Source: Bacteroidota bacterium
GTDB taxonomy: Bacteria > Bacteroidota > Bacteroidia > UBA8524
NCBI GenBank assembly: GCA_016124735.1
Contig: WGMZ01000037.1
Span: 1-57,486 of the forward strand
Direction: 5' to 3'
Length of the DNA stretch: 57,486 bases
Part shown: positions 1 through 57,486 of the stretch, piece by piece
Numbering within the stretch: position 1 is the stretch's first letter
Layout: the number at the start of each line of letters is the position of its first letter
Notes under the pieces: model-generated
Told to the model about the DNA's origin: nothing
The model's database searches: none
What the model saw: the letters and a program-made list of their open reading frames with translations, nothing else
Program-made: the position numbers and the translations under genes

Positions 1-134
1 AAAAAGAGAAAACCTTGCAAGATATCTGGCGGAATACTGCTATAAAGTTAACAGGAGATATTTTGGCCTTAATATCTTTGAAAGGCTAGTAAACATAAGT
101 GTTTTGCCTAGTTTAGTGGTAAGTTAAAGGACAG
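1..134. other. Window-edge non-coding stretch with a small stem-loop
   Basis: No gene is visible. A perfect 7-bp inverted repeat (AGATATT at 56-62, AATATCT at 71-77, 8-nt loop) lies downstream of the leftward gene ending at 135. It could be a 3'-end structure for that transcript, but there is no clear U-tract. Confidence 0.3.
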
Positions 135-1025
135 TCATGAATAACTAAATACTCTGGACACATTAAAACCAAAACGCAAGGCTCCGCTTCCAATACTTCG
201 GTCGTTAGCAGGAATAAACTGCACTTCATTCAAGGTAAATGAATTCACCACAAACAGCTGGAACACATGACCTCCCGTCTCGATGTCAACCCCAACACCC
301 AGATGATCATAGAAGTTGCTCTGATCTTGCGCATAATGTCCAATACCCTTGGCATATTCCGCGGTAATGGCCAGTCTTTTGGTCACTTTCATTCGCCCTG
401 ACAGACCAATAGCAAACATGGTGTTTTTATCTGCATAATATTGAACCAGGTTGCGGTGGATATGCATCAAATCAACTTGCAGAGACAGAGATGAATTAAA
501 TTTACGGGCTATCAATAGATGATTCACATAACTCAGCCTGTTGCTAAACAAATCATAGCGTTTATCCAGGTTCTTTTCGTGAGTCACATTCATTTTTCCT
601 TCGTAAGTAACGCTAATCGGCATTTTGTTGTTGGTGGTTTGTCTTAACAAACGGTACTTCACGTTTCCTGTTACAAGTTTTTGAATATTGGTGCGGGCAA
701 TGCCAAAAGAAAACCTATCGCTCAAGCTGTAATCAAGGCTCAGGTTCAACGCCACCGGACCATCGAGTCCGTATAGATTTTGCGCTCTCGAGCCTTTTGT
801 AAATGCGTCTCCAAAACGGTGCGCAATTCGAAATTCCAGGGTATTCTTCCCCATTACCTCCACGGTGGGAAGATTGATTAATCGGGTGCCTTTGAATGTG
901 GCAGTTGTGTAAACAACTTTATTCGAGTCTTGCTTCTCTATCATATTCAGTAAATCATCTTCTTCTTGTGAAAAGGATGGAATCGCGGCAAATGAAAGAA
1001 TAATCAGCGTTAAGATCTTTTTCAT
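135..1025 (-). CDS. DUF5777 family outer-membrane beta-barrel protein
   Basis: The 296-residue protein has a signal peptide (MKKILTLIILSFAAIPSFSQ) and then alternating hydrophobic/polar strands typical of a small outer-membrane barrel. The segment after residue 40 (FKGTRLINLPTVEVMGKNTL, then a HRFGD motif) is the signature of the DUF5777 family, which is confined mostly to Bacteroidota. It ends in an aromatic-rich strand (VSRVFSYS), as barrels do. It follows the c-type cytochrome lipoprotein gene at 1027-1398 by one base and is surely co-transcribed with it. Members of this family are often found beside cytochromes or YceI-like proteins, so a role in an extracytoplasmic redox or cofactor process is likely, but no substrate is known. 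Family call fairly sure; function not assigned. Confidence 0.75.
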   Translation of the reverse strand: MKKILTLIILSFAAIPSFSQEEDDLLNMIEKQDSNKVVYTTATFKGTRLINLPTVEVMGKNTLEFRIAHRFGDAFTKGSRAQNLYGLDGPVALNLSLDYSLSDRFSFGIARTNIQKLVTGNVKYRLLRQTTNNKMPISVTYEGKMNVTHEKNLDKRYDLFSNRLSYVNHLLIARKFNSSLSLQVDLMHIHRNLVQYYADKNTMFAIGLSGRMKVTKRLAITAEYAKGIGHYAQDQSNFYDHLGVGVDIETGGHVFQLFVVNSFTLNEVQFIPANDRSIGSGALRFGFNVSRVFSYS

Positions 1026-1026
1026 G

Positions 1027-1398
1027 CTATTGGGTTTTGCCCTGGTTCATCCAGGCAATAAATTGATGGATTTCACACGCAGTAACCTGAGGGCCTCCCG
1101 GTGGCATTTTTTTACTGGATGGATAGCCGCTCGGCCAGGCAAGAGAAGGCATAATTACATCAGCATTCGCTGATACATCATTGTAATTATCCAGAACAAT
1201 TCCACTCGTAGCAACTTGAGCGCTGTGGCAATCCAGGCACCCGTGTTTCGTAAAAATCGGCGCAATGTTTACAGAATATGTCATGTCGGTTGTATCGCAA
1301 CCTGAGGGACTCGGGGCTATGACTTCCACGCTGTTATTTGTACAAGAGCTCAAAAATAACAGTCCCCATGTCAAACTAATACCAAAAAATAATTTCAT
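1027..1398 (-). CDS. c-type cytochrome domain lipoprotein
   Basis: The 123-residue protein starts with a lipoprotein signal peptide (lipobox LSSC, Cys19), so it should be anchored in the membrane facing the periplasm or the cell surface. One heme c attachment motif, CLDCH, is present near residue 54, and the later KKMPPGG segment supplies a candidate axial Met ligand. The organisation is that of single-heme cytochromes of the 'planctomycete-type' or Ig-like-linked group common in Bacteroidota. It is first in a two-gene operon with the DUF5777 barrel. The start at 1398 lies 4 nt after a -7-like box at 1403-1410, which fits a leaderless mRNA. The electron partner is unknown. Confidence 0.75.
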   Translation of the reverse strand: MKLFFGISLTWGLLFLSSCTNNSVEVIAPSPSGCDTTDMTYSVNIAPIFTKHGCLDCHSAQVATSGIVLDNYNDVSANADVIMPSLAWPSGYPSSKKMPPGGPQVTACEIHQFIAWMNQGKTQ

Positions 1399-1402
1399 TA
1401 CA

Positions 1403-1410
1403 CAATGTTA
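1403..1410 (-). promoter_or_regulatory. -7 box (TAACATTG) of the cytochrome operon
   Basis: The minus strand reads TAACATTG, one mismatch from the Bacteroidota TAnnTTTG box, then TGTA, then the ATG at 1398. The 4-nt spacing would put the transcription start at or next to the start codon. Confidence 0.45.
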
Positions 1411-1544
1411 ATATTGGATTGTTTCTAAATCGTTGTTAATACATATACGACACCACATGATATATAGTTCATTGCTTCGGATTAATAATTTTCTTGAAAA
1501 ATTCTTGTCAATCTCTATGCCGACAATCTTTAACTTGCGACACA

Positions 1545-2522
1545 ATGAGCAAATCGCTCGATAGAATCAAAAATCCCATTTCGGATGAGTTGCGTGTTTT
1601 CGAAGGAAAGTTTCGCGATTCAATGAAGTCTTCCGTTTCCCTGCTTGACACTATCATGTCGTATATTGTAAAGCGAAAAGGAAAACAAATGAGACCCATG
1701 TTCGTTTTGTTTTCCTCCAAGCTCTTCGGCGAAATCACGGAAAAAAGTTACCGCGGAGCGGCTTTGGTGGAATTGCTGCATACAGCAACACTCGTGCACG
1801 ACGATGTGGTTGATGATTCATATAAACGGAGAGGTTTTTTCAGTATCAATGCGCTTTGGAAAAATAAAATCGCGGTGTTGGTTGGCGATTATTTATTGTC
1901 CAAAGGCCTATTACTCTCTCTGGAAAATGATGATTTCTATGAGTTAAAACTCCTCTCTCATTCCGTGAGGCAGATGAGCGAGGGCGAATTGCTCCAGATT
2001 GAAAAAACACGGGGCTTAAATTTTTCGGAAGACATCTATTTTGAAATCATCCAAAAAAAGACCGCTTCTCTGATTGCTTCTTGTTGTGCTATCGGCGCTT
2101 CTTCCTCTGGCAAGGCCAGCCTGGAACAAATTGAACAAATGAGGAAATTCGGGGAGCTGGTTGGAATTGCCTTCCAAATTAAAGACGACCTTTTCGATTT
2201 TGGGAATGATGACATTGGCAAACCCACCGGGATTGACATTCGGGAAAAGAAACTGACTTTACCCTTAATTTACGCTTTGAATCAAGCCGATAGTTCCACC
2301 CGCAAAAAAATGGTGCGTATCATCCGTAAAGAAAATACCAATGACCAAAAGGTGGCAGAAGTCATCGCGTTCGTAAGAGATAGCGGAGGCATTCGCTATT
2401 CCAAAGAACAAATGAACCGCTATTGCTCGGAAGCATTAAGCATTTTGGCCACAATGCCCGAAAATGACTGCCGCGAAAGTTTGAAAGACCTCGTCGATTT
2501 TGTAATTGCCCGCAAAAAGTAG
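1545..2522 (+). CDS. Polyprenyl (all-trans isoprenyl) diphosphate synthase
   Basis: This 325-residue enzyme condenses isopentenyl diphosphate onto an allylic diphosphate to build the chains of menaquinone or other polyprenyl lipids. Both aspartate-rich motifs are present: the first (HDDVVDDSYKRRG) near residue 84 and the second (IKDDLFDFGND) near residue 217, with the GK and KK substrate residues between and after. Reading can extend upstream to 1494, but that extension (17 codons) covers a -7-like sequence at about 1530 and does not resemble the family, so ATG 1545 is chosen. Its product length is normal for the family. It is convergent with the next gene, whose stop lies one base away. Chain length, and so an ispB or hepT-type name, cannot be told from motifs alone. 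Confidence 0.9.
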   Translation: MSKSLDRIKNPISDELRVFEGKFRDSMKSSVSLLDTIMSYIVKRKGKQMRPMFVLFSSKLFGEITEKSYRGAALVELLHTATLVHDDVVDDSYKRRGFFSINALWKNKIAVLVGDYLLSKGLLLSLENDDFYELKLLSHSVRQMSEGELLQIEKTRGLNFSEDIYFEIIQKKTASLIASCCAIGASSSGKASLEQIEQMRKFGELVGIAFQIKDDLFDFGNDDIGKPTGIDIREKKLTLPLIYALNQADSSTRKKMVRIIRKENTNDQKVAEVIAFVRDSGGIRYSKEQMNRYCSEALSILATMPENDCRESLKDLVDFVIARKK

Positions 2523-2523
2523 T

Positions 2524-3249
2524 TCAGTCCTGCTTGGGCTTTTTCTCCTTTTTTTCTTTGGCTTCAGCTTCGTGGTGTGCACTTATTTGAAACCCAAGTG
2601 GCTGTTTGGTGGTGTGAAAACCCGACGAATAACTGGCAATAGCCTGTTGTTCCACGGAAATTAAACCTACCAAATCAAAGGGCGGAACCATCAAATCAAA
2701 GTTCAGGCAAAACAGGGTGGCTTCTTCGATGATATTGTTGATGTATTTTTCATTCATCACCAAATGTTCGAAGTCATTGTATAAAAATCCCAGCGGCCTC
2801 CTGCCATCAATAAAGAAATGCCCGTCTTTGTTCACAAAAAGCCTTGCTACCAGGACTCCCTGATCCTGATAACGCTGGTATTTCAGCGAATCGGATAAGA
2901 AATTATAAATCTGTATGAGTCCGCAGAATTCTCTTGTCTTGTCTTCCCGCACATAGCGCATTTTGTGAATGAAATGTGAGGAATCGAAATCAAATACATT
3001 CGTATGCATCATCATCACCAGGGTATCTCCGGCAAACTGCATATGCGCCTCAAATTTGCCTTCCTCCCGATATTCAATTTCGAGTTTGTCGTTGAAGCCA
3101 TTGACCTGGTCTTTCAGGTTATATTCATAACCACGTAAAACTTTTTTGAATTCATTCAAAACCTTCAGAGTCTGTTCATATGCCTCTTGTTTTGCGCTCG
3201 ATTTTGTTTCCAGCAATTCAACGATCTCCTGGATTTTTGTTTTAGCCAT
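2524..3249 (-). CDS. Conserved protein of unknown function (241 aa)
   Basis: This is a cytoplasmic-looking protein without signal peptide or membrane segment. The first 50 residues are a predicted amphipathic helix or coiled coil (TKIQEIVELLETKSSAKQEA...), the middle is a mixed alpha/beta domain rich in aromatic residues, and the tail is Lys/Glu-rich (EAEAKEKKEKKPKQD). I do not recognise a named domain; its look is that of a Bacteroidota core hypothetical. It follows proS with only 9 bases between them, so it may be co-transcribed, but a TAATTTCG box sits exactly 4 nt before its ATG (3254-3261), suggesting its own leaderless transcript. Its stop is one base from the stop of the convergent polyprenyl synthase. 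Confidence 0.7.
   Translation of the reverse strand: MAKTKIQEIVELLETKSSAKQEAYEQTLKVLNEFKKVLRGYEYNLKDQVNGFNDKLEIEYREEGKFEAHMQFAGDTLVMMMHTNVFDFDSSHFIHKMRYVREDKTREFCGLIQIYNFLSDSLKYQRYQDQGVLVARLFVNKDGHFFIDGRRPLGFLYNDFEHLVMNEKYINNIIEEATLFCLNFDLMVPPFDLVGLISVEQQAIASYSSGFHTTKQPLGFQISAHHEAEAKEKKEKKPKQD
2526..2544 (+). terminator. Possible weak terminator inside the end of the convergent gene
   Basis: AGTCC (2526-2530) can pair with GGGCT (2536-2540) and is followed by a short T run (2540-2544). It lies inside the last codons of the opposite-strand gene. The stem is only 5 bp with one G-T pair. Confidence 0.35.
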
Positions 3250-3253
3250 AAAT

Positions 3254-3261
3254 CGAAATTA
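3254..3261 (-). promoter_or_regulatory. -7 box (TAATTTCG) inside the end of proS
   Basis: The minus strand reads TAATTTCG-ATTT-ATG(3249). One mismatch from TAnnTTTG, with 4-nt spacing to the start codon. It overlaps the last codons of proS. Confidence 0.4.
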
Positions 3262-4734
3262 ATACGCGCGGGCGAAAAGTACACGACGTGAAGACGGATT
3301 CCCTGTAAGAATGCATTTACCGGCCTCCTCTTTCGCATCCAATGGAATGCAGCGAATAGTCGCTTTCGTTAATTCCTTAATCTTCTCTTCTGTTTCAGAT
3401 GTTCCGTCCCAATGGGCACTGACAAATCCTGCTCTCCCGTCTAAAATCTTCTGGAACTCCTCAAAGCTATCGGCTCGGGTGATGGACTCATCTCTAAAAT
3501 CCAAAGCTTTTTGATAAATGTTTTCCTGGATTGCGACCAGCAAATGTTCTACTTTATTCGCGAGATCTGCCAACTCCAGCACTTCTTTTTCTTTGGTATC
3601 TCTTCGCGCAACTTCGACGGTTCCATTCTCCAGGTCGCGCGGGCCCATTGCAATACGCACGGGCACACCTTTCAATTCATATTCGGCAAATTTCCATCCG
3701 GGTTTATGCGTGTCTCTGTTGTCATATTTCACGGATATACCTTTGCCCTCGAGTGCCTTTTTTATTTCTCCGGCTTTTTCAGTCAGAGCATTGAGTTGCT
3801 CCTCGTTTTTATAAATTGGAACTATCACCACCTGAATTGGCGCCAATTTCGGAGGAAGAACCAATCCCTCGTCGTCACTATGGGCCATAATCAATGCGCC
3901 CATTAATCGGGTTGACACACCCCAGGAAGTCGCCCATACGTATTCCAACTTTCCTTCTTTACTTGTGAACTTAACGTCAAAAGCTTTGGCAAAATTCTGT
4001 CCGAGAAAATGGCTTGTACCCATTTGCAACGCCTTCCCGTCTTGCATCATGCCTTCAATACAATAGGTGTCAATTGCCCCGGCAAAGCGTTCGTTTTCAG
4101 ATTTAACCCCACGGATGACTGGAACAGCCATTACTTTTTCTGCAAAATCCGCATAGACTTCAAGCATTTGCTTTGTTTCAGCAACAGCTTCCTCTGCGGT
4201 GGCATGCGCCGTGTGCCCTTCCTGCCAAAGAAATTCTGCAGTTCTGAGAAACAAACGGGTACGCATTTCCCAACGCATCACATTGGCCCACTGGTTCAAT
4301 AAAATGGGCAAGTCCCTATACGATTGAATCCAGTTTTTATAGGTGTTCCATATAATGGTTTCAGAAGTTGGTCGAATAATCAATTCTTCCTCAAGACGTG
4401 CTTCAGGGTCCACAACCACTTCACTTCCATCTTCTGAGTTTTTCAAACGGTAATGTGTAACCACAGCACATTCTTTGGCAAACCCTTCCACGTGTTTGGC
4501 TTCCTTACTTAAAAAGGATTTCGGAATCAAAAGTGGAAAATATGCGTTGCTGTGCCCGGTTTCTTTGAATCGCCGATCCAGCTCCTGCTGCATTTTCTCC
4601 CAAATAGCATATCCATACGGTTTGATAACCATACAACCACGAACCGCACTATGCTCTGCGAGATCTGCGTTCTTAACCAGGTTATTGTACCATTCTGAAT
4701 AGTCTTCGCTCCGTTTTACCTTCTTATTTTCCAT
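3259..4734 (-). CDS. proS: Prolyl-tRNA synthetase, archaeal/eukaryotic-type
   Basis: This 491-residue class II synthetase charges tRNA-Pro. Motif 2 (the [16 protein letters not shown] segment followed by [20 protein letters not shown]) and motif 3 ([21 protein letters not shown]) are clear, followed by an anticodon-binding domain ([11 protein letters not shown] onward) and the extra C-terminal domain ending in Tyr (RVLFARAY). There is no large editing insertion between motifs 2 and 3, which is the shorter archaeal/eukaryotic type seen throughout Bacteroidota. An upstream in-frame start at 4845 would add 37 residues, but that stretch reads through the terminator of the upstream gene (4800-4821) and the -7 box at 4762-4769, so ATG 4734 ([16 protein letters not shown]) is taken. 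Confidence 0.95.
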
Positions 4735-4761
4735 CGGGAAATGTGTTTCACTTTGAATGCG

Positions 4762-4769
4762 CAAAAATA
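4762..4769 (-). promoter_or_regulatory. -7 box (TATTTTTG) of proS
   Basis: An exact TAnnTTTG match on the minus strand, about 27 nt upstream of the chosen start at 4734. Confidence 0.5.
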
Positions 4770-4799
4770 GCCAAGATGGATGAAGAATGAAGAGAACAT

Positions 4800-4821
4800 A
4801 AAAAAAGGGGCTACCAGCCCC
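4800..4821 (-). terminator. Rho-independent terminator of the small secreted protein gene
   Basis: On the minus strand GGGGCT (4821-4816), loop GGT, AGCCCC (4812-4807), then seven T (4806-4800). It begins 26 nt past the stop at 4848. Its presence rules out the upstream start of proS. Confidence 0.8.
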
Positions 4822-4847
4822 TTCATACATAGGTACATTGCCCATAA

Positions 4848-5261
4848 TTAATCATAAAAGCGATAGGTATAGCTGTCGGAGCACTGGATGCCCTTTTTAG
4901 ACCATTCCATCGTAGCTCCGCAGGATTCTCCGTAAATACTGCTGTAGCCGAGATCTACCACCACATACATATACGTTTTAGAACTCATGGTGCATTTGTA
5001 ATAACCGTCCACATATACATCGACACAGTAACTCGACCAGTTTTCCAGTTTCAGATCACAGGTTGTTGTTCCCCTTGTTTTAACTTTTTCGTCTACTTTG
5101 TCCTCCGTTGGTTTTTTGCTTTTAATGTTTGGATTTTCACCCCGCGAAGGAGCGATTTTTTGCGCTTTAAGTTCCACGACCTGGTCGGGACTTACCACTT
5201 GCGCCTGTGAAAAGGTTCCCATTCCAAGCACAAAGGCGAATAAAAAGATTGCTTTTTTCAT
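4848..5261 (-). CDS. Small secreted cysteine-containing protein, possible metacaspase substrate
   Basis: The 137-residue product has a clear signal peptide ([20 protein letters not shown], cleavage near residue 20). Residues 21-63 are a charged, low-complexity, probably unfolded stretch; residues 64-137 form a compact domain with five Cys (68, 79, 90, 114, 127) and many Tyr, likely an all-beta disulfide-containing fold. Two SRG/TRG tripeptides (39-41 and 62-64) bracket the unfolded part; the second sits exactly at the start of the compact domain. The same tripeptides recur in the metacaspase just upstream (5296-7332), 34 bases away and likely in the same operon. I infer that this may be a pro-protein matured after Arg by that protease. 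I recognise no named domain; the role of the mature part is unknown. Confidence 0.7.
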
Positions 5262-5295
5262 TTTGAATTGATTTTAATAGTTATAACGGTTCTTG

Positions 5296-7332
5296 TTATT
5301 TGATTTTGAATAATAGCGTTGTGATATGCGCCAGATCGCTGGGCACCTGGACCTCTTCGGTTTCATCTTCCAGGCCTCTGCTGTTTTCCAGATAGCTCTT
5401 CTGCACCAATTTTTCCAAAGGATTATTTGACGGGGAAGCTTCTCCGCGACTTAATACCACATTTCTTAAATCCAATGGTTCCAGACTTGATATCAACTTA
5501 AACGTTTCTGTACCATAAGGAGGGGTGATGGTATATATCCTATCTATTTCAAGGGTTTCTCCCGGGCGTATTTTAAATTCCGCCGAAGGCTCATTTTTTC
5601 TTGGAATTACAACCGCTACCTCATTATCTGAGGTGATATCTATAAGCGTAAAATAAGCCACATCATTACCTGTATTTTTTATTTGAATTTTAAAATGGTC
5701 TCCGCTGTCCAATTCTATCATACCATTGACCATTTTGCTTCCGATGCTGTCCCTGCCCTTTTCCACAAGCCGTGTTTTCTTATATCTGCCTTCCCCGGTA
5801 GTTTGCCATTCCACTTCGGTAATAGGAATCAGGTGTATCTCCAGACTTATTTCCGGGTTTTGGGTATTCAACTCACGTAGAAATTGAGCCTGAGTGTACT
5901 GCAGCAGGGTTCTAACAACTTTGCTGGAAACAAGTTCCGTATTTGCCAAAATTGATTCGGTCATAATAACCTCATTGTTATTGGTCACTACTTCCAGCAT
6001 CTCTGCTCCACGTGTTTTCTGAGCACTTTTTGCAATTACTATTTGAGCCGCACGGTTTGTCACTTCAATAATGTTTTGATAGGGCTGTATATTCTTTTGA
6101 AGAGAATAAAGTAAACTGCTATCATCTACCACTTGCAAATCCACACGTATTTTCAATCCCTCATAGTTTTGAGAAATCAGGTATACAAAGCCCTTTCTTA
6201 TGACTTCAGGATCTAATTCTTTTTCCCACAAAACATCACAATTAATCAGATTTGCATTGGCTATCAATCCCCGAGAGAGTGGTTCGGATTTAGAAATATC
6301 TTCTATTCCCGCAGGGTACAATGCCACCTTCGATTTATTGTACAGTCCTGATAAAGTTCCGGCATTAAGAATACTCGTTTTCCCATCAATAACCTGGCTG
6401 TTTAAAAAGTAGGCAGGTTTATTGACCCCATGTCCTCCAAAAATTACCTGGTTTACGGCCCCTTCTATTCTTGGTGTTTGTCTGGGAGCAAGTACGCTCA
6501 TCTCAATCCTCACCTGGTCAAATACTTCCTGATAAGTAGAAGACTTGGAAACGTTCAGTAAAATCTTACTTAGAGCAAAACTGAGAGAGCCAACCGAATT
6601 TCCTTGTTCATCGTAAGTTTCGTAATTAAGTTGATCTGCACTGGCTCCACTAAAAAGGACCATAGGTGCCAGGTCCTGTTCCCCACTCCCCCTTGATTTT
6701 ACTTCAGTGTCATAGGTTGTCGAGTCTCTACCTTGTTTGCCTTTCCAGTCTGGCGGTCCCATAAAAATATCCGTACCTCTTGCCGGGGCCATTCCCGCAC
6801 CACGGGTTGCAGTACCTGAATGGCACGCATCAAATATGACTGTCAAACTGCCGCTACTTCCCAATTTTAAACGAAGCTCTCCCAATAATAATTCGAGTTC
6901 ATCATCACTCAAATGACGTTCACCCTCGTATTCATTTTTAACAAATTTTATAGGCGCATCAAATGGAACGATTGTTTCATCTCTCCCATCCAGCTCGTCG
7001 CCGCTTAAATCGCGCATTTGTTGTCCATGGCCGGAATAATGAAACACGATGATATCCCCCTGATTTGCATCTCGGGTCAATTTTTTTAATCCTTCTATGA
7101 TTCCCTTTTTAGTGGCAAGACTGTCTCTGAGTATCAAAATATTTTCATCTTCAAAAAGATGATGATGTAGTGCATTCACAATTAAGGGCACGTCTTTATC
7201 CGAGGAAATTTTAGGCCATCCACCCGAACGAGGATAGTCACCAACAGCGACGATCAAGCCTTTTTTCTCAGCTCCTGCATAAGATTGCAGGCAACATAAA
7301 ACAGCTAGTAAGAGAATAAAATTTTTCATCAT
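5296..7332 (-). CDS. Secreted metacaspase (peptidase C14) with DUF4384-like C-terminal domain
   Basis: The 678-residue protein has a signal peptide (cleavage near residue 20) followed directly by a caspase p20 domain (about 24-290). The catalytic dyad is intact: His102 in HYSGHGQQ and Cys170 in DACHSG. The acidic loop DELDGRDETIVPFD is typical of metacaspases, which cut after Arg or Lys rather than Asp. The middle is of unknown fold; residues about 540-625 (GDHFKIQIKNTGNDVAYF, later PRKNEPSAEFKIRPGE) resemble DUF4384, a usual partner domain. Seven Arg-Gly pairs occur, six of them as SRG or TRG, more than expected by chance, suggesting self-processing sites. It is probably exported to the periplasm or cell surface. 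Start is the first of two Met (7332 or 7329). A perfect palindrome lies 65 bp upstream (7397-7414). The gene downstream may be its substrate. Confidence 0.85.
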   Translation of the reverse strand: MMKNFILLLAVLCCLQSYAGAEKKGLIVAVGDYPRSGGWPKISSDKDVPLIVNALHHHLFEDENILILRDSLATKKGIIEGLKKLTRDANQGDIIVFHYSGHGQQMRDLSGDELDGRDETIVPFDAPIKFVKNEYEGERHLSDDELELLLGELRLKLGSSGSLTVIFDACHSGTATRGAGMAPARGTDIFMGPPDWKGKQGRDSTTYDTEVKSRGSGEQDLAPMVLFSGASADQLNYETYDEQGNSVGSLSFALSKILLNVSKSSTYQEVFDQVRIEMSVLAPRQTPRIEGAVNQVIFGGHGVNKPAYFLNSQVIDGKTSILNAGTLSGLYNKSKVALYPAGIEDISKSEPLSRGLIANANLINCDVLWEKELDPEVIRKGFVYLISQNYEGLKIRVDLQVVDDSSLLYSLQKNIQPYQNIIEVTNRAAQIVIAKSAQKTRGAEMLEVVTNNNEVIMTESILANTELVSSKVVRTLLQYTQAQFLRELNTQNPEISLEIHLIPITEVEWQTTGEGRYKKTRLVEKGRDSIGSKMVNGMIELDSGDHFKIQIKNTGNDVAYFTLIDITSDNEVAVVIPRKNEPSAEFKIRPGETLEIDRIYTITPPYGTETFKLISSLEPLDLRNVVLSRGEASPSNNPLEKLVQKSYLENSRGLEDETEEVQVPSDLAHITTLLFKIK

Positions 7333-7396
7333 CCGTCTGCATTTGATCTTTAATCCCTTTCAAATTTTAAAGGTAAATCAAATGAAAACGACAGCT

Positions 7397-7414
7397 ATAC
7401 CGAATGTTCGGTAT
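7397..7414. promoter_or_regulatory. 18-bp palindrome, candidate repressor operator
   Basis: ATACCGAA-TG-TTCGGTAT: two perfect 8-nt arms around a 2-nt centre, in the 99-bp gap between pheS and the metacaspase gene. The form is like operators of TetR-family repressors. A few T follow on the plus strand, so a hairpin is an alternative, but no plus-strand gene precedes it. Confidence 0.45.
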
Positions 7415-7431
7415 TTTAAGTGCTTATATTT

Positions 7432-8451
7432 CTAGTCCTTAGATCGGAATTGAGAAAGAAAACGAACGTCGTTGTCGAAAAATGTTCTGAGATCTTTTAC
7501 ATCGTATTTCAACATGGCTATTCTTTCCACGCCAATGCCAAAAGCATAACCTGAATAGGTGGTAGAATCGATTCCACAGGCATCCAGAACAGCCGGATCT
7601 ACCATTCCGCAACCCATTACTTCTAACCAGCCGGTGTACTTGCAGACATTGCATCCTTTTCCATTGCATAGGAAGCAAGTAACATCCATTTCAGCACTCG
7701 GCTCGGTGAAAGGAAAATAAGAAGGACGTAACCGAATTCGTGCATCTTTTCCAAAAAATTCATGGGCGAAATAAAGCAGCAATTGCTTCATATCGGCCAT
7801 GCTCACATCTTTATCAATGTACAAGCCTTCCACCTGATGGAAGAAACAATTAGCCCGTGCAGAAACCGCTTCATTTCTATACACTCTGCCCGGAGCAATA
7901 ATACGAATGGGGAGTTCGCCTTTTTCCATCGATCTCACCTGTACACTGGAGGTATGGGTTCGGAGTGCAAAATCTTCGTCAATAAAGAAAGTATCCTGCA
8001 TGTCTCGCGCAGGATGATCTTCGGGAAAGTTTAATGCAGAGAAATTGTGCCAATCATCTTCCATCTCAGGACCATTCTCCACAACAAATCCAGCACGTAT
8101 AAAAATTTCCTGCATCTCATCCAGAACAATTTGAAGAGGATGCCTGGAACCCGCAGGAAGATTTCTGAGTGGTAAGCTGGGATCCGTCTGATCTCCTGAA
8201 TCGCTTTCCTTAGTTGCCCCGATATTTTCTTTCAGTGCATTGAACTTTGTTTCTGCTAAGCTCTTAAGTTGATTGATTTTTGCACCGTACTTTTTCTTTT
8301 CTTCCGGAGCGACCTGACGGAACATTTCAAAAAGCTCGCTGATTTTCCCTTTTCTGGATAACAATTCCAAGCGAAAATTTTCCAATTCCTTTTCATTGGT
8401 TATTGAGCTGTTCTCGATAACTGATTCTACTTCTTTTATCAGCGATTCCAT
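7432..8451 (-). CDS. pheS: Phenylalanyl-tRNA synthetase alpha subunit
   Basis: The 339-residue alpha subunit of the class II PheRS heterotetramer. An N-terminal coiled-coil arm (residues about 1-85) is followed by the catalytic core: motif 2 (SAEMDVTCFLCNGKGCNVC includes the usual cysteine insert; preceding RIIAPGRVYRNEAVSARA), the GCGMVDPAVL segment, and motif 3 (GYAFGIGVERIAMLKY). ATG 8451 (MESLIKEVESV) is the family start; an upstream in-frame start at 8502 would include the -7 box TAGATTTG at 8457-8464 and is rejected. Only 5 nt separate that box from the ATG, so the mRNA should be almost leaderless. It starts next to the proposed origin (8509-8838). pheT is not in the window. Confidence 0.95.
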   Translation of the reverse strand: MESLIKEVESVIENSSITNEKELENFRLELLSRKGKISELFEMFRQVAPEEKKKYGAKINQLKSLAETKFNALKENIGATKESDSGDQTDPSLPLRNLPAGSRHPLQIVLDEMQEIFIRAGFVVENGPEMEDDWHNFSALNFPEDHPARDMQDTFFIDEDFALRTHTSSVQVRSMEKGELPIRIIAPGRVYRNEAVSARANCFFHQVEGLYIDKDVSMADMKQLLLYFAHEFFGKDARIRLRPSYFPFTEPSAEMDVTCFLCNGKGCNVCKYTGWLEVMGCGMVDPAVLDACGIDSTTYSGYAFGIGVERIAMLKYDVKDLRTFFDNDVRFLSQFRSKD

Positions 8452-8456
8452 CGGTA

Positions 8457-8464
8457 CAAATCTA
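8457..8464 (-). promoter_or_regulatory. -7 box (TAGATTTG) of pheS
   Basis: An exact TAnnTTTG match on the minus strand followed by TACCG and the pheS ATG at 8451. Confidence 0.55.
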
Positions 8465-8508
8465 GACCAATTCAAAGAAAAGACCAGAGTGGCGTTAGCC
8501 ACAAAACC

Positions 8509-8838
8509 AATTATTATTAAATTTTAAATAAAAGGTATTCTTATTAATAGATGCCTGTGAATTTGTAGAAAACATTTGGCAATGCCTACTTGATTTTTTT
8601 GTTATTATGAAATTGTTAACAATCGTAATGGTTCGTTTATCCTTGATTAATGCGGTTTTTCGTTTCTTTTATTCACAGCTGTGAATTGGAATCCACATGC
8701 ATTTGGTATAAAATTCACTTTCTGGATTTGCGTTGGTTTCATGTAGAAAGAGTGGGTGTTTATACACTGCTGTTAACATGGAAAATCAGATGCTTTCCAT
8801 TCGAATCATTTGTACACATCATTACCGCATTTTCCACA
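8509..8838. other. oriC: Candidate chromosomal replication origin (oriC)
   Basis: The 389-bp gap between pheS and the next gene holds no plausible protein (short frames of 64 and 72 codons lack any signal). It has a strongly AT-rich left part (8509-8550), a perfect 12-nt palindrome ATTGTTAACAAT (8612-8623), and then a row of DnaA-box-like 9-mers on the plus strand: TTATTCACA (8669-8677, exact TTATNCACA), TTATACACT (8760-8768, one mismatch), TTGTACACA (8810-8818, one mismatch) and TTTTCCACA (8830-8838, fits TTWTNCACA). Weaker copies are at 8556-8564, 8680-8688 and 8689-8697. An unwinding element followed by DnaA boxes is the usual layout of bacterial origins. mnmG and a parS cluster 3.4-4.3 kb away support an origin-proximal site. 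This is an inference; dnaA is not in the window. Confidence 0.5.
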
Positions 8839-8840
8839 GC

Positions 8841-10409
8841 TTAATCCTCTTTGTTGTTAAGAAGGAAATCTCCGATGGTCCAGCCTCCGCGAATAGTGAG
8901 CTTTGTGGGATTTACATAGACTTTAGAAACGTTTCGTTTAAAAGGAATTAACTGATCCGGCTGTTTGAGTGAATCAATTTTAATGAGTCGTACATTGTAT
9001 GTGCCAGGGGTAATATTCGAAAAATAACACGAATCTTCAGTTGAATAGATGAAATATTCTGGTTCTTTACTTAGGTCTTTAAGAAGCTCTATTCTGTATA
9101 ATTGCTTGGCTGAATTTGAATACAATACCGCAGCATTTCCAAAAGCATTGCTTGTACTGGTTTTAAAATGAATAGTATCGGAATGGGATAATTGTCTGTC
9201 GAAAAATACGACAGCGGAGTCGGGAAAAATTAGTGTATAGTCTGTTTCATGCTCCAGGTCGGCACGGATGCCAATTGAATAAGAAAGCATGGTGATTTTG
9301 AGAGAAGACACAGGAATGCTATCATTTTTGAATAATTGGATGAATCCTGGACGATAGGTTAAAAGACTGTTTATGGATTGAATAAAGAAAGTGTCGTTAG
9401 GAGCCAGAGTATTGGTTCTGTTTGGATTGAGTTGAGTACTGTTCGCTTTGATTGGAAACTGAACGGTAATGGTATCAGTTATGGAATCTTTATTCATTAA
9501 ATAATATGTGGCCAATGTATCGGATGATTCTTTGATGAAATCTTGGATAAGAAGGGTATCGCTGTGAATGAATTTGGTAAAAAGCCTTTGCGTTTTATCT
9601 TTTGACTTTGTTTTAGATTGAATAGAGAAGAAGTAAGAGTTGGGTATTTTGACAGGTAGAATAAATGTGTTTTCAGAAATACCTTGCGGTGAAGAATAAA
9701 TCAGTGGCCTGTTCAGAATATTTTGGCCCGTTCGGATTTTTACAGAATCATTTGGTCTTTGTTTATGGTCGAGATAACCCATGTCTTCGCCTAAATCAGG
9801 AATATTATTATTGTTGATGTCTTTAAAGGCATAAATGGTATACAGGCTATCCGGGATCGATGGAATTTTGAAGGATCCATTCTCCAGGGTTTTGGTGATA
9901 TACAAGGGAAAAAGTACCGAATCAGGGTAATCCAAAATATTGGGATGAAATAGTGCTACAGTAAATGCTTTTTGTGGTTCATTGGTGTAATTATTCAAGA
10001 CCAATCCACTGAATGATAGGGTATCTATTTGATTTCCAGTAGAAAAGGAAAACTGAAGAGCGGGTAATACGTTTTTTTCGTTGATATCCTGAATGCCATC
10101 AAACAATTGAACCGTGTAAGTGGCATTTGTTTGAAGTGGTGCCTTGAATTTGATTCTGAGATTATGTTTAATAATATCAATGTCCGGTGCTTTTACAGGA
10201 GGCGGACTAATCAAAATTGCATTCGGATCTTTTATTTCAAAGTATTCATCAAAATGGATTAGAATTTCTGAACCCTGAAAATTGGTTGTATTGCTGTCTG
10301 GCTCAATTAGAGTCGCTAAGGGAGGGGTTTCGTCTTTTTCTCCACCCTGTGGGTGCTCAACAACTGCACAAGACACGAGAAGAAGTAAGAAAGGGAGGAT
10401 TTTAGTCAT
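8841..10409 (-). CDS. Ig-like domain lipoprotein
   Basis: The 522-residue protein has a lipoprotein signal (LLLLVSC, Cys14) followed by the short acidic linker and the PQGGEKDETPP segment that precede a bacterial Ig-like (Big_5/SbsA-type) domain at about residues 30-110 (DETPPLATLIEPDSNTTN..., FSFSTGNQIDTLSF). The remainder is beta-rich with a Cna-B/transthyretin-like stretch (GSFKIPSIPDSLYTIYAF followed by DINNNNIPDLGED). This arrangement is a widespread Bacteroidota surface lipoprotein of unknown function. Its start overlaps the mnmG stop by 4 bases, so it is translated from the mnmG transcript. Confidence 0.75.
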   Translation of the reverse strand: MTKILPFLLLLVSCAVVEHPQGGEKDETPPLATLIEPDSNTTNFQGSEILIHFDEYFEIKDPNAILISPPPVKAPDIDIIKHNLRIKFKAPLQTNATYTVQLFDGIQDINEKNVLPALQFSFSTGNQIDTLSFSGLVLNNYTNEPQKAFTVALFHPNILDYPDSVLFPLYITKTLENGSFKIPSIPDSLYTIYAFKDINNNNIPDLGEDMGYLDHKQRPNDSVKIRTGQNILNRPLIYSSPQGISENTFILPVKIPNSYFFSIQSKTKSKDKTQRLFTKFIHSDTLLIQDFIKESSDTLATYYLMNKDSITDTITVQFPIKANSTQLNPNRTNTLAPNDTFFIQSINSLLTYRPGFIQLFKNDSIPVSSLKITMLSYSIGIRADLEHETDYTLIFPDSAVVFFDRQLSHSDTIHFKTSTSNAFGNAAVLYSNSAKQLYRIELLKDLSKEPEYFIYSTEDSCYFSNITPGTYNVRLIKIDSLKQPDQLIPFKRNVSKVYVNPTKLTIRGGWTIGDFLLNNKED

Positions 10410-12268
10410 CGTCCGAAATGTACAAGTAAAACAGAAATATCAGCGGGTGAAACACCACTTATTCTGCTGGCTTGACCCAGGGTAGCAGGTTTTAGTTTAC
10501 TCAGTTTCTCTCTTGATTCTTTGCTCAAGGATGGAAGAGATTGGTAATTGAATTCTGAATGCAGTCGGATATGTTCGAGTTTTTGCATCTTATCGGCCAT
10601 TTCCTTTTCTTTCTCAATATACCCATCATATTTCATAAGAATTTCGGCTTGTAATTTGGCATCTTCTCTGGTTCCGGTAAGAATGGGGTCAGCGCTTGGT
10701 AGGCCCTGAAAATCATGGATATGCAATTGAGGTCGGCTGATAAGCTGAAAGAGCTTATAGTTTTGAGGAATAGTAGGAGTTTCTTTCGACTCAAGCATAG
10801 TATTTACTTCCATAGGAGTAATGGATGTTTTATGAAAGGCATCGATGATGGTTTGGGTTTGTTTAATTTTTTCCTGAACATTTTTCAAGCGTAGATCGGA
10901 GGCCAAACCAATGCGGTGACTTTTTTCAGTAAGACGTATATCCGCGTTATCCTGGCGCAGGAGAATGCGGTATTCCGCGCGTGAGGTGAACATTCGGTAG
11001 GGTTCTTCGGTACCTTTGTTTATCAAGTCATCGATCAATACGCCGATATAACCTTCTGAGCGGTCGATAATAAAAGGTTCCTTTTCATTAATTTTAAGAT
11101 GAGCGTTAATTCCTGCCATAATCCCCTGAGCTGCAGCCTCTTCATAACCAGTGGTTCCGTTTATTTGTCCGGCGAAGTACAGATTTTCAATTAGATGCGT
11201 TTCAAGTGTGGTTTTAAGCTGCGTAGGCTGAAAGAAATCGTATTCAATGGCATATCCTGGTCGGAACATTTTGGCATTTTCAAATCCGGGAATTTGTCGA
11301 AGAGCTTTTTGTTGAATGGCTTCAGGAAGGGAAGTAGAAAAGCCATTCACATATACTTCAACGGTATTCCATCCTTCGGGCTCAACGAATATTTGGTGAC
11401 GCTCACGTTCAGCAAAGCGATTGATTTTATCTTCGATGGATGGACAATATCGTGGACCGAGTCCTTGTATTCGTCCGGTATACATTGGTGAATCGTCAAA
11501 ACCCTCTTTTAGGGTTTCGTGCACCTTAGAATTGGTATAAGTGATGTAACAGCTTCTTTGTTTAGAGAGAGCTTGAGTATCCGTGTAGGAAAATTTATCC
11601 GGTTTTTCATCTCCTTTTTGTTCTTCCATTGCTTCCCAGTTCAAGGAACGCCCGTCGACCCTGGGGGGTGTTCCTGTCTTCATTCGTCCACTTTCGAATC
11701 CAAGAGAAACAAGTTGTTCGGTTATTCCAAAACTGGCAGCTTCTCCCATGCGCCCACCACCAAGTTGTTTTTGTCCAATATGTATGATTCCATTTAAGAA
11801 AGTTCCATTGGTAAGGATTACAGATTTAGAATAGAATTCTATTCCAATACCCGTTTTGACTCCATAAACCCTTTGATCTTTCACCAGAATTTCTTTGACC
11901 ATATCCTGCCAGAAGTCCAGATTGTCGGTTTGTTCCAGGGCCAATCTCCACTCACTGGAGAACAACCATCGATCGCTTTGAGCACGGGGACTCCACATGG
12001 CAGGACCTTTAGACCGATTCAACATACGAAATTGAATCATGGTTTTGTCTGTGATGATTCCGGAATAACCGCCTAAAGCATCTATTTCTCTGACTATTTG
12101 ACCCTTAGCAACTCCTCCCATAGCTGGATTACATGACATTTGAGCAATTGTGCCCATATTCATGGTAATAAGCAACACTTTGGAGCCTAAATTAGCCGCT
12201 GCTGCTGCTGCTTCGCACCCTGCGTGGCCTGCCCCAACTACGATAAGGTCATATTCTTGTCTATTCAT
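10406..12268 (-). CDS. mnmG: tRNA uridine-5-carboxymethylaminomethyl modification enzyme MnmG (GidA)
   Basis: The 620-residue FAD enzyme, with MnmE, installs the carboxymethylaminomethyl group on U34 of several tRNAs. The N-terminal FAD motif GAGHAGCEAAAAAANLG, the SCNPAMGGVAKGQ block, the GTPPRVDGRS segment and the C-terminal helical domain ending in SRISGVSPADISVLLVHFGR are all present, at normal length. Its ATG overlaps the end of ybeY by 8 bases, and the overlap carries a perfect parS 16-mer (12268-12283). mnmG lies near oriC in many bacteria, which agrees with the parS cluster and the proposed origin here. MnmE is not in the window. Confidence 0.97.
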   Translation of the reverse strand: MNRQEYDLIVVGAGHAGCEAAAAAANLGSKVLLITMNMGTIAQMSCNPAMGGVAKGQIVREIDALGGYSGIITDKTMIQFRMLNRSKGPAMWSPRAQSDRWLFSSEWRLALEQTDNLDFWQDMVKEILVKDQRVYGVKTGIGIEFYSKSVILTNGTFLNGIIHIGQKQLGGGRMGEAASFGITEQLVSLGFESGRMKTGTPPRVDGRSLNWEAMEEQKGDEKPDKFSYTDTQALSKQRSCYITYTNSKVHETLKEGFDDSPMYTGRIQGLGPRYCPSIEDKINRFAERERHQIFVEPEGWNTVEVYVNGFSTSLPEAIQQKALRQIPGFENAKMFRPGYAIEYDFFQPTQLKTTLETHLIENLYFAGQINGTTGYEEAAAQGIMAGINAHLKINEKEPFIIDRSEGYIGVLIDDLINKGTEEPYRMFTSRAEYRILLRQDNADIRLTEKSHRIGLASDLRLKNVQEKIKQTQTIIDAFHKTSITPMEVNTMLESKETPTIPQNYKLFQLISRPQLHIHDFQGLPSADPILTGTREDAKLQAEILMKYDGYIEKEKEMADKMQKLEHIRLHSEFNYQSLPSLSKESREKLSKLKPATLGQASRISGVSPADISVLLVHFGR

Positions 12269-12701
12269 GTTTCACGTGGAACATTTGATCGTAGATTTGA
12301 AGAGCCTTGTTTTCTTCAATACGCATCTGAGTTTGTTCCTCCTCTTTTTTATCGTTAAACCCGATAAGATGAAGCACACCGTGTGCCATAACACGCCGAA
12401 GTTCTACATCTGTTGGAACTGCAAATTTAATCGCATTTTCTTTGACCCGGTCGATGCTGATGAATAAATCACCATGAATGGTATTTCCCAGGTTATAATT
12501 GAATGTTATAATATCGGTATACGTATCGTGGTTCAATACCGATTGATTCATTTCCAGCAATTCTTCATCCGTTCGGAGGATGATGTTTACAGCTCCTGGT
12601 ATTTTTACATGAAGAAGAATTAATTCCTGCAGCCATTTTTTCAGCTGCCTTTTTTGTTTCACGTGGAACTTACTGTTCTCTTCGTGGATATAAATAGACA
12701 T
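12261..12701 (-). CDS. ybeY: Endoribonuclease YbeY (rRNA maturation factor)
   Basis: The 146-residue zinc endoribonuclease takes part in 16S rRNA 3'-end maturation and ribosome quality control. The metal-site motif reads HGVLHLIGFND: the first two His are present but the third ligand His of the usual HxxxHxxxxxH form is replaced by Asp, as I recall is usual in Bacteroidota homologues. The TDIITFNY segment before it is typical. Two parS sites lie in the gene (12268-12283 and 12655-12670), both read as Phe-His-Val-Lys in this frame. It follows the type B sorted protein gene by 5 bases and overlaps mnmG. Confidence 0.92.
   Translation of the reverse strand: MSIYIHEENSKFHVKQKRQLKKWLQELILLHVKIPGAVNIILRTDEELLEMNQSVLNHDTYTDIITFNYNLGNTIHGDLFISIDRVKENAIKFAVPTDVELRRVMAHGVLHLIGFNDKKEEEQTQMRIEENKALQIYDQMFHVKHE
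12268..12283. promoter_or_regulatory. parS: parS site 1 (ParB-binding), exact match
   Basis: TGTTTCACGTGGAACA, the exact reverse complement of the Bacillus subtilis parS sequence TGTTCCACGTGAAACA. It lies at the ybeY stop/mnmG start overlap. ParB binds such sites near the origin for chromosome segregation. Confidence 0.85.
12655..12670. promoter_or_regulatory. parS: parS site 2, 15 of 16 matches
   Basis: TGTTTCACGTGGAACT, differing from the perfect site only in the last base. It lies in the 5' part of ybeY. Confidence 0.75.
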
Positions 12702-12706
12702 GGGTA

Positions 12707-14467
12707 TTAGTAGAGTACGGTGAAATTTCCGGAGTATTGTGCTCTCTTTCCTGTGAGGAAGTAAACATCTGCAAGGTAAATAAAAACCGTTGTTTGGTAT
12801 GCGTTACCATTTGGGTCTAAACCATTCCAGCCATCGCTGAGTTTACCAGAATGAACTAATTGACCGTTTCGTCCGTATATTTTGAGGGTGCTTTGATCTG
12901 AATCAATGGATAAACCCACAGCACGGAAAGTATTGTTTATGCCTCTTACGGAGATTGCGTTTGGAAAATAGATACTTGGTGATTGAATGAAGCATTTAGG
13001 ATTGCTGTAGATGGTTTCTGAAAAACCGTAACTATTGGGGTTGTTTTCTTTGCTCAGGATTTGAAAACAGCGAATATTTAGATTTTCTTGGGTTATATGT
13101 TTGGAATAAAAGCTATCGCTCACGTTGTTTTCTAAAATGTTCCACGTGGAATACTTGCTTAAATTATCGCCAAGATGAATTTCAACAATGTCAATTCCTC
13201 CATCGAGATAATTGGGTTGGGTCCATTCGATGCTGTAATTGTCTGTTGATGTTTCAATCCCGGAAAGCACCACATTATAAGCCTCATTGCTGCGGTAATG
13301 TCTTCCACATCGATCAATCAATTCGTGAGCAAATTTGTAAGTTAACGTGTCGCTTGGTATTAAAACACGAAGAGGATATGGGTTATTATTAATGTCATCT
13401 TTCCAATAATATATTTGGTTGGTCTCTGTTTGTTGGTACACATAGATGCTATCAAAATTAACCGGATTATCGTATGTGCCATGTAATTCTACGGTATTGG
13501 GAGCTACCCAGCTTACGGCAGACAAATAATTTTTACTAATCTGAAAGGAATCCAGAGCTTGAAATTGAATGGGGATACTGCGTGAGCTTGCTCCATTATC
13601 GAGTCCGGCGCGGACAAAAACCTCGACTTTTTGGCCGCTTTTGATTCGTATTGAATAGGTGTTTTGACTACCTTGCAAAGTGGTGTCAATAAAATAATCC
13701 GCGCCATCAATACTCAGATATATTTGAAAATACGTGTTTCCATGTCCAATGTATGGGGTCCATGAAAGATCAATATCTCTTCCGCAGTTCTTTGATTTTC
13801 CCTGAATAAATGGAGCTGCATGGGGTTGGGAGATAACAGATTGATTATTGCAGGAGTCAAACGCGGTTAAGGTATAAAAATGTTGTCCGGTGAATGGGTC
13901 CAGATGAGTGTCGAGGTAGGAGGTTCCTTGGTATACACTGTCAAATTTGAAGTTGTTGTTATTTGTGTTTTCGTGTTCCCACAGATAATATCCGAATAAG
14001 TCAACGGCGTTATTTGGCGACCACGACAAGAAATAGCCATTGCTTACAGGATCATAACTAACAGAATCATATTCTGAACTATTTGGTTGGGTCAGATCAA
14101 TATATAAGGTATCGCTTTTAAATTCACTGTTATCACACAAATACCGATATATAAGTTGGTAGCTCCATTTTTCTGTTAGTACAGCGGCTCCTGCATGCAC
14201 AAAAGAATTTTGTGCGGCATTGGTTATAGTACCAATACTACTGAAAGCTGTAAAGTCGTTGGGCCTGGCGAAAACCTCAATTTCCTGAAACTTGGAACAA
14301 GGATCGGCACTAATATCCCAGAAAAGAATGATATCGGTATTATTCGATTTAATGCAAACCCGTTTAAAATTGGGTTGTGCAGTTAATTGTTCTGCCCCAA
14401 TCAATATGAGAATACACCCAAGAATAAGGTGTTTAGTTCTTACCGAAATCTCCGACAATAACGACAT
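12707..14467 (-). CDS. T9SS type B sorted surface protein with fibronectin-like repeats
   Basis: The 586-residue protein has an N-terminal signal peptide (TKHLILGCILILIGAEQLTAQ) and a chain of fibronectin-III-like beta domains (for example DSVSYDPVSNGYFLSWSPNN and NCGRDIDLSWTPYIG). The C-terminal 85 residues match the gliding-motility-associated, type B sorting domain: FPNAISVRGINNTF, LKIYGRNGQLVHSG, GWNGLDPNG and a final GNFTVLY. Such proteins are exported by the type IX system and held at the surface. The start ATG at 14467 overlaps the end of the M16 peptidase gene by 35 bases, so it is translated from the same mRNA. A parS site is embedded at 13138-13153. Confidence 0.85.
   Translation of the reverse strand: MSLLSEISVRTKHLILGCILILIGAEQLTAQPNFKRVCIKSNNTDIILFWDISADPCSKFQEIEVFARPNDFTAFSSIGTITNAAQNSFVHAGAAVLTEKWSYQLIYRYLCDNSEFKSDTLYIDLTQPNSSEYDSVSYDPVSNGYFLSWSPNNAVDLFGYYLWEHENTNNNNFKFDSVYQGTSYLDTHLDPFTGQHFYTLTAFDSCNNQSVISQPHAAPFIQGKSKNCGRDIDLSWTPYIGHGNTYFQIYLSIDGADYFIDTTLQGSQNTYSIRIKSGQKVEVFVRAGLDNGASSRSIPIQFQALDSFQISKNYLSAVSWVAPNTVELHGTYDNPVNFDSIYVYQQTETNQIYYWKDDINNNPYPLRVLIPSDTLTYKFAHELIDRCGRHYRSNEAYNVVLSGIETSTDNYSIEWTQPNYLDGGIDIVEIHLGDNLSKYSTWNILENNVSDSFYSKHITQENLNIRCFQILSKENNPNSYGFSETIYSNPKCFIQSPSIYFPNAISVRGINNTFRAVGLSIDSDQSTLKIYGRNGQLVHSGKLSDGWNGLDPNGNAYQTTVFIYLADVYFLTGKRAQYSGNFTVLY
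13138..13153. promoter_or_regulatory. parS: parS site 3, one mismatch
   Basis: TGTTCCACGTGGAATA, one mismatch (T for C at position 15) from TGTTNCACGTGNAACA. It lies inside the type B T9SS protein gene in a different reading frame from the ybeY copies (Ser-Thr-Trp-Asn), so the constraint is on DNA and not on protein. Confidence 0.7.
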
Positions 14468-15701
14468 TTAAATTATTGGTGTTCAGATAAATGCTTGCAA
14501 TGGAATAAAGTTCTTCCTTAGTTATGTTTTTAACCTGGCGAACATAATTATGAAAATAGGATTCCTTCAATTCATATTCCATGATTGTTTTATAACGATC
14601 AACGCGGGCCAGGCTTCCGTCAAAACTTCGTTGGATATTACCCAGCATATAGTTTTTAACAGTGGTGAGCTCTTCTTCCCGAATTGTTTCTGTAAATAAA
14701 CGTGTCATTTCATGCATTATTTCATGCATGCAGTCGAGTTTTGCTTCGTTTTTAACATCGGAACGAATAATTAATAATGAAGAATCATGCAAATGCAGTG
14801 TGTTAGATCCGATTCCGTATGTATAACCTTTGTCTTCCCGAATGTTCTTCATAAGCCTTGAACCAAAATAGCCCCCAAATAAGGTGATCAGTACTGACCA
14901 TGCGGGATAGTCGGGATGCTTTCTTGTAGGAGCAGGCATGCCCGCATAAATGCTTGCCTGAACAGCGTCGTTGTGCTGATGATGAATAGAGAACACCTCT
15001 TTTTTTAATAAAGACAGCGTTTCTGGCAAATTGGTTGTTTCTCTGGTGTTATTTCCAAATAAATTTATAGATTCAGTGTTTATCGGGGAGTTCACCAAAA
15101 TGAAATCAAGGGAAGGCAATAGGCGATTTTCATAATAGCCCTGGACCTGATCAACGGATAACTTTAAATAATCCTCTTGAGTCATATAACGCCCATACGG
15201 ATGTTCCAATCCAAAGTATGTACTATTGAATATTCGCTTCGATAAAAAGGCGGTTTTTTGTTCGTTTACCTTTAAAGTCTCGATCGATTTACGGCGGTAC
15301 AATTCAAATTCATCATTTGGAATGCGCACATTTTCAAGCACTTCGTGTAAAAACGACAAGATTGGATCGACATTGTTTTGAATACAAAAGACATGTAAAG
15401 AAACAAACAGGAACCCGGATTCTATATCTACATAAGCTCCGTAGAAGTCTAATTTCTCCTGAATTTCATAGGCGCTAAATAAATCCGTGCCGCTCAATAA
15501 CAGTTTGCTCAAAGCAGAAACCAGCCCTTTTTCGGTTGAATACAAGCTGCCACAACGAAAGAAAAATGAGACACGAACGAGCTCTTCATGTTCCTTAGAA
15601 AAGAACACGTGCACTCCATTTTTGAGTGTAATATTATCAAATGAAAAGGGAGGAAGTGTTTCGGGAAGCCTTGTTGCGGGCGCAATACTTCTATTGATCA
15701 T
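14433..15701 (-). CDS. M16 family peptidase subunit lacking the zinc motif
   Basis: The 422-residue protein has the two-domain M16 fold, but the position of the HxxEH motif (after FFFRCGSLYSTEKG) reads VSALSKLLLSG, so it cannot bind zinc. The substrate-binding R/Y pair of the C-terminal half is kept (FGSRLMKNIREDKGYTYG). This is the usual make-up of the non-catalytic partner of a heterodimeric M16B peptidase. The ATG overlaps the stop of the catalytic partner gene (15698-16936) in an ATGA junction, consistent with translational coupling and a 1:1 complex. No signal peptide is visible, so a cytoplasmic or membrane-associated role is likely. Confidence 0.88.
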   Translation of the reverse strand: MINRSIAPATRLPETLPPFSFDNITLKNGVHVFFSKEHEELVRVSFFFRCGSLYSTEKGLVSALSKLLLSGTDLFSAYEIQEKLDFYGAYVDIESGFLFVSLHVFCIQNNVDPILSFLHEVLENVRIPNDEFELYRRKSIETLKVNEQKTAFLSKRIFNSTYFGLEHPYGRYMTQEDYLKLSVDQVQGYYENRLLPSLDFILVNSPINTESINLFGNNTRETTNLPETLSLLKKEVFSIHHQHNDAVQASIYAGMPAPTRKHPDYPAWSVLITLFGGYFGSRLMKNIREDKGYTYGIGSNTLHLHDSSLLIIRSDVKNEAKLDCMHEIMHEMTRLFTETIREEELTTVKNYMLGNIQRSFDGSLARVDRYKTIMEYELKESYFHNYVRQVKNITKEELYSIASIYLNTNNLNVVIVGDFGKN

Positions 15702-16936
15702 ACTTTTGCCTGGTAGATAAGGGTGGAGGATTGATTTCTATTGAATAACTTAATCGCTGTGTTCTGAATAGATTCCGGGGATGTTCCCTGGTAGGAAGAC
15801 ACTTCGTAATTGATTTGATCAGTATTTCCCAGATGAGTGAAAAGAGCCAGATTCATGGCTTTATTTAAAACCTCTAATTCGTTATAATTCAGAACTGTAA
15901 GCTTCTTATTGACGACTTTTTCCCACTCTCTTTGTGAAATACTTTCTCTTTTTAATTCTTCCAGAACTTTCCAAATGGCTAGTTCCGCATCTTCTACTTT
16001 TGTTTCTGGAAATATTCTTCCACTGATAACAAACAAACCTGGGTCCAAACTATCGGTTGAATAGGCGGCAATGTCTGCAAATAAGCGATTCTCTTTTACC
16101 AAACGCTGGTGAAGACGAGAGGAATCGGAAGACCCTAATATGTCTGATAATAAATCAACGGAGTAATAAGATGAGTCTTTGCGGGGAGGACAATGGAATC
16201 CGATACTGATCGAGGTCATGGGCACATCACGTGATATTTCCAGGCGCCTCGCCTCTGTTTGTGCGGGCTCTTGCGGATAAATATTAAGATTCACAAGTCC
16301 AGCGGGAATATCTCCAAACCACCGGTTAACCAGCGTCTTACATGTTTCCAAACTGACACTTCCTCCGATAACCAGAATGGCATTGCTAGGATTGTAATAT
16401 TGAGAATAAAACGTATCCAAATCCGTGAGTTGCACCTTTTCAATATGGGCCAGCTCCTTGCCGATGGTTGCCCAATTGTAAGGGTGAACTTTATAGCATA
16501 GTGGACGAAATTCAAGCCACATATCTCCATAAGGCTGATTTAAATAGCGTTGTTTGAACTCTTCCATTACCACACCTTGCTGAACCTGCAATGTCTTAGG
16601 CGTCAGGTTCAATTGAAACATTCGGTCAGATTCGAGCCAGAGCGCTGTTTCAAGATTGACAGCCGGGAGGGTGACATAGTAATTTGTTATATCATTACTG
16701 GTAAAGGCATTGTTTTCTCCGGAAGCCTGTTGCAAAGGCTCATCATAGGAGGGGGCGTTTTTTGATCCACCAAACATCAGATGTTCGAAAAGATGTGCCA
16801 TTCCCGTTAGTTCGGGGTTTTCATCCCGGGCACCGACATTGTATAAAATATTAACAACGGCCAGGGGTGTTTTTCCGTCAAAATGATGAATTACACGAAG
16901 ACCGTTTTTGAGTTGAAATGAATCGAAAGATATCAT
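15698..16936 (-). CDS. M16 family zinc metallopeptidase (catalytic subunit)
   Basis: This 412-residue pitrilysin-like peptidase keeps the inverted zinc motif HLFEH (His48, Glu51, His52 in MAHLFEHLMFGG) and the downstream Glu-containing ETALWLESDRMF segment. The C-terminal half lacks the strong R/Y motif, which the partner gene supplies. An in-frame start at 17002 would add 22 residues, but that stretch holds the -7-like box at 16941-16948; ATG 16936 (MISFDSFQLKNGLRV) fits the family start. It is divergent from the pseudouridine synthase gene and heads the leftward run M16A-M16B-T9SS protein-ybeY-mnmG-lipoprotein. Confidence 0.92.
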   Translation of the reverse strand: MISFDSFQLKNGLRVIHHFDGKTPLAVVNILYNVGARDENPELTGMAHLFEHLMFGGSKNAPSYDEPLQQASGENNAFTSNDITNYYVTLPAVNLETALWLESDRMFQLNLTPKTLQVQQGVVMEEFKQRYLNQPYGDMWLEFRPLCYKVHPYNWATIGKELAHIEKVQLTDLDTFYSQYYNPSNAILVIGGSVSLETCKTLVNRWFGDIPAGLVNLNIYPQEPAQTEARRLEISRDVPMTSISIGFHCPPRKDSSYYSVDLLSDILGSSDSSRLHQRLVKENRLFADIAAYSTDSLDPGLFVISGRIFPETKVEDAELAIWKVLEELKRESISQREWEKVVNKKLTVLNYNELEVLNKAMNLALFTHLGNTDQINYEVSSYQGTSPESIQNTAIKLFNRNQSSTLIYQAKV

Positions 16937-16940
16937 GTTG

Positions 16941-16948
16941 CGAAAATA
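16941..16948 (-). promoter_or_regulatory. -7 box (TATTTTCG) of the M16 operon
   Basis: The minus strand reads TATTTTCG-CAAC-ATG(16936), one mismatch from TAnnTTTG with 4-nt spacing. Confidence 0.45.
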
Positions 16949-17007
16949 CAATTCCCCAGAGGCTTTTGCTCCCGAATAAAAAATGCTGCGCATCGCTTGC
17001 ATTGTCG

Positions 17008-17015
17008 TAATTTTG
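17008..17015 (+). promoter_or_regulatory. -7 box (TAATTTTG) of the pseudouridine synthase gene
   Basis: An exact TAnnTTTG match followed by CACC and the GTG start at 17020: 4-nt spacing. Confidence 0.55.
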
Positions 17016-17019
17016 CACC

Positions 17020-18522
17020 GTGAATAAACGGATGAATGGCGGGAATAAACCCGAGCGCCGAGGAAAGAGCTCAGGATATTCTAATAAAAAAGATGACCGA
17101 AGGGATTCGGACAGAAAGCGCCCAATGAAAGATGGTTTCAGTAAAAGTCGGAATAATTCTGATGAGGGTGGGCCATACAGCGGCCCAAAAAGGAAACCAG
17201 CATACAGAGGAGAGGGGAAAGACAAACCTTTTGAATCCGGAGATAAAAGAAGATCTGAACGGTCTTTTAAGTCATCTGACAGAAGAGAAGGCGGCAAATC
17301 GTATAAGCCATCCGACAGAAAGCCTCGTTACGATTCGAAAGACGGAGAAAGCGAAGGAAGAAGGAATTTTAAATCATCTGACAGAAGAGAAGGCGGTAAA
17401 TCCTTTAAATCCTCAGATGGAAAACCTCGCTACCAATCAAAGGACAGAGAGAACGATAGCAAAAGAAACTTCAAGTCATCTGACAGAAGAGAAGGGGGTA
17501 AATCCTTTAAGTCCTCAGATGGAAAACCGCGGCACCAGTTAAGAGACAGAGAGAACGATGGGAGAAGGAATAGCGGAAGAAACGAAAGAAACAACTCTGA
17601 AGGAAGATTCAAATCCAAAGGCTCTTCAGACAAAACAGAGAACCGCAGGTATAGGGACGAAAGCAAGGAGGAGCGGAAACGTCCGAGAACGAAAAAATTA
17701 AATGAAAAGGACCAGGAGCTATTAGGCGATTGGCGCAAAGAGAGACCAGTTTCCGAACTGCATAGAAAATCGGATAAGAGTCATGAGATTAAGACAATTA
17801 CCGAAGAGGTACGACTTAATAAATACCTGTCTAATTCTGGCTTATGTTCAAGAAGAGATGCAGACGAGTTTATACTCAACGGGGCTGTAACGGTCAATGG
17901 AATCGAAGTAAAAGAACTTGGCGTCAGAGTGAAGCCTGGTGATGAGATCCGTTTTAAAGGAAGACTTATTCTTCCCGAAAAGCCGGTTTATATCCTGATG
18001 AATAAACCAAAAGATTGCATCACAAGCGCCGTAGATCCGGAGGGCAGACGAACCGTTTTGGATATAATTGGCGATCATGTTCCACAGCGGATTTTCCCCG
18101 TGGGCAGGCTGGACAGGAATACCACCGGAGTATTGCTTCTTACAAACGACGGAGACCTTTCTCAAAAGTTGACTCATCCCTCTTTTGGAGTGCATAAAAT
18201 CTACAAGGCCGAATTAAATAAAGCCATGACCAAAGCAGATTTGGATAAACTATCTGAAGGGGTTGAGTTGGAAGATGGTTTTATAAAGCCTGACGAGATA
18301 GCTTATGTGGATGAATCGCGGAGAATCATTGGTGTGGAAATTCACTCAGGCAAAAACCATATTGTTCATAGGATGTTCAATTCTTTGGGTTACTTGGTTG
18401 ACAAGCTTGATCGTGTTACGTTTGCAGGTCTGAGTAAAGACGGATTGAAGCGAGGCGACATCCGTCATCTGACCGAAAAAGAGCTGTTGACCCTTCGGAA
18501 AGAATCCGGAAAGAAGAAGTAG
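17020..18522 (+). CDS. rluB: RluB-family pseudouridine synthase with long basic repeat extension
   Basis: The C-terminal 240 residues form a normal 23S rRNA pseudouridine synthase: an S4 RNA-binding domain (VRLNKYLSNSGLCSRRDADE) and the RsuA/RluB catalytic core with the Asp motif GRLDRNTTGVLLLTNDG. The first ~250 of 500 residues are a low-complexity, highly basic Arg/Lys/Ser/Asp/Gly region, including three 34-residue repeats beginning FKSSDRREGGKS. Such tails are common in Bacteroidota RluB and probably bind rRNA non-specifically. The start is GTG 17020, 4 nt after a -7 box; ATG 17032 is the alternative. It abuts the convergent bshA gene with no spacing. RluB rather than RluE/F is the best guess; the paralogue cannot be fixed from motifs. 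Confidence 0.88.
   Translation: MNKRMNGGNKPERRGKSSGYSNKKDDRRDSDRKRPMKDGFSKSRNNSDEGGPYSGPKRKPAYRGEGKDKPFESGDKRRSERSFKSSDRREGGKSYKPSDRKPRYDSKDGESEGRRNFKSSDRREGGKSFKSSDGKPRYQSKDRENDSKRNFKSSDRREGGKSFKSSDGKPRHQLRDRENDGRRNSGRNERNNSEGRFKSKGSSDKTENRRYRDESKEERKRPRTKKLNEKDQELLGDWRKERPVSELHRKSDKSHEIKTITEEVRLNKYLSNSGLCSRRDADEFILNGAVTVNGIEVKELGVRVKPGDEIRFKGRLILPEKPVYILMNKPKDCITSAVDPEGRRTVLDIIGDHVPQRIFPVGRLDRNTTGVLLLTNDGDLSQKLTHPSFGVHKIYKAELNKAMTKADLDKLSEGVELEDGFIKPDEIAYVDESRRIIGVEIHSGKNHIVHRMFNSLGYLVDKLDRVTFAGLSKDGLKRGDIRHLTEKELLTLRKESGKKK
17266..17571 (+). repeat. Three in-frame 102-bp tandem repeats
   Basis: Units begin at 17266, 17368 and 17470, each coding 34 residues starting FKSSDRREGGKS and ending RRN or KRN. 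The second and third units are closest to each other. Copy number is likely variable because length changes stay in frame. Confidence 0.9.
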
Positions 18523-19659
18523 TCAAACTTGTTGCGCTTCAAGGGCAGAAGCATAAATTGCTTCGTAGCGAATCAGGATTTTATCAATATCGAATTCATG
18601 GGCTTGTTTCAATGCATTGGCTTTGAATTCCGCTAGAATATTTTCATCTTTCAGAATGTACAGGGCATTTTTCGCCATGTCTTCCACATCGCCAATTGCT
18701 GAATTAAAACCGGTTACGCCATGAATATTTAATTCAGGCATACCACCACTATTCGTAGAAATAACAGGTACCTGGCAAGCCATTGCTTCCAAAGCAGCTA
18801 ATCCGAAACTTTCGGAATCAGAGGGGAGCATGAATAAATCGCAAACAGAAAGAATTTCTTCTACCATTTCCTGTTTGCCTAAAAAGGTTACCCGGTCGCA
18901 AATGTTAAGTTCCCGGCAGAGTTTTTCGATATTCATGCGCTCGGGACCATCCCCGATTAGCAGCAATTTGGCGGGCATTTTTTCCTGCACCAGATTGAAT
19001 ACTTTGATTACATCATCTACACGCTTAACCTTTCTGAAGTTTGAAGTGTGAACCAGAATGCGTTCTCCCAAAGGGGCAATTGCTTTTTTGAAATGTTCTT
19101 TAGGCTTTTTGCTAAAGCGCTTGAAATCAATAAAATTCGGAACCACATGAATTTCTTTCTCCACGTGGAAGAATTCGTAGGTCTTATCTTTCAGGCTTTG
19201 GGAAACACTTGTTACCGCGTCTGATTCATTGATGGAGTATGACACTACGGGTTCGTAGGTTGCGTCTTTTCCTACCAGGGTTATATCTGTTCCGTGTAAG
19301 GTGGTAACCACCGAAATATGTTTCCCCTGTTTGGCTAAAATTTGTTTGGCCATGATGGCAGCTGAGGCGTGAGGAATGGCATAGTGTACATGCAGTATGT
19401 CCAAATTGGCAAAAAGAACAATGTCCACCAACTTGCTGGCTAAGGCGGTTTCATAGGGGGGATAGTCAAAGAGCGGGTAATTGCTCACCGACACTTCGTG
19501 GTAAAAAACGTTTTCCAAAAAAGATTCCAGTCGGGCGGGTCTGGAGTACGAGATAAAATGCACCTGGTGGCCCTTTTCTGCCAATGCTTTTCCTAATTCC
19601 GTTGCAACTACTCCGCTTCCTCCGAAAGTAGGATAACAAACAATTCCTATATTGAACAT
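18523..19659 (-). CDS. bshA: N-acetyl-alpha-D-glucosaminyl L-malate synthase BshA
   Basis: The 378-residue GT4 glycosyltransferase joins GlcNAc from UDP-GlcNAc to L-malate, the first step of bacillithiol synthesis. The N-terminus (NIGIVCYPTFGGSGVVATEL) and the HFISYSRPARL segment are diagnostic of BshA, and the GT4 motif ESFGLAALEAM keeps both glutamates. The in-frame TTG at 19665 is an alternative start; ATG 19659 matches the family. A TAAGCTTG box ends 3 nt before it, another near-leaderless arrangement. BshB and BshC are not in the window. Bacillithiol is the usual low-molecular-weight thiol of many Bacteroidota. Confidence 0.95.
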   Translation of the reverse strand: MFNIGIVCYPTFGGSGVVATELGKALAEKGHQVHFISYSRPARLESFLENVFYHEVSVSNYPLFDYPPYETALASKLVDIVLFANLDILHVHYAIPHASAAIMAKQILAKQGKHISVVTTLHGTDITLVGKDATYEPVVSYSINESDAVTSVSQSLKDKTYEFFHVEKEIHVVPNFIDFKRFSKKPKEHFKKAIAPLGERILVHTSNFRKVKRVDDVIKVFNLVQEKMPAKLLLIGDGPERMNIEKLCRELNICDRVTFLGKQEMVEEILSVCDLFMLPSDSESFGLAALEAMACQVPVISTNSGGMPELNIHGVTGFNSAIGDVEDMAKNALYILKDENILAEFKANALKQAHEFDIDKILIRYEAIYASALEAQQV

Positions 19660-19662
19660 ATT

Positions 19663-19670
19663 CAAGCTTA
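19663..19670 (-). promoter_or_regulatory. -7 box (TAAGCTTG) of bshA
   Basis: The minus strand reads TAAGCTTG-AAT-ATG(19659), one mismatch from TAnnTTTG with 3-nt spacing. Confidence 0.35.
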
Positions 19671-19689
19671 AACTTAACGCTTTTTAAAA

Positions 19690-19697
19690 TAGTTTTG
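19690..19697 (+). promoter_or_regulatory. -7 box (TAGTTTTG) of tadA
   Basis: An exact TAnnTTTG match followed by TTCC and the ATG at 19702: 4-nt spacing. Confidence 0.55.
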
Positions 19698-19701
19698 TTC
19701 C

Positions 19702-20148
19702 ATGGAAAATATTTTATCCGACGACTTCTTTATGAAGCAGGCTTTGCGCTTGGCAAAGCAGGCTTTTGATGAAGATGAAATTCCGGTTGGCGCTATTGTC
19801 GTTTGCGAAAACCAGATTATCGGAAAAGGATACAACCAAACAGAACGATTAAATGATGTCACCGCACATGCAGAAATGTTGGCCTTAACTGCCGCCTTTT
19901 CAGCACTGAACTCCAAATACCTCAAAGAGTGTACCCTCTATGTAACTTTGGAACCCTGCGTCATGTGTGCCGGAGCTTTGTTTTGGTCGCAGATTGATAG
20001 AGTTGTCTTTGGTGCTTCGGACAAAAAGCGTGGTTATCAGCATTTTAATGCGGAGATCCTTCATCCGAAAACGGAAATTGTTGGCGGCATTTTGGCAGAA
20101 GAATCAGAACAATTAATGAAGACATTTTTTCAGGCGAAACGCGTTTGA
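19702..20148 (+). CDS. tadA: tRNA(adenine34) deaminase
   Basis: The 148-residue zinc deaminase converts A34 to inosine in tRNA-Arg(ACG). The cytidine/deoxycytidylate deaminase motifs are complete: HAEMLAL (zinc His and catalytic Glu) and PCVMCAGAL (two zinc Cys). The FGASDKKRG segment and the C-terminal helix (SEQLMKTFFQAKR) are typical of TadA. ATG 19702 lies 4 nt after a perfect -7 box, so the mRNA is probably leaderless. It is divergent from bshA, with 42 bases between the start codons. Confidence 0.93.
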   Translation: MENILSDDFFMKQALRLAKQAFDEDEIPVGAIVVCENQIIGKGYNQTERLNDVTAHAEMLALTAAFSALNSKYLKECTLYVTLEPCVMCAGALFWSQIDRVVFGASDKKRGYQHFNAEILHPKTEIVGGILAEESEQLMKTFFQAKRV

Positions 20149-20204
20149 AAGACAAAGCCAGGAATGGCAAATAGATTAGTATTAATAAAGGAGAGAAGAA
20201 ACAA

Positions 20205-21407
20205 TTGAACTTTCACGATTTTGATTTTAAAGAACGCTTACTCGATGGCTTGGATGCGATGGGGTTTGAGAAAGCAACCCCGATACAGGAACAAGCGATT
20301 CCTATAATTCTGGAAGGGCATGATTTAATCGCCTGTGCGCAAACCGGAACGGGTAAAACTGCCGCCTATTTACTGCCACTTTTGAATCAATTGACGGGAT
20401 CGGAAAGCGATCAGGTAAAAGCAATTATTATTGCACCCACCCGGGAGCTGGCCCAACAGATTGATCAACAGGTAGAAGGATTTGGTTATTTCCTGGGCGT
20501 AAGTTGTATCCCGGTGTTTGGTGGAGGAGATGGCTCTGCCTATGACCAGCAGCGGAAGGCTTTTGAAACGGGGGCAGATATTGTCATTGCAACCCCCGGA
20601 AGGCTTATTTCGCATCTTGTTACCGGCAATTTGAAATTGGATGGCGTGGAATACCTGGTGCTGGATGAAGCCGACCGGATGCTCGACATGGGTTTTTACG
20701 AAGACATCATCCGCATCATTCAAAAACTGCCCAAGAAAAGACAAAATCTATTGTTCTCAGCTACAATGCCTCCGCGAATTCGGGAGTTAGCCAACAAAAT
20801 CCTCCACGAGCCGAGAGAGATAAGCATTGCCATTTCCAAACCTGCCGCCAATATAGTTCAGCAGTGCTATCTGGCCTATGATGCCCAGAAAACAGCGTTG
20901 CTGCAAAAAATATTGAACACCTCTGATTTTCAGAGTGCCATCATCTTTACATCGACCAAAGACAAGGCGAAATCACTGGAAAGGGAGATGCAAAAATCGG
21001 GGATTGAAGCACGGGCAATCCACTCGGATTTGGAGCAGGCGCAACGCGAGGAGGTAATGCTGGCATTCCGAAATAAAAAATTGAAATACCTGATTGGGAC
21101 CGATATTGTTTCTCGTGGAATAGATGTGGATGGAATTGAGTTGGTGGTTAATTACGATGTTCCACCCGACCCGGAAGACTATATCCACCGAATCGGCCGG
21201 ACGGCGCGCGCTGAAAGAAATGGTATAGCCATCACATTTATTTCTGACAAAGACGGATTTAAGTTCAATCGAATTGAAGCCTTGATTGAAAGGGAATTGC
21301 CCAAATTCCAAGTGCCTCCATCTTTGGGTGAGTCGCCGGAATATAAAAGCAGACCGGCACACAATGGACCGAGAAAAAATTTCAGAAGAAAGCCAGGAAG
21401 GAGATAA
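20205..21407 (+). CDS. DEAD-box ATP-dependent RNA helicase
   Basis: This 400-residue helicase carries every family motif: Q (TPIQEQAIP), I (AQTGTGKT), Ia (PTRELAQQ), II (DEAD), III (SAT), IV (AIIFTST), V (GTDIVSRGIDV) and VI (HRIGRTARAERNG), followed by a short basic tail (NGPRKNFRRKPGRR). Members of this RhlE-like group remodel rRNA or mRNA structure, often at low temperature. The start is TTG 20205; no ATG fits the conserved N-terminus MNFHDFDFKERLLDGL. An AAAGGAG sequence about 13 nt upstream is one of the few Shine-Dalgarno-like sites in the window. It is convergent with the glycosyltransferase gene, 2 bases away. Confidence 0.93.
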   Translation: MNFHDFDFKERLLDGLDAMGFEKATPIQEQAIPIILEGHDLIACAQTGTGKTAAYLLPLLNQLTGSESDQVKAIIIAPTRELAQQIDQQVEGFGYFLGVSCIPVFGGGDGSAYDQQRKAFETGADIVIATPGRLISHLVTGNLKLDGVEYLVLDEADRMLDMGFYEDIIRIIQKLPKKRQNLLFSATMPPRIRELANKILHEPREISIAISKPAANIVQQCYLAYDAQKTALLQKILNTSDFQSAIIFTSTKDKAKSLEREMQKSGIEARAIHSDLEQAQREEVMLAFRNKKLKYLIGTDIVSRGIDVDGIELVVNYDVPPDPEDYIHRIGRTARAERNGIAITFISDKDGFKFNRIEALIERELPKFQVPPSLGESPEYKSRPAHNGPRKNFRRKPGRR

Positions 21408-21409
21408 AC

Positions 21410-22360
21410 TTATTCCTTTCTCTTTTTTCGGATGATATATTCGGGCCTGTTCCGAACCTCATCAAAAATATTCCCCAGGTATTCCCCAAGAACGCCAATG
21501 GTAATAAGCTGAACCGCACCAAAGAGGATCATGGTTAGGATTGTCGATGCCCAACCGGGAACTTCTGTGAGTTCTCCGCTGAACTTTTCGTAAATGACTT
21601 TGACAGAGAGTATCAAACCAATTATCAAGGCTAATACACCAAGATTGACGGCCAGTTTCAGGGGCTTTTTGGAGAAATAAAACATTCCGGTGGAAGCAAG
21701 TCCAATCAATTTCCGAATGCTGTATTTCGTTTCGCCTTCTGCTCTTCCCGGTCGGTTGTAATAAAAAGGAACCTGGGTAAAACCCATCCAGGCAATAATG
21801 CCACGAACATATTTGTTTTTCTCGCCGAATCTCTTGTAAGCGTCGATTACATCCCTGTCTATCAAGCGAAAATCTCCCGAGTCCAGGGGTAAATTCACAT
21901 CCGACAAATAATTCACCATTCGGTAAAAGTAGTGATATCCCATTTTTTTGAAGAAGCTTACGCCTTCGCGATTCTGACGGACGCAATACACCACATTGCA
22001 GGAAGAGTTGAAATAAGTCTGAATGATGTCAGGAAACAATTCCGGTGGGTCCTGAAGGTCTGCGTCGATGATGATGGCGAAGTCGCCGCTGCACTCGTTG
22101 ATTCCTGCCGATACTGCAGGTTGGTGACCAAAGTTTCTGCTGAATGAAAGCAATTGAACCTGTGCGTTTTGTGCTGATTTTTCCAGAATGATTTCGGCGG
22201 TGCGATCGCGGCTACCATCATCAATAAACAAAACTTCGTATGTATACCCGTTTGATTCCAGAACACCGATCAGGCGCTCGTAAGTCAGGCCGATTACGGC
22301 TTCTTCATTGTAACATGGAACAATGATGGAAAGCTTGAACTGTTCGGGACTAATTTTCAT
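21410..22360 (-). CDS. GT2 glycosyltransferase, polyprenyl-phosphate sugar transferase type
   Basis: The 316-residue protein has an N-terminal GT-A domain of family GT2 (LSIIVPCYNEEAVIGLTYE, the DADLQDPPELFP metal motif, and DSGDFRLIDRDV) and two C-terminal transmembrane segments (about 230-255 and 265-290), the architecture of GtrB/DPM1-like enzymes that put a sugar on undecaprenyl or dolichyl phosphate at the inner face of the membrane. Its ATG overlaps the stop of the upstream GT-C gene. Together with that gene it forms a standard pair: this enzyme makes the lipid-linked sugar donor, and the GT-C enzyme uses it on the outer face. The sugar cannot be told. Confidence 0.88.
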   Translation of the reverse strand: MKISPEQFKLSIIVPCYNEEAVIGLTYERLIGVLESNGYTYEVLFIDDGSRDRTAEIILEKSAQNAQVQLLSFSRNFGHQPAVSAGINECSGDFAIIIDADLQDPPELFPDIIQTYFNSSCNVVYCVRQNREGVSFFKKMGYHYFYRMVNYLSDVNLPLDSGDFRLIDRDVIDAYKRFGEKNKYVRGIIAWMGFTQVPFYYNRPGRAEGETKYSIRKLIGLASTGMFYFSKKPLKLAVNLGVLALIIGLILSVKVIYEKFSGELTEVPGWASTILTMILFGAVQLITIGVLGEYLGNIFDEVRNRPEYIIRKKRKE

Positions 22361-23994
22361 TTGGTTTTTTCGAGAACAATGGCGCCAAAGCGCTGATCTT
22401 TGGAAATAAACTGATTGACTACCTGATAATTACCTTGATTTATCTGAATAATGGAGTTAATCGCTTTTTGAAAGTCGTGATCTTGCAGGTATTGTTCCAG
22501 AACCTGTTCCGCAGGGGCTGGGAAATCTTTTCGAAGCGAGTAATGCGAATCAATAATGAGCAAAGTTCCTACAGGAGCGTCGGCAATTTTTGCGCTATCC
22601 AGGCTCTGCATATTTTCCGGAAGATGGCCTGCCTGTTTGTCGTAATAATAAGGAACAACCGTATGGTTGGTAAATAGCATGGCGTCGTCCTTCTTTTGCT
22701 TGACGATCCATTTCACCATGTTTTGAATGGCGATATCTTCCGGACTTGGTTTTTTGGGCTGCACGGGGAGCAATCCGGAAATCAGTGCAAGAATGGAATA
22801 GATGACAATACGTGTTTGCAGGCTCAGTTTCACGAACAGCAAAGCCACAGTGATTAACCCAAAAAAGAACAAACTATAATCCTGTTCTTCTGTCAAAACT
22901 ACGCCGTTATGTTTATAGCTGGCAAAAGCCGCGTAGGAAAGCAAGGCAACACCAAGAACAATCAGGTGAAACATGGGCTTTGACCGGAACTCGTCCCATT
23001 TGGCCAGGCCAAGTGTGGCCATGACAGCGAGAACCGGACCGATGCCATTCATATACCTCAGGTTTGGAGAAGCTCCCAATGCAAGGGCATCCCAGTTGAA
23101 TAAACTATGAATGAGCAAATAGATTACAGCAGGAAGAATCAGAAACCAGGGGTTTTTATCAAAATGCGATTTGCTCTCCTTTTTAAAAGCGGATTCGGCG
23201 GCCAAGGATGTAAACAGAACAGCCAAAAGGGTCGTAACAGCGCCCCAAACCACAAAACTCATTCTCCAAAAATGGAAAAACCCGTGGCGGGCAAACTGTT
23301 CGCTGTATAAATCACTGGTGGCTTTACTTGAATTTATCAGGTACAGGGGATCTCCGGTTTCAATGGCGCCCCAGATATCGTATAACACAGGAAAGGACCC
23401 CATCATAAAAGCGGCAAGCCATCTTTTTTGAGTCAGAAGATAAATTCCGTAGGGTATGGCAATCAGGAAAAATTCTTGCCGGACCAGCGTGCTGAAAGAA
23501 AGCAGGAGGCCAGCCCATAGCCATTTCTCTTTATAATGAAAATAGAGCGCCGCAATAAGCACCAACCCGGAAAAGCTATCGGCATAATTTCGAAAAGCAA
23601 TTTCAATCCACATCGGCTCTGTGGCTAAAAGAATGGCGGCCAGCAAGGCGTATTTTTTATCGAATACCGCTGCAGTTTTATAGGCCAGCCAGGAGGCAAG
23701 TCCGGCAAAGAGACAATTGAGTATTAATAAAAACCGGGTTCCCAAAAGTGCCGGAATAGCATATACAAGCTTGTATCCGGTTTTAGGCCAGTTGCCGAGG
23801 ATAGCCGCCGGGTTGTCCCAGAACTCATACATGTTCATGAGATGGGCAATTTCGTCGTGCTGATAATATCCGGTTGATTTGAAAGAATAGAAATAATAGG
23901 CTAGGGCAGCCAGGCCACTTATGACCAGCGCCGTTTTGTCTTGAGACTTTTCTGAAAACGCAACAGAGCTTGTCGCTGGTTTTTTCTTATTCAT
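22357..23994 (-). CDS. GT-C fold integral-membrane glycosyltransferase
   Basis: The 545-residue protein has about ten to twelve transmembrane helices and an acidic pair in the first periplasmic loop (YQHDEIAHLMNMYEFW), the site of catalysis in ArnT/PMT-like GT-C enzymes that use a polyprenyl-phosphate sugar donor. The C-terminal 120 residues are a soluble periplasmic domain. It is the middle gene of a three-gene operon, overlapping both neighbours by a few bases. A second, related GT-C gene lies at 41286-42707. Acceptor (glycan, lipid or protein) unknown. Confidence 0.78.
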   Translation of the reverse strand: MNKKKPATSSVAFSEKSQDKTALVISGLAALAYYFYSFKSTGYYQHDEIAHLMNMYEFWDNPAAILGNWPKTGYKLVYAIPALLGTRFLLILNCLFAGLASWLAYKTAAVFDKKYALLAAILLATEPMWIEIAFRNYADSFSGLVLIAALYFHYKEKWLWAGLLLSFSTLVRQEFFLIAIPYGIYLLTQKRWLAAFMMGSFPVLYDIWGAIETGDPLYLINSSKATSDLYSEQFARHGFFHFWRMSFVVWGAVTTLLAVLFTSLAAESAFKKESKSHFDKNPWFLILPAVIYLLIHSLFNWDALALGASPNLRYMNGIGPVLAVMATLGLAKWDEFRSKPMFHLIVLGVALLSYAAFASYKHNGVVLTEEQDYSLFFFGLITVALLFVKLSLQTRIVIYSILALISGLLPVQPKKPSPEDIAIQNMVKWIVKQKKDDAMLFTNHTVVPYYYDKQAGHLPENMQSLDSAKIADAPVGTLLIIDSHYSLRKDFPAPAEQVLEQYLQDHDFQKAINSIIQINQGNYQVVNQFISKDQRFGAIVLEKTK

Positions 23995-24757
23995 AACGAT
24001 CCTTTTGAATGGCGGTCATCAATGAAGCACCGATCGGAGGATTCGAAAATAACCACTTCTCTGTTTTTAACAAGGAGTAAAATAGACTGTTAAGCAATGC
24101 ATTGGGTGGTTGCAAGCCTTTTTCAACCACGGCTTTGATGTCTCCTTTGTTCCGAACGAGTTTTTTTCTGGCGATTAATGCGGGCAGCAAGGCCATAGCC
24201 CAATACCGATGCCCAAGTACTTTAGCGGGCAATGATTTAAACGCCTCATCCATCATCTTTTTATTGTAACGGCGCACGTGTCCTACTACTTCATCGTAGT
24301 CGCTTTTGTATTGGTTTAATGCAGGCACGTTGATGAATAGTATTCCTCTGGGTTTAAGATGAAAGAGAATGGATTCCAAAAACGCTTTGGAGTCTGGGAT
24401 ATGTTCCAATACATCAAACAAGATGATGGCGTCGTATAAATCACGAAAACGTTCGTTTCGTTCATGAATATTGTACAGGAAGGTTTTCCCTTTTAAACCT
24501 TCGTTCAGTTTTAGGGCAGCTTCGTTGATATCGCATCCATCTACAGTCCACCCGACGGTGTTTTCGAGTTGCTTTCTCACCAAACCGTTGCCGCAACCAA
24601 TTTCCATCACATGCAAGTTTTCATTCAGAGAAAGGTATCTGGGGGCAAAGCGCATGAAGGCGTCCATCCGGGATTTGAACCAAAAATGTTTTTCATTGGC
24701 AATGGCATACCAGTCGAACGGAAAATCGTCGGGGGAAACAACAGATAAAATCTCCAT
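23987..24757 (-). CDS. Class I SAM-dependent methyltransferase
   Basis: The 256-residue protein shows the Rossmann motif I VMEIGCGNG, the acidic residue after strand 2 (DGCDINEAA), and motif FDVLEHIPD, typical of the Methyltransf_11/23 group acting on small molecules or glycans. It heads the operon with the two glycosyltransferases and overlaps the GT-C start by 8 bases. The context suggests methylation of a lipid-linked sugar or of the glycan end. A near -7 box (TATTGTTTG, one base longer than consensus) ends 4 nt before the ATG. Confidence 0.8.
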   Translation of the reverse strand: MEILSVVSPDDFPFDWYAIANEKHFWFKSRMDAFMRFAPRYLSLNENLHVMEIGCGNGLVRKQLENTVGWTVDGCDINEAALKLNEGLKGKTFLYNIHERNERFRDLYDAIILFDVLEHIPDSKAFLESILFHLKPRGILFINVPALNQYKSDYDEVVGHVRRYNKKMMDEAFKSLPAKVLGHRYWAMALLPALIARKKLVRNKGDIKAVVEKGLQPPNALLNSLFYSLLKTEKWLFSNPPIGASLMTAIQKDRYE

Positions 24758-24823
24758 TTTTCAAACAATATGAGTTGTCGAAGGTTTCAAATGTAGGGCA
24801 TTTTATGCGTCGGTTAAAATGCC

Positions 24824-24831
24824 TAAATTTG
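24824..24831 (+). promoter_or_regulatory. -7 box (TAAATTTG) of the superoxide dismutase gene
   Basis: An exact TAnnTTTG match 28 nt before the start at 24860. Confidence 0.55.
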
Positions 24832-24859
24832 AGCGTCGAAAAATTAAAATCATATTATT

Positions 24860-25468
24860 ATGTCATTTGAATTGCCACAATTACCCTATGCATTTAATGC
24901 TTTAGAACCACATATCGATGCGCGCACCATGGAAATACACCATGGTAAACATCACGCAGCATACGTCAACAATTTAAACGCAGCCATTGAAGGAACTGGA
25001 GCGGCGGGAAAGTCGCTTGAAGACATCATGGCGAATATTTCCAGCTATCCTACTGCGGTAAGAAACAACGGAGGGGGTCATTATAACCACACCTTATTCT
25101 GGACTGTAATGTCTCCAAACGGAGGAGGCATGCCAGGTGGAGCTTTGGCCGATGCCATTAACCGTGACTTAGGCGGATTTGATTCATTCAAGGAAAGCTT
25201 CAGTAAAGCAGCGGCAACCCGATTTGGTTCTGGCTGGGCGTGGTTATGCTTAGAGAACGGAAAATTGAAAGTTTGTTCAACGCCTAATCAGGATAATCCA
25301 TTAATGGACGTTGTAAACGACTGCAACGGAACTCCAATTCTTGGCCTGGATGTTTGGGAACATGCATATTACCTGAACTACCAGAATCGTCGTCCCGATT
25401 ATATTTCATCCTTCTTTAATGTGATTAATTGGGATGAAGTAGGCCGTCGGTACCAGGCAGCTTTGTAA
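24860..25468 (+). CDS. sodA: Superoxide dismutase, Mn-type (Fe/Mn family)
   Basis: The 202-residue enzyme dismutates superoxide. The four metal ligands are present in [27 protein letters not shown] and [13 protein letters not shown]. Features that separate Mn from Fe enzymes point to Mn or a cambialistic form: MSPNGGG rather than the Fe-type sequence after NHTLFW, and the Gln in [11 protein letters not shown] on the C-terminal domain. No signal peptide, so cytoplasmic. It is a single-gene unit with its own promoter (24824) and a strong terminator (25489). Confidence 0.93.
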
Positions 25469-25488
25469 GGCTTAAAATATTAATATGG

Positions 25489-25515
25489 AAGGTCGGATTT
25501 ATCCGGCCTTTTTTT
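25489..25515 (+). terminator. Rho-independent terminator of sodA
   Basis: A 9-bp stem (25489-25497 with 25502-25510, one G-T pair), 4-nt loop TTTA and a seven-T tract. It lies 20 bases after the stop and cuts through the false upstream extension of the next frame. Confidence 0.88.
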
Positions 25516-25571
25516 GTTTTAGGCAACCGCGGAATAAAATCATCGTCCAAAGGTTACAAAACCTGAAGACG

Positions 25572-28340
25572 ATGAAAAAGATCATTTTTTGTGCGATGAT
25601 TACGTTGATTGCCCATTCGCTATGGGCATCTCACCGCACCCAGGGGATAGAGTTGTTTTATTCGAAAAGTGGAGCGAATAGCTATACGATTTATGTTCGA
25701 TACGTGCGGGTTTGCGACGGACCCCTTTATTCTTTCGACATTTATGCTCAGGGCAATGGTGCAACAATCGTATCTCCTGCAAACACGGTCAACCTGATTT
25801 CTACCAAACGATTGAATCCATGTCAGAGCATTCCGTGCAATGGCACGGGGAACTATGAGGAGAGACTCTATGAATATTCCCTTGATTTGAGCGGCACAAA
25901 CGACTGTAATTGGAAGGTTTGGGTTCAGCCCGCGTACCGGGACAACAGCCAGAACTATTATGTAGAAATAAATTTCAATCGCTGCAAGGATGCGAGCGGG
26001 GGGCATTTTGTGGAGAGCCCTAAATTTCTATTCCCATACAATCAGGATATAGAATCCAATTATAAGGTTCAACCGGATGATGCCGGGGACTCGGTTAGTT
26101 ATAGTTTGGTAGCAGGAGAAATTGCCGGAAATACGAGTATGACATATACCGGATATTTTTCTCCACAAAAGCCATTAACATTTTTGGGGTATCCCAATGG
26201 AAGTCTTCAATTTCCGGCAGGTTTTCATATGGATACAGACGGATTTCTCCGCTTCAGACCAACCATCCTGAACGAAAAGAAAACCATTGTTGTTCAGGCG
26301 ACACTTTGGAAAAAAAACAATGGAATCTGGGAGATGACCGGGACTCTAAAGCGTGATTTAGAAGTTATTGTTGTGTCGCAACAAATGGATCAGGCGCCCC
26401 TTATTCTGGGATTATCCAATTCGTCAGATACCTGTCAGGTAGCCTATTGTGCCGGCGATTCTGCTGCTATTTCATGGCAATCCTATGATGCAGATGGAGA
26501 TTCAACTTATATCGAGGTCTTACAGGCAGATTCGGCAATTAGCTGGAATACGACCTATCCGCTTGGCCCTTATGCCTGCTTAAAAGTATTTGTAAAAAGT
26601 GATTTGGCTGACACGGCCTCTATTGAACAAAAATTCTTTTGGATTAAGCTTACAGACAGAGGATGCCCCTATCCAAAATCCACCTATTACTTTGTTAGCT
26701 TTTCCCCTAATAAACCGGTGAGGAGCAGGCAGATATTGGCGCAAAGTTGCTGGGATGTTTCGGTGGCAACCAACGTTTTGCAGACCGGTAATGGTTCCGA
26801 GAAAACAAGCTGGTATTTTTTTGATGACACCTATCATCTGCAACAGGATGGAACGGGAATCTTTTCAAAAACCATCGATTCAAATAAATATACCTTGCTA
26901 TCGAATCACGGGTATTTCGGGGGTTGCCATACCGATACGCTATTCAAAATTCGGGGACTGACCAATTTCAAATTTGAACTGTTGGGAACTGATAGTATGT
27001 GTCCGGGCGATTCGGTCCTTTGGACATTGCAGGACCATGGCAGCAGAGACATAGATTCAATTTATTGGTCGAATTTGGACTTCCCGCAAAACCCGCAAAT
27101 TTATCTATCAGGAAATCAGGCCCTGTTGAAACCCCAGGCAGACAGCCGAATTCAGGTGTTGATTCGGGATTCTTCAAGATGTTCGCTATCGATTGAAAAA
27201 ACATTACGCATCAATCATTTACCGTCCTATTCCTTTTCTGATTCGGCATATACCTGTGCAGGAGATAGTGTGTCCGTCGGGCCTTCAGTCTTTACCAATG
27301 CAGATACTGCATTTTGGTATGATACTACTACTCTGTTTCCGAAAATGGAGGCGAGCAAAGGCTGGAAGCAATTTTATACAAGCAATATTTCAGGATGTTC
27401 AAGAAAGGACAGTGTTTGGTTGGGAGTCTATCCAAAACCGAAAATTACTAACGCTACATTCACCAATGTTTGCCAGGGAGATTCGTTTTTCCCTGATGTG
27501 ACGGGAGGCAACCCACCGTATCTTGTGTACTTTAATCAAAACCTTGCTTCAAATCCAATTCCTGTTGACAGGAGTCGGCCTGTGTTTATCAGAGTAAAGG
27601 ATCAGCATTGTGCAGACAGCCAGATGACGTACCTCAATGTGCCGTCGAAACCCGTGTTGAGTGGCTTGCCGGATGGGCAAATGATTTGTCCGGATGATTC
27701 ATTTAGGGTAGAGCTTGGATTGGTTCCAGCAGGCGCAAATGTGTATTGGCAGGATTCAACCCATGGCAATGAAAAGTATTTATTTCCCGGAAGCTATTCA
27801 ATTCTATTGGTAGATTCTAATTCGTGTCATTTTGACTATTCATTTGCCCTGTATAAAAGCATAGTGGATACCTCTGGATTTACATACAAGGCCGTAAGTG
27901 GAGGAATAGAATTTATACCGATTGTTGCTTCAGGGTTTCATCTTTGGGCTTTTGGGGATGGATCTACATCTTCACTCGCGCAACCGGTTCATTTGTATTC
28001 TGGTCCTGGAAATTATCTGGTAAATCACAGGGAGTATAATTTGGATTCAACCTGCTTTGCAGAAACGGCATTGAACATTCTGGTTTTGGATGTTCCAGCG
28101 GCCCTTCGTCAGAATATACGCGTATATCCGAATCCATTCGTCGAAAGTTTGACGCTTGAATACGAGCAAATACAAGAAGTAAAAATGTATTCCATCAATG
28201 GGCGGGAAATGCCCGTCGCAGTATTAATGATTCCAGGCAAGGCGGTCATAAAAAACACAAGTAGCCTGGCTTCAGGAGAATATTTGCTACAAATAACAGG
28301 CCCGAAAGAGTCAATTATAATCAGAGTCCGCAAGGAGTAG
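25572..28340 (+). CDS. Large secreted protein with T9SS type A sorting domain and PKD-like domain
   Basis: The 922-residue protein begins with a signal peptide (MKKIIFCAMITLIAHSLWA). It contains several beta-sandwich repeats and a PKD-like segment (WAFGDGSTSSLAQPVHLYSG) near residue 800. The last 75 residues are a type A sorting domain (NIRVYPNPFVESLTLEYEQ, KMYSINGRE, SGEYLLQI). It should be exported by the type IX system to the cell surface. The longest frame starts at 25485, but its first codons cross the sodA terminator, so ATG 25572 is used. Probable adhesin or surface-layer component; substrate unknown. Confidence 0.83.
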   Translation: MKKIIFCAMITLIAHSLWASHRTQGIELFYSKSGANSYTIYVRYVRVCDGPLYSFDIYAQGNGATIVSPANTVNLISTKRLNPCQSIPCNGTGNYEERLYEYSLDLSGTNDCNWKVWVQPAYRDNSQNYYVEINFNRCKDASGGHFVESPKFLFPYNQDIESNYKVQPDDAGDSVSYSLVAGEIAGNTSMTYTGYFSPQKPLTFLGYPNGSLQFPAGFHMDTDGFLRFRPTILNEKKTIVVQATLWKKNNGIWEMTGTLKRDLEVIVVSQQMDQAPLILGLSNSSDTCQVAYCAGDSAAISWQSYDADGDSTYIEVLQADSAISWNTTYPLGPYACLKVFVKSDLADTASIEQKFFWIKLTDRGCPYPKSTYYFVSFSPNKPVRSRQILAQSCWDVSVATNVLQTGNGSEKTSWYFFDDTYHLQQDGTGIFSKTIDSNKYTLLSNHGYFGGCHTDTLFKIRGLTNFKFELLGTDSMCPGDSVLWTLQDHGSRDIDSIYWSNLDFPQNPQIYLSGNQALLKPQADSRIQVLIRDSSRCSLSIEKTLRINHLPSYSFSDSAYTCAGDSVSVGPSVFTNADTAFWYDTTTLFPKMEASKGWKQFYTSNISGCSRKDSVWLGVYPKPKITNATFTNVCQGDSFFPDVTGGNPPYLVYFNQNLASNPIPVDRSRPVFIRVKDQHCADSQMTYLNVPSKPVLSGLPDGQMICPDDSFRVELGLVPAGANVYWQDSTHGNEKYLFPGSYSILLVDSNSCHFDYSFALYKSIVDTSGFTYKAVSGGIEFIPIVASGFHLWAFGDGSTSSLAQPVHLYSGPGNYLVNHREYNLDSTCFAETALNILVLDVPAALRQNIRVYPNPFVESLTLEYEQIQEVKMYSINGREMPVAVLMIPGKAVIKNTSSLASGEYLLQITGPKESIIIRVRKE

Positions 28341-28395
28341 TCAAGCGATTTTTATAGTATTGAGACATAAACAAAACAGCAGGTAAAGCGAATGG

Positions 28396-28422
28396 GAAGG
28401 CCGCAATTAGCAGCCTTCTTTT
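28396..28422 (+). terminator. Rho-independent terminator
   Basis: GAAGGC (28396-28401) pairs with GCCTTC (28413-28418), then TTTT. It ends the transcript of the type A sorted protein gene. Confidence 0.75.
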
Positions 28423-28442
28423 CATTTACCTGGTCTAATATT

Positions 28443-28450
28443 TACATTTG
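28443..28450 (+). promoter_or_regulatory. -7 box (TACATTTG)
   Basis: An exact TAnnTTTG match 16 nt before the start at 28467. Confidence 0.5.
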
Positions 28451-28466
28451 TTTCAACCGAATCACT

Positions 28467-30518
28467 ATGAAAAGAGCTATTTACTTGTCTTTACTGGCAT
28501 TGCTGTTTGTAGGCGCTTGTAAAAAAGAACAGCCTTTTTCCCGATTTAGCAGCGATGTGCTTTTGCCTTTGGCGCATGCTGAATTAAATTTGAAGAATCT
28601 TCTACGGGACAGCACACTGGTGCCAGATCCAAATGGAGCACTTCGATTGGTGAATGCGTATGATCTCTATAGGGCAAACATTCAAGATCTTTTTATGGTG
28701 CCCGATTCGGAAAATGTAAACACGCTTTCCTTGAATACACTGGAGCTGGCCGATCAATCTCAAGCACAGGCCGTTCCTCTTTTTCTTGTGTTTCCGGCAG
28801 CCAGCAGTCTGGATGGACAAACAGTTCCAATTCCGGCGCAGTCTATCAGCGGAGTCGGGGCAATTGACATTGATGGCTCGAATTTCTTCCAGGAGGCCAC
28901 TTTTAGATCGGGAACTTTGGAGGTAAAAATCGACAATGGCTATCCCGTAGAAATCTCCAAACTAATTTTTCAATTGTCGAATAAGGTCGATGGATCCATT
29001 ATCCAAACGGATACATTTACGAACATCCTGCCGGGAGCGAGTCAAACCAAGGTAGTTGACCTGTCGGGTAAAACCTTATATGCGGCCATGCAGGCAACAC
29101 CCATATTGTTTGAAACAGCCGCCTCCAATGGACCCGTGAAAATCAATCAATTTGCTATTACAACCATTACTTTTTCTGTAAAAGACATGAAACCGGAGAG
29201 CGCAATTGCCCGCTTTCCGGCACAAACCGTATTATCTTCGGATGATGTGATTGTGTACGACCTTGGTGAGGTTCAATTGAAGCGAATGACGGTCAAGGAA
29301 GGAACTGCCCGTTTTCGGGTGGTGAGTACCATAGAAGAAGACATGAAAATCGAGTACTCCATTCCGTACGCTACTCTGAATGGACAAGCATTTCATAAGT
29401 TTTTTACGGTGCCTGCAGCTCCTCCGGGAGGAGTATCGAATTTTAAGATTGAATATGATTTAAAAGACTATGATATCGATACCCGGGGTAAAAACCCTAC
29501 GGTGACAGACACCGTGAACACACTTTACAATGTCTTGAAGGTTTCCATTGATTCATCGGGAATTGAAAGGCAAATTTCTCTGAACGACAGCGTATTTCTG
29601 TATGCCGGCCTGGTTGACATGAAGCCATCCTATGCCGAAGGATATTTTGGGAATCAGGTGTTCGAAGGAGGTCCGGAAACGGTTGACCTGGATCTACTGG
29701 GGCCGATACAGGGAAACCTGGACTTTGAAGATCTGAATGTAAATATTGTGCTGGAAAATGGCTTGGGCATTCCGGGAGAAGCAGCAATCAAACAACTGAC
29801 TTCGCGAAACACATATAAGGGAAATGCTATAGCATTGAGCGGAGCAGTGGTGAACAATGTGCATAGTATTGCGCCAGCTGCGAAGGCGCCATTTGTGCCT
29901 TCAATCACTGTGTTAAATCTGAACACAAGTAATTCCAATATCAAGCCTTTTATAGAACAGCTCCCGAATAAGCTCGATTATGATTTCAGCATTACAACGA
30001 GTCCGAACGGCAACATCAATAATTTCAAGGATTTTGTAACGGACCAGTCTGAATTGGCGGTGCGCCTTGAAGTGGATATGCCTGTGAGCCTTAAAGCAGA
30101 CGGTTTGACTTTGAGCGATACCTTTAATTTCAATTTAGAAGGAGTCAATAATTTCGACAGAATTCTTTCCGGAAAGTTAAATGTGGTAGTAGACAACGGA
30201 TTTCCTTTGGAAATGGAGTTGCAGGTATTTTTATTGGATGGAAATGGGCTGATGCTGGATTCGCTCGTTGGTACAAACCAAAACCTCATTCAGGCAGGCA
30301 AGGCAGATGTGAATAACCGGGTGGTTCAATCGCTGCGGTCTGTGGTGGTGGCCAATGTGCCTGCTGAAAAAATGTCCATTCTCAAGGAAGCAAGGAAAGT
30401 GATGGTGAGGGCAAGACTCAATACACCAAAATCAAATACGAATTACTGGAAGCTCTATAGTGATTATACGCTGAATATTAGTTTGACCGGAGACTTTATC
30501 TATGACCAAAGTTATTAA
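28467..30518 (+). CDS. Large lipoprotein of unknown function
   Basis: The 683-residue protein has a lipoprotein signal peptide (LALLFVGAC, Cys17; followed by KKEQPF). The body is beta-rich with repeated motifs of the form 'VDNGFPLEM / IDNGYPVEIS' near residues 170 and 575, suggesting two or more related beta domains. I do not recognise a named domain. The next gene, a DUF5723 barrel, overlaps its end by 17 bases, so the two are co-expressed and may form a surface lipoprotein plus outer-membrane barrel pair. The longest frame starts at 28392, inside the preceding terminator, and was rejected in favour of ATG 28467. Confidence 0.75.
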   Translation: MKRAIYLSLLALLFVGACKKEQPFSRFSSDVLLPLAHAELNLKNLLRDSTLVPDPNGALRLVNAYDLYRANIQDLFMVPDSENVNTLSLNTLELADQSQAQAVPLFLVFPAASSLDGQTVPIPAQSISGVGAIDIDGSNFFQEATFRSGTLEVKIDNGYPVEISKLIFQLSNKVDGSIIQTDTFTNILPGASQTKVVDLSGKTLYAAMQATPILFETAASNGPVKINQFAITTITFSVKDMKPESAIARFPAQTVLSSDDVIVYDLGEVQLKRMTVKEGTARFRVVSTIEEDMKIEYSIPYATLNGQAFHKFFTVPAAPPGGVSNFKIEYDLKDYDIDTRGKNPTVTDTVNTLYNVLKVSIDSSGIERQISLNDSVFLYAGLVDMKPSYAEGYFGNQVFEGGPETVDLDLLGPIQGNLDFEDLNVNIVLENGLGIPGEAAIKQLTSRNTYKGNAIALSGAVVNNVHSIAPAAKAPFVPSITVLNLNTSNSNIKPFIEQLPNKLDYDFSITTSPNGNINNFKDFVTDQSELAVRLEVDMPVSLKADGLTLSDTFNFNLEGVNNFDRILSGKLNVVVDNGFPLEMELQVFLLDGNGLMLDSLVGTNQNLIQAGKADVNNRVVQSLRSVVVANVPAEKMSILKEARKVMVRARLNTPKSNTNYWKLYSDYTLNISLTGDFIYDQSY

Positions 30519-31776
30519 GACACTCTGCCTTGTGCTATTCCCTATGGGGGTGCTGGGCCAACAAGACAGTTTGTGGAATTTATTCCCTGAATTCTACGCA
30601 CATCCGTTTCGCACGGTGAAGGCGCAATCTATGATAAATGCAGAGGCAAGCAATGTCCTGGATGCAAGTACGGCAAACAATGCGTTGCTTTGGCGCTTAT
30701 CCAGGCAGGCGGACCTGAACAACGCGCTGATCAATGAAAATGCTTCCCGAGTTCAAAGTAAAAACCTGCTGGGTGTCGACAACGAATATGCATTATCCTG
30801 GTATAATTTGAACAGCGGTTTTTGCAAAAGGGACAGCTTGCATTATTTCGTTCGTTATGGATTGATTGATCGTGGTGGAGCGAGTTATAGCGGTGACTTT
30901 TTTAAGCTTTTGGGTCTCGGAAATAAAGCATTTGAAGGCGACACCGCTTTTGCAGGGGGATTGGATTTTCGTAGGTCTCGTTTTGACTATCTTGATTTTG
31001 GTTTGATTAAGTTTTTCCCGAACCGGTCAAACCTGAGTGTTTCCGTGGGTGTAACAAGAGGATTGAGGTTTTTGGATGTACAGGCACCGCGCCTTCAGGT
31101 TTATACGGCTCCTTATGGTACTTCGACCGACTGGGATATCAATGTGAATGCTAAACTCACTCCGGGGAATAAACAGACCCTCCAATATGTCAATGGAATG
31201 GGAGCACAGGTCTCTGCAGATTTTAAAGGCTTGCTTGGTCCCGATGGTGCTTATGCAATGGGAGTTCACAACCTGGGATTCATGCAATGGTCGGGCGCGC
31301 AGTATACCAAAGATACTTCGTTTACATACAATGGCTGGTCCATCCCTTCATTGAACAGTTTAAACAAGCCGAATTCCGGCCAGAACGCATTCGATAGCAT
31401 TTCTTCTCAGTTCTGGCCTGATTCTTCCTCATTTAAGAAGGTTCAATGGCTTCCCGCATATCTTTATGCTTCTTATACTATGAAGCTTTTCGGAAAACAA
31501 TCTTTAGAGTTTCGCTTCGATAAGGTGATCAACACGCCAATGTTGCCTCGGGTAAGTGTGGCGTATACCTATTTCTTTGGAAAAATGTATGGTTCTACCA
31601 GGCTTAGCACGGGGGGTTATTCAAGACTGGCAGTTACCCAGTCTTTTGGTTTGAGGATCAGGAATCATTGCATTCGCGTCCAACTTTATGGCATACAAGC
31701 CTGGCCAATGCCACACAAATCGGCGGGAATTGGGGGAGGTATCGGTTATACCTACATTCTTAATCGGAAGCTTTAG
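30502..31776 (+). CDS. DUF5723-like outer-membrane beta-barrel protein
   Basis: The 424-residue protein has a signal peptide (MTKVIKTLCLVLFPMGVLG, then QQDS) and a pattern of amphipathic strands with glycine/aromatic turns through to the end (IGGGIGYTYILNRKL). The N-terminal segment naming LWNLFPEFYAHPFRTVKAQS and the strand arrangement fit the DUF5723 family of Bacteroidota outer-membrane proteins; this is by resemblance only. It overlaps the end of the upstream lipoprotein gene and also overlaps the end of the convergent PspC gene by 17 bases. Confidence 0.65.
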   Translation: MTKVIKTLCLVLFPMGVLGQQDSLWNLFPEFYAHPFRTVKAQSMINAEASNVLDASTANNALLWRLSRQADLNNALINENASRVQSKNLLGVDNEYALSWYNLNSGFCKRDSLHYFVRYGLIDRGGASYSGDFFKLLGLGNKAFEGDTAFAGGLDFRRSRFDYLDFGLIKFFPNRSNLSVSVGVTRGLRFLDVQAPRLQVYTAPYGTSTDWDINVNAKLTPGNKQTLQYVNGMGAQVSADFKGLLGPDGAYAMGVHNLGFMQWSGAQYTKDTSFTYNGWSIPSLNSLNKPNSGQNAFDSISSQFWPDSSSFKKVQWLPAYLYASYTMKLFGKQSLEFRFDKVINTPMLPRVSVAYTYFFGKMYGSTRLSTGGYSRLAVTQSFGLRIRNHCIRVQLYGIQAWPMPHKSAGIGGGIGYTYILNRKL

Positions 31777-33931
31777 CAATGCGGGCTCCGGCCGATTGCT
31801 CCATTTTCTTGTTTTTGGGGTTGCCTGAATAGTAAATTTCTGCTCCTCCGTTGGCTTCTGCCTTCAAATTGTCTGATGCAAAAAGAGTGACATGGGAGGC
31901 GCCGTTCGCTTCTACTTTGACGTCATCTGCTATAAGTTTTTTGACATCGCAGTTGCCTGAACCGTTTATTTCGGCTTTTAGTTGATGGGTCTTTCCCTGC
32001 AGTGATATCTGATTCACTCCATTCGACTCCAGACTGATATTTTCTGCAATTAGTTCGCCTTCCATTTTTACAGCGCCAATCAGGTTCATTTTAAACGTGC
32101 TTAGTTGATGGAAATTGATGGATACTTTGCTGTCTCCAACGACTTCCAAATCCTGAAGTGCCGGCATACCAATATAAAGCGCTCCTTTAGATTGACCGGA
32201 GGATAGAGGATGGATGTACACCCGAAGATTATTACCTGACTCTTCGAATTGAGGGGTATAGTTTGCTCCCGATTCTGTATAGATTTTGTAAGATTCGTTC
32301 TCGAAAAGGATCAATTCGGGAATCCCTTCCAGGCTTAAACTATTAAAGTTGTTATAAAAAAAGTTCTCGGCAGCAGGCCCATTGTCCGGTTTGGTGTTTT
32401 CTGTATTGAGTCCTTTTCGCGTCATAACAAAGGAGTTTCCTTCCAGAGCGCTGTTGTGAATATAATTGTCGGTATTGATGTTGTCGAGGAATATGGCCGT
32501 GTTTGAACCAAAAACAATCACTTTTCCTATGGGGACATACAGAGTGTATTCTATAAATTGATTCTTCCAGACTTCATGATCGTCAACGGAATAGTATGGA
32601 TTAAAAACGAGGTGATTTCCATTCAATTCAACGGAATGGCTGATTTTACTTGCCAGCTCAGCCGCCTGTTCATGGTTTTTCCCATTCGAGTGCCTTTGTT
32701 CTTTCAGCATAAATTCGTTTCCATCCGAAGGAACAATGGATAATTTGACAGGACGCATGAGCTGTCCGTTTTCTTTCGCATAAATTCCACGAATACCTCT
32801 GCTTCTGCCGAATTCCAAAGTATATTCTTTCTGATTGTAGACTGTTGTGTTGGCCGATTCAATGAACAAGGTGTCGGAATGGCCCATTGCCATTTCGTCG
32901 CTGAGCACCGCATGTTCAGACCAGGAGGAGCTCAACTGAAAGACCATAATCACGGTAAACACAATGGAGAATAACCAAATGATGGACAGTGAACGCCCAA
33001 TCCAGGGAGAGGTGTTTCGGAGCCCGAGCAACAAGCGGACGCCTAAATACAAGGCGCCAATCACGGGAATAAGAAACATAGAGGCGAGGCTAATGGAGTA
33101 AAAGAAATATTCTGCCTGGCTTTCGAAGAGATTTTGGAAAAATGGAAAAAATGGGGTTCTCCAGAGATCAATTAAAAAACCAAAATAGGCAAAGCCCAAA
33201 ACGATGATGCCTATTAAAACGACGATGACCAACGCTAAACCAAAAAGCCTTGAAAATGCCTGTACGCCTTTTCGGGCGGCCCCTCCAATTGCATTCCTGG
33301 CAGACTTCGCCGCCCTTTTGGTATGACTTGCGATGTCTGAGTCGTCAAATTCCTGTTTGAATCGATCAAATTCTTCCCGGATGGTTTTTTCTATGTTGTC
33401 GATAGTCACTTTTTTCCCCTTCATCTCAAGTCTTTCAGAAGCGGTAACCGCTTCTGGAATGAGAACCCACAACAGAATGTAGAGAAGGAGTCCGGTGCCA
33501 AAGGTGAAAAACGCGAACAGGAAGGCAATGCGAATCCATAGGGGGTCGATGTCGAAATAGGCGCCCAAACCGGAACAAACACCACCTAACCACTTGCCTT
33601 CGTTGTCGCGGTATAGTTTTCTCTTCCCGACGGCAGATTGACTTTCGCCGGCGGTCTGCTCAGCAGAAGCCTCGTCATCAAATTGGGCTGGGTCTCCCAT
33701 TTGAGAAACAATTTCTTTCACGCGGTTAAGATCGACGGATCCGTTGAGTCCGGGGTTCCGGGTAAGCATTTCGGCAATCCGGGTTTCAATATCGGAGAGG
33801 ATTTCATCCATACCGTCCTGATCTGAAAAGTGACGTTTTAGTTTTTTTATATAGGCGTCGAGGTAGTCAAATGCGTCTTCTTCGATTTGAAAAATGACGC
33901 CGCGAATGTTAATGCTGATTATGCGGTTCAT
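31760..33931 (-). CDS. PspC-domain membrane protein fused to a GIN (DUF2807) domain
   Basis: The 723-residue protein has an N-terminal cytoplasmic segment (residues 1-110, MNRIISINIRGVIFQIEEDA), a PspC domain with its transmembrane helix (KLYRDNEGKWLGGVCSGLGA, near 115-180), four further hydrophobic helices (about 250-400), and a large C-terminal extracytoplasmic domain ending in GIN/DUF2807-type beta-helix repeats (for example VEANGASHVTLFASDNLKAE). PspC proteins sense envelope stress; GIN domains are beta-solenoids. It follows the PadR regulator by 2 bases, a standard Bacteroidota pair. A frame start at 34285 would overlap the whole regulator gene, so ATG 33931 is used. Confidence 0.88.
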   Translation of the reverse strand: MNRIISINIRGVIFQIEEDAFDYLDAYIKKLKRHFSDQDGMDEILSDIETRIAEMLTRNPGLNGSVDLNRVKEIVSQMGDPAQFDDEASAEQTAGESQSAVGKRKLYRDNEGKWLGGVCSGLGAYFDIDPLWIRIAFLFAFFTFGTGLLLYILLWVLIPEAVTASERLEMKGKKVTIDNIEKTIREEFDRFKQEFDDSDIASHTKRAAKSARNAIGGAARKGVQAFSRLFGLALVIVVLIGIIVLGFAYFGFLIDLWRTPFFPFFQNLFESQAEYFFYSISLASMFLIPVIGALYLGVRLLLGLRNTSPWIGRSLSIIWLFSIVFTVIMVFQLSSSWSEHAVLSDEMAMGHSDTLFIESANTTVYNQKEYTLEFGRSRGIRGIYAKENGQLMRPVKLSIVPSDGNEFMLKEQRHSNGKNHEQAAELASKISHSVELNGNHLVFNPYYSVDDHEVWKNQFIEYTLYVPIGKVIVFGSNTAIFLDNINTDNYIHNSALEGNSFVMTRKGLNTENTKPDNGPAAENFFYNNFNSLSLEGIPELILFENESYKIYTESGANYTPQFEESGNNLRVYIHPLSSGQSKGALYIGMPALQDLEVVGDSKVSINFHQLSTFKMNLIGAVKMEGELIAENISLESNGVNQISLQGKTHQLKAEINGSGNCDVKKLIADDVKVEANGASHVTLFASDNLKAEANGGAEIYYSGNPKNKKMEQSAGARIAKASD

Positions 33932-33933
33932 GA

Positions 33934-34266
33934 TTATTTCTTTTTGCCTATGGCCAGGTTGACAGCTTGATTCAACTCGAACCATGTGGTATGTAATTCT
34001 TCTAAAAATGTTTTTCCAGACAGAGTAATGGAATAATATTTTCTTGGAGGTCCCTGGGTGCTTTCTTCCCAGCGGTATTGCAGCAAACCGGCATTTTTCA
34101 GACGGGTCAGAATCGGGTAAAGTGTTCCCTCTACCACAATCAATTTCGACTCTTTCAGTTTTTCTATGATGTCTGAAGCATAAATTTCTTCCTGCGCAAT
34201 GATTCCGAGAATGCAATATTCCAGGATGCCTTTTCTCATTTGTGATTGAGTGTTCTCTACCTTCAC
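33934..34266 (-). CDS. PadR-family transcriptional regulator
   Basis: The 110-residue winged-helix repressor has the PadR core (MRKGILEYCILGIIAQEEIY, then VVEGTLYPILTRLKNAGLL and the wing RWEESTQGPPRKYYSIT). The family N-terminus VENTQSQMRKG points to GTG 34266 as the start; the frame could extend to 34353, but that part covers the promoter. A -7 box (34271-34278) ends 4 nt before the GTG, so the mRNA is probably leaderless. A near-perfect inverted repeat (34293-34311) upstream is a likely auto-operator. It should control itself and the PspC gene behind it; the inducer is unknown. Confidence 0.9.
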   Translation of the reverse strand: MKVENTQSQMRKGILEYCILGIIAQEEIYASDIIEKLKESKLIVVEGTLYPILTRLKNAGLLQYRWEESTQGPPRKYYSITLSGKTFLEELHTTWFELNQAVNLAIGKKK

Positions 34267-34270
34267 AATG

Positions 34271-34278
34271 CAAAGATA
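34271..34278 (-). promoter_or_regulatory. -7 box (TATCTTTG) of the padR-pspC operon
   Basis: An exact TAnnTTTG match followed by CATT and the GTG at 34266. A TTG 21 nt upstream of the box could be the -33 element. Confidence 0.6.
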
Positions 34279-34292
34279 TATCCATTGGAAGG

Positions 34293-34311
34293 TAATATGC
34301 AATACATAGTA
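34293..34311. promoter_or_regulatory. Candidate PadR operator
   Basis: TAATATG-CAATA-CATAGTA: 7-nt arms with one mismatch and a 5-nt centre, overlapping the expected -33 region of the padR promoter. Confidence 0.5.
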
Positions 34312-34437
34312 GTAAAAAAATAATTGTGGATTACAACCTTTGGTGCGATACAATCGTATTGTGTTTGAGTTTTGTTATTAAAGTACGACAGGGTAGTGCT
34401 AATATCCTTCTCACTTTGATTGGTTTGGTAATAGATT

Positions 34438-34465
34438 AGCCGGTGGATTTTTCTGCCGGCTTATT
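34438..34465 (+). terminator. Orphan terminator upstream of the winged-helix/Coq4 operon
   Basis: AGCCGG (34438-34443) pairs with CCGGCT (34456-34461) and is followed by a T-rich tail. No plus-strand gene ends here: it lies between the divergent padR promoter and the promoter at 34487. Confidence 0.5.
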
Positions 34466-34486
34466 TGTTTTATTAGAAATTCAATT

Positions 34487-34494
34487 TAACTTTG
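34487..34494 (+). promoter_or_regulatory. -7 box (TAACTTTG) of the five-gene operon
   Basis: An exact TAnnTTTG match 21 nt before ATG 34516. It overlaps the TTG at 34492 that would otherwise be read as an upstream start. Confidence 0.55.
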
Positions 34495-34515
34495 AAATAC
34501 AAAGCACTTTTTAAA

Positions 34516-35121
34516 ATGATAAATCCGCAGGAAGATCTTAAGGAAATTCGTCAGATGATGGAAAGAAGCAGCCGCTTTCTTTCATTGTCTGGTTCGTCTG
34601 GAATTGCCATTGGTTTTTTAGCTCTGGTTTTTGCCGGTTACATGGCGAGCGAAGGAGTCATGTCGTTTACGGACCAAAGGAATTTCAATATATTAACACC
34701 AGAATGGGAATTGTTTGTCAATCTCTCTTTTTTCCTCTTTTGTATCTCTGTTTTAGTGAGCATGGGATTGACACTGCGACGTACCTTGAAAAAAGGGCTC
34801 AAGGTTTGGAATCACAGCACAAAGAATATTTTGGGAGCATTGGGATTACCCATGATGGTTGGAGCCATGATAATTCTTCAAAATTTCAATCAACTTCAGG
34901 CGGATGCTTTTTTTCCAACCACCCTCTTATGCTACGGGCTCGGATTGTTTTTTGCAAGCCGATATACCTATGATGAGCTTCGAATCATGGGGCTTGCAAT
35001 TTTGGTGTTGGGAACTTTAGCGGTATTGTACCCGAATGCTGGATTTTTGTTTTGGACCATTGGCTTTGGAGCCTTGCATGCGGTATACGGAGCAATCATG
35101 TATTTTCGCTACGAAAGATGA
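34516..35121 (+). CDS. Membrane protein of unknown function, six-helix type
   Basis: The 201-residue protein opens with a short cytoplasmic segment (MINPQEDLKEIRQMMERSSR) and then has about six transmembrane helices packed in two- or three-helix groups. This shape is common next to small winged-helix regulators in Bacteroidota. It is first in a tight operon; its stop codon overlaps the start of the regulator in an ATGA junction, so the two are translationally coupled. No enzyme motif is visible; a sensor or partner of the regulator is a plausible role. Confidence 0.72.
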   Translation: MINPQEDLKEIRQMMERSSRFLSLSGSSGIAIGFLALVFAGYMASEGVMSFTDQRNFNILTPEWELFVNLSFFLFCISVLVSMGLTLRRTLKKGLKVWNHSTKNILGALGLPMMVGAMIILQNFNQLQADAFFPTTLLCYGLGLFFASRYTYDELRIMGLAILVLGTLAVLYPNAGFLFWTIGFGALHAVYGAIMYFRYER

Positions 35122-35417
35122 AATATATTCTCGAAGGACTGGAAAAAGCATTTGAAAGCAGGGCGCGTTTGGGAATTATGTCGGTCCTCATGGTGAATGA
35201 TTGGGTTGAATTTACCGAGATGAAAGAAGCGCTGGGAATGAGTGACGGCAATGTGGCCAGCCATATCCAAGCTTTGGAAAAGCTCGGGTACGTTCATGTA
35301 AGAAAAGAATTTCGCGGAAAAAAACCCGTGACTTCATACGCGGCCACACTGCCCGGAAAAAAAACATTTGAAAATCATCTGGACGCCCTGGAAAAATTGA
35401 TTAATACGAAAGACTAA
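35118..35417 (+). CDS. Winged-helix transcriptional regulator (HTH_34/ArsR-like)
   Basis: The 99-residue protein is a single winged helix: ESRARLGIMSVLMVNDWVEF, the recognition part EALGMSDGNVASHIQALEKLG, and a basic wing (VRKEFRGKKPVTSYA). It matches the small 'winged helix DNA-binding domain' regulators that act on growth-phase or membrane genes in Bacteroidota. It has no Cys pair, so metal sensing is unlikely. ATG 35118 is used because its first bases overlap the previous stop; the longer frame from 35052 lies inside the membrane protein gene. Confidence 0.85.
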   Translation: MKYILEGLEKAFESRARLGIMSVLMVNDWVEFTEMKEALGMSDGNVASHIQALEKLGYVHVRKEFRGKKPVTSYAATLPGKKTFENHLDALEKLINTKD

Positions 35418-35428
35418 ATTTTTTTACC

Positions 35429-35923
35429 ATGAGGCTTTGTATTTCAAAGTACTTTGAAAATCTTAAAATAAGAGAACAACTGTTTATGTTTCTCACCTTG
35501 AATGTCTATTTCCCGTATTGTAAAACCGTTTACAAGGGGAAAGGGAAACAACTGCATTTTCAGGAGCTGTTGCGTTTTCCGTCTGGAAGTCTGGGTCGGC
35601 ATACTGCCGAGTTTCTTCAAAAAAACCAGCTGGAACTGATGAATGGATACGAAGCACATGACATGAAACATGTATTGTTTGGTATTCCCGCCAGCATGGA
35701 AGGCGAAGTGCGGATGCAGTATTTCGAATTTGGAAACGGTAACCGAAGTCTTCCTGTGATAACCGTCATGTTTTTTGGTACCCTGTTCATGCCCGAGAGG
35801 CTCTGTTATTTCATTCAGGAATACAAACGGGGGAGTTTGGCTGGAAATCTTCGGCATATTGACCTTAAGCAATATGCTCATTTATCAATAAACCAACTAA
35901 GAAACCAATGGACTATCCGTTAA
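35429..35923 (+). CDS. Coq4-like protein with intact HDxxH-x11-E motif
   Basis: The 164-residue soluble protein carries His77-Asp78-Met-Lys-His81 and, exactly 12 residues later, Glu93 (motif HDxxH-x11-E), the metal-binding signature of Coq4, the organiser and C1-decarboxylase of ubiquinone synthesis. The segment after it (FFGTLFMPERLCYFIQEYKRG) also fits the family. Bacteroidota use menaquinone, so the role must differ, perhaps in binding an isoprenoid quinone or related lipid. It sits in an operon with a winged-helix regulator and three membrane proteins, and overlaps the next gene by 16 bases. Confidence 0.65.
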   Translation: MRLCISKYFENLKIREQLFMFLTLNVYFPYCKTVYKGKGKQLHFQELLRFPSGSLGRHTAEFLQKNQLELMNGYEAHDMKHVLFGIPASMEGEVRMQYFEFGNGNRSLPVITVMFFGTLFMPERLCYFIQEYKRGSLAGNLRHIDLKQYAHLSINQLRNQWTIR

Positions 35924-36366
35924 AAGGGAATTATTCCCGCTACCGCAATTATCTTGTCAAATTTCAAGTACTGGCGAGTGCAATGGTGTGTTTACCAATG
36001 TTTCTGAGCATTTTTATCGCCGGACTGGGTATTCCACATTTCTTTTTTGTGGTCATGAATGCACTCCTTGGAAAGAAGACCTCATCTGTTGGGAAAAAGA
36101 TTTTCCATGCCATTCAATTCTGTTATTACCTCCTTCTTTTTGTAATCCTTATCCATCTTATTCCGGAAATAATAGAACCCTGGAAACATCAGGATAGTAT
36201 CGATAATCTGATTCAAATTCAAATGATCCTTCTGCCTTTTGTTCTGCTTGCGCAACTGGTTTTTATTTCCCCCGAGTGGTTCTACCACAACCTTAAACCT
36301 CATGAAGTATTGGAGCAGACAGATCGGACTCGCAGGAATAAAGGGCAGAATACCTCAACAATTTAA
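35908..36366 (+). CDS. Small membrane protein of unknown function
   Basis: The 152-residue protein has about four transmembrane segments (about 20-45, 50-65, 75-95 and 105-125) and a polar, charged tail. I see no named motif. Its start overlaps the Coq4-like gene and its stop is 13 bases before the next gene, so it is part of the same operon. Confidence 0.65.
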   Translation: MDYPLKGNYSRYRNYLVKFQVLASAMVCLPMFLSIFIAGLGIPHFFFVVMNALLGKKTSSVGKKIFHAIQFCYYLLLFVILIHLIPEIIEPWKHQDSIDNLIQIQMILLPFVLLAQLVFISPEWFYHNLKPHEVLEQTDRTRRNKGQNTSTI

Positions 36367-36379
36367 TCGCTTTAATTAT

Positions 36380-37090
36380 ATGAAATCACATAATGTTAAT
36401 TGGATTCTTTTGGTAGTTTATTCCATTGCCATGGCCGCTTTGGAAGCGGCGGTGGTGGTTTATCTGCGCGCGCTGTTTTATGGCGAAACGGTGGACTTGT
36501 TTCCGCTTCAGCCTTTATCAAAGCAATTGCTTTGGGTTGAACTAATCCGTGAGCTTGCTACAGTAGTAATGCTTGTAAGCGTGGGATGGATGTTGGGAAA
36601 AAACACCTGGTCGCGTCTCGGATATTTTCTCGCCGCTTTTGGAATTTGGGACATCTTCTATTATGTGTTTCTTTTCCTTTTTATCCAGTGGCCGCAATCC
36701 ATTCTCAGCTGGGATGTTTTGTTTTTAATTCCCGTCCCCTGGTTTGGTCCTGTATTGGCTCCTTGTCTGATTTCATTGCTTCTGATTGTGCTGGGATGGA
36801 TCATAAGTGTACAGGAAGAAAAAGGGAATCAACTAGCTGTTCGTAAAGGGGAAGCAGCGTTGATGCTTCTTGGATGTGTCTTTATGTTGGCGGCCTTTAT
36901 GCAGGATAGTTTGCAATTAATTGAAGACGGGAAGCTTGATGCAGGAGAATCAGCACTTATGCGGCAGATGGCGGAATTTGTTCCCAAAAGATTCAATTGG
37001 GGCGTGTATACCGCGGGACTGGGAATGTTGGGTGCAGGTATTTTTATTTATTCCCGGAGATTGAAGTCAAGTCATCTGATTTTATATTAA
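36380..37090 (+). CDS. Polytopic membrane protein of unknown function
   Basis: The 236-residue protein has about six transmembrane helices with an aromatic-rich periplasmic stretch (FGIWDIFYYVFLFLFIQWPQ) and a short cytoplasmic tail. It is last in the operon that starts at 34516. A longer frame from 36239 is a shadow in another frame of the upstream gene; ATG 36380 (MKSHNVNWILLVVYSIA) fits a first transmembrane helix. Confidence 0.7.
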   Translation: MKSHNVNWILLVVYSIAMAALEAAVVVYLRALFYGETVDLFPLQPLSKQLLWVELIRELATVVMLVSVGWMLGKNTWSRLGYFLAAFGIWDIFYYVFLFLFIQWPQSILSWDVLFLIPVPWFGPVLAPCLISLLLIVLGWIISVQEEKGNQLAVRKGEAALMLLGCVFMLAAFMQDSLQLIEDGKLDAGESALMRQMAEFVPKRFNWGVYTAGLGMLGAGIFIYSRRLKSSHLILY

Positions 37091-37146
37091 ATTAAGAAGT
37101 GAGGTGACTTGTACCTTTTGACTGTCTTTTTCGTTATTTAAGTACG

Positions 37147-37911
37147 ATGTGGCGTTTTGGATTGATAGCTTTCCTTGTGATAATTTCCTGCTCAGGCAGG
37201 GTAGATGAAGAAGCTATTGCCCGCAGGTTGGACCGGAACAATGAGCTGCTCGAAAAGCAAATCAATCTGCTTGACCGGAATTTTGTGTTGAGCACGGCAC
37301 GGCTGAAGAACAATGCGGCCCGGGATCTTTTTGAGGAAAGCGAGAATTGGACACAGGAGTTAGAGTTAGAACTCGACAAGTATCAAAATACGGATCAAAT
37401 TGCCCGTTCATTTTCTAAAACAGTCAATCGGTTTAACGATTCCATGAAAAATTATTCCGGCCTATTGATCGATTGGTCGCCGGATATGGTGTATACAGAT
37501 GATGCGGTATTGCTTCGAAGCTGGAAAAGAAATAACCTGCTTTTACTAAAATTGGCAATTCTGGATAAATGCATGGAGCTGTATGAAGTGAAAACAAGAG
37601 CTGCTTCTGAGTCGCTGGTGCCGGTAGTTTATTCGGCACAGTTCTACCAGGTCCAAAAAGGCAAGAACGCCATGTTTGATGTGGCATTCAAAAGCAAAAA
37701 ACCGGAATTGGTGGAAATCAGCATTCAAAAAGCCATGCTGAATAACAGGAAAATCAATCTGAATAATATTGAGATTGATCGCTATACTCAGCGCTTTATC
37801 CTTTTCAATCTGGAGAAAGGAAATTATTTGATTGAAGGAGAACTCATCTTAATCAACGAAAGAGGTGAAAAAGAAAACTATCCCTTCAAACAGGAATTTT
37901 ACGTAGATTAA
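37147..37911 (+). CDS. Lipoprotein of unknown function with N-terminal coiled coil
   Basis: The 254-residue protein has a lipoprotein signal (LIAFLVIISC, Cys15), then a heptad-like helical region (residues about 25-110) and a beta-rich C-terminal domain (about 150-254). I recognise no family. It stands alone after the six-helix membrane protein gene and converges on the threonine dehydrogenase gene, with one base between the stops. A weak TATTTAAG element ends 4 nt before the ATG. Confidence 0.68.
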   Translation: MWRFGLIAFLVIISCSGRVDEEAIARRLDRNNELLEKQINLLDRNFVLSTARLKNNAARDLFEESENWTQELELELDKYQNTDQIARSFSKTVNRFNDSMKNYSGLLIDWSPDMVYTDDAVLLRSWKRNNLLLLKLAILDKCMELYEVKTRAASESLVPVVYSAQFYQVQKGKNAMFDVAFKSKKPELVEISIQKAMLNNRKINLNNIEIDRYTQRFILFNLEKGNYLIEGELILINERGEKENYPFKQEFYVD

Positions 37912-37912
37912 A

Positions 37913-38875
37913 TCAAACCTTTTGGCTCTTCATTTCCCGAAGATGCATCAACATGTCGTCTGTCATGCCTTGCAAATCATACTCGGGTTTCCATCCCCAA
38001 TCCATACGCGCTTTTCCGTCATCAATACTTTTCGGCCAGGAATCGGCAATGTGTTGACGGTAGTCCGGAGCATAGCTGATTTCAAAACCCGGAATATCAT
38101 GTCGGATCGAAGCGGCGATCTGTTCCGGGGTGAAGCTCATGCCCGCAACATTATAACTGCTACGAATTTGAATTTGCTCGGCCGGGGCTTCCATGAGACT
38201 GATGGTTGCACGAAGAGCGTCCGGCATGTAAAGCATAGGCAGCTCTGTTTCCGAAGAGAGGAAACACTCATATTTCCCGTGCTCCAAAGCCTGATGGTAA
38301 ATGTCTACCGCATAATCTGTGGTTCCTCCACCTGGAGCCGATTTATACCCAATAAGTCCGGGGTAGCGAATACTTCTAACATCCACACCGTGTTTTTCAA
38401 AATAATATTCGCAATAGCGTTCGCCCGCCAGCTTGGTGATTCCATAAATTGTATTTGGGTCCATCACGCAGTGCTGAGGTGTTTGAACCCGTGGAGTATT
38501 CGGACCGAATACGGCAATGCTGCTGGGCCAATAGACCTTGGCGAGATTTCTTTCTTTGGCCGCATCAAGTACATGAAACAAGCCATCCATGTTGAGCGTC
38601 CAACCCAGTTTTGGATTTTTTTCAGCAGTGGCGGATAGCAAAGCAGCCAGATGATAAATCTGCGTGGGCTTGTATTGATCCAAAATCTCTGTGAAGCGAT
38701 TTTTATCTAAAATGTCGAGTACTTCAGATGGTCCGGATTCTGCCACCGAGCCGCTCAAGGGGCGCACATCGCTGGCAATCACATTAGCATCTCCATAAAT
38801 TCCGCGAAGGCTCTCACAAAGTTCCGTTCCGAGCTGTCCGCCGGAACCGATGATTAAAATGCGTTCTGTACTCAT
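37913..38875 (-). CDS. tdh: L-threonine 3-dehydrogenase, SDR type
   Basis: The 320-residue enzyme oxidises L-threonine to 2-amino-3-oxobutyrate with NAD. It has the Rossmann glycine motif (IIGSGGQLG), the SSIAVFGP catalytic Ser region, and the YGITK catalytic Tyr/Lys. The YHLAALLSATAEKNP segment and the GMSFTPEQIAASI region match the short-chain-dehydrogenase TDH group, as in Flavobacterium, rather than UDP-glucose epimerases. It may be followed by kbl elsewhere. A -7 box (38883-38890) lies 7 nt before the ATG. Confidence 0.88.
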   Translation of the reverse strand: MSTERILIIGSGGQLGTELCESLRGIYGDANVIASDVRPLSGSVAESGPSEVLDILDKNRFTEILDQYKPTQIYHLAALLSATAEKNPKLGWTLNMDGLFHVLDAAKERNLAKVYWPSSIAVFGPNTPRVQTPQHCVMDPNTIYGITKLAGERYCEYYFEKHGVDVRSIRYPGLIGYKSAPGGGTTDYAVDIYHQALEHGKYECFLSSETELPMLYMPDALRATISLMEAPAEQIQIRSSYNVAGMSFTPEQIAASIRHDIPGFEISYAPDYRQHIADSWPKSIDDGKARMDWGWKPEYDLQGMTDDMLMHLREMKSQKV

Positions 38876-38882
38876 ACGGGTG

Positions 38883-38890
38883 CGAAATTA
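38883..38890 (-). promoter_or_regulatory. -7 box (TAATTTCG) of tdh
   Basis: The minus strand reads TAATTTCG-CACCCGT-ATG(38875), one mismatch from TAnnTTTG. Confidence 0.35.
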
Positions 38891-40000
38891 GTGTTTTTCT
38901 GAAGCAATGATTTCAATGTATCGCTTCAAAATCTCTGCGGCCATTTTTTCCCGGCTAAAACTCTCCACATCCAGGCGGGCTTGTTTTATCCAGGCGCATT
39001 TTTCATCCTCCTTATTCAAAGCCAATTCCACTCCGTCGGCTAGAAGCCTTGGGTTTTTAACTTCGGCCAGAAAGCCATTTTTTAGATGATGTACAATTTC
39101 GGGAATTCCTCCTGCATTTGTCGATACTACGGGAACTCCCGCCGCGAATGCATCCAGGATACTGGTGCCAAGGCCTTCTGTTTCCGAGGTGAAAAGAAAA
39201 ATATCCAACTCAGGCAGTATTTCCGGAATGTCGTGTCGAAAACCAGTGAAGGTCAGAAAGGAATCGACTCCTTTGCTTTTGGCATATTCCTTTAATTCTG
39301 TCGATTGTTTTCCATCTCCAATGGCCAGAAAATGGGCTCTGACTCCTCGCCTGTTTAGTTCTTCGACCGTGTCGATAAAGGTGAAATAATCTTTTTGCTG
39401 TGTAAGTGCAGCCACGTTTCCAATCAAAGGCAATGTATCTTCAAAATGGAATTTGTTACGAAGCTTGCGGCCTGGTGTGTGCTGAAACCGTCGAATGTCA
39501 ATTCCATCGTATATCACATCCAGAATTTCCTTTCTTTTAATGGACGGAATCATGATTTCACGGATGGCTTCCGACACACAAAGAATCTTTTTTATTTGTG
39601 GATGATTGTATTTGTAGCGACTCAGCCATGAATCAGAAATGGGAAAGTCTACCCTTCGGTGAAGCACTATGCTACAAGAATTATGAAACAAGTCAATGCT
39701 TAAAAGCGCGAGGGTATGTCCGCCGGAACCATGGGGATGCAAAATTTGGATATTTTCTTCTTTGCAGCTTTTGGCCAGGTTTCTGGCAAAAACCACATCC
39801 AGAGAAAGTCGTTTTCGGAAAGCCCGGTAACGGATACCGTGTTCTCTGCAATATTTTTCCGTAGCAGATCCGCTTACACAAAAAATAATTTGGTAAACAC
39901 CCAGTTTATCGAGGTCTTCGTACAGCCAAATTGCCTGCTGTTCTCCTCCGCGCCAGGTTTTGGGCGATATAACGTGGCCAATGCGGAGTTCCTGATTCAT
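38888..40000 (-). CDS. GT4-family glycosyltransferase
   Basis: The 370-residue GT-B enzyme has the family GT4 C-terminal signature SETEGLGTSILDAFAAGVP; the second Glu of the usual EX7E pair is Asp here. The N-terminal acceptor-binding half (KTWRGGEQQAIWLYEDLDKL) resembles lipopolysaccharide and heptose-type transferases. It overlaps the end of the TrpF-like gene, whose transcript it may share. Donor and acceptor unknown; cell-envelope glycan assembly is the likeliest role. Confidence 0.85.
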   Translation of the reverse strand: MNQELRIGHVISPKTWRGGEQQAIWLYEDLDKLGVYQIIFCVSGSATEKYCREHGIRYRAFRKRLSLDVVFARNLAKSCKEENIQILHPHGSGGHTLALLSIDLFHNSCSIVLHRRVDFPISDSWLSRYKYNHPQIKKILCVSEAIREIMIPSIKRKEILDVIYDGIDIRRFQHTPGRKLRNKFHFEDTLPLIGNVAALTQQKDYFTFIDTVEELNRRGVRAHFLAIGDGKQSTELKEYAKSKGVDSFLTFTGFRHDIPEILPELDIFLFTSETEGLGTSILDAFAAGVPVVSTNAGGIPEIVHHLKNGFLAEVKNPRLLADGVELALNKEDEKCAWIKQARLDVESFSREKMAAEILKRYIEIIASEKH

Positions 40001-40527
40001 AGTTCGTAAAGCTCCAGAATTTCATCAATCTGTGCAAAATCCCGGATGCCGGGAGCGCTTTCATCTCCGCCGATAAGTTGAATCGCGGCCGGAGCATTCT
40101 TTACCCAGTTTTTTTCAATCTCGTCAAGGCTTAGGCGGCTGAAGTCGATAATTTCCATCGAGGGTTTGACGGAATTTTCCGGTAGGCAAACCTGAAGGCC
40201 GTTGTAGTCGGTTAAATTTTCTCCAATTACCTGAAAGCCGGCATCTTTCCATGCGGCAGCAGCTTCTGGAGAATCCACTTGAACCGTGTCGATCATCAAA
40301 ACCTCCAGGGCGGCCATCAGTAATTCCGGCATTTGCGATCCAATTTCGGCCACAATAGTCGGACCGGATAACCAATCTATAATTTCTTTTGCCTTTAGCG
40401 GTTCAATATATCTCGGGTGACCAGGAATGAGACAAAAGCCTACCCAATCGGCATAGGCCGCGGCGGCATAACGTGCGTCTGTCAGATTTGTAATGGAGCC
40501 AAATTTTATTTTACATCGATGGAACAT
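39997..40527 (-). CDS. TrpF-like (beta/alpha)8 protein lacking the catalytic Cys
   Basis: The 176-residue protein starts like phosphoribosylanthranilate isomerase (KFGSITNLTDARYAAAAYAD, then VGFCLIPGHPRYI), but the catalytic Cys of the TrpF motif KICGIT is lost (KFGSIT). It is also about 30 residues shorter than TrpF. It lies outside any trp operon, overlaps a glycosyltransferase gene by 4 bases, and is divergent from an alkyltransferase-like gene. It may be a non-catalytic or repurposed TIM-barrel. The phosphate-binding part (IQLIGGDESAPGIRDFAQ) is recognisable, so it may still bind a phosphorylated ligand. Confidence 0.7.
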   Translation of the reverse strand: MFHRCKIKFGSITNLTDARYAAAAYADWVGFCLIPGHPRYIEPLKAKEIIDWLSGPTIVAEIGSQMPELLMAALEVLMIDTVQVDSPEAAAAWKDAGFQVIGENLTDYNGLQVCLPENSVKPSMEIIDFSRLSLDEIEKNWVKNAPAAIQLIGGDESAPGIRDFAQIDEILELYEL

Positions 40528-40565
40528 GCTGCAATTTGCGACCTGATTCTTTATTTTGAAAACAG

Positions 40566-40904
40566 ATGGCGAAAAATGAATCTGGATTTTTTGAATTGGT
40601 GCATGAAGTGGCGAAGCTTATTCCTTATGGAAGAGTCACTACTTATGGCGCTATAGCCCGTTATTTAGGAACGGGAAAATCAGCGCGAATGGTCGGTTGG
40701 GCCATGAATGCAAGCCATGCAAACCCGGAAATACCGGCTCATCGCGTAGTGAATAGCTCCGGACTCTTAACAGGAAAAGCGCATTTTGAAACGCCGGATC
40801 GGATGCAAGAATTATTGAACGACGAAGGGGTATTGGTTAAAGACAATCAGGTTCAAGACTTTAAAGAACTTTTTTGGGATCCATCGAAAGAATTGAGCCT
40901 TTGA
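40566..40904 (+). CDS. Alkyltransferase-like (MGMT-family) DNA-binding protein
   Basis: The 112-residue protein matches the DNA-binding domain of O6-methylguanine-DNA methyltransferase (LIPYGRVTTYGAIARYLGTG, RMVGWAMNAS), but the alkyl-acceptor motif PCHRV reads PAHRV, so it cannot take up an alkyl group. This is the mark of alkyltransferase-like proteins, which bind O6-alkylguanine and hand the lesion to nucleotide excision repair. Normal size for the group. It is divergent from the TrpF-like gene; the start is 38 bases from that gene's ATG. Confidence 0.88.
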   Translation: MAKNESGFFELVHEVAKLIPYGRVTTYGAIARYLGTGKSARMVGWAMNASHANPEIPAHRVVNSSGLLTGKAHFETPDRMQELLNDEGVLVKDNQVQDFKELFWDPSKELSL

Positions 40905-40938
40905 AAGAAAAGCAGGATATTTCGGGCAAATTATTCCA

Positions 40939-41289
40939 ATGGAAAACAAGCTGATCACAGAATTCAACACGTATCGCGAGAAAATGAATGCTCATATTCT
41001 GGATGCTGACAATCTGGTCTTGAAACGGCTTTTCAATTTAGATACGCGCACATACGAAGAAGGCGCATTGCCCTCTCGAACCAAAGAAATGCTCGGACTA
41101 GTGGCTTCCATGGTGCTGCGATGCGATGACTGTGTTAAATATCATCTTGGTAAATGCCACGAACTAGGCATCAGTAATGAAGAAATTTTTGAAGTATTTG
41201 CGGTGGCAAATATTGTCGGTGGCACCATTGTTATTCCGCATACGCGTCGCGCAGCAGAGTATTGGGAGGCTCTGAATACCGAAGCATGA
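40939..41289 (+). CDS. Carboxymuconolactone decarboxylase/AhpD-like protein
   Basis: The 116-residue protein contains the AhpD-type redox motif CDDCVKYH (CxxCxxxH), preceded by the helix TKEMLGLVASMVLR. Such proteins reduce peroxides or peroxiredoxin partners via the Cys pair. The stop codon overlaps the start of the GT-C gene (ATGA). It follows the alkyltransferase-like gene by 34 bases. A stress-defence role is plausible. Confidence 0.88.
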   Translation: MENKLITEFNTYREKMNAHILDADNLVLKRLFNLDTRTYEEGALPSRTKEMLGLVASMVLRCDDCVKYHLGKCHELGISNEEIFEVFAVANIVGGTIVIPHTRRAAEYWEALNTEA

Positions 41290-42707
41290 AAAGATTCCGC
41301 TATCTGCTATTATTAATCCCTGGAATATACTTTTCCTGGATTGCGGCAATTTCTACCCGATTGGCGGGAGGAGAAGATGGAGTTATGCATCACCTCTTTG
41401 CACGTTATGTTCCCGATCATCAGGAAAACCTGTTGGATCATTGGGCCAAGCCGCTGTATGTTTTACTGAGCGCGCCATTTGCCCAATTTGGAATGTATGG
41501 CTCCTTGCTTTTTAATGTGCTACTGGCGGTGCTGACTATGTATTTCCTTTGGAAAACAGCGGAAAACCTGGGTTTGGAATCCCCCTGGTTGGCTCCGGCC
41601 ATGTTATTCAGCTCCACCATTTATTTTTACTGTATTCCATCGGCCGTCACGGAAATTCTGTTTGGTTTTCTGCTGAGTGCGGCCTTTCTGGCTTCGAGCA
41701 GAAAAAACTACTCTCTGGCAGCAGCGCTCATCAGTTTTCTTCCGTTTGTAAGAAGCGAAGGAAATGGAATCATATTTATCTTTTTGCTTGGGCTTCTATT
41801 CATGAAGAAGTGGAAAGCAATTCCCTGGCTGGCTCTGGGAACCCTGATATACAGCATTGTCGGCTCTTTTTATTTTGATGATCTCTTTTGGGTTTGGAAC
41901 AACAATCCCTACCATGATGCAAGCGATATTTATCATAACGGAACCTGGTATCATTACATTGAAAAAACGACAGCCATTTGGGGCATTCCCCTCTATTTGC
42001 TCTGGGTAATTGGTTCGGCTTTTATGCTCTTTCATGCAATCAGACTTGTGGTTGGTAAAGAGAAAACATCAGAAAAGACATGGTTCTGGCTATTCTTTGT
42101 TTTTGGTTCTTTCTACGTCTATCTGGCAGGGCACTCCCTTGTTTGGGCCTTGGGGAAGAGCGCCTCTCTCGGACTGATCCGGGTAATGGCGGCAGTAATG
42201 CCGGCTTGCGCTTTGATTGGAATGTATGCGATGGATAAAATCTTGTATGCAATCAACCCGAATCTGGAAAAGGTAAAATTGGGAATGGCTCTCATACTTT
42301 TCTTTGTTCTGGTGAAGTCGCCCATCGAGTTGAACCATCCGCCGTATGCCGGTGATTTGGAAAAAGAGGAAATACAAAAGGTAGGCGCCTGGTTCAGAAG
42401 CTCTCCTTATTTCCCGCTGAAAGCGCCACTGTACTATTTTGCTCCGAGCATGGCAGAAGAGTTTCGAATAGACCCTTTTGATCAGAATAGAAGAAAAAAC
42501 CTTGCGGATTATCATAGCCAGGACGAAATGCCTCAGGGTACCATTGTGGTTTGGGATGGACATTTCGGACCGAATGAGTGCCATCTTCCAATAGACACCT
42601 TATTAAATAACACGGATTTAGAGGTGATTCATCATCAGGTTCCGGAAAAAGAAATGAAAGCGTTGAACGGGTATCCCTATGAAATCTATCTCTTCAGGAA
42701 AAAATAG
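41286..42707 (+). CDS. GT-C-like integral-membrane protein
   Basis: The 473-residue protein has about ten transmembrane helices and an acidic N-terminal loop (GGEDGVMHHLFARY) followed by DHWAKPLYVLL, matching the pattern of the GT-C enzyme at 22357-23994 (YQHDEIAHLMNMY). The C-terminal 110 residues form a periplasmic domain. It is probably a polyprenyl-phosphate-dependent glycosyltransferase. It precedes the DUF2723 gene, another predicted GT-C protein, by 22 bases. Confidence 0.72.
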   Translation: MKRFRYLLLLIPGIYFSWIAAISTRLAGGEDGVMHHLFARYVPDHQENLLDHWAKPLYVLLSAPFAQFGMYGSLLFNVLLAVLTMYFLWKTAENLGLESPWLAPAMLFSSTIYFYCIPSAVTEILFGFLLSAAFLASSRKNYSLAAALISFLPFVRSEGNGIIFIFLLGLLFMKKWKAIPWLALGTLIYSIVGSFYFDDLFWVWNNNPYHDASDIYHNGTWYHYIEKTTAIWGIPLYLLWVIGSAFMLFHAIRLVVGKEKTSEKTWFWLFFVFGSFYVYLAGHSLVWALGKSASLGLIRVMAAVMPACALIGMYAMDKILYAINPNLEKVKLGMALILFFVLVKSPIELNHPPYAGDLEKEEIQKVGAWFRSSPYFPLKAPLYYFAPSMAEEFRIDPFDQNRRKNLADYHSQDEMPQGTIVVWDGHFGPNECHLPIDTLLNNTDLEVIHHQVPEKEMKALNGYPYEIYLFRKK

Positions 42708-42712
42708 TTAAC

Positions 42713-42720
42713 TAGCTTTG
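42713..42720 (+). promoter_or_regulatory. -7 box (TAGCTTTG) of the DUF2723 gene
   Basis: An exact TAnnTTTG match 9 nt before ATG 42730. The TTG at 42718, the longest possible start, is the last three bases of the box. Confidence 0.55.
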
Positions 42721-42729
42721 CAAGCTGCC

Positions 42730-45700
42730 ATGAGCAATAAAAAATTAAACACGTACCTGGGATGGCTCAGTTTTCTGATTGCTGCGGCCACCTACGCACT
42801 TACAGCAGAAAGAACAGCCAGTTTTTGGGACTGTGGCGAGTTCATCTCGGCATCGTATCATTTACAGGTAGTTCACCCACCGGGAGCGCCTTTATTTTTA
42901 ATGTTGGGAAACCTGTTTTCTCATTTCGCATCCGATCCGTCGCATGTGGCCTTTTGGGTCAATATGCTTTCGGTCATTACCAGCGGACTTTGCGTTATGT
43001 TTACTTTTTGGACCATCACCCATTTTGCCAATAAGCTCATGGCAAATTCTTCGTACGATGAAAAAGTAAAGCGCATACTGGTTTATGGCGCAGGCATGAC
43101 TGGAGCTTTGGCACTCACTTTTTCTGACACCTTCTGGTTTTCAGCGGTAGAGGCAGAAGTTTATGCCTCGTCTTCCTTTTTTACGGCATTAACGTTTTGG
43201 TGCATCTTAAAATGGGAGCATATCTGCGATCAACCGGGCGCAAACCGCTGGCTCATATTTATTGCATACCTGATTGGTTTGGGAATTGGCGTACACCTAC
43301 TGAATTTGCTCGTTATTCCTGCAATTGTATATGTGGTTTACTTCAAGAAATTTCAATTTGAGAAGAAGACCTTTTTCTACGCTACAGGCATTGCACTGGC
43401 CATCCTTGGATTCATCCAGGTCGGAGTTATTCCCGGAATTCCAACACTTGCCGCCAAATTCGATCTGTATTTTGTAGATGATTTAGGAATGGGTTTTGGT
43501 TCAGGTGTCATCTTCTTCAGCGTACTTCTGTTAGTCGCAATTGTAGCTGGTATCTGGTGGAGCCAGGTTAAAAAGAAAGCCATCCTGAACACTTCTTTGC
43601 TTGCTTTCGCCTTTATTCTGATTGGTTATTCGTCTTATTCCATGGTCGTGATTCGTTCCCTGGCCAATCCTCCGATAGACATGAATAACCCGGAGGATCC
43701 TTTTAACCTTGTTTCTTACCTTAACCGGGAACAATATGGAGACCGGCCCTTATTAAAGGGTCCTTATTTTAACGCAAAACTGGAGAATTTTGAACGGGGA
43801 AAACAAGAATGGCGAAAAGGCGACAAAGAATACGAGGATGCCGGTTATCAGATTGATTATGTCTGGGATCCGAAATATGTTACCATTTTCCCGAGAATGG
43901 GTGACATGCAAAAGGCGAGTAGCCCTCAGGGCTATGCTTATTGGGCCGACGTGAATAAAGATAAGGTGCCTACAATGGCTCAAAACCTTAAGTTCTTTTT
44001 CAAATACCAGTTGGGACACATGTATTGGCGCTATTTCCTCTGGAACTTTGCCGGCCGCCAAAATGTGATGCAGGGGGATGGCGACCCCATTAATGGCAAT
44101 TGGATTTCGGGAATACCCTTTGTTGATGCAATTCGCTTAGGACCTCAGTCCAACTTACCTGAAAACTGGAAAACTGACCCGTCGAGAAATACTTATTTTA
44201 TGCTGCCTTTGATTCTGGGCATTATGGGATTGCTTTACCAGCTGAGCAAAAATAAAAGCGATTTTTTTGTGGTAACTATGTTGTTCCTTTTTACGGGAAT
44301 TCTTATTGCAGTATACTTGAATGCACCACCCTATGAACCTCGCGAAAGGGATTATACTCTGGTGGGCTCTTTTCAGATTTTTTGTATTTGGATTGGATTG
44401 GGGGTAATCCAGTTTGCCGAATGGATCCGGAAATACCTGAAACAAAACCAGGCGGCAATCATCTCTGTGGCCTTATCCATATTGTTGGTGCCTGTTCTGA
44501 TGGCTGCGCAAAACTGGGATGATCACGACCGCTCCGGAAGACAAATGGTGGTGGAATATGCTCGCGACTATCTGGAAAGTTGTGATTCGAATGCCGTGCT
44601 GTTTACCAATGGTGACAACGACACCTATCCATTATGGTTTGTGCAGAATGTAGAAGGCTTCCGCACCGATGTGCGTGTTGTCAACCTGCAGCTTTTGAAT
44701 TTCGATTGGTATGTGGAGGCCCTCACCAAGCAGGTTATGGGCTCTGCTCCTTTCAAGTTGAGTGTAAGCAAGGATAAATATGCCAAGGGCTTGCGCGAAC
44801 AAGTTTCCTTTTACGACAATCCGGAATTGCCTGCCAATTCGCAGGAATATTACCCATTTGAACAGGTGCTCAAGTTTATTACAGATGATGAAAATCCGAA
44901 AGCAAAACGCCCTTGGTATTTTGGGCAGCAGGTCAATTATGTACCGGTAAGGAACATGAAAATTATTGTGGACACCAAGGAGGCGGTAGAAAGCCACACA
45001 GTGCCGGAGGAAGATATTCCTTATATGGTAGATGAAATGCGTTTCTCCGTACAGGCAAGTTCTTTGCTAAAGGCCGACTGGGTCTTGTTGGATCTTATTC
45101 AGCAAAACAATTTCAAGCGTCCCATTTATTTTGCCTCCAACTCAGTGAATTCGAACCACCTCGGATTGGGTGATTATTTCCGCCTGGACGGGCTCGTTTA
45201 CCGCCTTGTTCCGGTGAATAAACCCAGGAACCCGAGTTTCCCAATCAATTCGAATTCGGGAATTTTCTACGACAGACTCGTGAACAGATTTGAACTGGGC
45301 GGTGTCAATAATCCATCCTCATTATTGGATGAGCAATCCATACGAATGTGCCGCACATTCAGAAATTATTACGGTATTCTGGCTATGCAGCTGGCACTTG
45401 AAGGACGAAACGACTCATGCATGACCGTAATCAATAAAGTGGAAGAAGGGATTCCTTCTGAGCGGATTCCTTATGAATTCTCTCAAATGGTGGTTCCTTT
45501 GGCCAACGCATGTTATATGTCCGGACATCCGGAAGAGGGAGACAAGATTCTCGAAAAATTCATCCGGGAACAAAAGGAACTATTCGAATACTTTAGCCAA
45601 TATAGCGGAAGGAGTCGACGAAGAGTGGCGAGTAAATTAACAGCAGCTTCCGATAACCTTAGTCAGGTTTACAGCACCGCCATGCAAAATGGCCGTACTG

Positions 45701-45747
45701 AGTTGGCGGGGGAAGTATCTGATTTTGCACCACAAACACCAAAATAA
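42730..45747 (+). CDS. DUF2723 family membrane protein (protein O-mannosyltransferase-like)
   Basis: The 1005-residue protein has an N-terminal GT-C-like membrane domain of about 13 helices. The first loop carries FWDCGEFISASYHLQVVHPP followed by GAPLFLMLGN, the DUF2723 signature with an acidic pair as in protein O-mannosyltransferases. The C-terminal 450 residues form a large periplasmic domain with helical repeats near the end. DUF2723 proteins are core Bacteroidota envelope proteins and are candidates for O-glycosylation of secreted proteins. Co-transcribed with rlmB, whose ATG overlaps the stop by one base (TAATG). Confidence 0.88.
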   Translation: MSNKKLNTYLGWLSFLIAAATYALTAERTASFWDCGEFISASYHLQVVHPPGAPLFLMLGNLFSHFASDPSHVAFWVNMLSVITSGLCVMFTFWTITHFANKLMANSSYDEKVKRILVYGAGMTGALALTFSDTFWFSAVEAEVYASSSFFTALTFWCILKWEHICDQPGANRWLIFIAYLIGLGIGVHLLNLLVIPAIVYVVYFKKFQFEKKTFFYATGIALAILGFIQVGVIPGIPTLAAKFDLYFVDDLGMGFGSGVIFFSVLLLVAIVAGIWWSQVKKKAILNTSLLAFAFILIGYSSYSMVVIRSLANPPIDMNNPEDPFNLVSYLNREQYGDRPLLKGPYFNAKLENFERGKQEWRKGDKEYEDAGYQIDYVWDPKYVTIFPRMGDMQKASSPQGYAYWADVNKDKVPTMAQNLKFFFKYQLGHMYWRYFLWNFAGRQNVMQGDGDPINGNWISGIPFVDAIRLGPQSNLPENWKTDPSRNTYFMLPLILGIMGLLYQLSKNKSDFFVVTMLFLFTGILIAVYLNAPPYEPRERDYTLVGSFQIFCIWIGLGVIQFAEWIRKYLKQNQAAIISVALSILLVPVLMAAQNWDDHDRSGRQMVVEYARDYLESCDSNAVLFTNGDNDTYPLWFVQNVEGFRTDVRVVNLQLLNFDWYVEALTKQVMGSAPFKLSVSKDKYAKGLREQVSFYDNPELPANSQEYYPFEQVLKFITDDENPKAKRPWYFGQQVNYVPVRNMKIIVDTKEAVESHTVPEEDIPYMVDEMRFSVQASSLLKADWVLLDLIQQNNFKRPIYFASNSVNSNHLGLGDYFRLDGLVYRLVPVNKPRNPSFPINSNSGIFYDRLVNRFELGGVNNPSSLLDEQSIRMCRTFRNYYGILAMQLALEGRNDSCMTVINKVEEGIPSERIPYEFSQMVVPLANACYMSGHPEEGDKILEKFIREQKELFEYFSQYSGRSRRRVASKLTAASDNLSQVYSTAMQNGRTELAGEVSDFAPQTPK

Positions 45748-46481
45748 TGAGTCAGCAGCAATTAATCTATGGGATTCATCCGGTTCAGGAAGCGCTGACT
45801 TCAGACGCCGTTATTGACCGGGTATTCGTGGAAAAAGGGAAGACGGGACTGGATGAAATAAGAAAGCAGTGCCAGGAGCAGGAAATACCGGTATTGGTAG
45901 TGCCTTCCTTTAAGATGGACCGATTGACAAGAAAAAATCATCAAGGCGTTGTGGCAATCGTTTCGCCGGTAGAGTTTGCTTTATTGGATGAAGTGGTGAC
46001 ACGTGTTTTTGAAAAGGGAGAAGTCCCGTTGGTTTTGGTATTAGATGGGGTAACCGACGTCAGAAATTTTGGCGCCATTGCGCGGACGGCAGAATGCGCC
46101 GGGGTGCATGCGTTGGTTATTCCTCAGCGAAACGCGGCCTCGATTAATGAGGATGCGATTAAAACCTCATCCGGCGCATTAATGCGTATTCCGGTTTGCC
46201 GGGAAAAATCTCTTCGGCGAAGCATGGAGGACCTCCAGAATTTTGGATTGAAAATAGTTGCTGTCACGGAAAAAGGGACCGATTCGCTGTTCGATACAGA
46301 GATGGATGGGCCTCTGGCTCTCATTATGGGCGCGGAAGACACCGGGGTCAGCAATGAGCTGATTCGTATGTCAGATTCTTTGGCGAAAATTCCGATGGAT
46401 GGCGTGACCTCTTCTCTCAATGTTTCCGTTGCTTGCGGGGTGGCTTTGTTCGAGTCTGTTCGGCAGCGATCATTGAAGTAG
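45747..46481 (+). CDS. rlmB: 23S rRNA (guanosine-2'-O-)-methyltransferase RlmB
   Basis: The 244-residue SPOUT enzyme methylates G2251 of 23S rRNA. It has an N-terminal L30e-like substrate-binding domain (YGIHPVQEAL...) and the three SpoU motifs with the deep knot: LVLDGVTDVRNFGAIARTAE, IMGAEDTGVSNELI and IPMDGVTSSLNVSVACGVAL. It overlaps the end of the convergent arsC gene by 12 bases. Confidence 0.94.
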   Translation: MSQQQLIYGIHPVQEALTSDAVIDRVFVEKGKTGLDEIRKQCQEQEIPVLVVPSFKMDRLTRKNHQGVVAIVSPVEFALLDEVVTRVFEKGEVPLVLVLDGVTDVRNFGAIARTAECAGVHALVIPQRNAASINEDAIKTSSGALMRIPVCREKSLRRSMEDLQNFGLKIVAVTEKGTDSLFDTEMDGPLALIMGAEDTGVSNELIRMSDSLAKIPMDGVTSSLNVSVACGVALFESVRQRSLK

Positions 46482-47051
46482 CTGAAGAAAATACCTCAAT
46501 TCATGGGCTATTTGTCTGGCACTTCCCAAATAAGCGGTTACCGCATTTCTTGTGGCATCGTATTTACCTGGATCCGCAAAGGGTAATAGGGTTCTTGACA
46601 AGGCAGCCGGGACGAAGGGGCAACTTTTATCTGAATCCGAACAAACCAAAACAGCATGGTATGCCGATGGCAGGATGTTGTCGGAAATGGATTTGGAAAA
46701 CAAAGGGATGGCGCTTTTATCATCGGCAAAAGAACATGTGACCCCATTCTCCCTGTTTATATTGAATCCTATTGCTTCAAGTGCTGTCAAGGTGTTTTGA
46801 TGAACGATGGTTTTTTCCGCTCCGGCCGAATAAAAACGGATCCCTTCTACACCCAATTGATTGGCAAGGGCTGAGGCGAGACATTCACTCATTATACTGC
46901 GTCTTGCATTATGAGTACAGATGAAGACCAGGTTGGGATGGCTGGTGTCTCTCTGGAATGCATGAGCAAGCGCTTGCCATTGTTTTAACCGGCTATCCGG
47001 GACTTTATCTGCCGGCCGGTGCTTGATAAAATGGAGGATGTCGGGTTGCAT
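46470..47051 (-). CDS. arsC: Arsenate reductase, thioredoxin-coupled LMW-phosphatase type
   Basis: The 193-residue protein is of the low-molecular-weight phosphatase fold. The P-loop CTHNARRS (Cys45, C-x5-R) is followed by the resolving Cys pair VCSDSDKSCP (Cys137, Cys144), spaced 7 apart as Cys82 and Cys89 of Staphylococcus ArsC. It should reduce arsenate to arsenite with thioredoxin. A 40-residue N-terminal extension is unusual. The start is ATG 47051, 2 bases after the arsM stop; TTG 47060 is an alternative. No arsenite efflux pump follows: the gene converges on rlmB. Confidence 0.85.
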   Translation of the reverse strand: MQPDILHFIKHRPADKVPDSRLKQWQALAHAFQRDTSHPNLVFICTHNARRSIMSECLASALANQLGVEGIRFYSAGAEKTIVHQNTLTALEAIGFNINRENGVTCSFADDKSAIPLFSKSISDNILPSAYHAVLVCSDSDKSCPFVPAALSRTLLPFADPGKYDATRNAVTAYLGSARQIAHELRYFLQLLQ

Positions 47052-47053
47052 CT

Positions 47054-47938
47054 CTAACAACAGCCGCTACCGGGAGTGCAGCACGCTACGTCTTCTTTGG
47101 TGAGATCCTGAAGCACTATTTTTTTCTTAACACCGGGCTTTTCCGCATAAACAGTAATGCTAAAAATTCCATGTTCCCGTTTTGCAAATGCTTCAATCTC
47201 CTCCTTACTGAGGTAGTTCTCAAGTATGTCGTCAGGAAGGAGAACCGGCTTTTCTTTTTGTATGGTAATGTTTTGAAACCCGGCCTCGCGAAGGGCATTT
47301 AGATAGTCTGTTTTTTGCATAGCGCCGCTGATACAGCCGGCATACATTTCTGCATCTTTTTGCAGTGCCTGAGGAAGTTCGCCTACCAAAACAATATCAC
47401 TGATGCTAAAATGCCCACCAGGCTTGAGGGTTCTGAAAATTTCTGCAATTACCCGGCGTTTGTCTGGCACCAGATTCAGGACACAATTGCTCACAATTAC
47501 ATCGGCAACCTCATCATTTACCGGAATATTTTCCAGGTCACCTTCACGGAATTCGACATTATTGAATCCCATCTTCTCTGCGTTTGCTCTGGCCTTTTGA
47601 ATCATGGACGGGGTAAAATCAATTCCGATTACTTTACCACCTGAACCGGTTTCATGTCTTGCAATAAAAGCATCGTTCCCTGCTCCTGATCCCAGATCAA
47701 TCACGGTATCTCCGGCTTGAATTTTTGCGAATTCCGTTGGTAATCCGCACCCAAGCCCCAGGTCTGCTTCTGCCAGGTAACCTTCCATACCCCCGTAGTT
47801 CTCTGTCATTATATTGTAAACCTTGCCGGAAACAGGGCCGGCTCCACAGCAAGAGGCGGCGTTTACTGTTTTACTTTGAGTGGCAATCTCCCCGTACTTT
47901 TCCTGTACAAGAGATTTTAGTTCCTTGTTTGTTTTCAT
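47054..47938 (-). CDS. arsM: Arsenite methyltransferase
   Basis: The 294-residue SAM-dependent enzyme has motif I (VIDLGSGAGNDAFIAR) and the conserved As(III)-binding cysteines: Cys30-Cys31 near the N-terminus, the Cys in DLGLGCGLP and the Cys in MYAGCISGA. The tail ends in CC...CC (DVACCTPGSGCC), probably a metalloid-binding extension. It converts arsenite into methylated, partly volatile arsenicals. Its ATG directly follows the arsR stop (TAAATG). Confidence 0.93.
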   Translation of the reverse strand: MKTNKELKSLVQEKYGEIATQSKTVNAASCCGAGPVSGKVYNIMTENYGGMEGYLAEADLGLGCGLPTEFAKIQAGDTVIDLGSGAGNDAFIARHETGSGGKVIGIDFTPSMIQKARANAEKMGFNNVEFREGDLENIPVNDEVADVIVSNCVLNLVPDKRRVIAEIFRTLKPGGHFSISDIVLVGELPQALQKDAEMYAGCISGAMQKTDYLNALREAGFQNITIQKEKPVLLPDDILENYLSKEEIEAFAKREHGIFSITVYAEKPGVKKKIVLQDLTKEDVACCTPGSGCC

Positions 47939-48265
47939 TTAGCAACAATTTGAAAGTGGATATGCGTCGAATAGAGCATTCATCAGCCCGCGTATCTCAT
48001 TCCATTTTTCCGGATTGATACAATAACACATGCTTACTCCTTCAATGTTTCCCTGGATAATTTGAAGGTCTTTGAGCTCGCGAAGATGCTGAGAGATCGT
48101 GGCTTGAGCCAGTCCCAACTCCTGAACGAGATCGCTGTTAATACAGGTTTTGCTTTGAATCATATGCTGTATGATTGCGATACGCGCGGGGTGGGCTAAG
48201 GCCTTAGCCACGGAAGCCAGTTCGTTTTGCTCGCTGGTGAACAGTTCTTTTTTTGTTATACCCAT
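47939..48265 (-). CDS. arsR: ArsR-family arsenic-responsive repressor
   Basis: The 108-residue winged-helix regulator has the ArsR core (SVAKALAHPARIAIIQHM, then LGLAQATISQHLRELKDL). Possible metalloid ligands are Cys41, a CYC pair after the wing and a C-terminal CC. It heads the leftward operon arsR-arsM-arsC, so it represses its own operon and is released by arsenite. A candidate operator overlaps the promoter at 48276-48296. Confidence 0.9.
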   Translation of the reverse strand: MGITKKELFTSEQNELASVAKALAHPARIAIIQHMIQSKTCINSDLVQELGLAQATISQHLRELKDLQIIQGNIEGVSMCYCINPEKWNEIRGLMNALFDAYPLSNCC

Positions 48266-48275
48266 AAATACATTG

Positions 48276-48296
48276 CAATATTACGATATATAATTG
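48276..48296. promoter_or_regulatory. arsR promoter and candidate ArsR operator
   Basis: CAATATTA-CGATA-TATAATTG, an inverted repeat with two mismatches per arm. The left arm read on the minus strand, TAATATTG, is a one-mismatch -7 box 10 nt before the arsR ATG, so a bound repressor would block the promoter. Confidence 0.4.
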
Positions 48297-48300
48297 ATTT

Positions 48301-48328
48301 AAAAAAGGCCGAACGATAAAGCCCGGCC
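48301..48328 (-). terminator. Orphan leftward terminator upstream of arsR
   Basis: On the minus strand GGCCG (48328-48324) pairs with CGGCC (48311-48307), then six T. No leftward gene lies upstream. A second imperfect hairpin lies at 48345-48373. It may end a small RNA or insulate the arsR promoter. Confidence 0.55.
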
Positions 48329-48465
48329 ATTTATGAATCTGAAGGATATTACTGCTTCTGCAAGTAGCATATCTGGTATTATATAAAGATGACGTAAAGG
48401 TTAAGTCTCTATTTCTATCATGGCATTTATGGAAAGAACCATTATTTATTTAAACCGATAAGCTC

Positions 48466-48505
48466 TTAACATAGCCATAACATAAACTTAACAAAGCTCT
48501 AATTT
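48466..48505 (+). promoter_or_regulatory. Pho-box-like direct repeats upstream of the first TonB receptor
   Basis: Four 7-nt units at 11-nt spacing: TTAACAT (48466), ATAACAT (48477), TTAACAA (48488) and CTAATTT (48499), with 4-nt spacers. The period and core layout match PhoB boxes (CTGTCAT plus 4 nt). The last unit ends 19 nt before the -7 box. Confidence 0.55.
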
Positions 48506-48524
48506 TTGACTTTGTAGCTCGGTC

Positions 48525-48532
48525 TAATTTTG
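48525..48532 (+). promoter_or_regulatory. -7 box (TAATTTTG) of the first TonB receptor gene
   Basis: An exact TAnnTTTG match 20 nt before the ATG. The region 48477-48542 is 57 of 66 identical to 54635-54700. Confidence 0.65.
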
Positions 48533-48552
48533 CCGCGGCTTAAAAGCACATT

Positions 48553-51414
48553 ATGTTAAGAGTTAAAATAGTAGTTATCTGTTTCTTGGCTTTCGGGTTT
48601 CAGGCGGCATTCGGACAAACCGGGAAGGTCTCGGGAAAGGTCATTGATGCTAATACCGGCGAGGAATTGATTGGTGCCAGTGTGTATTTGAAAAGCAAAC
48701 CAACCATCGGTGTTACTACAGACCTCGATGGCCGTTTTCTAATTGAAAATGCGCCGGTGGGAAAAGACACTTTGGTGGTAAGCTACATTTCTTATTTGGA
48801 ATACAAACAAGCCATTACCATTACAGCAGGTAAAACACTGGAAATAGCAGTGGCCCTGTCTGATAACATCAAAGAATTGGGCGATGTGATTATTCAGGCG
48901 GAACGGAACCAGGGAACCATGAACAGCTTGTACATCGAACAAAAGAAAAGCGCGTTCAGTGGAAACGGCATCACAGCAGACGCAATTAAGAAGACACCCG
49001 ACAATAACTCTGGGGATGCCCTAAAGCGTGTTTCCGGCGCTACCATTCAGGGAGGAAAATTTGCGATTATTCGCGGTTTGAACGAGCGGTATAACCTGGC
49101 AATGATCAATGGCTCTCCTCTGCCAAGTACAGAGCCGGAAAAGAGAGCCTTTTCTCTGGACTTGGTTCCTGCCAATATGCTCGAGCAATTGGTGGTAGTT
49201 AAATCAGCGACTCCCGAATACCCTGGAGATTGGTCGGGCGGTGTTATCCTGATAAAAACCAAAGAAGTACCAGAAGATCCTTTCTTCAATATAAGCGTCG
49301 GTGGTGGTTACAATTCCCTGACTACCTTCAAGCCTTATATGATGACGGAGAAAATGAAAGGAGACTGGATTGGAATGGGAAATAAAACCCGTGCTCTTCC
49401 AAATGACTTCCCTACTACAGATCAAATCTTCCACTTTAAAAACACAGATAAAGGTCAACTGGCTACTTCTGCTAAGCTCCTGCCGAATAATTTTGGGTTT
49501 AATAAGGTGAGCGCACTTCCGAATGGAAAGTTGAACTTGTCTGGTGGAAGAAACTTTAAAATAGGCAAAAATGATCGGTTAGGGGTTGTTTTCTCAGGAA
49601 TCTATTCCAATTCACGCAGCTACAGACCGGTTGACAGAAACTGGTGGACAACCGATGGAATCCGCGCATTGGGTTACCATGACTCTACTTATTCCAACGA
49701 TGTTCGTTTGGGAGGTTTGCTTAACCTTACTTATAAAATTGGCCAGAAGTCTAAAATCAGCTTCAAGAATATCTACAACCATAATGCTCAGGATTTATTT
49801 ACACTGCGTCATGGCAAAAGAGATGCGGAAGGAAACTACCTTCAGTCTTATTCCTACCAATACACTTATAACCGGGTTCTTTATTCTCAGGTGAGTGGAG
49901 AACATGTATTCCGTGTTCCGGATGGAAAGAAGGAAAAACGTCCGAAGATTGATTTTGCATCCAGCACCCTGTCCTGGCAGGCAGGTTATGGAACAACGGA
50001 ACGCGACATGCCGGATTATCGTAACATTGAGTATGTAAGGCAAGATTCAGCTAGCCCATTCCGATTGAAAATAATTCCTCAGAACGGATCAGAAGATGTG
50101 AGCCGCTTGTTTTTGAGACTGCAGGAAGATACCAAGGGCGCATCTTTCAAATGGGAAACTCCCTACGAGTTTAGTCCGATGTGGAAGGGAACCATTAAGG
50201 TCGGATTCAACCACCAATTCCGGAATCGCTATTTCCATGGACGTTTCATCTCCTATTCACGCCCATCGGTTCGATTTGATTACAATATATTGCAACTTCC
50301 GGTTGATCAGGTGTTTAGTGAGTCCTCTTTCTTCTACAGCAAAACAGGCCAGAATGGTTTGCTGGTAGATGAGATTACGCGTCCTTACCACAGCTATTTT
50401 GCACAAAGCAATTTGAATGCTGGATTCATTCAACTTGAAACACGTTATGGGCTAAAACATCGATTGATTTACGGAGCAAGATATGAGAGCTACCGCCAGG
50501 TACTTCAATCCAAAGATCAAAAAGGAAATGATGTGAGAATTGATACCACCTGGAATAACCTGTTGCCATCTTTTAACTATATCTACGAGGCTTCCGAGAA
50601 AACGCAATTCAGAGCATCCTATTTCCGCTCTGTATCCAGACCTGATTTCCGCGAATTGGCACCGTTTGCATTTATCGATTTCCAAACCTTCTCGATTCTG
50701 AAAGGTAATCCGAACTTGCAGGTGACAACCGTCGATAACGCGGAAATTCGTTACGATATCTACGCAAAACCGGGAGAGGTGTACTCTTTCTCTTTGTTTT
50801 ACAAGAGATTTAAAAACCCAATCGAACTTTTGTTGGATAACTCAATTACCATTGGCGCAATTGGGCGTACCTATACAAACCTGCCTTATGCAAACAGCTA
50901 TGGTTTTGAATTTGACTTCCGAAAAAGCCTCGACTTCATTGACAGTATGACCGGAACTAAAGGGTTTGGACAATTTACCCTGAACGGGAACTTCAGTTAT
51001 ATTAAGAGTGTCATTGATTTGCAAGGCAATCCAAATACATTCAACCCCAAACGCCCAATGCAAGGCCAGTCTCCATATATCCTGAATTTTGGTGTACAGT
51101 GGGAAAGCAAGAATAGTAAATGGATGGCTTCTGGAATGGTTAATCGTTACGGAGAGCGTATTTATAACGTGGGCACTTCAACGTTACCAGACATCTATGA
51201 GAAAGCTCGGACGGTGATAGATATGCAAATTAGTCGCAAACTGGCGAAGGATCGATTAGAGCTTAAGGCATCCATTCAGGACCTGCTGGCGCAGAAATTA
51301 ATTTTCTTCTTCGACTACGACAGCAACAAAAAATACAACGCGGAAAAAGACTGGATTGTTTACCAATACAAAATGCCGCGTACGGTTGGATTTAGCGTAA
51401 GTTATAAGTTCTAA
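48553..51414 (+). CDS. TonB-dependent outer-membrane receptor with carboxypeptidase-like domain
   Basis: The 953-residue protein has a signal peptide (cleavage near residue 21), an N-terminal carboxypeptidase-regulatory-like domain (KVSGKVIDANTGEELIGASV, about 25-110), a plug domain (GDALKRVSGATIQGGKFAII, about 130-240) and a 22-strand barrel ending in Phe (VGFSVSYKF). It takes up a large or scarce substrate with TonB-ExbBD energy. Its promoter carries Pho-box-like repeats, so the substrate may be an organic phosphate or phosphate-bearing compound; this is inference. A second, similar receptor gene is at 54713-57370. Confidence 0.9.
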   Translation: MLRVKIVVICFLAFGFQAAFGQTGKVSGKVIDANTGEELIGASVYLKSKPTIGVTTDLDGRFLIENAPVGKDTLVVSYISYLEYKQAITITAGKTLEIAVALSDNIKELGDVIIQAERNQGTMNSLYIEQKKSAFSGNGITADAIKKTPDNNSGDALKRVSGATIQGGKFAIIRGLNERYNLAMINGSPLPSTEPEKRAFSLDLVPANMLEQLVVVKSATPEYPGDWSGGVILIKTKEVPEDPFFNISVGGGYNSLTTFKPYMMTEKMKGDWIGMGNKTRALPNDFPTTDQIFHFKNTDKGQLATSAKLLPNNFGFNKVSALPNGKLNLSGGRNFKIGKNDRLGVVFSGIYSNSRSYRPVDRNWWTTDGIRALGYHDSTYSNDVRLGGLLNLTYKIGQKSKISFKNIYNHNAQDLFTLRHGKRDAEGNYLQSYSYQYTYNRVLYSQVSGEHVFRVPDGKKEKRPKIDFASSTLSWQAGYGTTERDMPDYRNIEYVRQDSASPFRLKIIPQNGSEDVSRLFLRLQEDTKGASFKWETPYEFSPMWKGTIKVGFNHQFRNRYFHGRFISYSRPSVRFDYNILQLPVDQVFSESSFFYSKTGQNGLLVDEITRPYHSYFAQSNLNAGFIQLETRYGLKHRLIYGARYESYRQVLQSKDQKGNDVRIDTTWNNLLPSFNYIYEASEKTQFRASYFRSVSRPDFRELAPFAFIDFQTFSILKGNPNLQVTTVDNAEIRYDIYAKPGEVYSFSLFYKRFKNPIELLLDNSITIGAIGRTYTNLPYANSYGFEFDFRKSLDFIDSMTGTKGFGQFTLNGNFSYIKSVIDLQGNPNTFNPKRPMQGQSPYILNFGVQWESKNSKWMASGMVNRYGERIYNVGTSTLPDIYEKARTVIDMQISRKLAKDRLELKASIQDLLAQKLIFFFDYDSNKKYNAEKDWIVYQYKMPRTVGFSVSYKF

Positions 51415-51434
51415 TTCAGGCCTTTAGAAAATAT

Positions 51435-51460
51435 AAAGCCTACGTAAGTGGGCTTTTTTT
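51435..51460 (+). terminator. Rho-independent terminator of the first TonB receptor gene
   Basis: AAAGCC (51435-51440) pairs with GGCTTT (51451-51456), then a T tract to 51460. It separates the receptor gene from the promoter of the next gene. Confidence 0.75.
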
Positions 51461-51478
51461 ATTAAATGGAACTTTACA

Positions 51479-51496
51479 TTCACATAACGTTCTCAT
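51479..51496 (+). promoter_or_regulatory. Pho-box-like repeat upstream of the T9SS protein gene
   Basis: TTCACAT-AACG-TTCTCAT: two 7-nt units 11 nt apart, close to the Escherichia coli Pho box form CTGTCAT-N4-CTGTCAT. It lies about 40 nt before ATG 51535. The -7 element there (GTCCTTTG) is weak, as expected for an activator-dependent promoter. Confidence 0.5.
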
Positions 51497-51534
51497 AATA
51501 AGCAATGGGGTCCTTTGTGCCAAATCTGAGAACA

Positions 51535-53148
51535 ATGAAAAGATTAGTACTTATGGGTATCGCTGCCATGTTTGCAGTTTCGACATTTGCCCAAACAAAA
51601 CCGAAAGTCGACTTTACTGGCGACATTACTTCTGACATGACTTTTTCTCGTGACACCATGTATGAACTGCATGGATTGGTTTACGTGAAAAACAACGCAA
51701 CTCTGACCATTGAGTCCGGAACAGTTGTATTAGGAGGCTTAGCCCCTGACAACTCGAATGCAACGGCGCTTGTAGTCTATACCGACGGTAAAATCAATGC
51801 TGTTGGTACTCCAACTCAACCGATTATCTTTACTTCTGCAAAAAAACCAGGTGAACGTGAATACGGCGACTGGGGTGGAGTTGTATTGATGGGTAAAGCA
51901 CCAATTAACAAAGTAGATCCTTTGTATGAAAATGGTGTAATCCCAGGAACATTTGGAGGAAATGAACCTGCTCACAGCAGCGGTACAATGAAATATTGCC
52001 GCATCGAGTTCGCTGGATATCCTTTTGAAGCGAACCGTGAATTGAACTCTTTGACACTTTGTGCTATCGGTTCAGGAACCACTATCAACCACATTCAGTG
52101 CTCTTTTAACAACGACGATGCATACGAGTGGTTCGGAGGAACAGTAAACATGGATCACCTGATCGCATACCGCACAAATGATGATGACTATGACGTAGAC
52201 AATGGCTTCTCCGGACACGTACAATTCGGAGTATCCCTTTCTGATACGGCTGTTGCTGACGTTTCTACCAAAAATGGTTTTGAGGTTGATAACGACGCAA
52301 ACGGTTCTACCGATGTGCCTATCACTGCTGCTGTTTTCTCTAACATGACCATCATCGGTGCTTACTACGATAAAAACTTTGTTGACCAAACAGGTAACCA
52401 CGGACGTGGAGCCCATATTCGTCGTAATTGCGCGATCAATATTTTCAATACAGTATGGATTGGCTGGAAAGAAGGCAACCGTATGGACGGAGACAATACT
52501 ATGAGCAATTATGCGAATGGTATTGGTTTCTTGCAACACAATATGATTTCAGGTTGTATTACTGATCTGAATGTTGCTAACGGTGCTGACCTGACTCAAT
52601 TCACCAACTTTATCAATGACCCGGCTCAAGACTATCGCTTCCAATCAAACACAACAGATGCGATGTTGATGAATCCATACAGTTATTCTGCTCCTGACTG
52701 GACTCCAAAAGCAGGATCTCCATTGTTGAATGGTGCAAATTTCAGCAACTCTAAATTGGCTAGTTTTACTCAAACTACTTACATCGGAGCTTTTGATCAA
52801 GGGGATAACTGGGCTGAAGGCTGGACCGAGTTCGACCCTAAAAATGCAGTGTACGATCAAGTTTTAGGTCTTGACAATATCGATTTTGTAAAAAACATTA
52901 ACGTTTATCCTAACCCTACCACTCAAAAATTGAGCATCGAGTTTGATCTTGCTACAAATTCTGATGTTACCGTGCAGGTATTGGATCTTTCTGGAAAAGT
53001 AGTAGCTACTCCTTTGGCTCAAACCGAATTGTTCGGTGGTGCACAGAGCGTATCTGCTGATTTGGGCGGATTGAACAACGGTGTATACTTCGTAGTGGTT
53101 AAAACTTCAAATGGAGTTCAAACTGCTAAAGTTGTATTGAACCGCTAA
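51535..53148 (+). CDS. Secreted protein with T9SS type A sorting domain, probable Pho-regulon cargo
   Basis: The 537-residue protein starts with a signal peptide (MKRLVLMGIAAMFAVSTFAQ) and has a beta-helix-like body of repeated short strands (GLVYVKNNATLTIESGTVVL, SGTMKYCRIEFAGYPF, GSGTTINHIQCSFNND). The last 85 residues are a type A sorting domain (NINVYPNPTTQKLSIEFDL, VLDLSGKVV, LNNGVYFVVVKTSNG). It should be exported to the surface by the type IX system. Homologues of this look are often encoded beside TonB receptors of the sort found on each side here. The frame start at 51505 lies within the promoter; ATG 51535 is used. Enzyme activity not evident. Confidence 0.87.
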   Translation: MKRLVLMGIAAMFAVSTFAQTKPKVDFTGDITSDMTFSRDTMYELHGLVYVKNNATLTIESGTVVLGGLAPDNSNATALVVYTDGKINAVGTPTQPIIFTSAKKPGEREYGDWGGVVLMGKAPINKVDPLYENGVIPGTFGGNEPAHSSGTMKYCRIEFAGYPFEANRELNSLTLCAIGSGTTINHIQCSFNNDDAYEWFGGTVNMDHLIAYRTNDDDYDVDNGFSGHVQFGVSLSDTAVADVSTKNGFEVDNDANGSTDVPITAAVFSNMTIIGAYYDKNFVDQTGNHGRGAHIRRNCAINIFNTVWIGWKEGNRMDGDNTMSNYANGIGFLQHNMISGCITDLNVANGADLTQFTNFINDPAQDYRFQSNTTDAMLMNPYSYSAPDWTPKAGSPLLNGANFSNSKLASFTQTTYIGAFDQGDNWAEGWTEFDPKNAVYDQVLGLDNIDFVKNINVYPNPTTQKLSIEFDLATNSDVTVQVLDLSGKVVATPLAQTELFGGAQSVSADLGGLNNGVYFVVVKTSNGVQTAKVVLNR

Positions 53149-53167
53149 GATTAACTCTTAACAAACG

Positions 53168-53201
53168 AAAACCCCTGGCCTTAATTGGACAGGGGTTTTT
53201 T
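53168..53201. terminator. Bidirectional terminator between the T9SS protein gene and pgk
   Basis: CCCCTG (53172-53177) pairs with CAGGGG (53190-53195), with an A run before and a T run after. This is the only one of seven convergent junctions here with room for a terminator. Confidence 0.85.
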
Positions 53202-53223
53202 ATTGGAATTTTATAAGGGTATA

Positions 53224-54420
53224 TCAGCTCTCTATTGCTGCCACCCCTGGAAGAGTTTTCCCTTCGAAGTATTCAAGAAGAGCGCCACCTCCGGTTGAAA
53301 CATAACTTACCTGATCCTGGTAGTTAAACTTGGCGATGGCTGCCGCTGAATCCCCGCCGCCAATCAAGGAAAAAGCTCCGTTTTCTTTGGTAGCTTCTGC
53401 CACGGCCTCTGCCACAGTTTTGGTTCCGTTTTCGAATTTGCTCATCTCAAAAACGCCCATAGGTCCGTTCCATAAAATGGTTTTGGATTTTAAAAGGACC
53501 GATTTGAATTCTTGAGATGCCTCCGGTCCGATATCGAGTCCCATCCATCCGGAAGAAATTTGATCGCTGGAGGTGATCTCTGTATTTGCGTCATTGCTAA
53601 AGGCATCGGCAACAACACTGTCTTTCGGCAACAAAAGTTTGACCCCTTTCGCTTCTGCCTTTTTAAGTAATTCTTGTGTCAAGGTAACGCGGTCATCTTC
53701 ACAAAGTGAATTTCCAATAGTTCCCCCCATTCCTTTCATGAAGGTATAGGCCATTCCTCCTCCAACAATAATGTTGTCGGCAATATTTAAGAGGTTCTCC
53801 AGGATGAGTAGTTTATCTGAAACTTTCGCTCCGCCGACAATTGCGGTGAATGGTCGTTCAGCATTCTTCATGATCATTTCTGCATTGGCAACTTCTCTGG
53901 CCATCACGTAGCCAAAGCATTTGGCATGCGGAAAAAACTGCGCAATCACAGCAGTTGAAGCATGCGCTCGGTGTGCAGTTCCAAAGGCATCGTTCACGTA
54001 AATGTCGCCAAGACTGGAAAGTTTTTCGGCAAATGAAGCATCACCTTTCTCTTCTTCTTTGTAAAAACGCAGGTTTTCAAGAAGTAAAATTTCACCAGGC
54101 TTCAAGGAAGCTGACTTCACATAGGCATCTTCTCCAATGCAGTCTTTTGCAAAATAAACAGGCACACCAGTCAATGTTTTAAGATGATCCACGAGATGAC
54201 TCAGTGAATACTTGTCTTCCGGACCATCTTTCGGACGGCCCAAATGCGACATTAAAACACAAGATCCGCCATCACTGAGAATCTTTTTCAAAGTGGGCAG
54301 GGTGGCACGCATGCGTGCATCGTCGGTAATTGCCAGTGTTTGTTTGTCCAGAGGAACATTGAAGTCCACCCGGATCAAAGCACGTTTTCCGGCAAAGGAA
54401 AAACTGTCGATGGTTTTCAT
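53224..54420 (-). CDS. pgk: Phosphoglycerate kinase
   Basis: The 398-residue glycolytic enzyme transfers phosphate from 1,3-bisphosphoglycerate to ADP. The N-terminal signature [13 protein letters not shown], the [16 protein letters not shown] block, the [14 protein letters not shown] segment, the [10 protein letters not shown] motif and the C-terminal [25 protein letters not shown] are all present. ATG 54420 ([18 protein letters not shown]) is the family start; a longer frame to 54528 adds 36 residues and covers the -7 box at 54425-54432. The box is 4 nt from the ATG, another leaderless candidate. Confidence 0.97.
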
Positions 54421-54424
54421 GCCG

Positions 54425-54432
54425 CGAAAATA
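54425..54432 (-). promoter_or_regulatory. -7 box (TATTTTCG) of pgk
   Basis: The minus strand reads TATTTTCG-CGGC-ATG(54420), one mismatch from TAnnTTTG with 4-nt spacing. Confidence 0.45.
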
Positions 54433-54623
54433 ATTCTTTGATGGGAAAGACATTGTCGCTAAAATCAGAAATTCAATTGTTTCCCTTTCAACTCTGCGTT
54501 GGGTATTTGAACAAAGATGGAGGCACAACTTGCGGGTATATTATTGTCTGAAGATACTTCCGGTCCAAAGTTAGAATGGATTGTTGAAGCTTCTTCCTAG
54601 TTGAATGGCTTTCATAACAGAAC

Positions 54624-54663
54624 TTAATTTAGCCATAACATAAAGTTAACGAAAGTCTAATTT
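54624..54663 (+). promoter_or_regulatory. Pho-box-like direct repeats upstream of the second TonB receptor
   Basis: TTAATTT (54624), ATAACAT (54635), TTAACGA (54646) and CTAATTT (54657), again at 11-nt spacing and ending 19 nt before the -7 box. Confidence 0.55.
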
Positions 54664-54682
54664 TTGACTTTGCGCCTGAGTC

Positions 54683-54690
54683 TAATTTTG
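54683..54690 (+). promoter_or_regulatory. -7 box (TAATTTTG) of the second TonB receptor gene
   Basis: An exact TAnnTTTG match, 22 nt before the ATG, in the same context (TAATTTTGCCGCGGCTTA) as the first receptor promoter. Confidence 0.65.
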
Positions 54691-54712
54691 CCGCGGCTTA
54701 ATAGGCAGATTT

Positions 54713-57370
54713 ATGTTGAAACTAAAGCATCTCCTGAGTATTCTTTTATTGATGTCAGGAGTAGTGGCATCGGCTCAATCGACTGGAAAAATAGAAGGAA
54801 TTGTTGTCGATTCCGTCAGCCAGGAGACACTGATTGGAGCAACGGTGGTTATTAAAAATGTGACTCCGTTAATCGGGACAACCACGGACATTGACGGCAA
54901 TTTCTCCATTGATAAACTTAAGCCAGGGAAATATACACTCGAAATTTCCTATGTCTCCTACCAAAAACTAGTTGTAACCGATGTAATCGTTAAAGCGGGT
55001 AAATCGACGAATCTGCGTATCCAGATGAACGAAGCATTGCACGGATTGCAGGAATATGTGGTTGTTGCGCAGCATGTCACAAATGACGTTACAGTGGTTA
55101 AGGAAATTCAGGAAAGTGACAATGTAGTATCCGGAATCTCGAATGAACAAATAACCAAGAGCCAGGATCGGACAGCCGCAGAAGTAGTGCGAAGAATTTC
55201 TGGAGTAACAATCATGGATGGCAGATTTATCTTAATCCGTGGATTGAACGACAGGTACAATTCGGTTTGGCTGAATGGTGCTACGGCACCAAGCTCTGAG
55301 ACCGATAGAAAGTCATTCTCCTTCGATATTCTCCCCAGTTCATTAATTGATCGGGTGATGATTTACAAAACCCCTTCTCCAGAATTGCCTGGGGATTTTG
55401 CGGGAGGTTTGGTAAAAATCTATACCCGCAATAATCTTCCAAGTGGCAAATTGAATGTAACCTTAGGTGCCGGATATCGCCCGGGCTCTTCCTTTCAAAC
55501 GACAACGGGAGAATTTGGAAAAACCGACTGGCTGGGTTTTGATGATGGGCATAGGGCACTACCGAACATCCCGCATATTTATTCCAGTTTGTCAGACCAA
55601 TCCAAAAATCAATTGGCGGACCAATTTCGTAATAACTGGGCCCTAACAAATCGCAACACTTTAATGGATAAACGCTTGGCAGTGTCCTACGCGGATCATT
55701 TTACTTTGTTTAACAAGCGGGTATCCTCAATTACTGCAATCAATTATTCCAATTTAAATACCATTTATAACATCACCCGGAAAGTGTTTGATGTAAAGGG
55801 ACAAAAGGCGGACAGTTTAAGTGACAAGCAGTTTACTAACCAAATTAGAGCGGGGATTATTCAGAATTTCCAAATCGACCTGAACATTCGTAACAAAATC
55901 ACTTTTACCAACCTCTTAAATCAAAACGGAAGTAACCAGTTTACACTGAGAAAGACCTATGACAATAATGGTGTAGCCCGGGAAAACAACTATTCCATAG
56001 CGTATCAGCAAAGAAGCGTATACAATTCGCAGCTGGCTGGCGCACATACTACAAAAGATGAGAAAACAAAGATTGATTGGTTGGTAGGCTATTCTCATTC
56101 CAGAAAAAATACACCTGATTTGCGAAGGGCAGCGTATTCTGTGAATAAGACCAAGGATGATTCTACCTATTATTCCATTATGACTCCGGCTCCAGGACAG
56201 GTTGATATTATTCGTGCCGGAAGATTATACCAGGATTTGAATGAAAATACCTTTACGGCTAATTTCAATATTGATCGGGAAGTACATGTCTCTAAATATG
56301 TGTTTCATGTCAAAGCAGGCACTTATCAGGAGTACAAAAGCCGGTCTTTTCTTGCCCGTGCTTTTGGTTATTCTCCTTATAGCCTGGCTGCCTACAATCA
56401 AAAGCTGCAATACCTTCCTCTCGACAAGGTATTTAGTTCCGAATATGTCGGTAATTCAAAAGGGTTTCAGATGTTGGAGGATATAAATACCACATATAAG
56501 TACAATGCGACCAATATGCTCAACGCCTATTATTTGATGGGTAGGCTGCCCATTGGGAAGAAGATAAAAATTGTCGGGGGAGTGCGTTATGAGCATAATA
56601 ATCAAGGCATCTCTACCATGCTGAACAGTACCAATATTGACACAAACGTGGTGACGAACTTTATTTTGCCATCCATAAATGCCTCCTATAACTTTACGGA
56701 TAAGACCGTGCTGCGTCTGGCTTACGGCAAATCATTGAATCGTCCTGAATTCAGAGAATGGGCTCCATTTTATTATTACAATTTCGATTTTAACGTGCTC
56801 AACTATGGTTCGATGTACCTGAATCCAAGTAACCCGTTGAAAGTGGCTACAATTCAGAACTTTGATTGTCGTATTGAAAATTATTCCAGCAATGGCGAAA
56901 TGTTGAGCTTTGGCTTGTTTTACAAAAAGTTTACGAATCCAATCGAATCAGTAGTCATTCCAACCACAAACCTGGCCTATTCCTTTGCAAATGCTCCAGG
57001 GGCATACAGTTATGGGTTGGAAGTCGATGTTAGAAAGAACCTGTCGTTTTTAGATACTATGCTGGGCTCTAAGGTATTTAGCAATCTCAGTGTTATTGCC
57101 AACGCTACCCTGATCAAGAGTAAAGTGCTTTTGGGCAATAATATTGTTACCTGGAACCCAACCAGAGCATTGCAAGGGCAATCTCCATATGCTTTCAATG
57201 TAGGTATGTTCTATAAGAGTGATTCAGCAGGTTTATCCTTGTCTGTTTTATACAATATTGTAGGACCGCGTATTGCATATGTAGGTAGCGATCAATATCC
57301 TGACGTAATCGAAATGCCAAGAGGTATTCTCGATGTGAATCTTACCAAATGTAACACTCCCCAATATTAA
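54713..57370 (+). pseudogene. TonB-dependent receptor, truncated at its C-terminus
   Basis: This 885-residue frame is a paralogue of the receptor at 48553: signal peptide, carboxypeptidase-like domain (KIEGIVVDSVSQETLIGATV), plug (AAEVVRRISGVTIMDGRFIL) and most of the barrel. Alignment by eye stops after GILDVNLTK; the next codons (CNTPQY, stop) do not match, while the paralogue continues for about 55 residues to its closing strand VGFSVSYKF. The break lies near 57350, where TGTAACACTCCCC begins, and looks like an insertion-sequence end. Without its last strands the barrel should not close, so the gene is probably inactive, although its promoter is intact. Confidence 0.7.
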
Positions 57371-57486
57371 ACCACTGGGATAGCAAAGCTAAGTTAATAT
57401 TAGAGAGAGATATTCATAATTTCAGGCTACTTTTTTATTGAATGATTCAAAGAATCGGATATCTGGTTTTTGTTTGGTTGTATGAT
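57350..57486 (-). mobile_element. Probable end of an insertion sequence, continuing past the window
   Basis: Sequence homology to the TonB receptor stops near 57349 and a new sequence starts with TGTAACACTCCCCAATATTA, a plausible terminal inverted repeat with TG at the tip. A leftward frame enters from the window edge and stops at 57427. The other end, the target duplication and the family are out of view. Confidence 0.5.
57427..57486 (-). CDS. Partial frame at the window edge, possible transposase C-terminus
   Basis: Nineteen codons and a TAG stop are open to the right edge on the minus strand (IIQPNKNQISDSLNHSIKK). It is too short to identify. Its position just inside the presumed insertion-sequence end suggests the C-terminus of a transposase. 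Confidence 0.3.
   Translation of the reverse strand: MIQPNKNQISDSLNHSIKK

Follow-up and report, generated by a model that had tools for sequence, protein, structure and literature searches.

The 389-bp gene-free gap at positions 8452-8840 of the window (i.e., the whole stretch of 57,486 nucleotides analyzed here) is predicted, with high confidence, to be the DnaA-dependent chromosomal replication origin of this uncultured Bacteroidota bacterium. The elements by which an oriC is recognized are found together at this locus: an intergenic cluster of DnaA boxes, a skew minimum, an AT-rich unwinding element and conservation in the related genomes G003 and G001, along with a DnaA protein whose box-binding domain (domain IV) retains the GRDHSTV signature. 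A switch in skew, a cluster of boxes, a weak duplex and conservation are all observed here, and these support the oriC that had originally been proposed from the letters of the sequence. The placement matters because a genome's replication map takes the origin as its reference point: coverage-based growth-rate estimates, gene-dosage effects and strand bias depend on it.

The gap and the genes around it are as follows:

8452..8840, no strand assigned: candidate oriC, intergenic, with pheS to its left and the Big_5 lipoprotein gene to its right (open reading frames, skew, box enrichment, conservation in three relatives)
7432..8451, minus strand: pheS, phenylalanyl-tRNA synthetase alpha subunit, left neighbor (Pfam PF01409, PF02912)
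8841..10409, minus strand: lipoprotein with a Big_5 Ig-like domain, right neighbor (Pfam PF13205)
10406..12268, minus strand: mnmG (gidA) (Pfam PF01134)
12261..12701, minus strand: ybeY (Pfam PF02130)

By the open reading frame calls, the gap is bounded by the ATG of pheS at 8451 on the minus strand and by the stop of the lipoprotein gene at 8841. Its length of 389 bp and its AT-rich left side (GC 0.18 at 8511-8570) agree with the earlier description, and the open reading frame lists are consistent with its being the largest gap in the window. The functional stretch, which had been given as 8509-8838, probably starts somewhat earlier, near 8502. All genes from 2524 to 17002 are carried by the minus strand; to the left of pheS these include a caspase-domain (Peptidase_C14) protein with a DUF4384 domain at 5296-7332, and then a small secreted-looking protein at 4848-5261. 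An Rfam search of the whole window returned zero matches, and a structured RNA of known type is thereby ruled out for the gap.

The GC skew offers several pointers to this locus. First, cumulative G-C over the window is lowest at position 8473, on the edge of the gap. Second, with 5 kb taken on each side, the skew steps from -0.138 to +0.102 at 8500. This is the largest step among 2,426 tested positions, the best other stretch reaching 0.161, in a sample of 1.195 Mb that amounts to 38% of the 3.11-Mb genome (53 unordered contigs, sampled mostly at contig starts and ends) and thus gives local steps rather than a full-chromosome curve. Together, the window minimum and this step answer in favor of the locus the skew check named with the original prediction. 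Third, the fourfold degenerate sites flip, from G238/C283 on the left to G288/C158 on the right (to 17 kb; Fisher P 5e-9). Gene direction cannot cause this flip because the genes on both sides share the minus strand, and an artefact of that kind is thereby ruled out. When pheS is taken alone, its fourfold skew is slightly positive, which counts against the origin reading.

The DnaA boxes form an array on the right side of the gap:

8669..8677, plus strand: DnaA box TTATTCACA, exact; overlaps the palindrome TTCACAGCTGTGAA at 8672-8685; aligned counterpart in G003 CCACAGCTGT
8760..8768, plus strand: DnaA box TTATACACT; aligned with TTATACACC in G003 and TTGTACACA in G001
8810..8818, plus strand: DnaA box TTGTACACA; aligned with TTGTCCACA in G003 and G001
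8830..8838, plus strand: DnaA box TTTTCCACA; identical in G003

Thus, the four box-like 9-mers in one orientation are present as had been claimed, with starts at 8669, 8760, 8810 and 8830 on the plus strand, and span 170 bp; a fifth, one-mismatch match, TTAGCCACA, lies at 8495 within a hairpin near pheS. Across the whole window, matches to TTATNCACA with at most one mismatch show no enrichment (59 observed vs 57.8 expected), and single boxes therefore carry little meaning; the genome-wide count of TTWTNCACA is likewise not clearly enriched (243 vs 219 for the reversed control). The gap itself contains 5 matches, as against 0.85 in its dinucleotide shuffles (P ~0.001), and its four same-strand boxes within 200 bp are the sole such cluster in the 1.195 Mb sampled. 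The shuffles, the genome sample and the relatives considered below rule out that this crowding arose by chance. The dnaA gene, which sits on another contig, C33, is ruled out as the site of the origin: the 3.5 kb around it contain 2 box matches, below expectation and without a cluster, and the skew there does not flip, being positive or near zero throughout. Hence, a better box cluster, which had been named as a result that would tell against the gap, was found neither at dnaA nor elsewhere in the sampled sequence.

The left side of the gap contains a further set of elements:

8502..8552, no strand assigned: probable DNA-unwinding element, very AT-rich, the weakest duplex in the gap (nearest-neighbor stability)
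8542..8550, plus strand: possible DnaA-trio run, 3'-GAT AAT TAT-5', spaced 13 nt from the box on the minus strand (sequence compared with the criteria of PMC8287927)
8555..8572, minus strand: box pair facing the AT-rich stretch, TTTTCTACA at 8564-8572 and then AAATTCACA at 8556-8564 (three-genome profile)
8590..8621, plus strand: conserved T-rich block TTGATTTTTTTGTTATTATGAAATTGTTAACA (alignment of seven gaps)
8489..8502, minus strand: conserved hairpin GTGGC-GTTA-GCCAC upstream of pheS (in G000, G001 and G003)

In nearest-neighbor stability, 8502-8552 ranks second among all 50-bp positions of the window, and a duplex as weak is found at just 0.005% of the sampled genome positions. Bordering it and directed at it is the minus-strand element TTTTCTACAAATTCACA (8556-8572), which the original prediction did not include. 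Its two boxes are degenerate, with about two mismatches each, and overlap by one base. A profile of this 18-bp element built from G000, G001 and G003 picked out the homologous gap of G002 as the first of 457,514 positions, scoring 18.8 bits where the runner-up scored 14.0. The corresponding profile of the T-rich block placed the G002 gap 12th, a weaker held-out result than that of the box pair, and the block was accordingly rejected as a strong marker.

The perfect hairpin (GTGGCGTTAGCCAC) lies upstream of pheS, some 37 bp from its start, overlaps the match TTAGCCACA at 8495, is identical in sequence in G001 and G003, and its 12-mer has one exact copy in this genome. It is likelier to belong to the 5' UTR or promoter of pheS than to the origin. 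This conserved hairpin, together with the fact that DnaA can also act as a transcription factor, would fit a different reading, in which the whole gap serves to regulate pheS, the 9-mers are transcription-control sites for DnaA or another factor, and the true origin is elsewhere nearby. We consider this very improbable: the plus-strand boxes are 218-387 bp from the pheS start, i.e., beyond the usual promoter, and promoter control would leave unexplained both the parS sites and the fact that the largest sampled skew step is at the gap.

We then compared the locus across related genomes. The order is represented by five genomes, among which G003 belongs to the same genus, G002 to another and G001 to a third. 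The order ybeY-mnmG-lipoprotein-gap-pheS is retained in G003 and G002; G001 retains these genes, and its assembly is interrupted on the side of the gap that faces pheS. The conservation of boxes that had been suggested as a check was found: in the alignment, the boxes of G003 are in register with those of the window, and the G001 gap has a box array that includes TTGTACACA and TTGTCCACA. Box counts exceed those of shuffles in both of these genomes, and the gaps of six relatives together contain 29 matches against 5.6 in shuffles. The fourfold skew flip also recurs in G003 and in the metagenome-assembled genome (MAG) contig L006. G002 retains the gene order, the parS sites and the box pair; it has few boxes and no plus-strand array, its skew is weak overall, and its contig of 229 kb shows no flip at the gap. 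A rearrangement or a moved origin could possibly account for this mismatch. Separately, contig C6 of G002 has a weak local skew minimum at 125-130 kb (L167, L152), about 30 kb from the parS sites, where no strong box cluster was seen; it might be a displaced origin or noise. The MAG contig L031 has the gene order and no fourfold skew flip.

At greater distance, the lipoprotein gene is directly upstream of pheS in the same direction solely in L006, L007 and L031 among 80 distant pheS loci, most of which have few boxes upstream, ruling out a phylum-wide origin linked to pheS. The gaps upstream of pheS in these three more distant MAGs carry several copies of the motif GTCGCATT / AATGCGAC, which the inverted pair AATGCGGT at 8649 and ACCGCATT at 8824 of the window resembles.

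The missing skew flip in G002 and L031, the unclear genome-wide enrichment of boxes and a cluster scan that covered 38% of the genome could be read in favor of an origin that lies within a few kb of the gap or in an unsampled contig, with the cluster being a DnaA-titrating (datA-like) site or a chance occurrence. To this we give very little credence, because the skew minimum, the weak duplex and the box cluster coincide within ~370 bp and the boxes are conserved in register. It is a real, if less than even, prospect that origins in several genera of Bacteroidota share this inner layout, in which a box pair on the minus strand (TTWTCTACAAAT.CACA) points toward the melting region and is accompanied by a T-rich block and a plus-strand array, all set among ybeY-mnmG-lipoprotein-pheS. 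If so, this layout could be a signature for locating origins in uncultured Bacteroidota.

On the far side of the lipoprotein gene are three parS-like sites:

12268..12283, plus strand: parS-like site TGTTTCACGTGGAACA (16-mer match; parS near mnmG in G001, G002 and G003)
12655..12670, plus strand: parS-like site TGTTTCACGTGGAACT (16-mer match; parS near mnmG in relatives)
13138..13153, plus strand: parS-like site TGTTCCACGTGGAATA (16-mer match; same site in G003)

The sites at 12268, 12655 and 13138 bear out the parS cluster that had been placed 3.4-4.3 kb from the gap; the same distance had been given for mnmG, and it holds for the mnmG start (3.4 kb), the near end of the gene being just 1.6 kb away. 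The first two sites are in coding sequence: 12268-12283 straddles the place where ybeY ends and mnmG starts (peptide MFHVKHE), and 12655-12670 falls within the 5' portion of ybeY (peptide KFHVKQ). parS sites occur near mnmG in all four of the genomes that hold mnmG, and this genome has one parB, on contig C6. Judging from sequence, the parS cluster and this chromosomal parB constitute a putative origin-proximal parS/ParB segregation locus.

With the gap as the origin, initiation might proceed as follows. DnaA would bind both the array on the plus strand (8669-8838) and the box pair on the minus strand (8555-8572), and from the pair it could extend leftward onto the AT-rich 8502-8552, which would melt. 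Two forks would then depart in opposite directions from the gap, making initiation bidirectional, and ParB at the parS sites 3.4-4.3 kb off might subsequently separate the two new origins.

The Escherichia coli oriC lies between gidA/mnmG and mioC, away from dnaA, and the gidA-mioC placement is also seen in Yersinia. The locus described here likewise has its array of DnaA boxes close to mnmG and apart from dnaA, but differs in its flanking genes; that both are near mnmG may reflect common descent or be coincidental.

In the Bacillus subtilis oriC, the basal unwinding system (BUS; PMC6669920, PMC8287927) is defined by a box pair, a spacer of at most 16 nt and at least three DnaA-trios (NAN) (PMC8287927). 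The window resembles it in having two boxes next to AT-rich DNA, with a spacer of 13 nt and three trio-like triplets, GAT first; it differs in that these boxes are degenerate and share one base. By inspection, three triplets are found in the window (GAT AAT TAT) and in G001, but not in G003 and G002, and such runs are common by chance in AT-rich DNA. We therefore do not claim a BUS: the trio run was dropped as a proof of one, being non-diagnostic, and, as its conservation is missing in some relatives, it is at most compatible with such a system.

Closer to this lineage, oriCs predicted with Ori-Finder 2022 and GC skew are placed beside mnmG in Mariniflexile litorale (Flavobacteriaceae), there not at dnaA (PMC11278836), and in Algorimicrobium (PMC12843772). 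The present candidate resembles these Flavobacteriaceae predictions in its nearness to mnmG and differs in its flanking genes, pheS and the Big_5 lipoprotein gene, the latter of which separates it from mnmG. In the open-licence literature we found no paper on the gap or its inner layout, and the accessible portions of the two reports give neither box-level anatomy nor cross-genome conservation, in contrast to the window's candidate origin. As mnmG-adjacent predicted origins have been reported for Bacteroidota, the gap is very probably a new example of an ordinary bacterial origin rather than a new type of system; what it brings to Bacteroidota origins, placed near mnmG by software in the papers found, is independent lines of evidence and a conserved inner layout.
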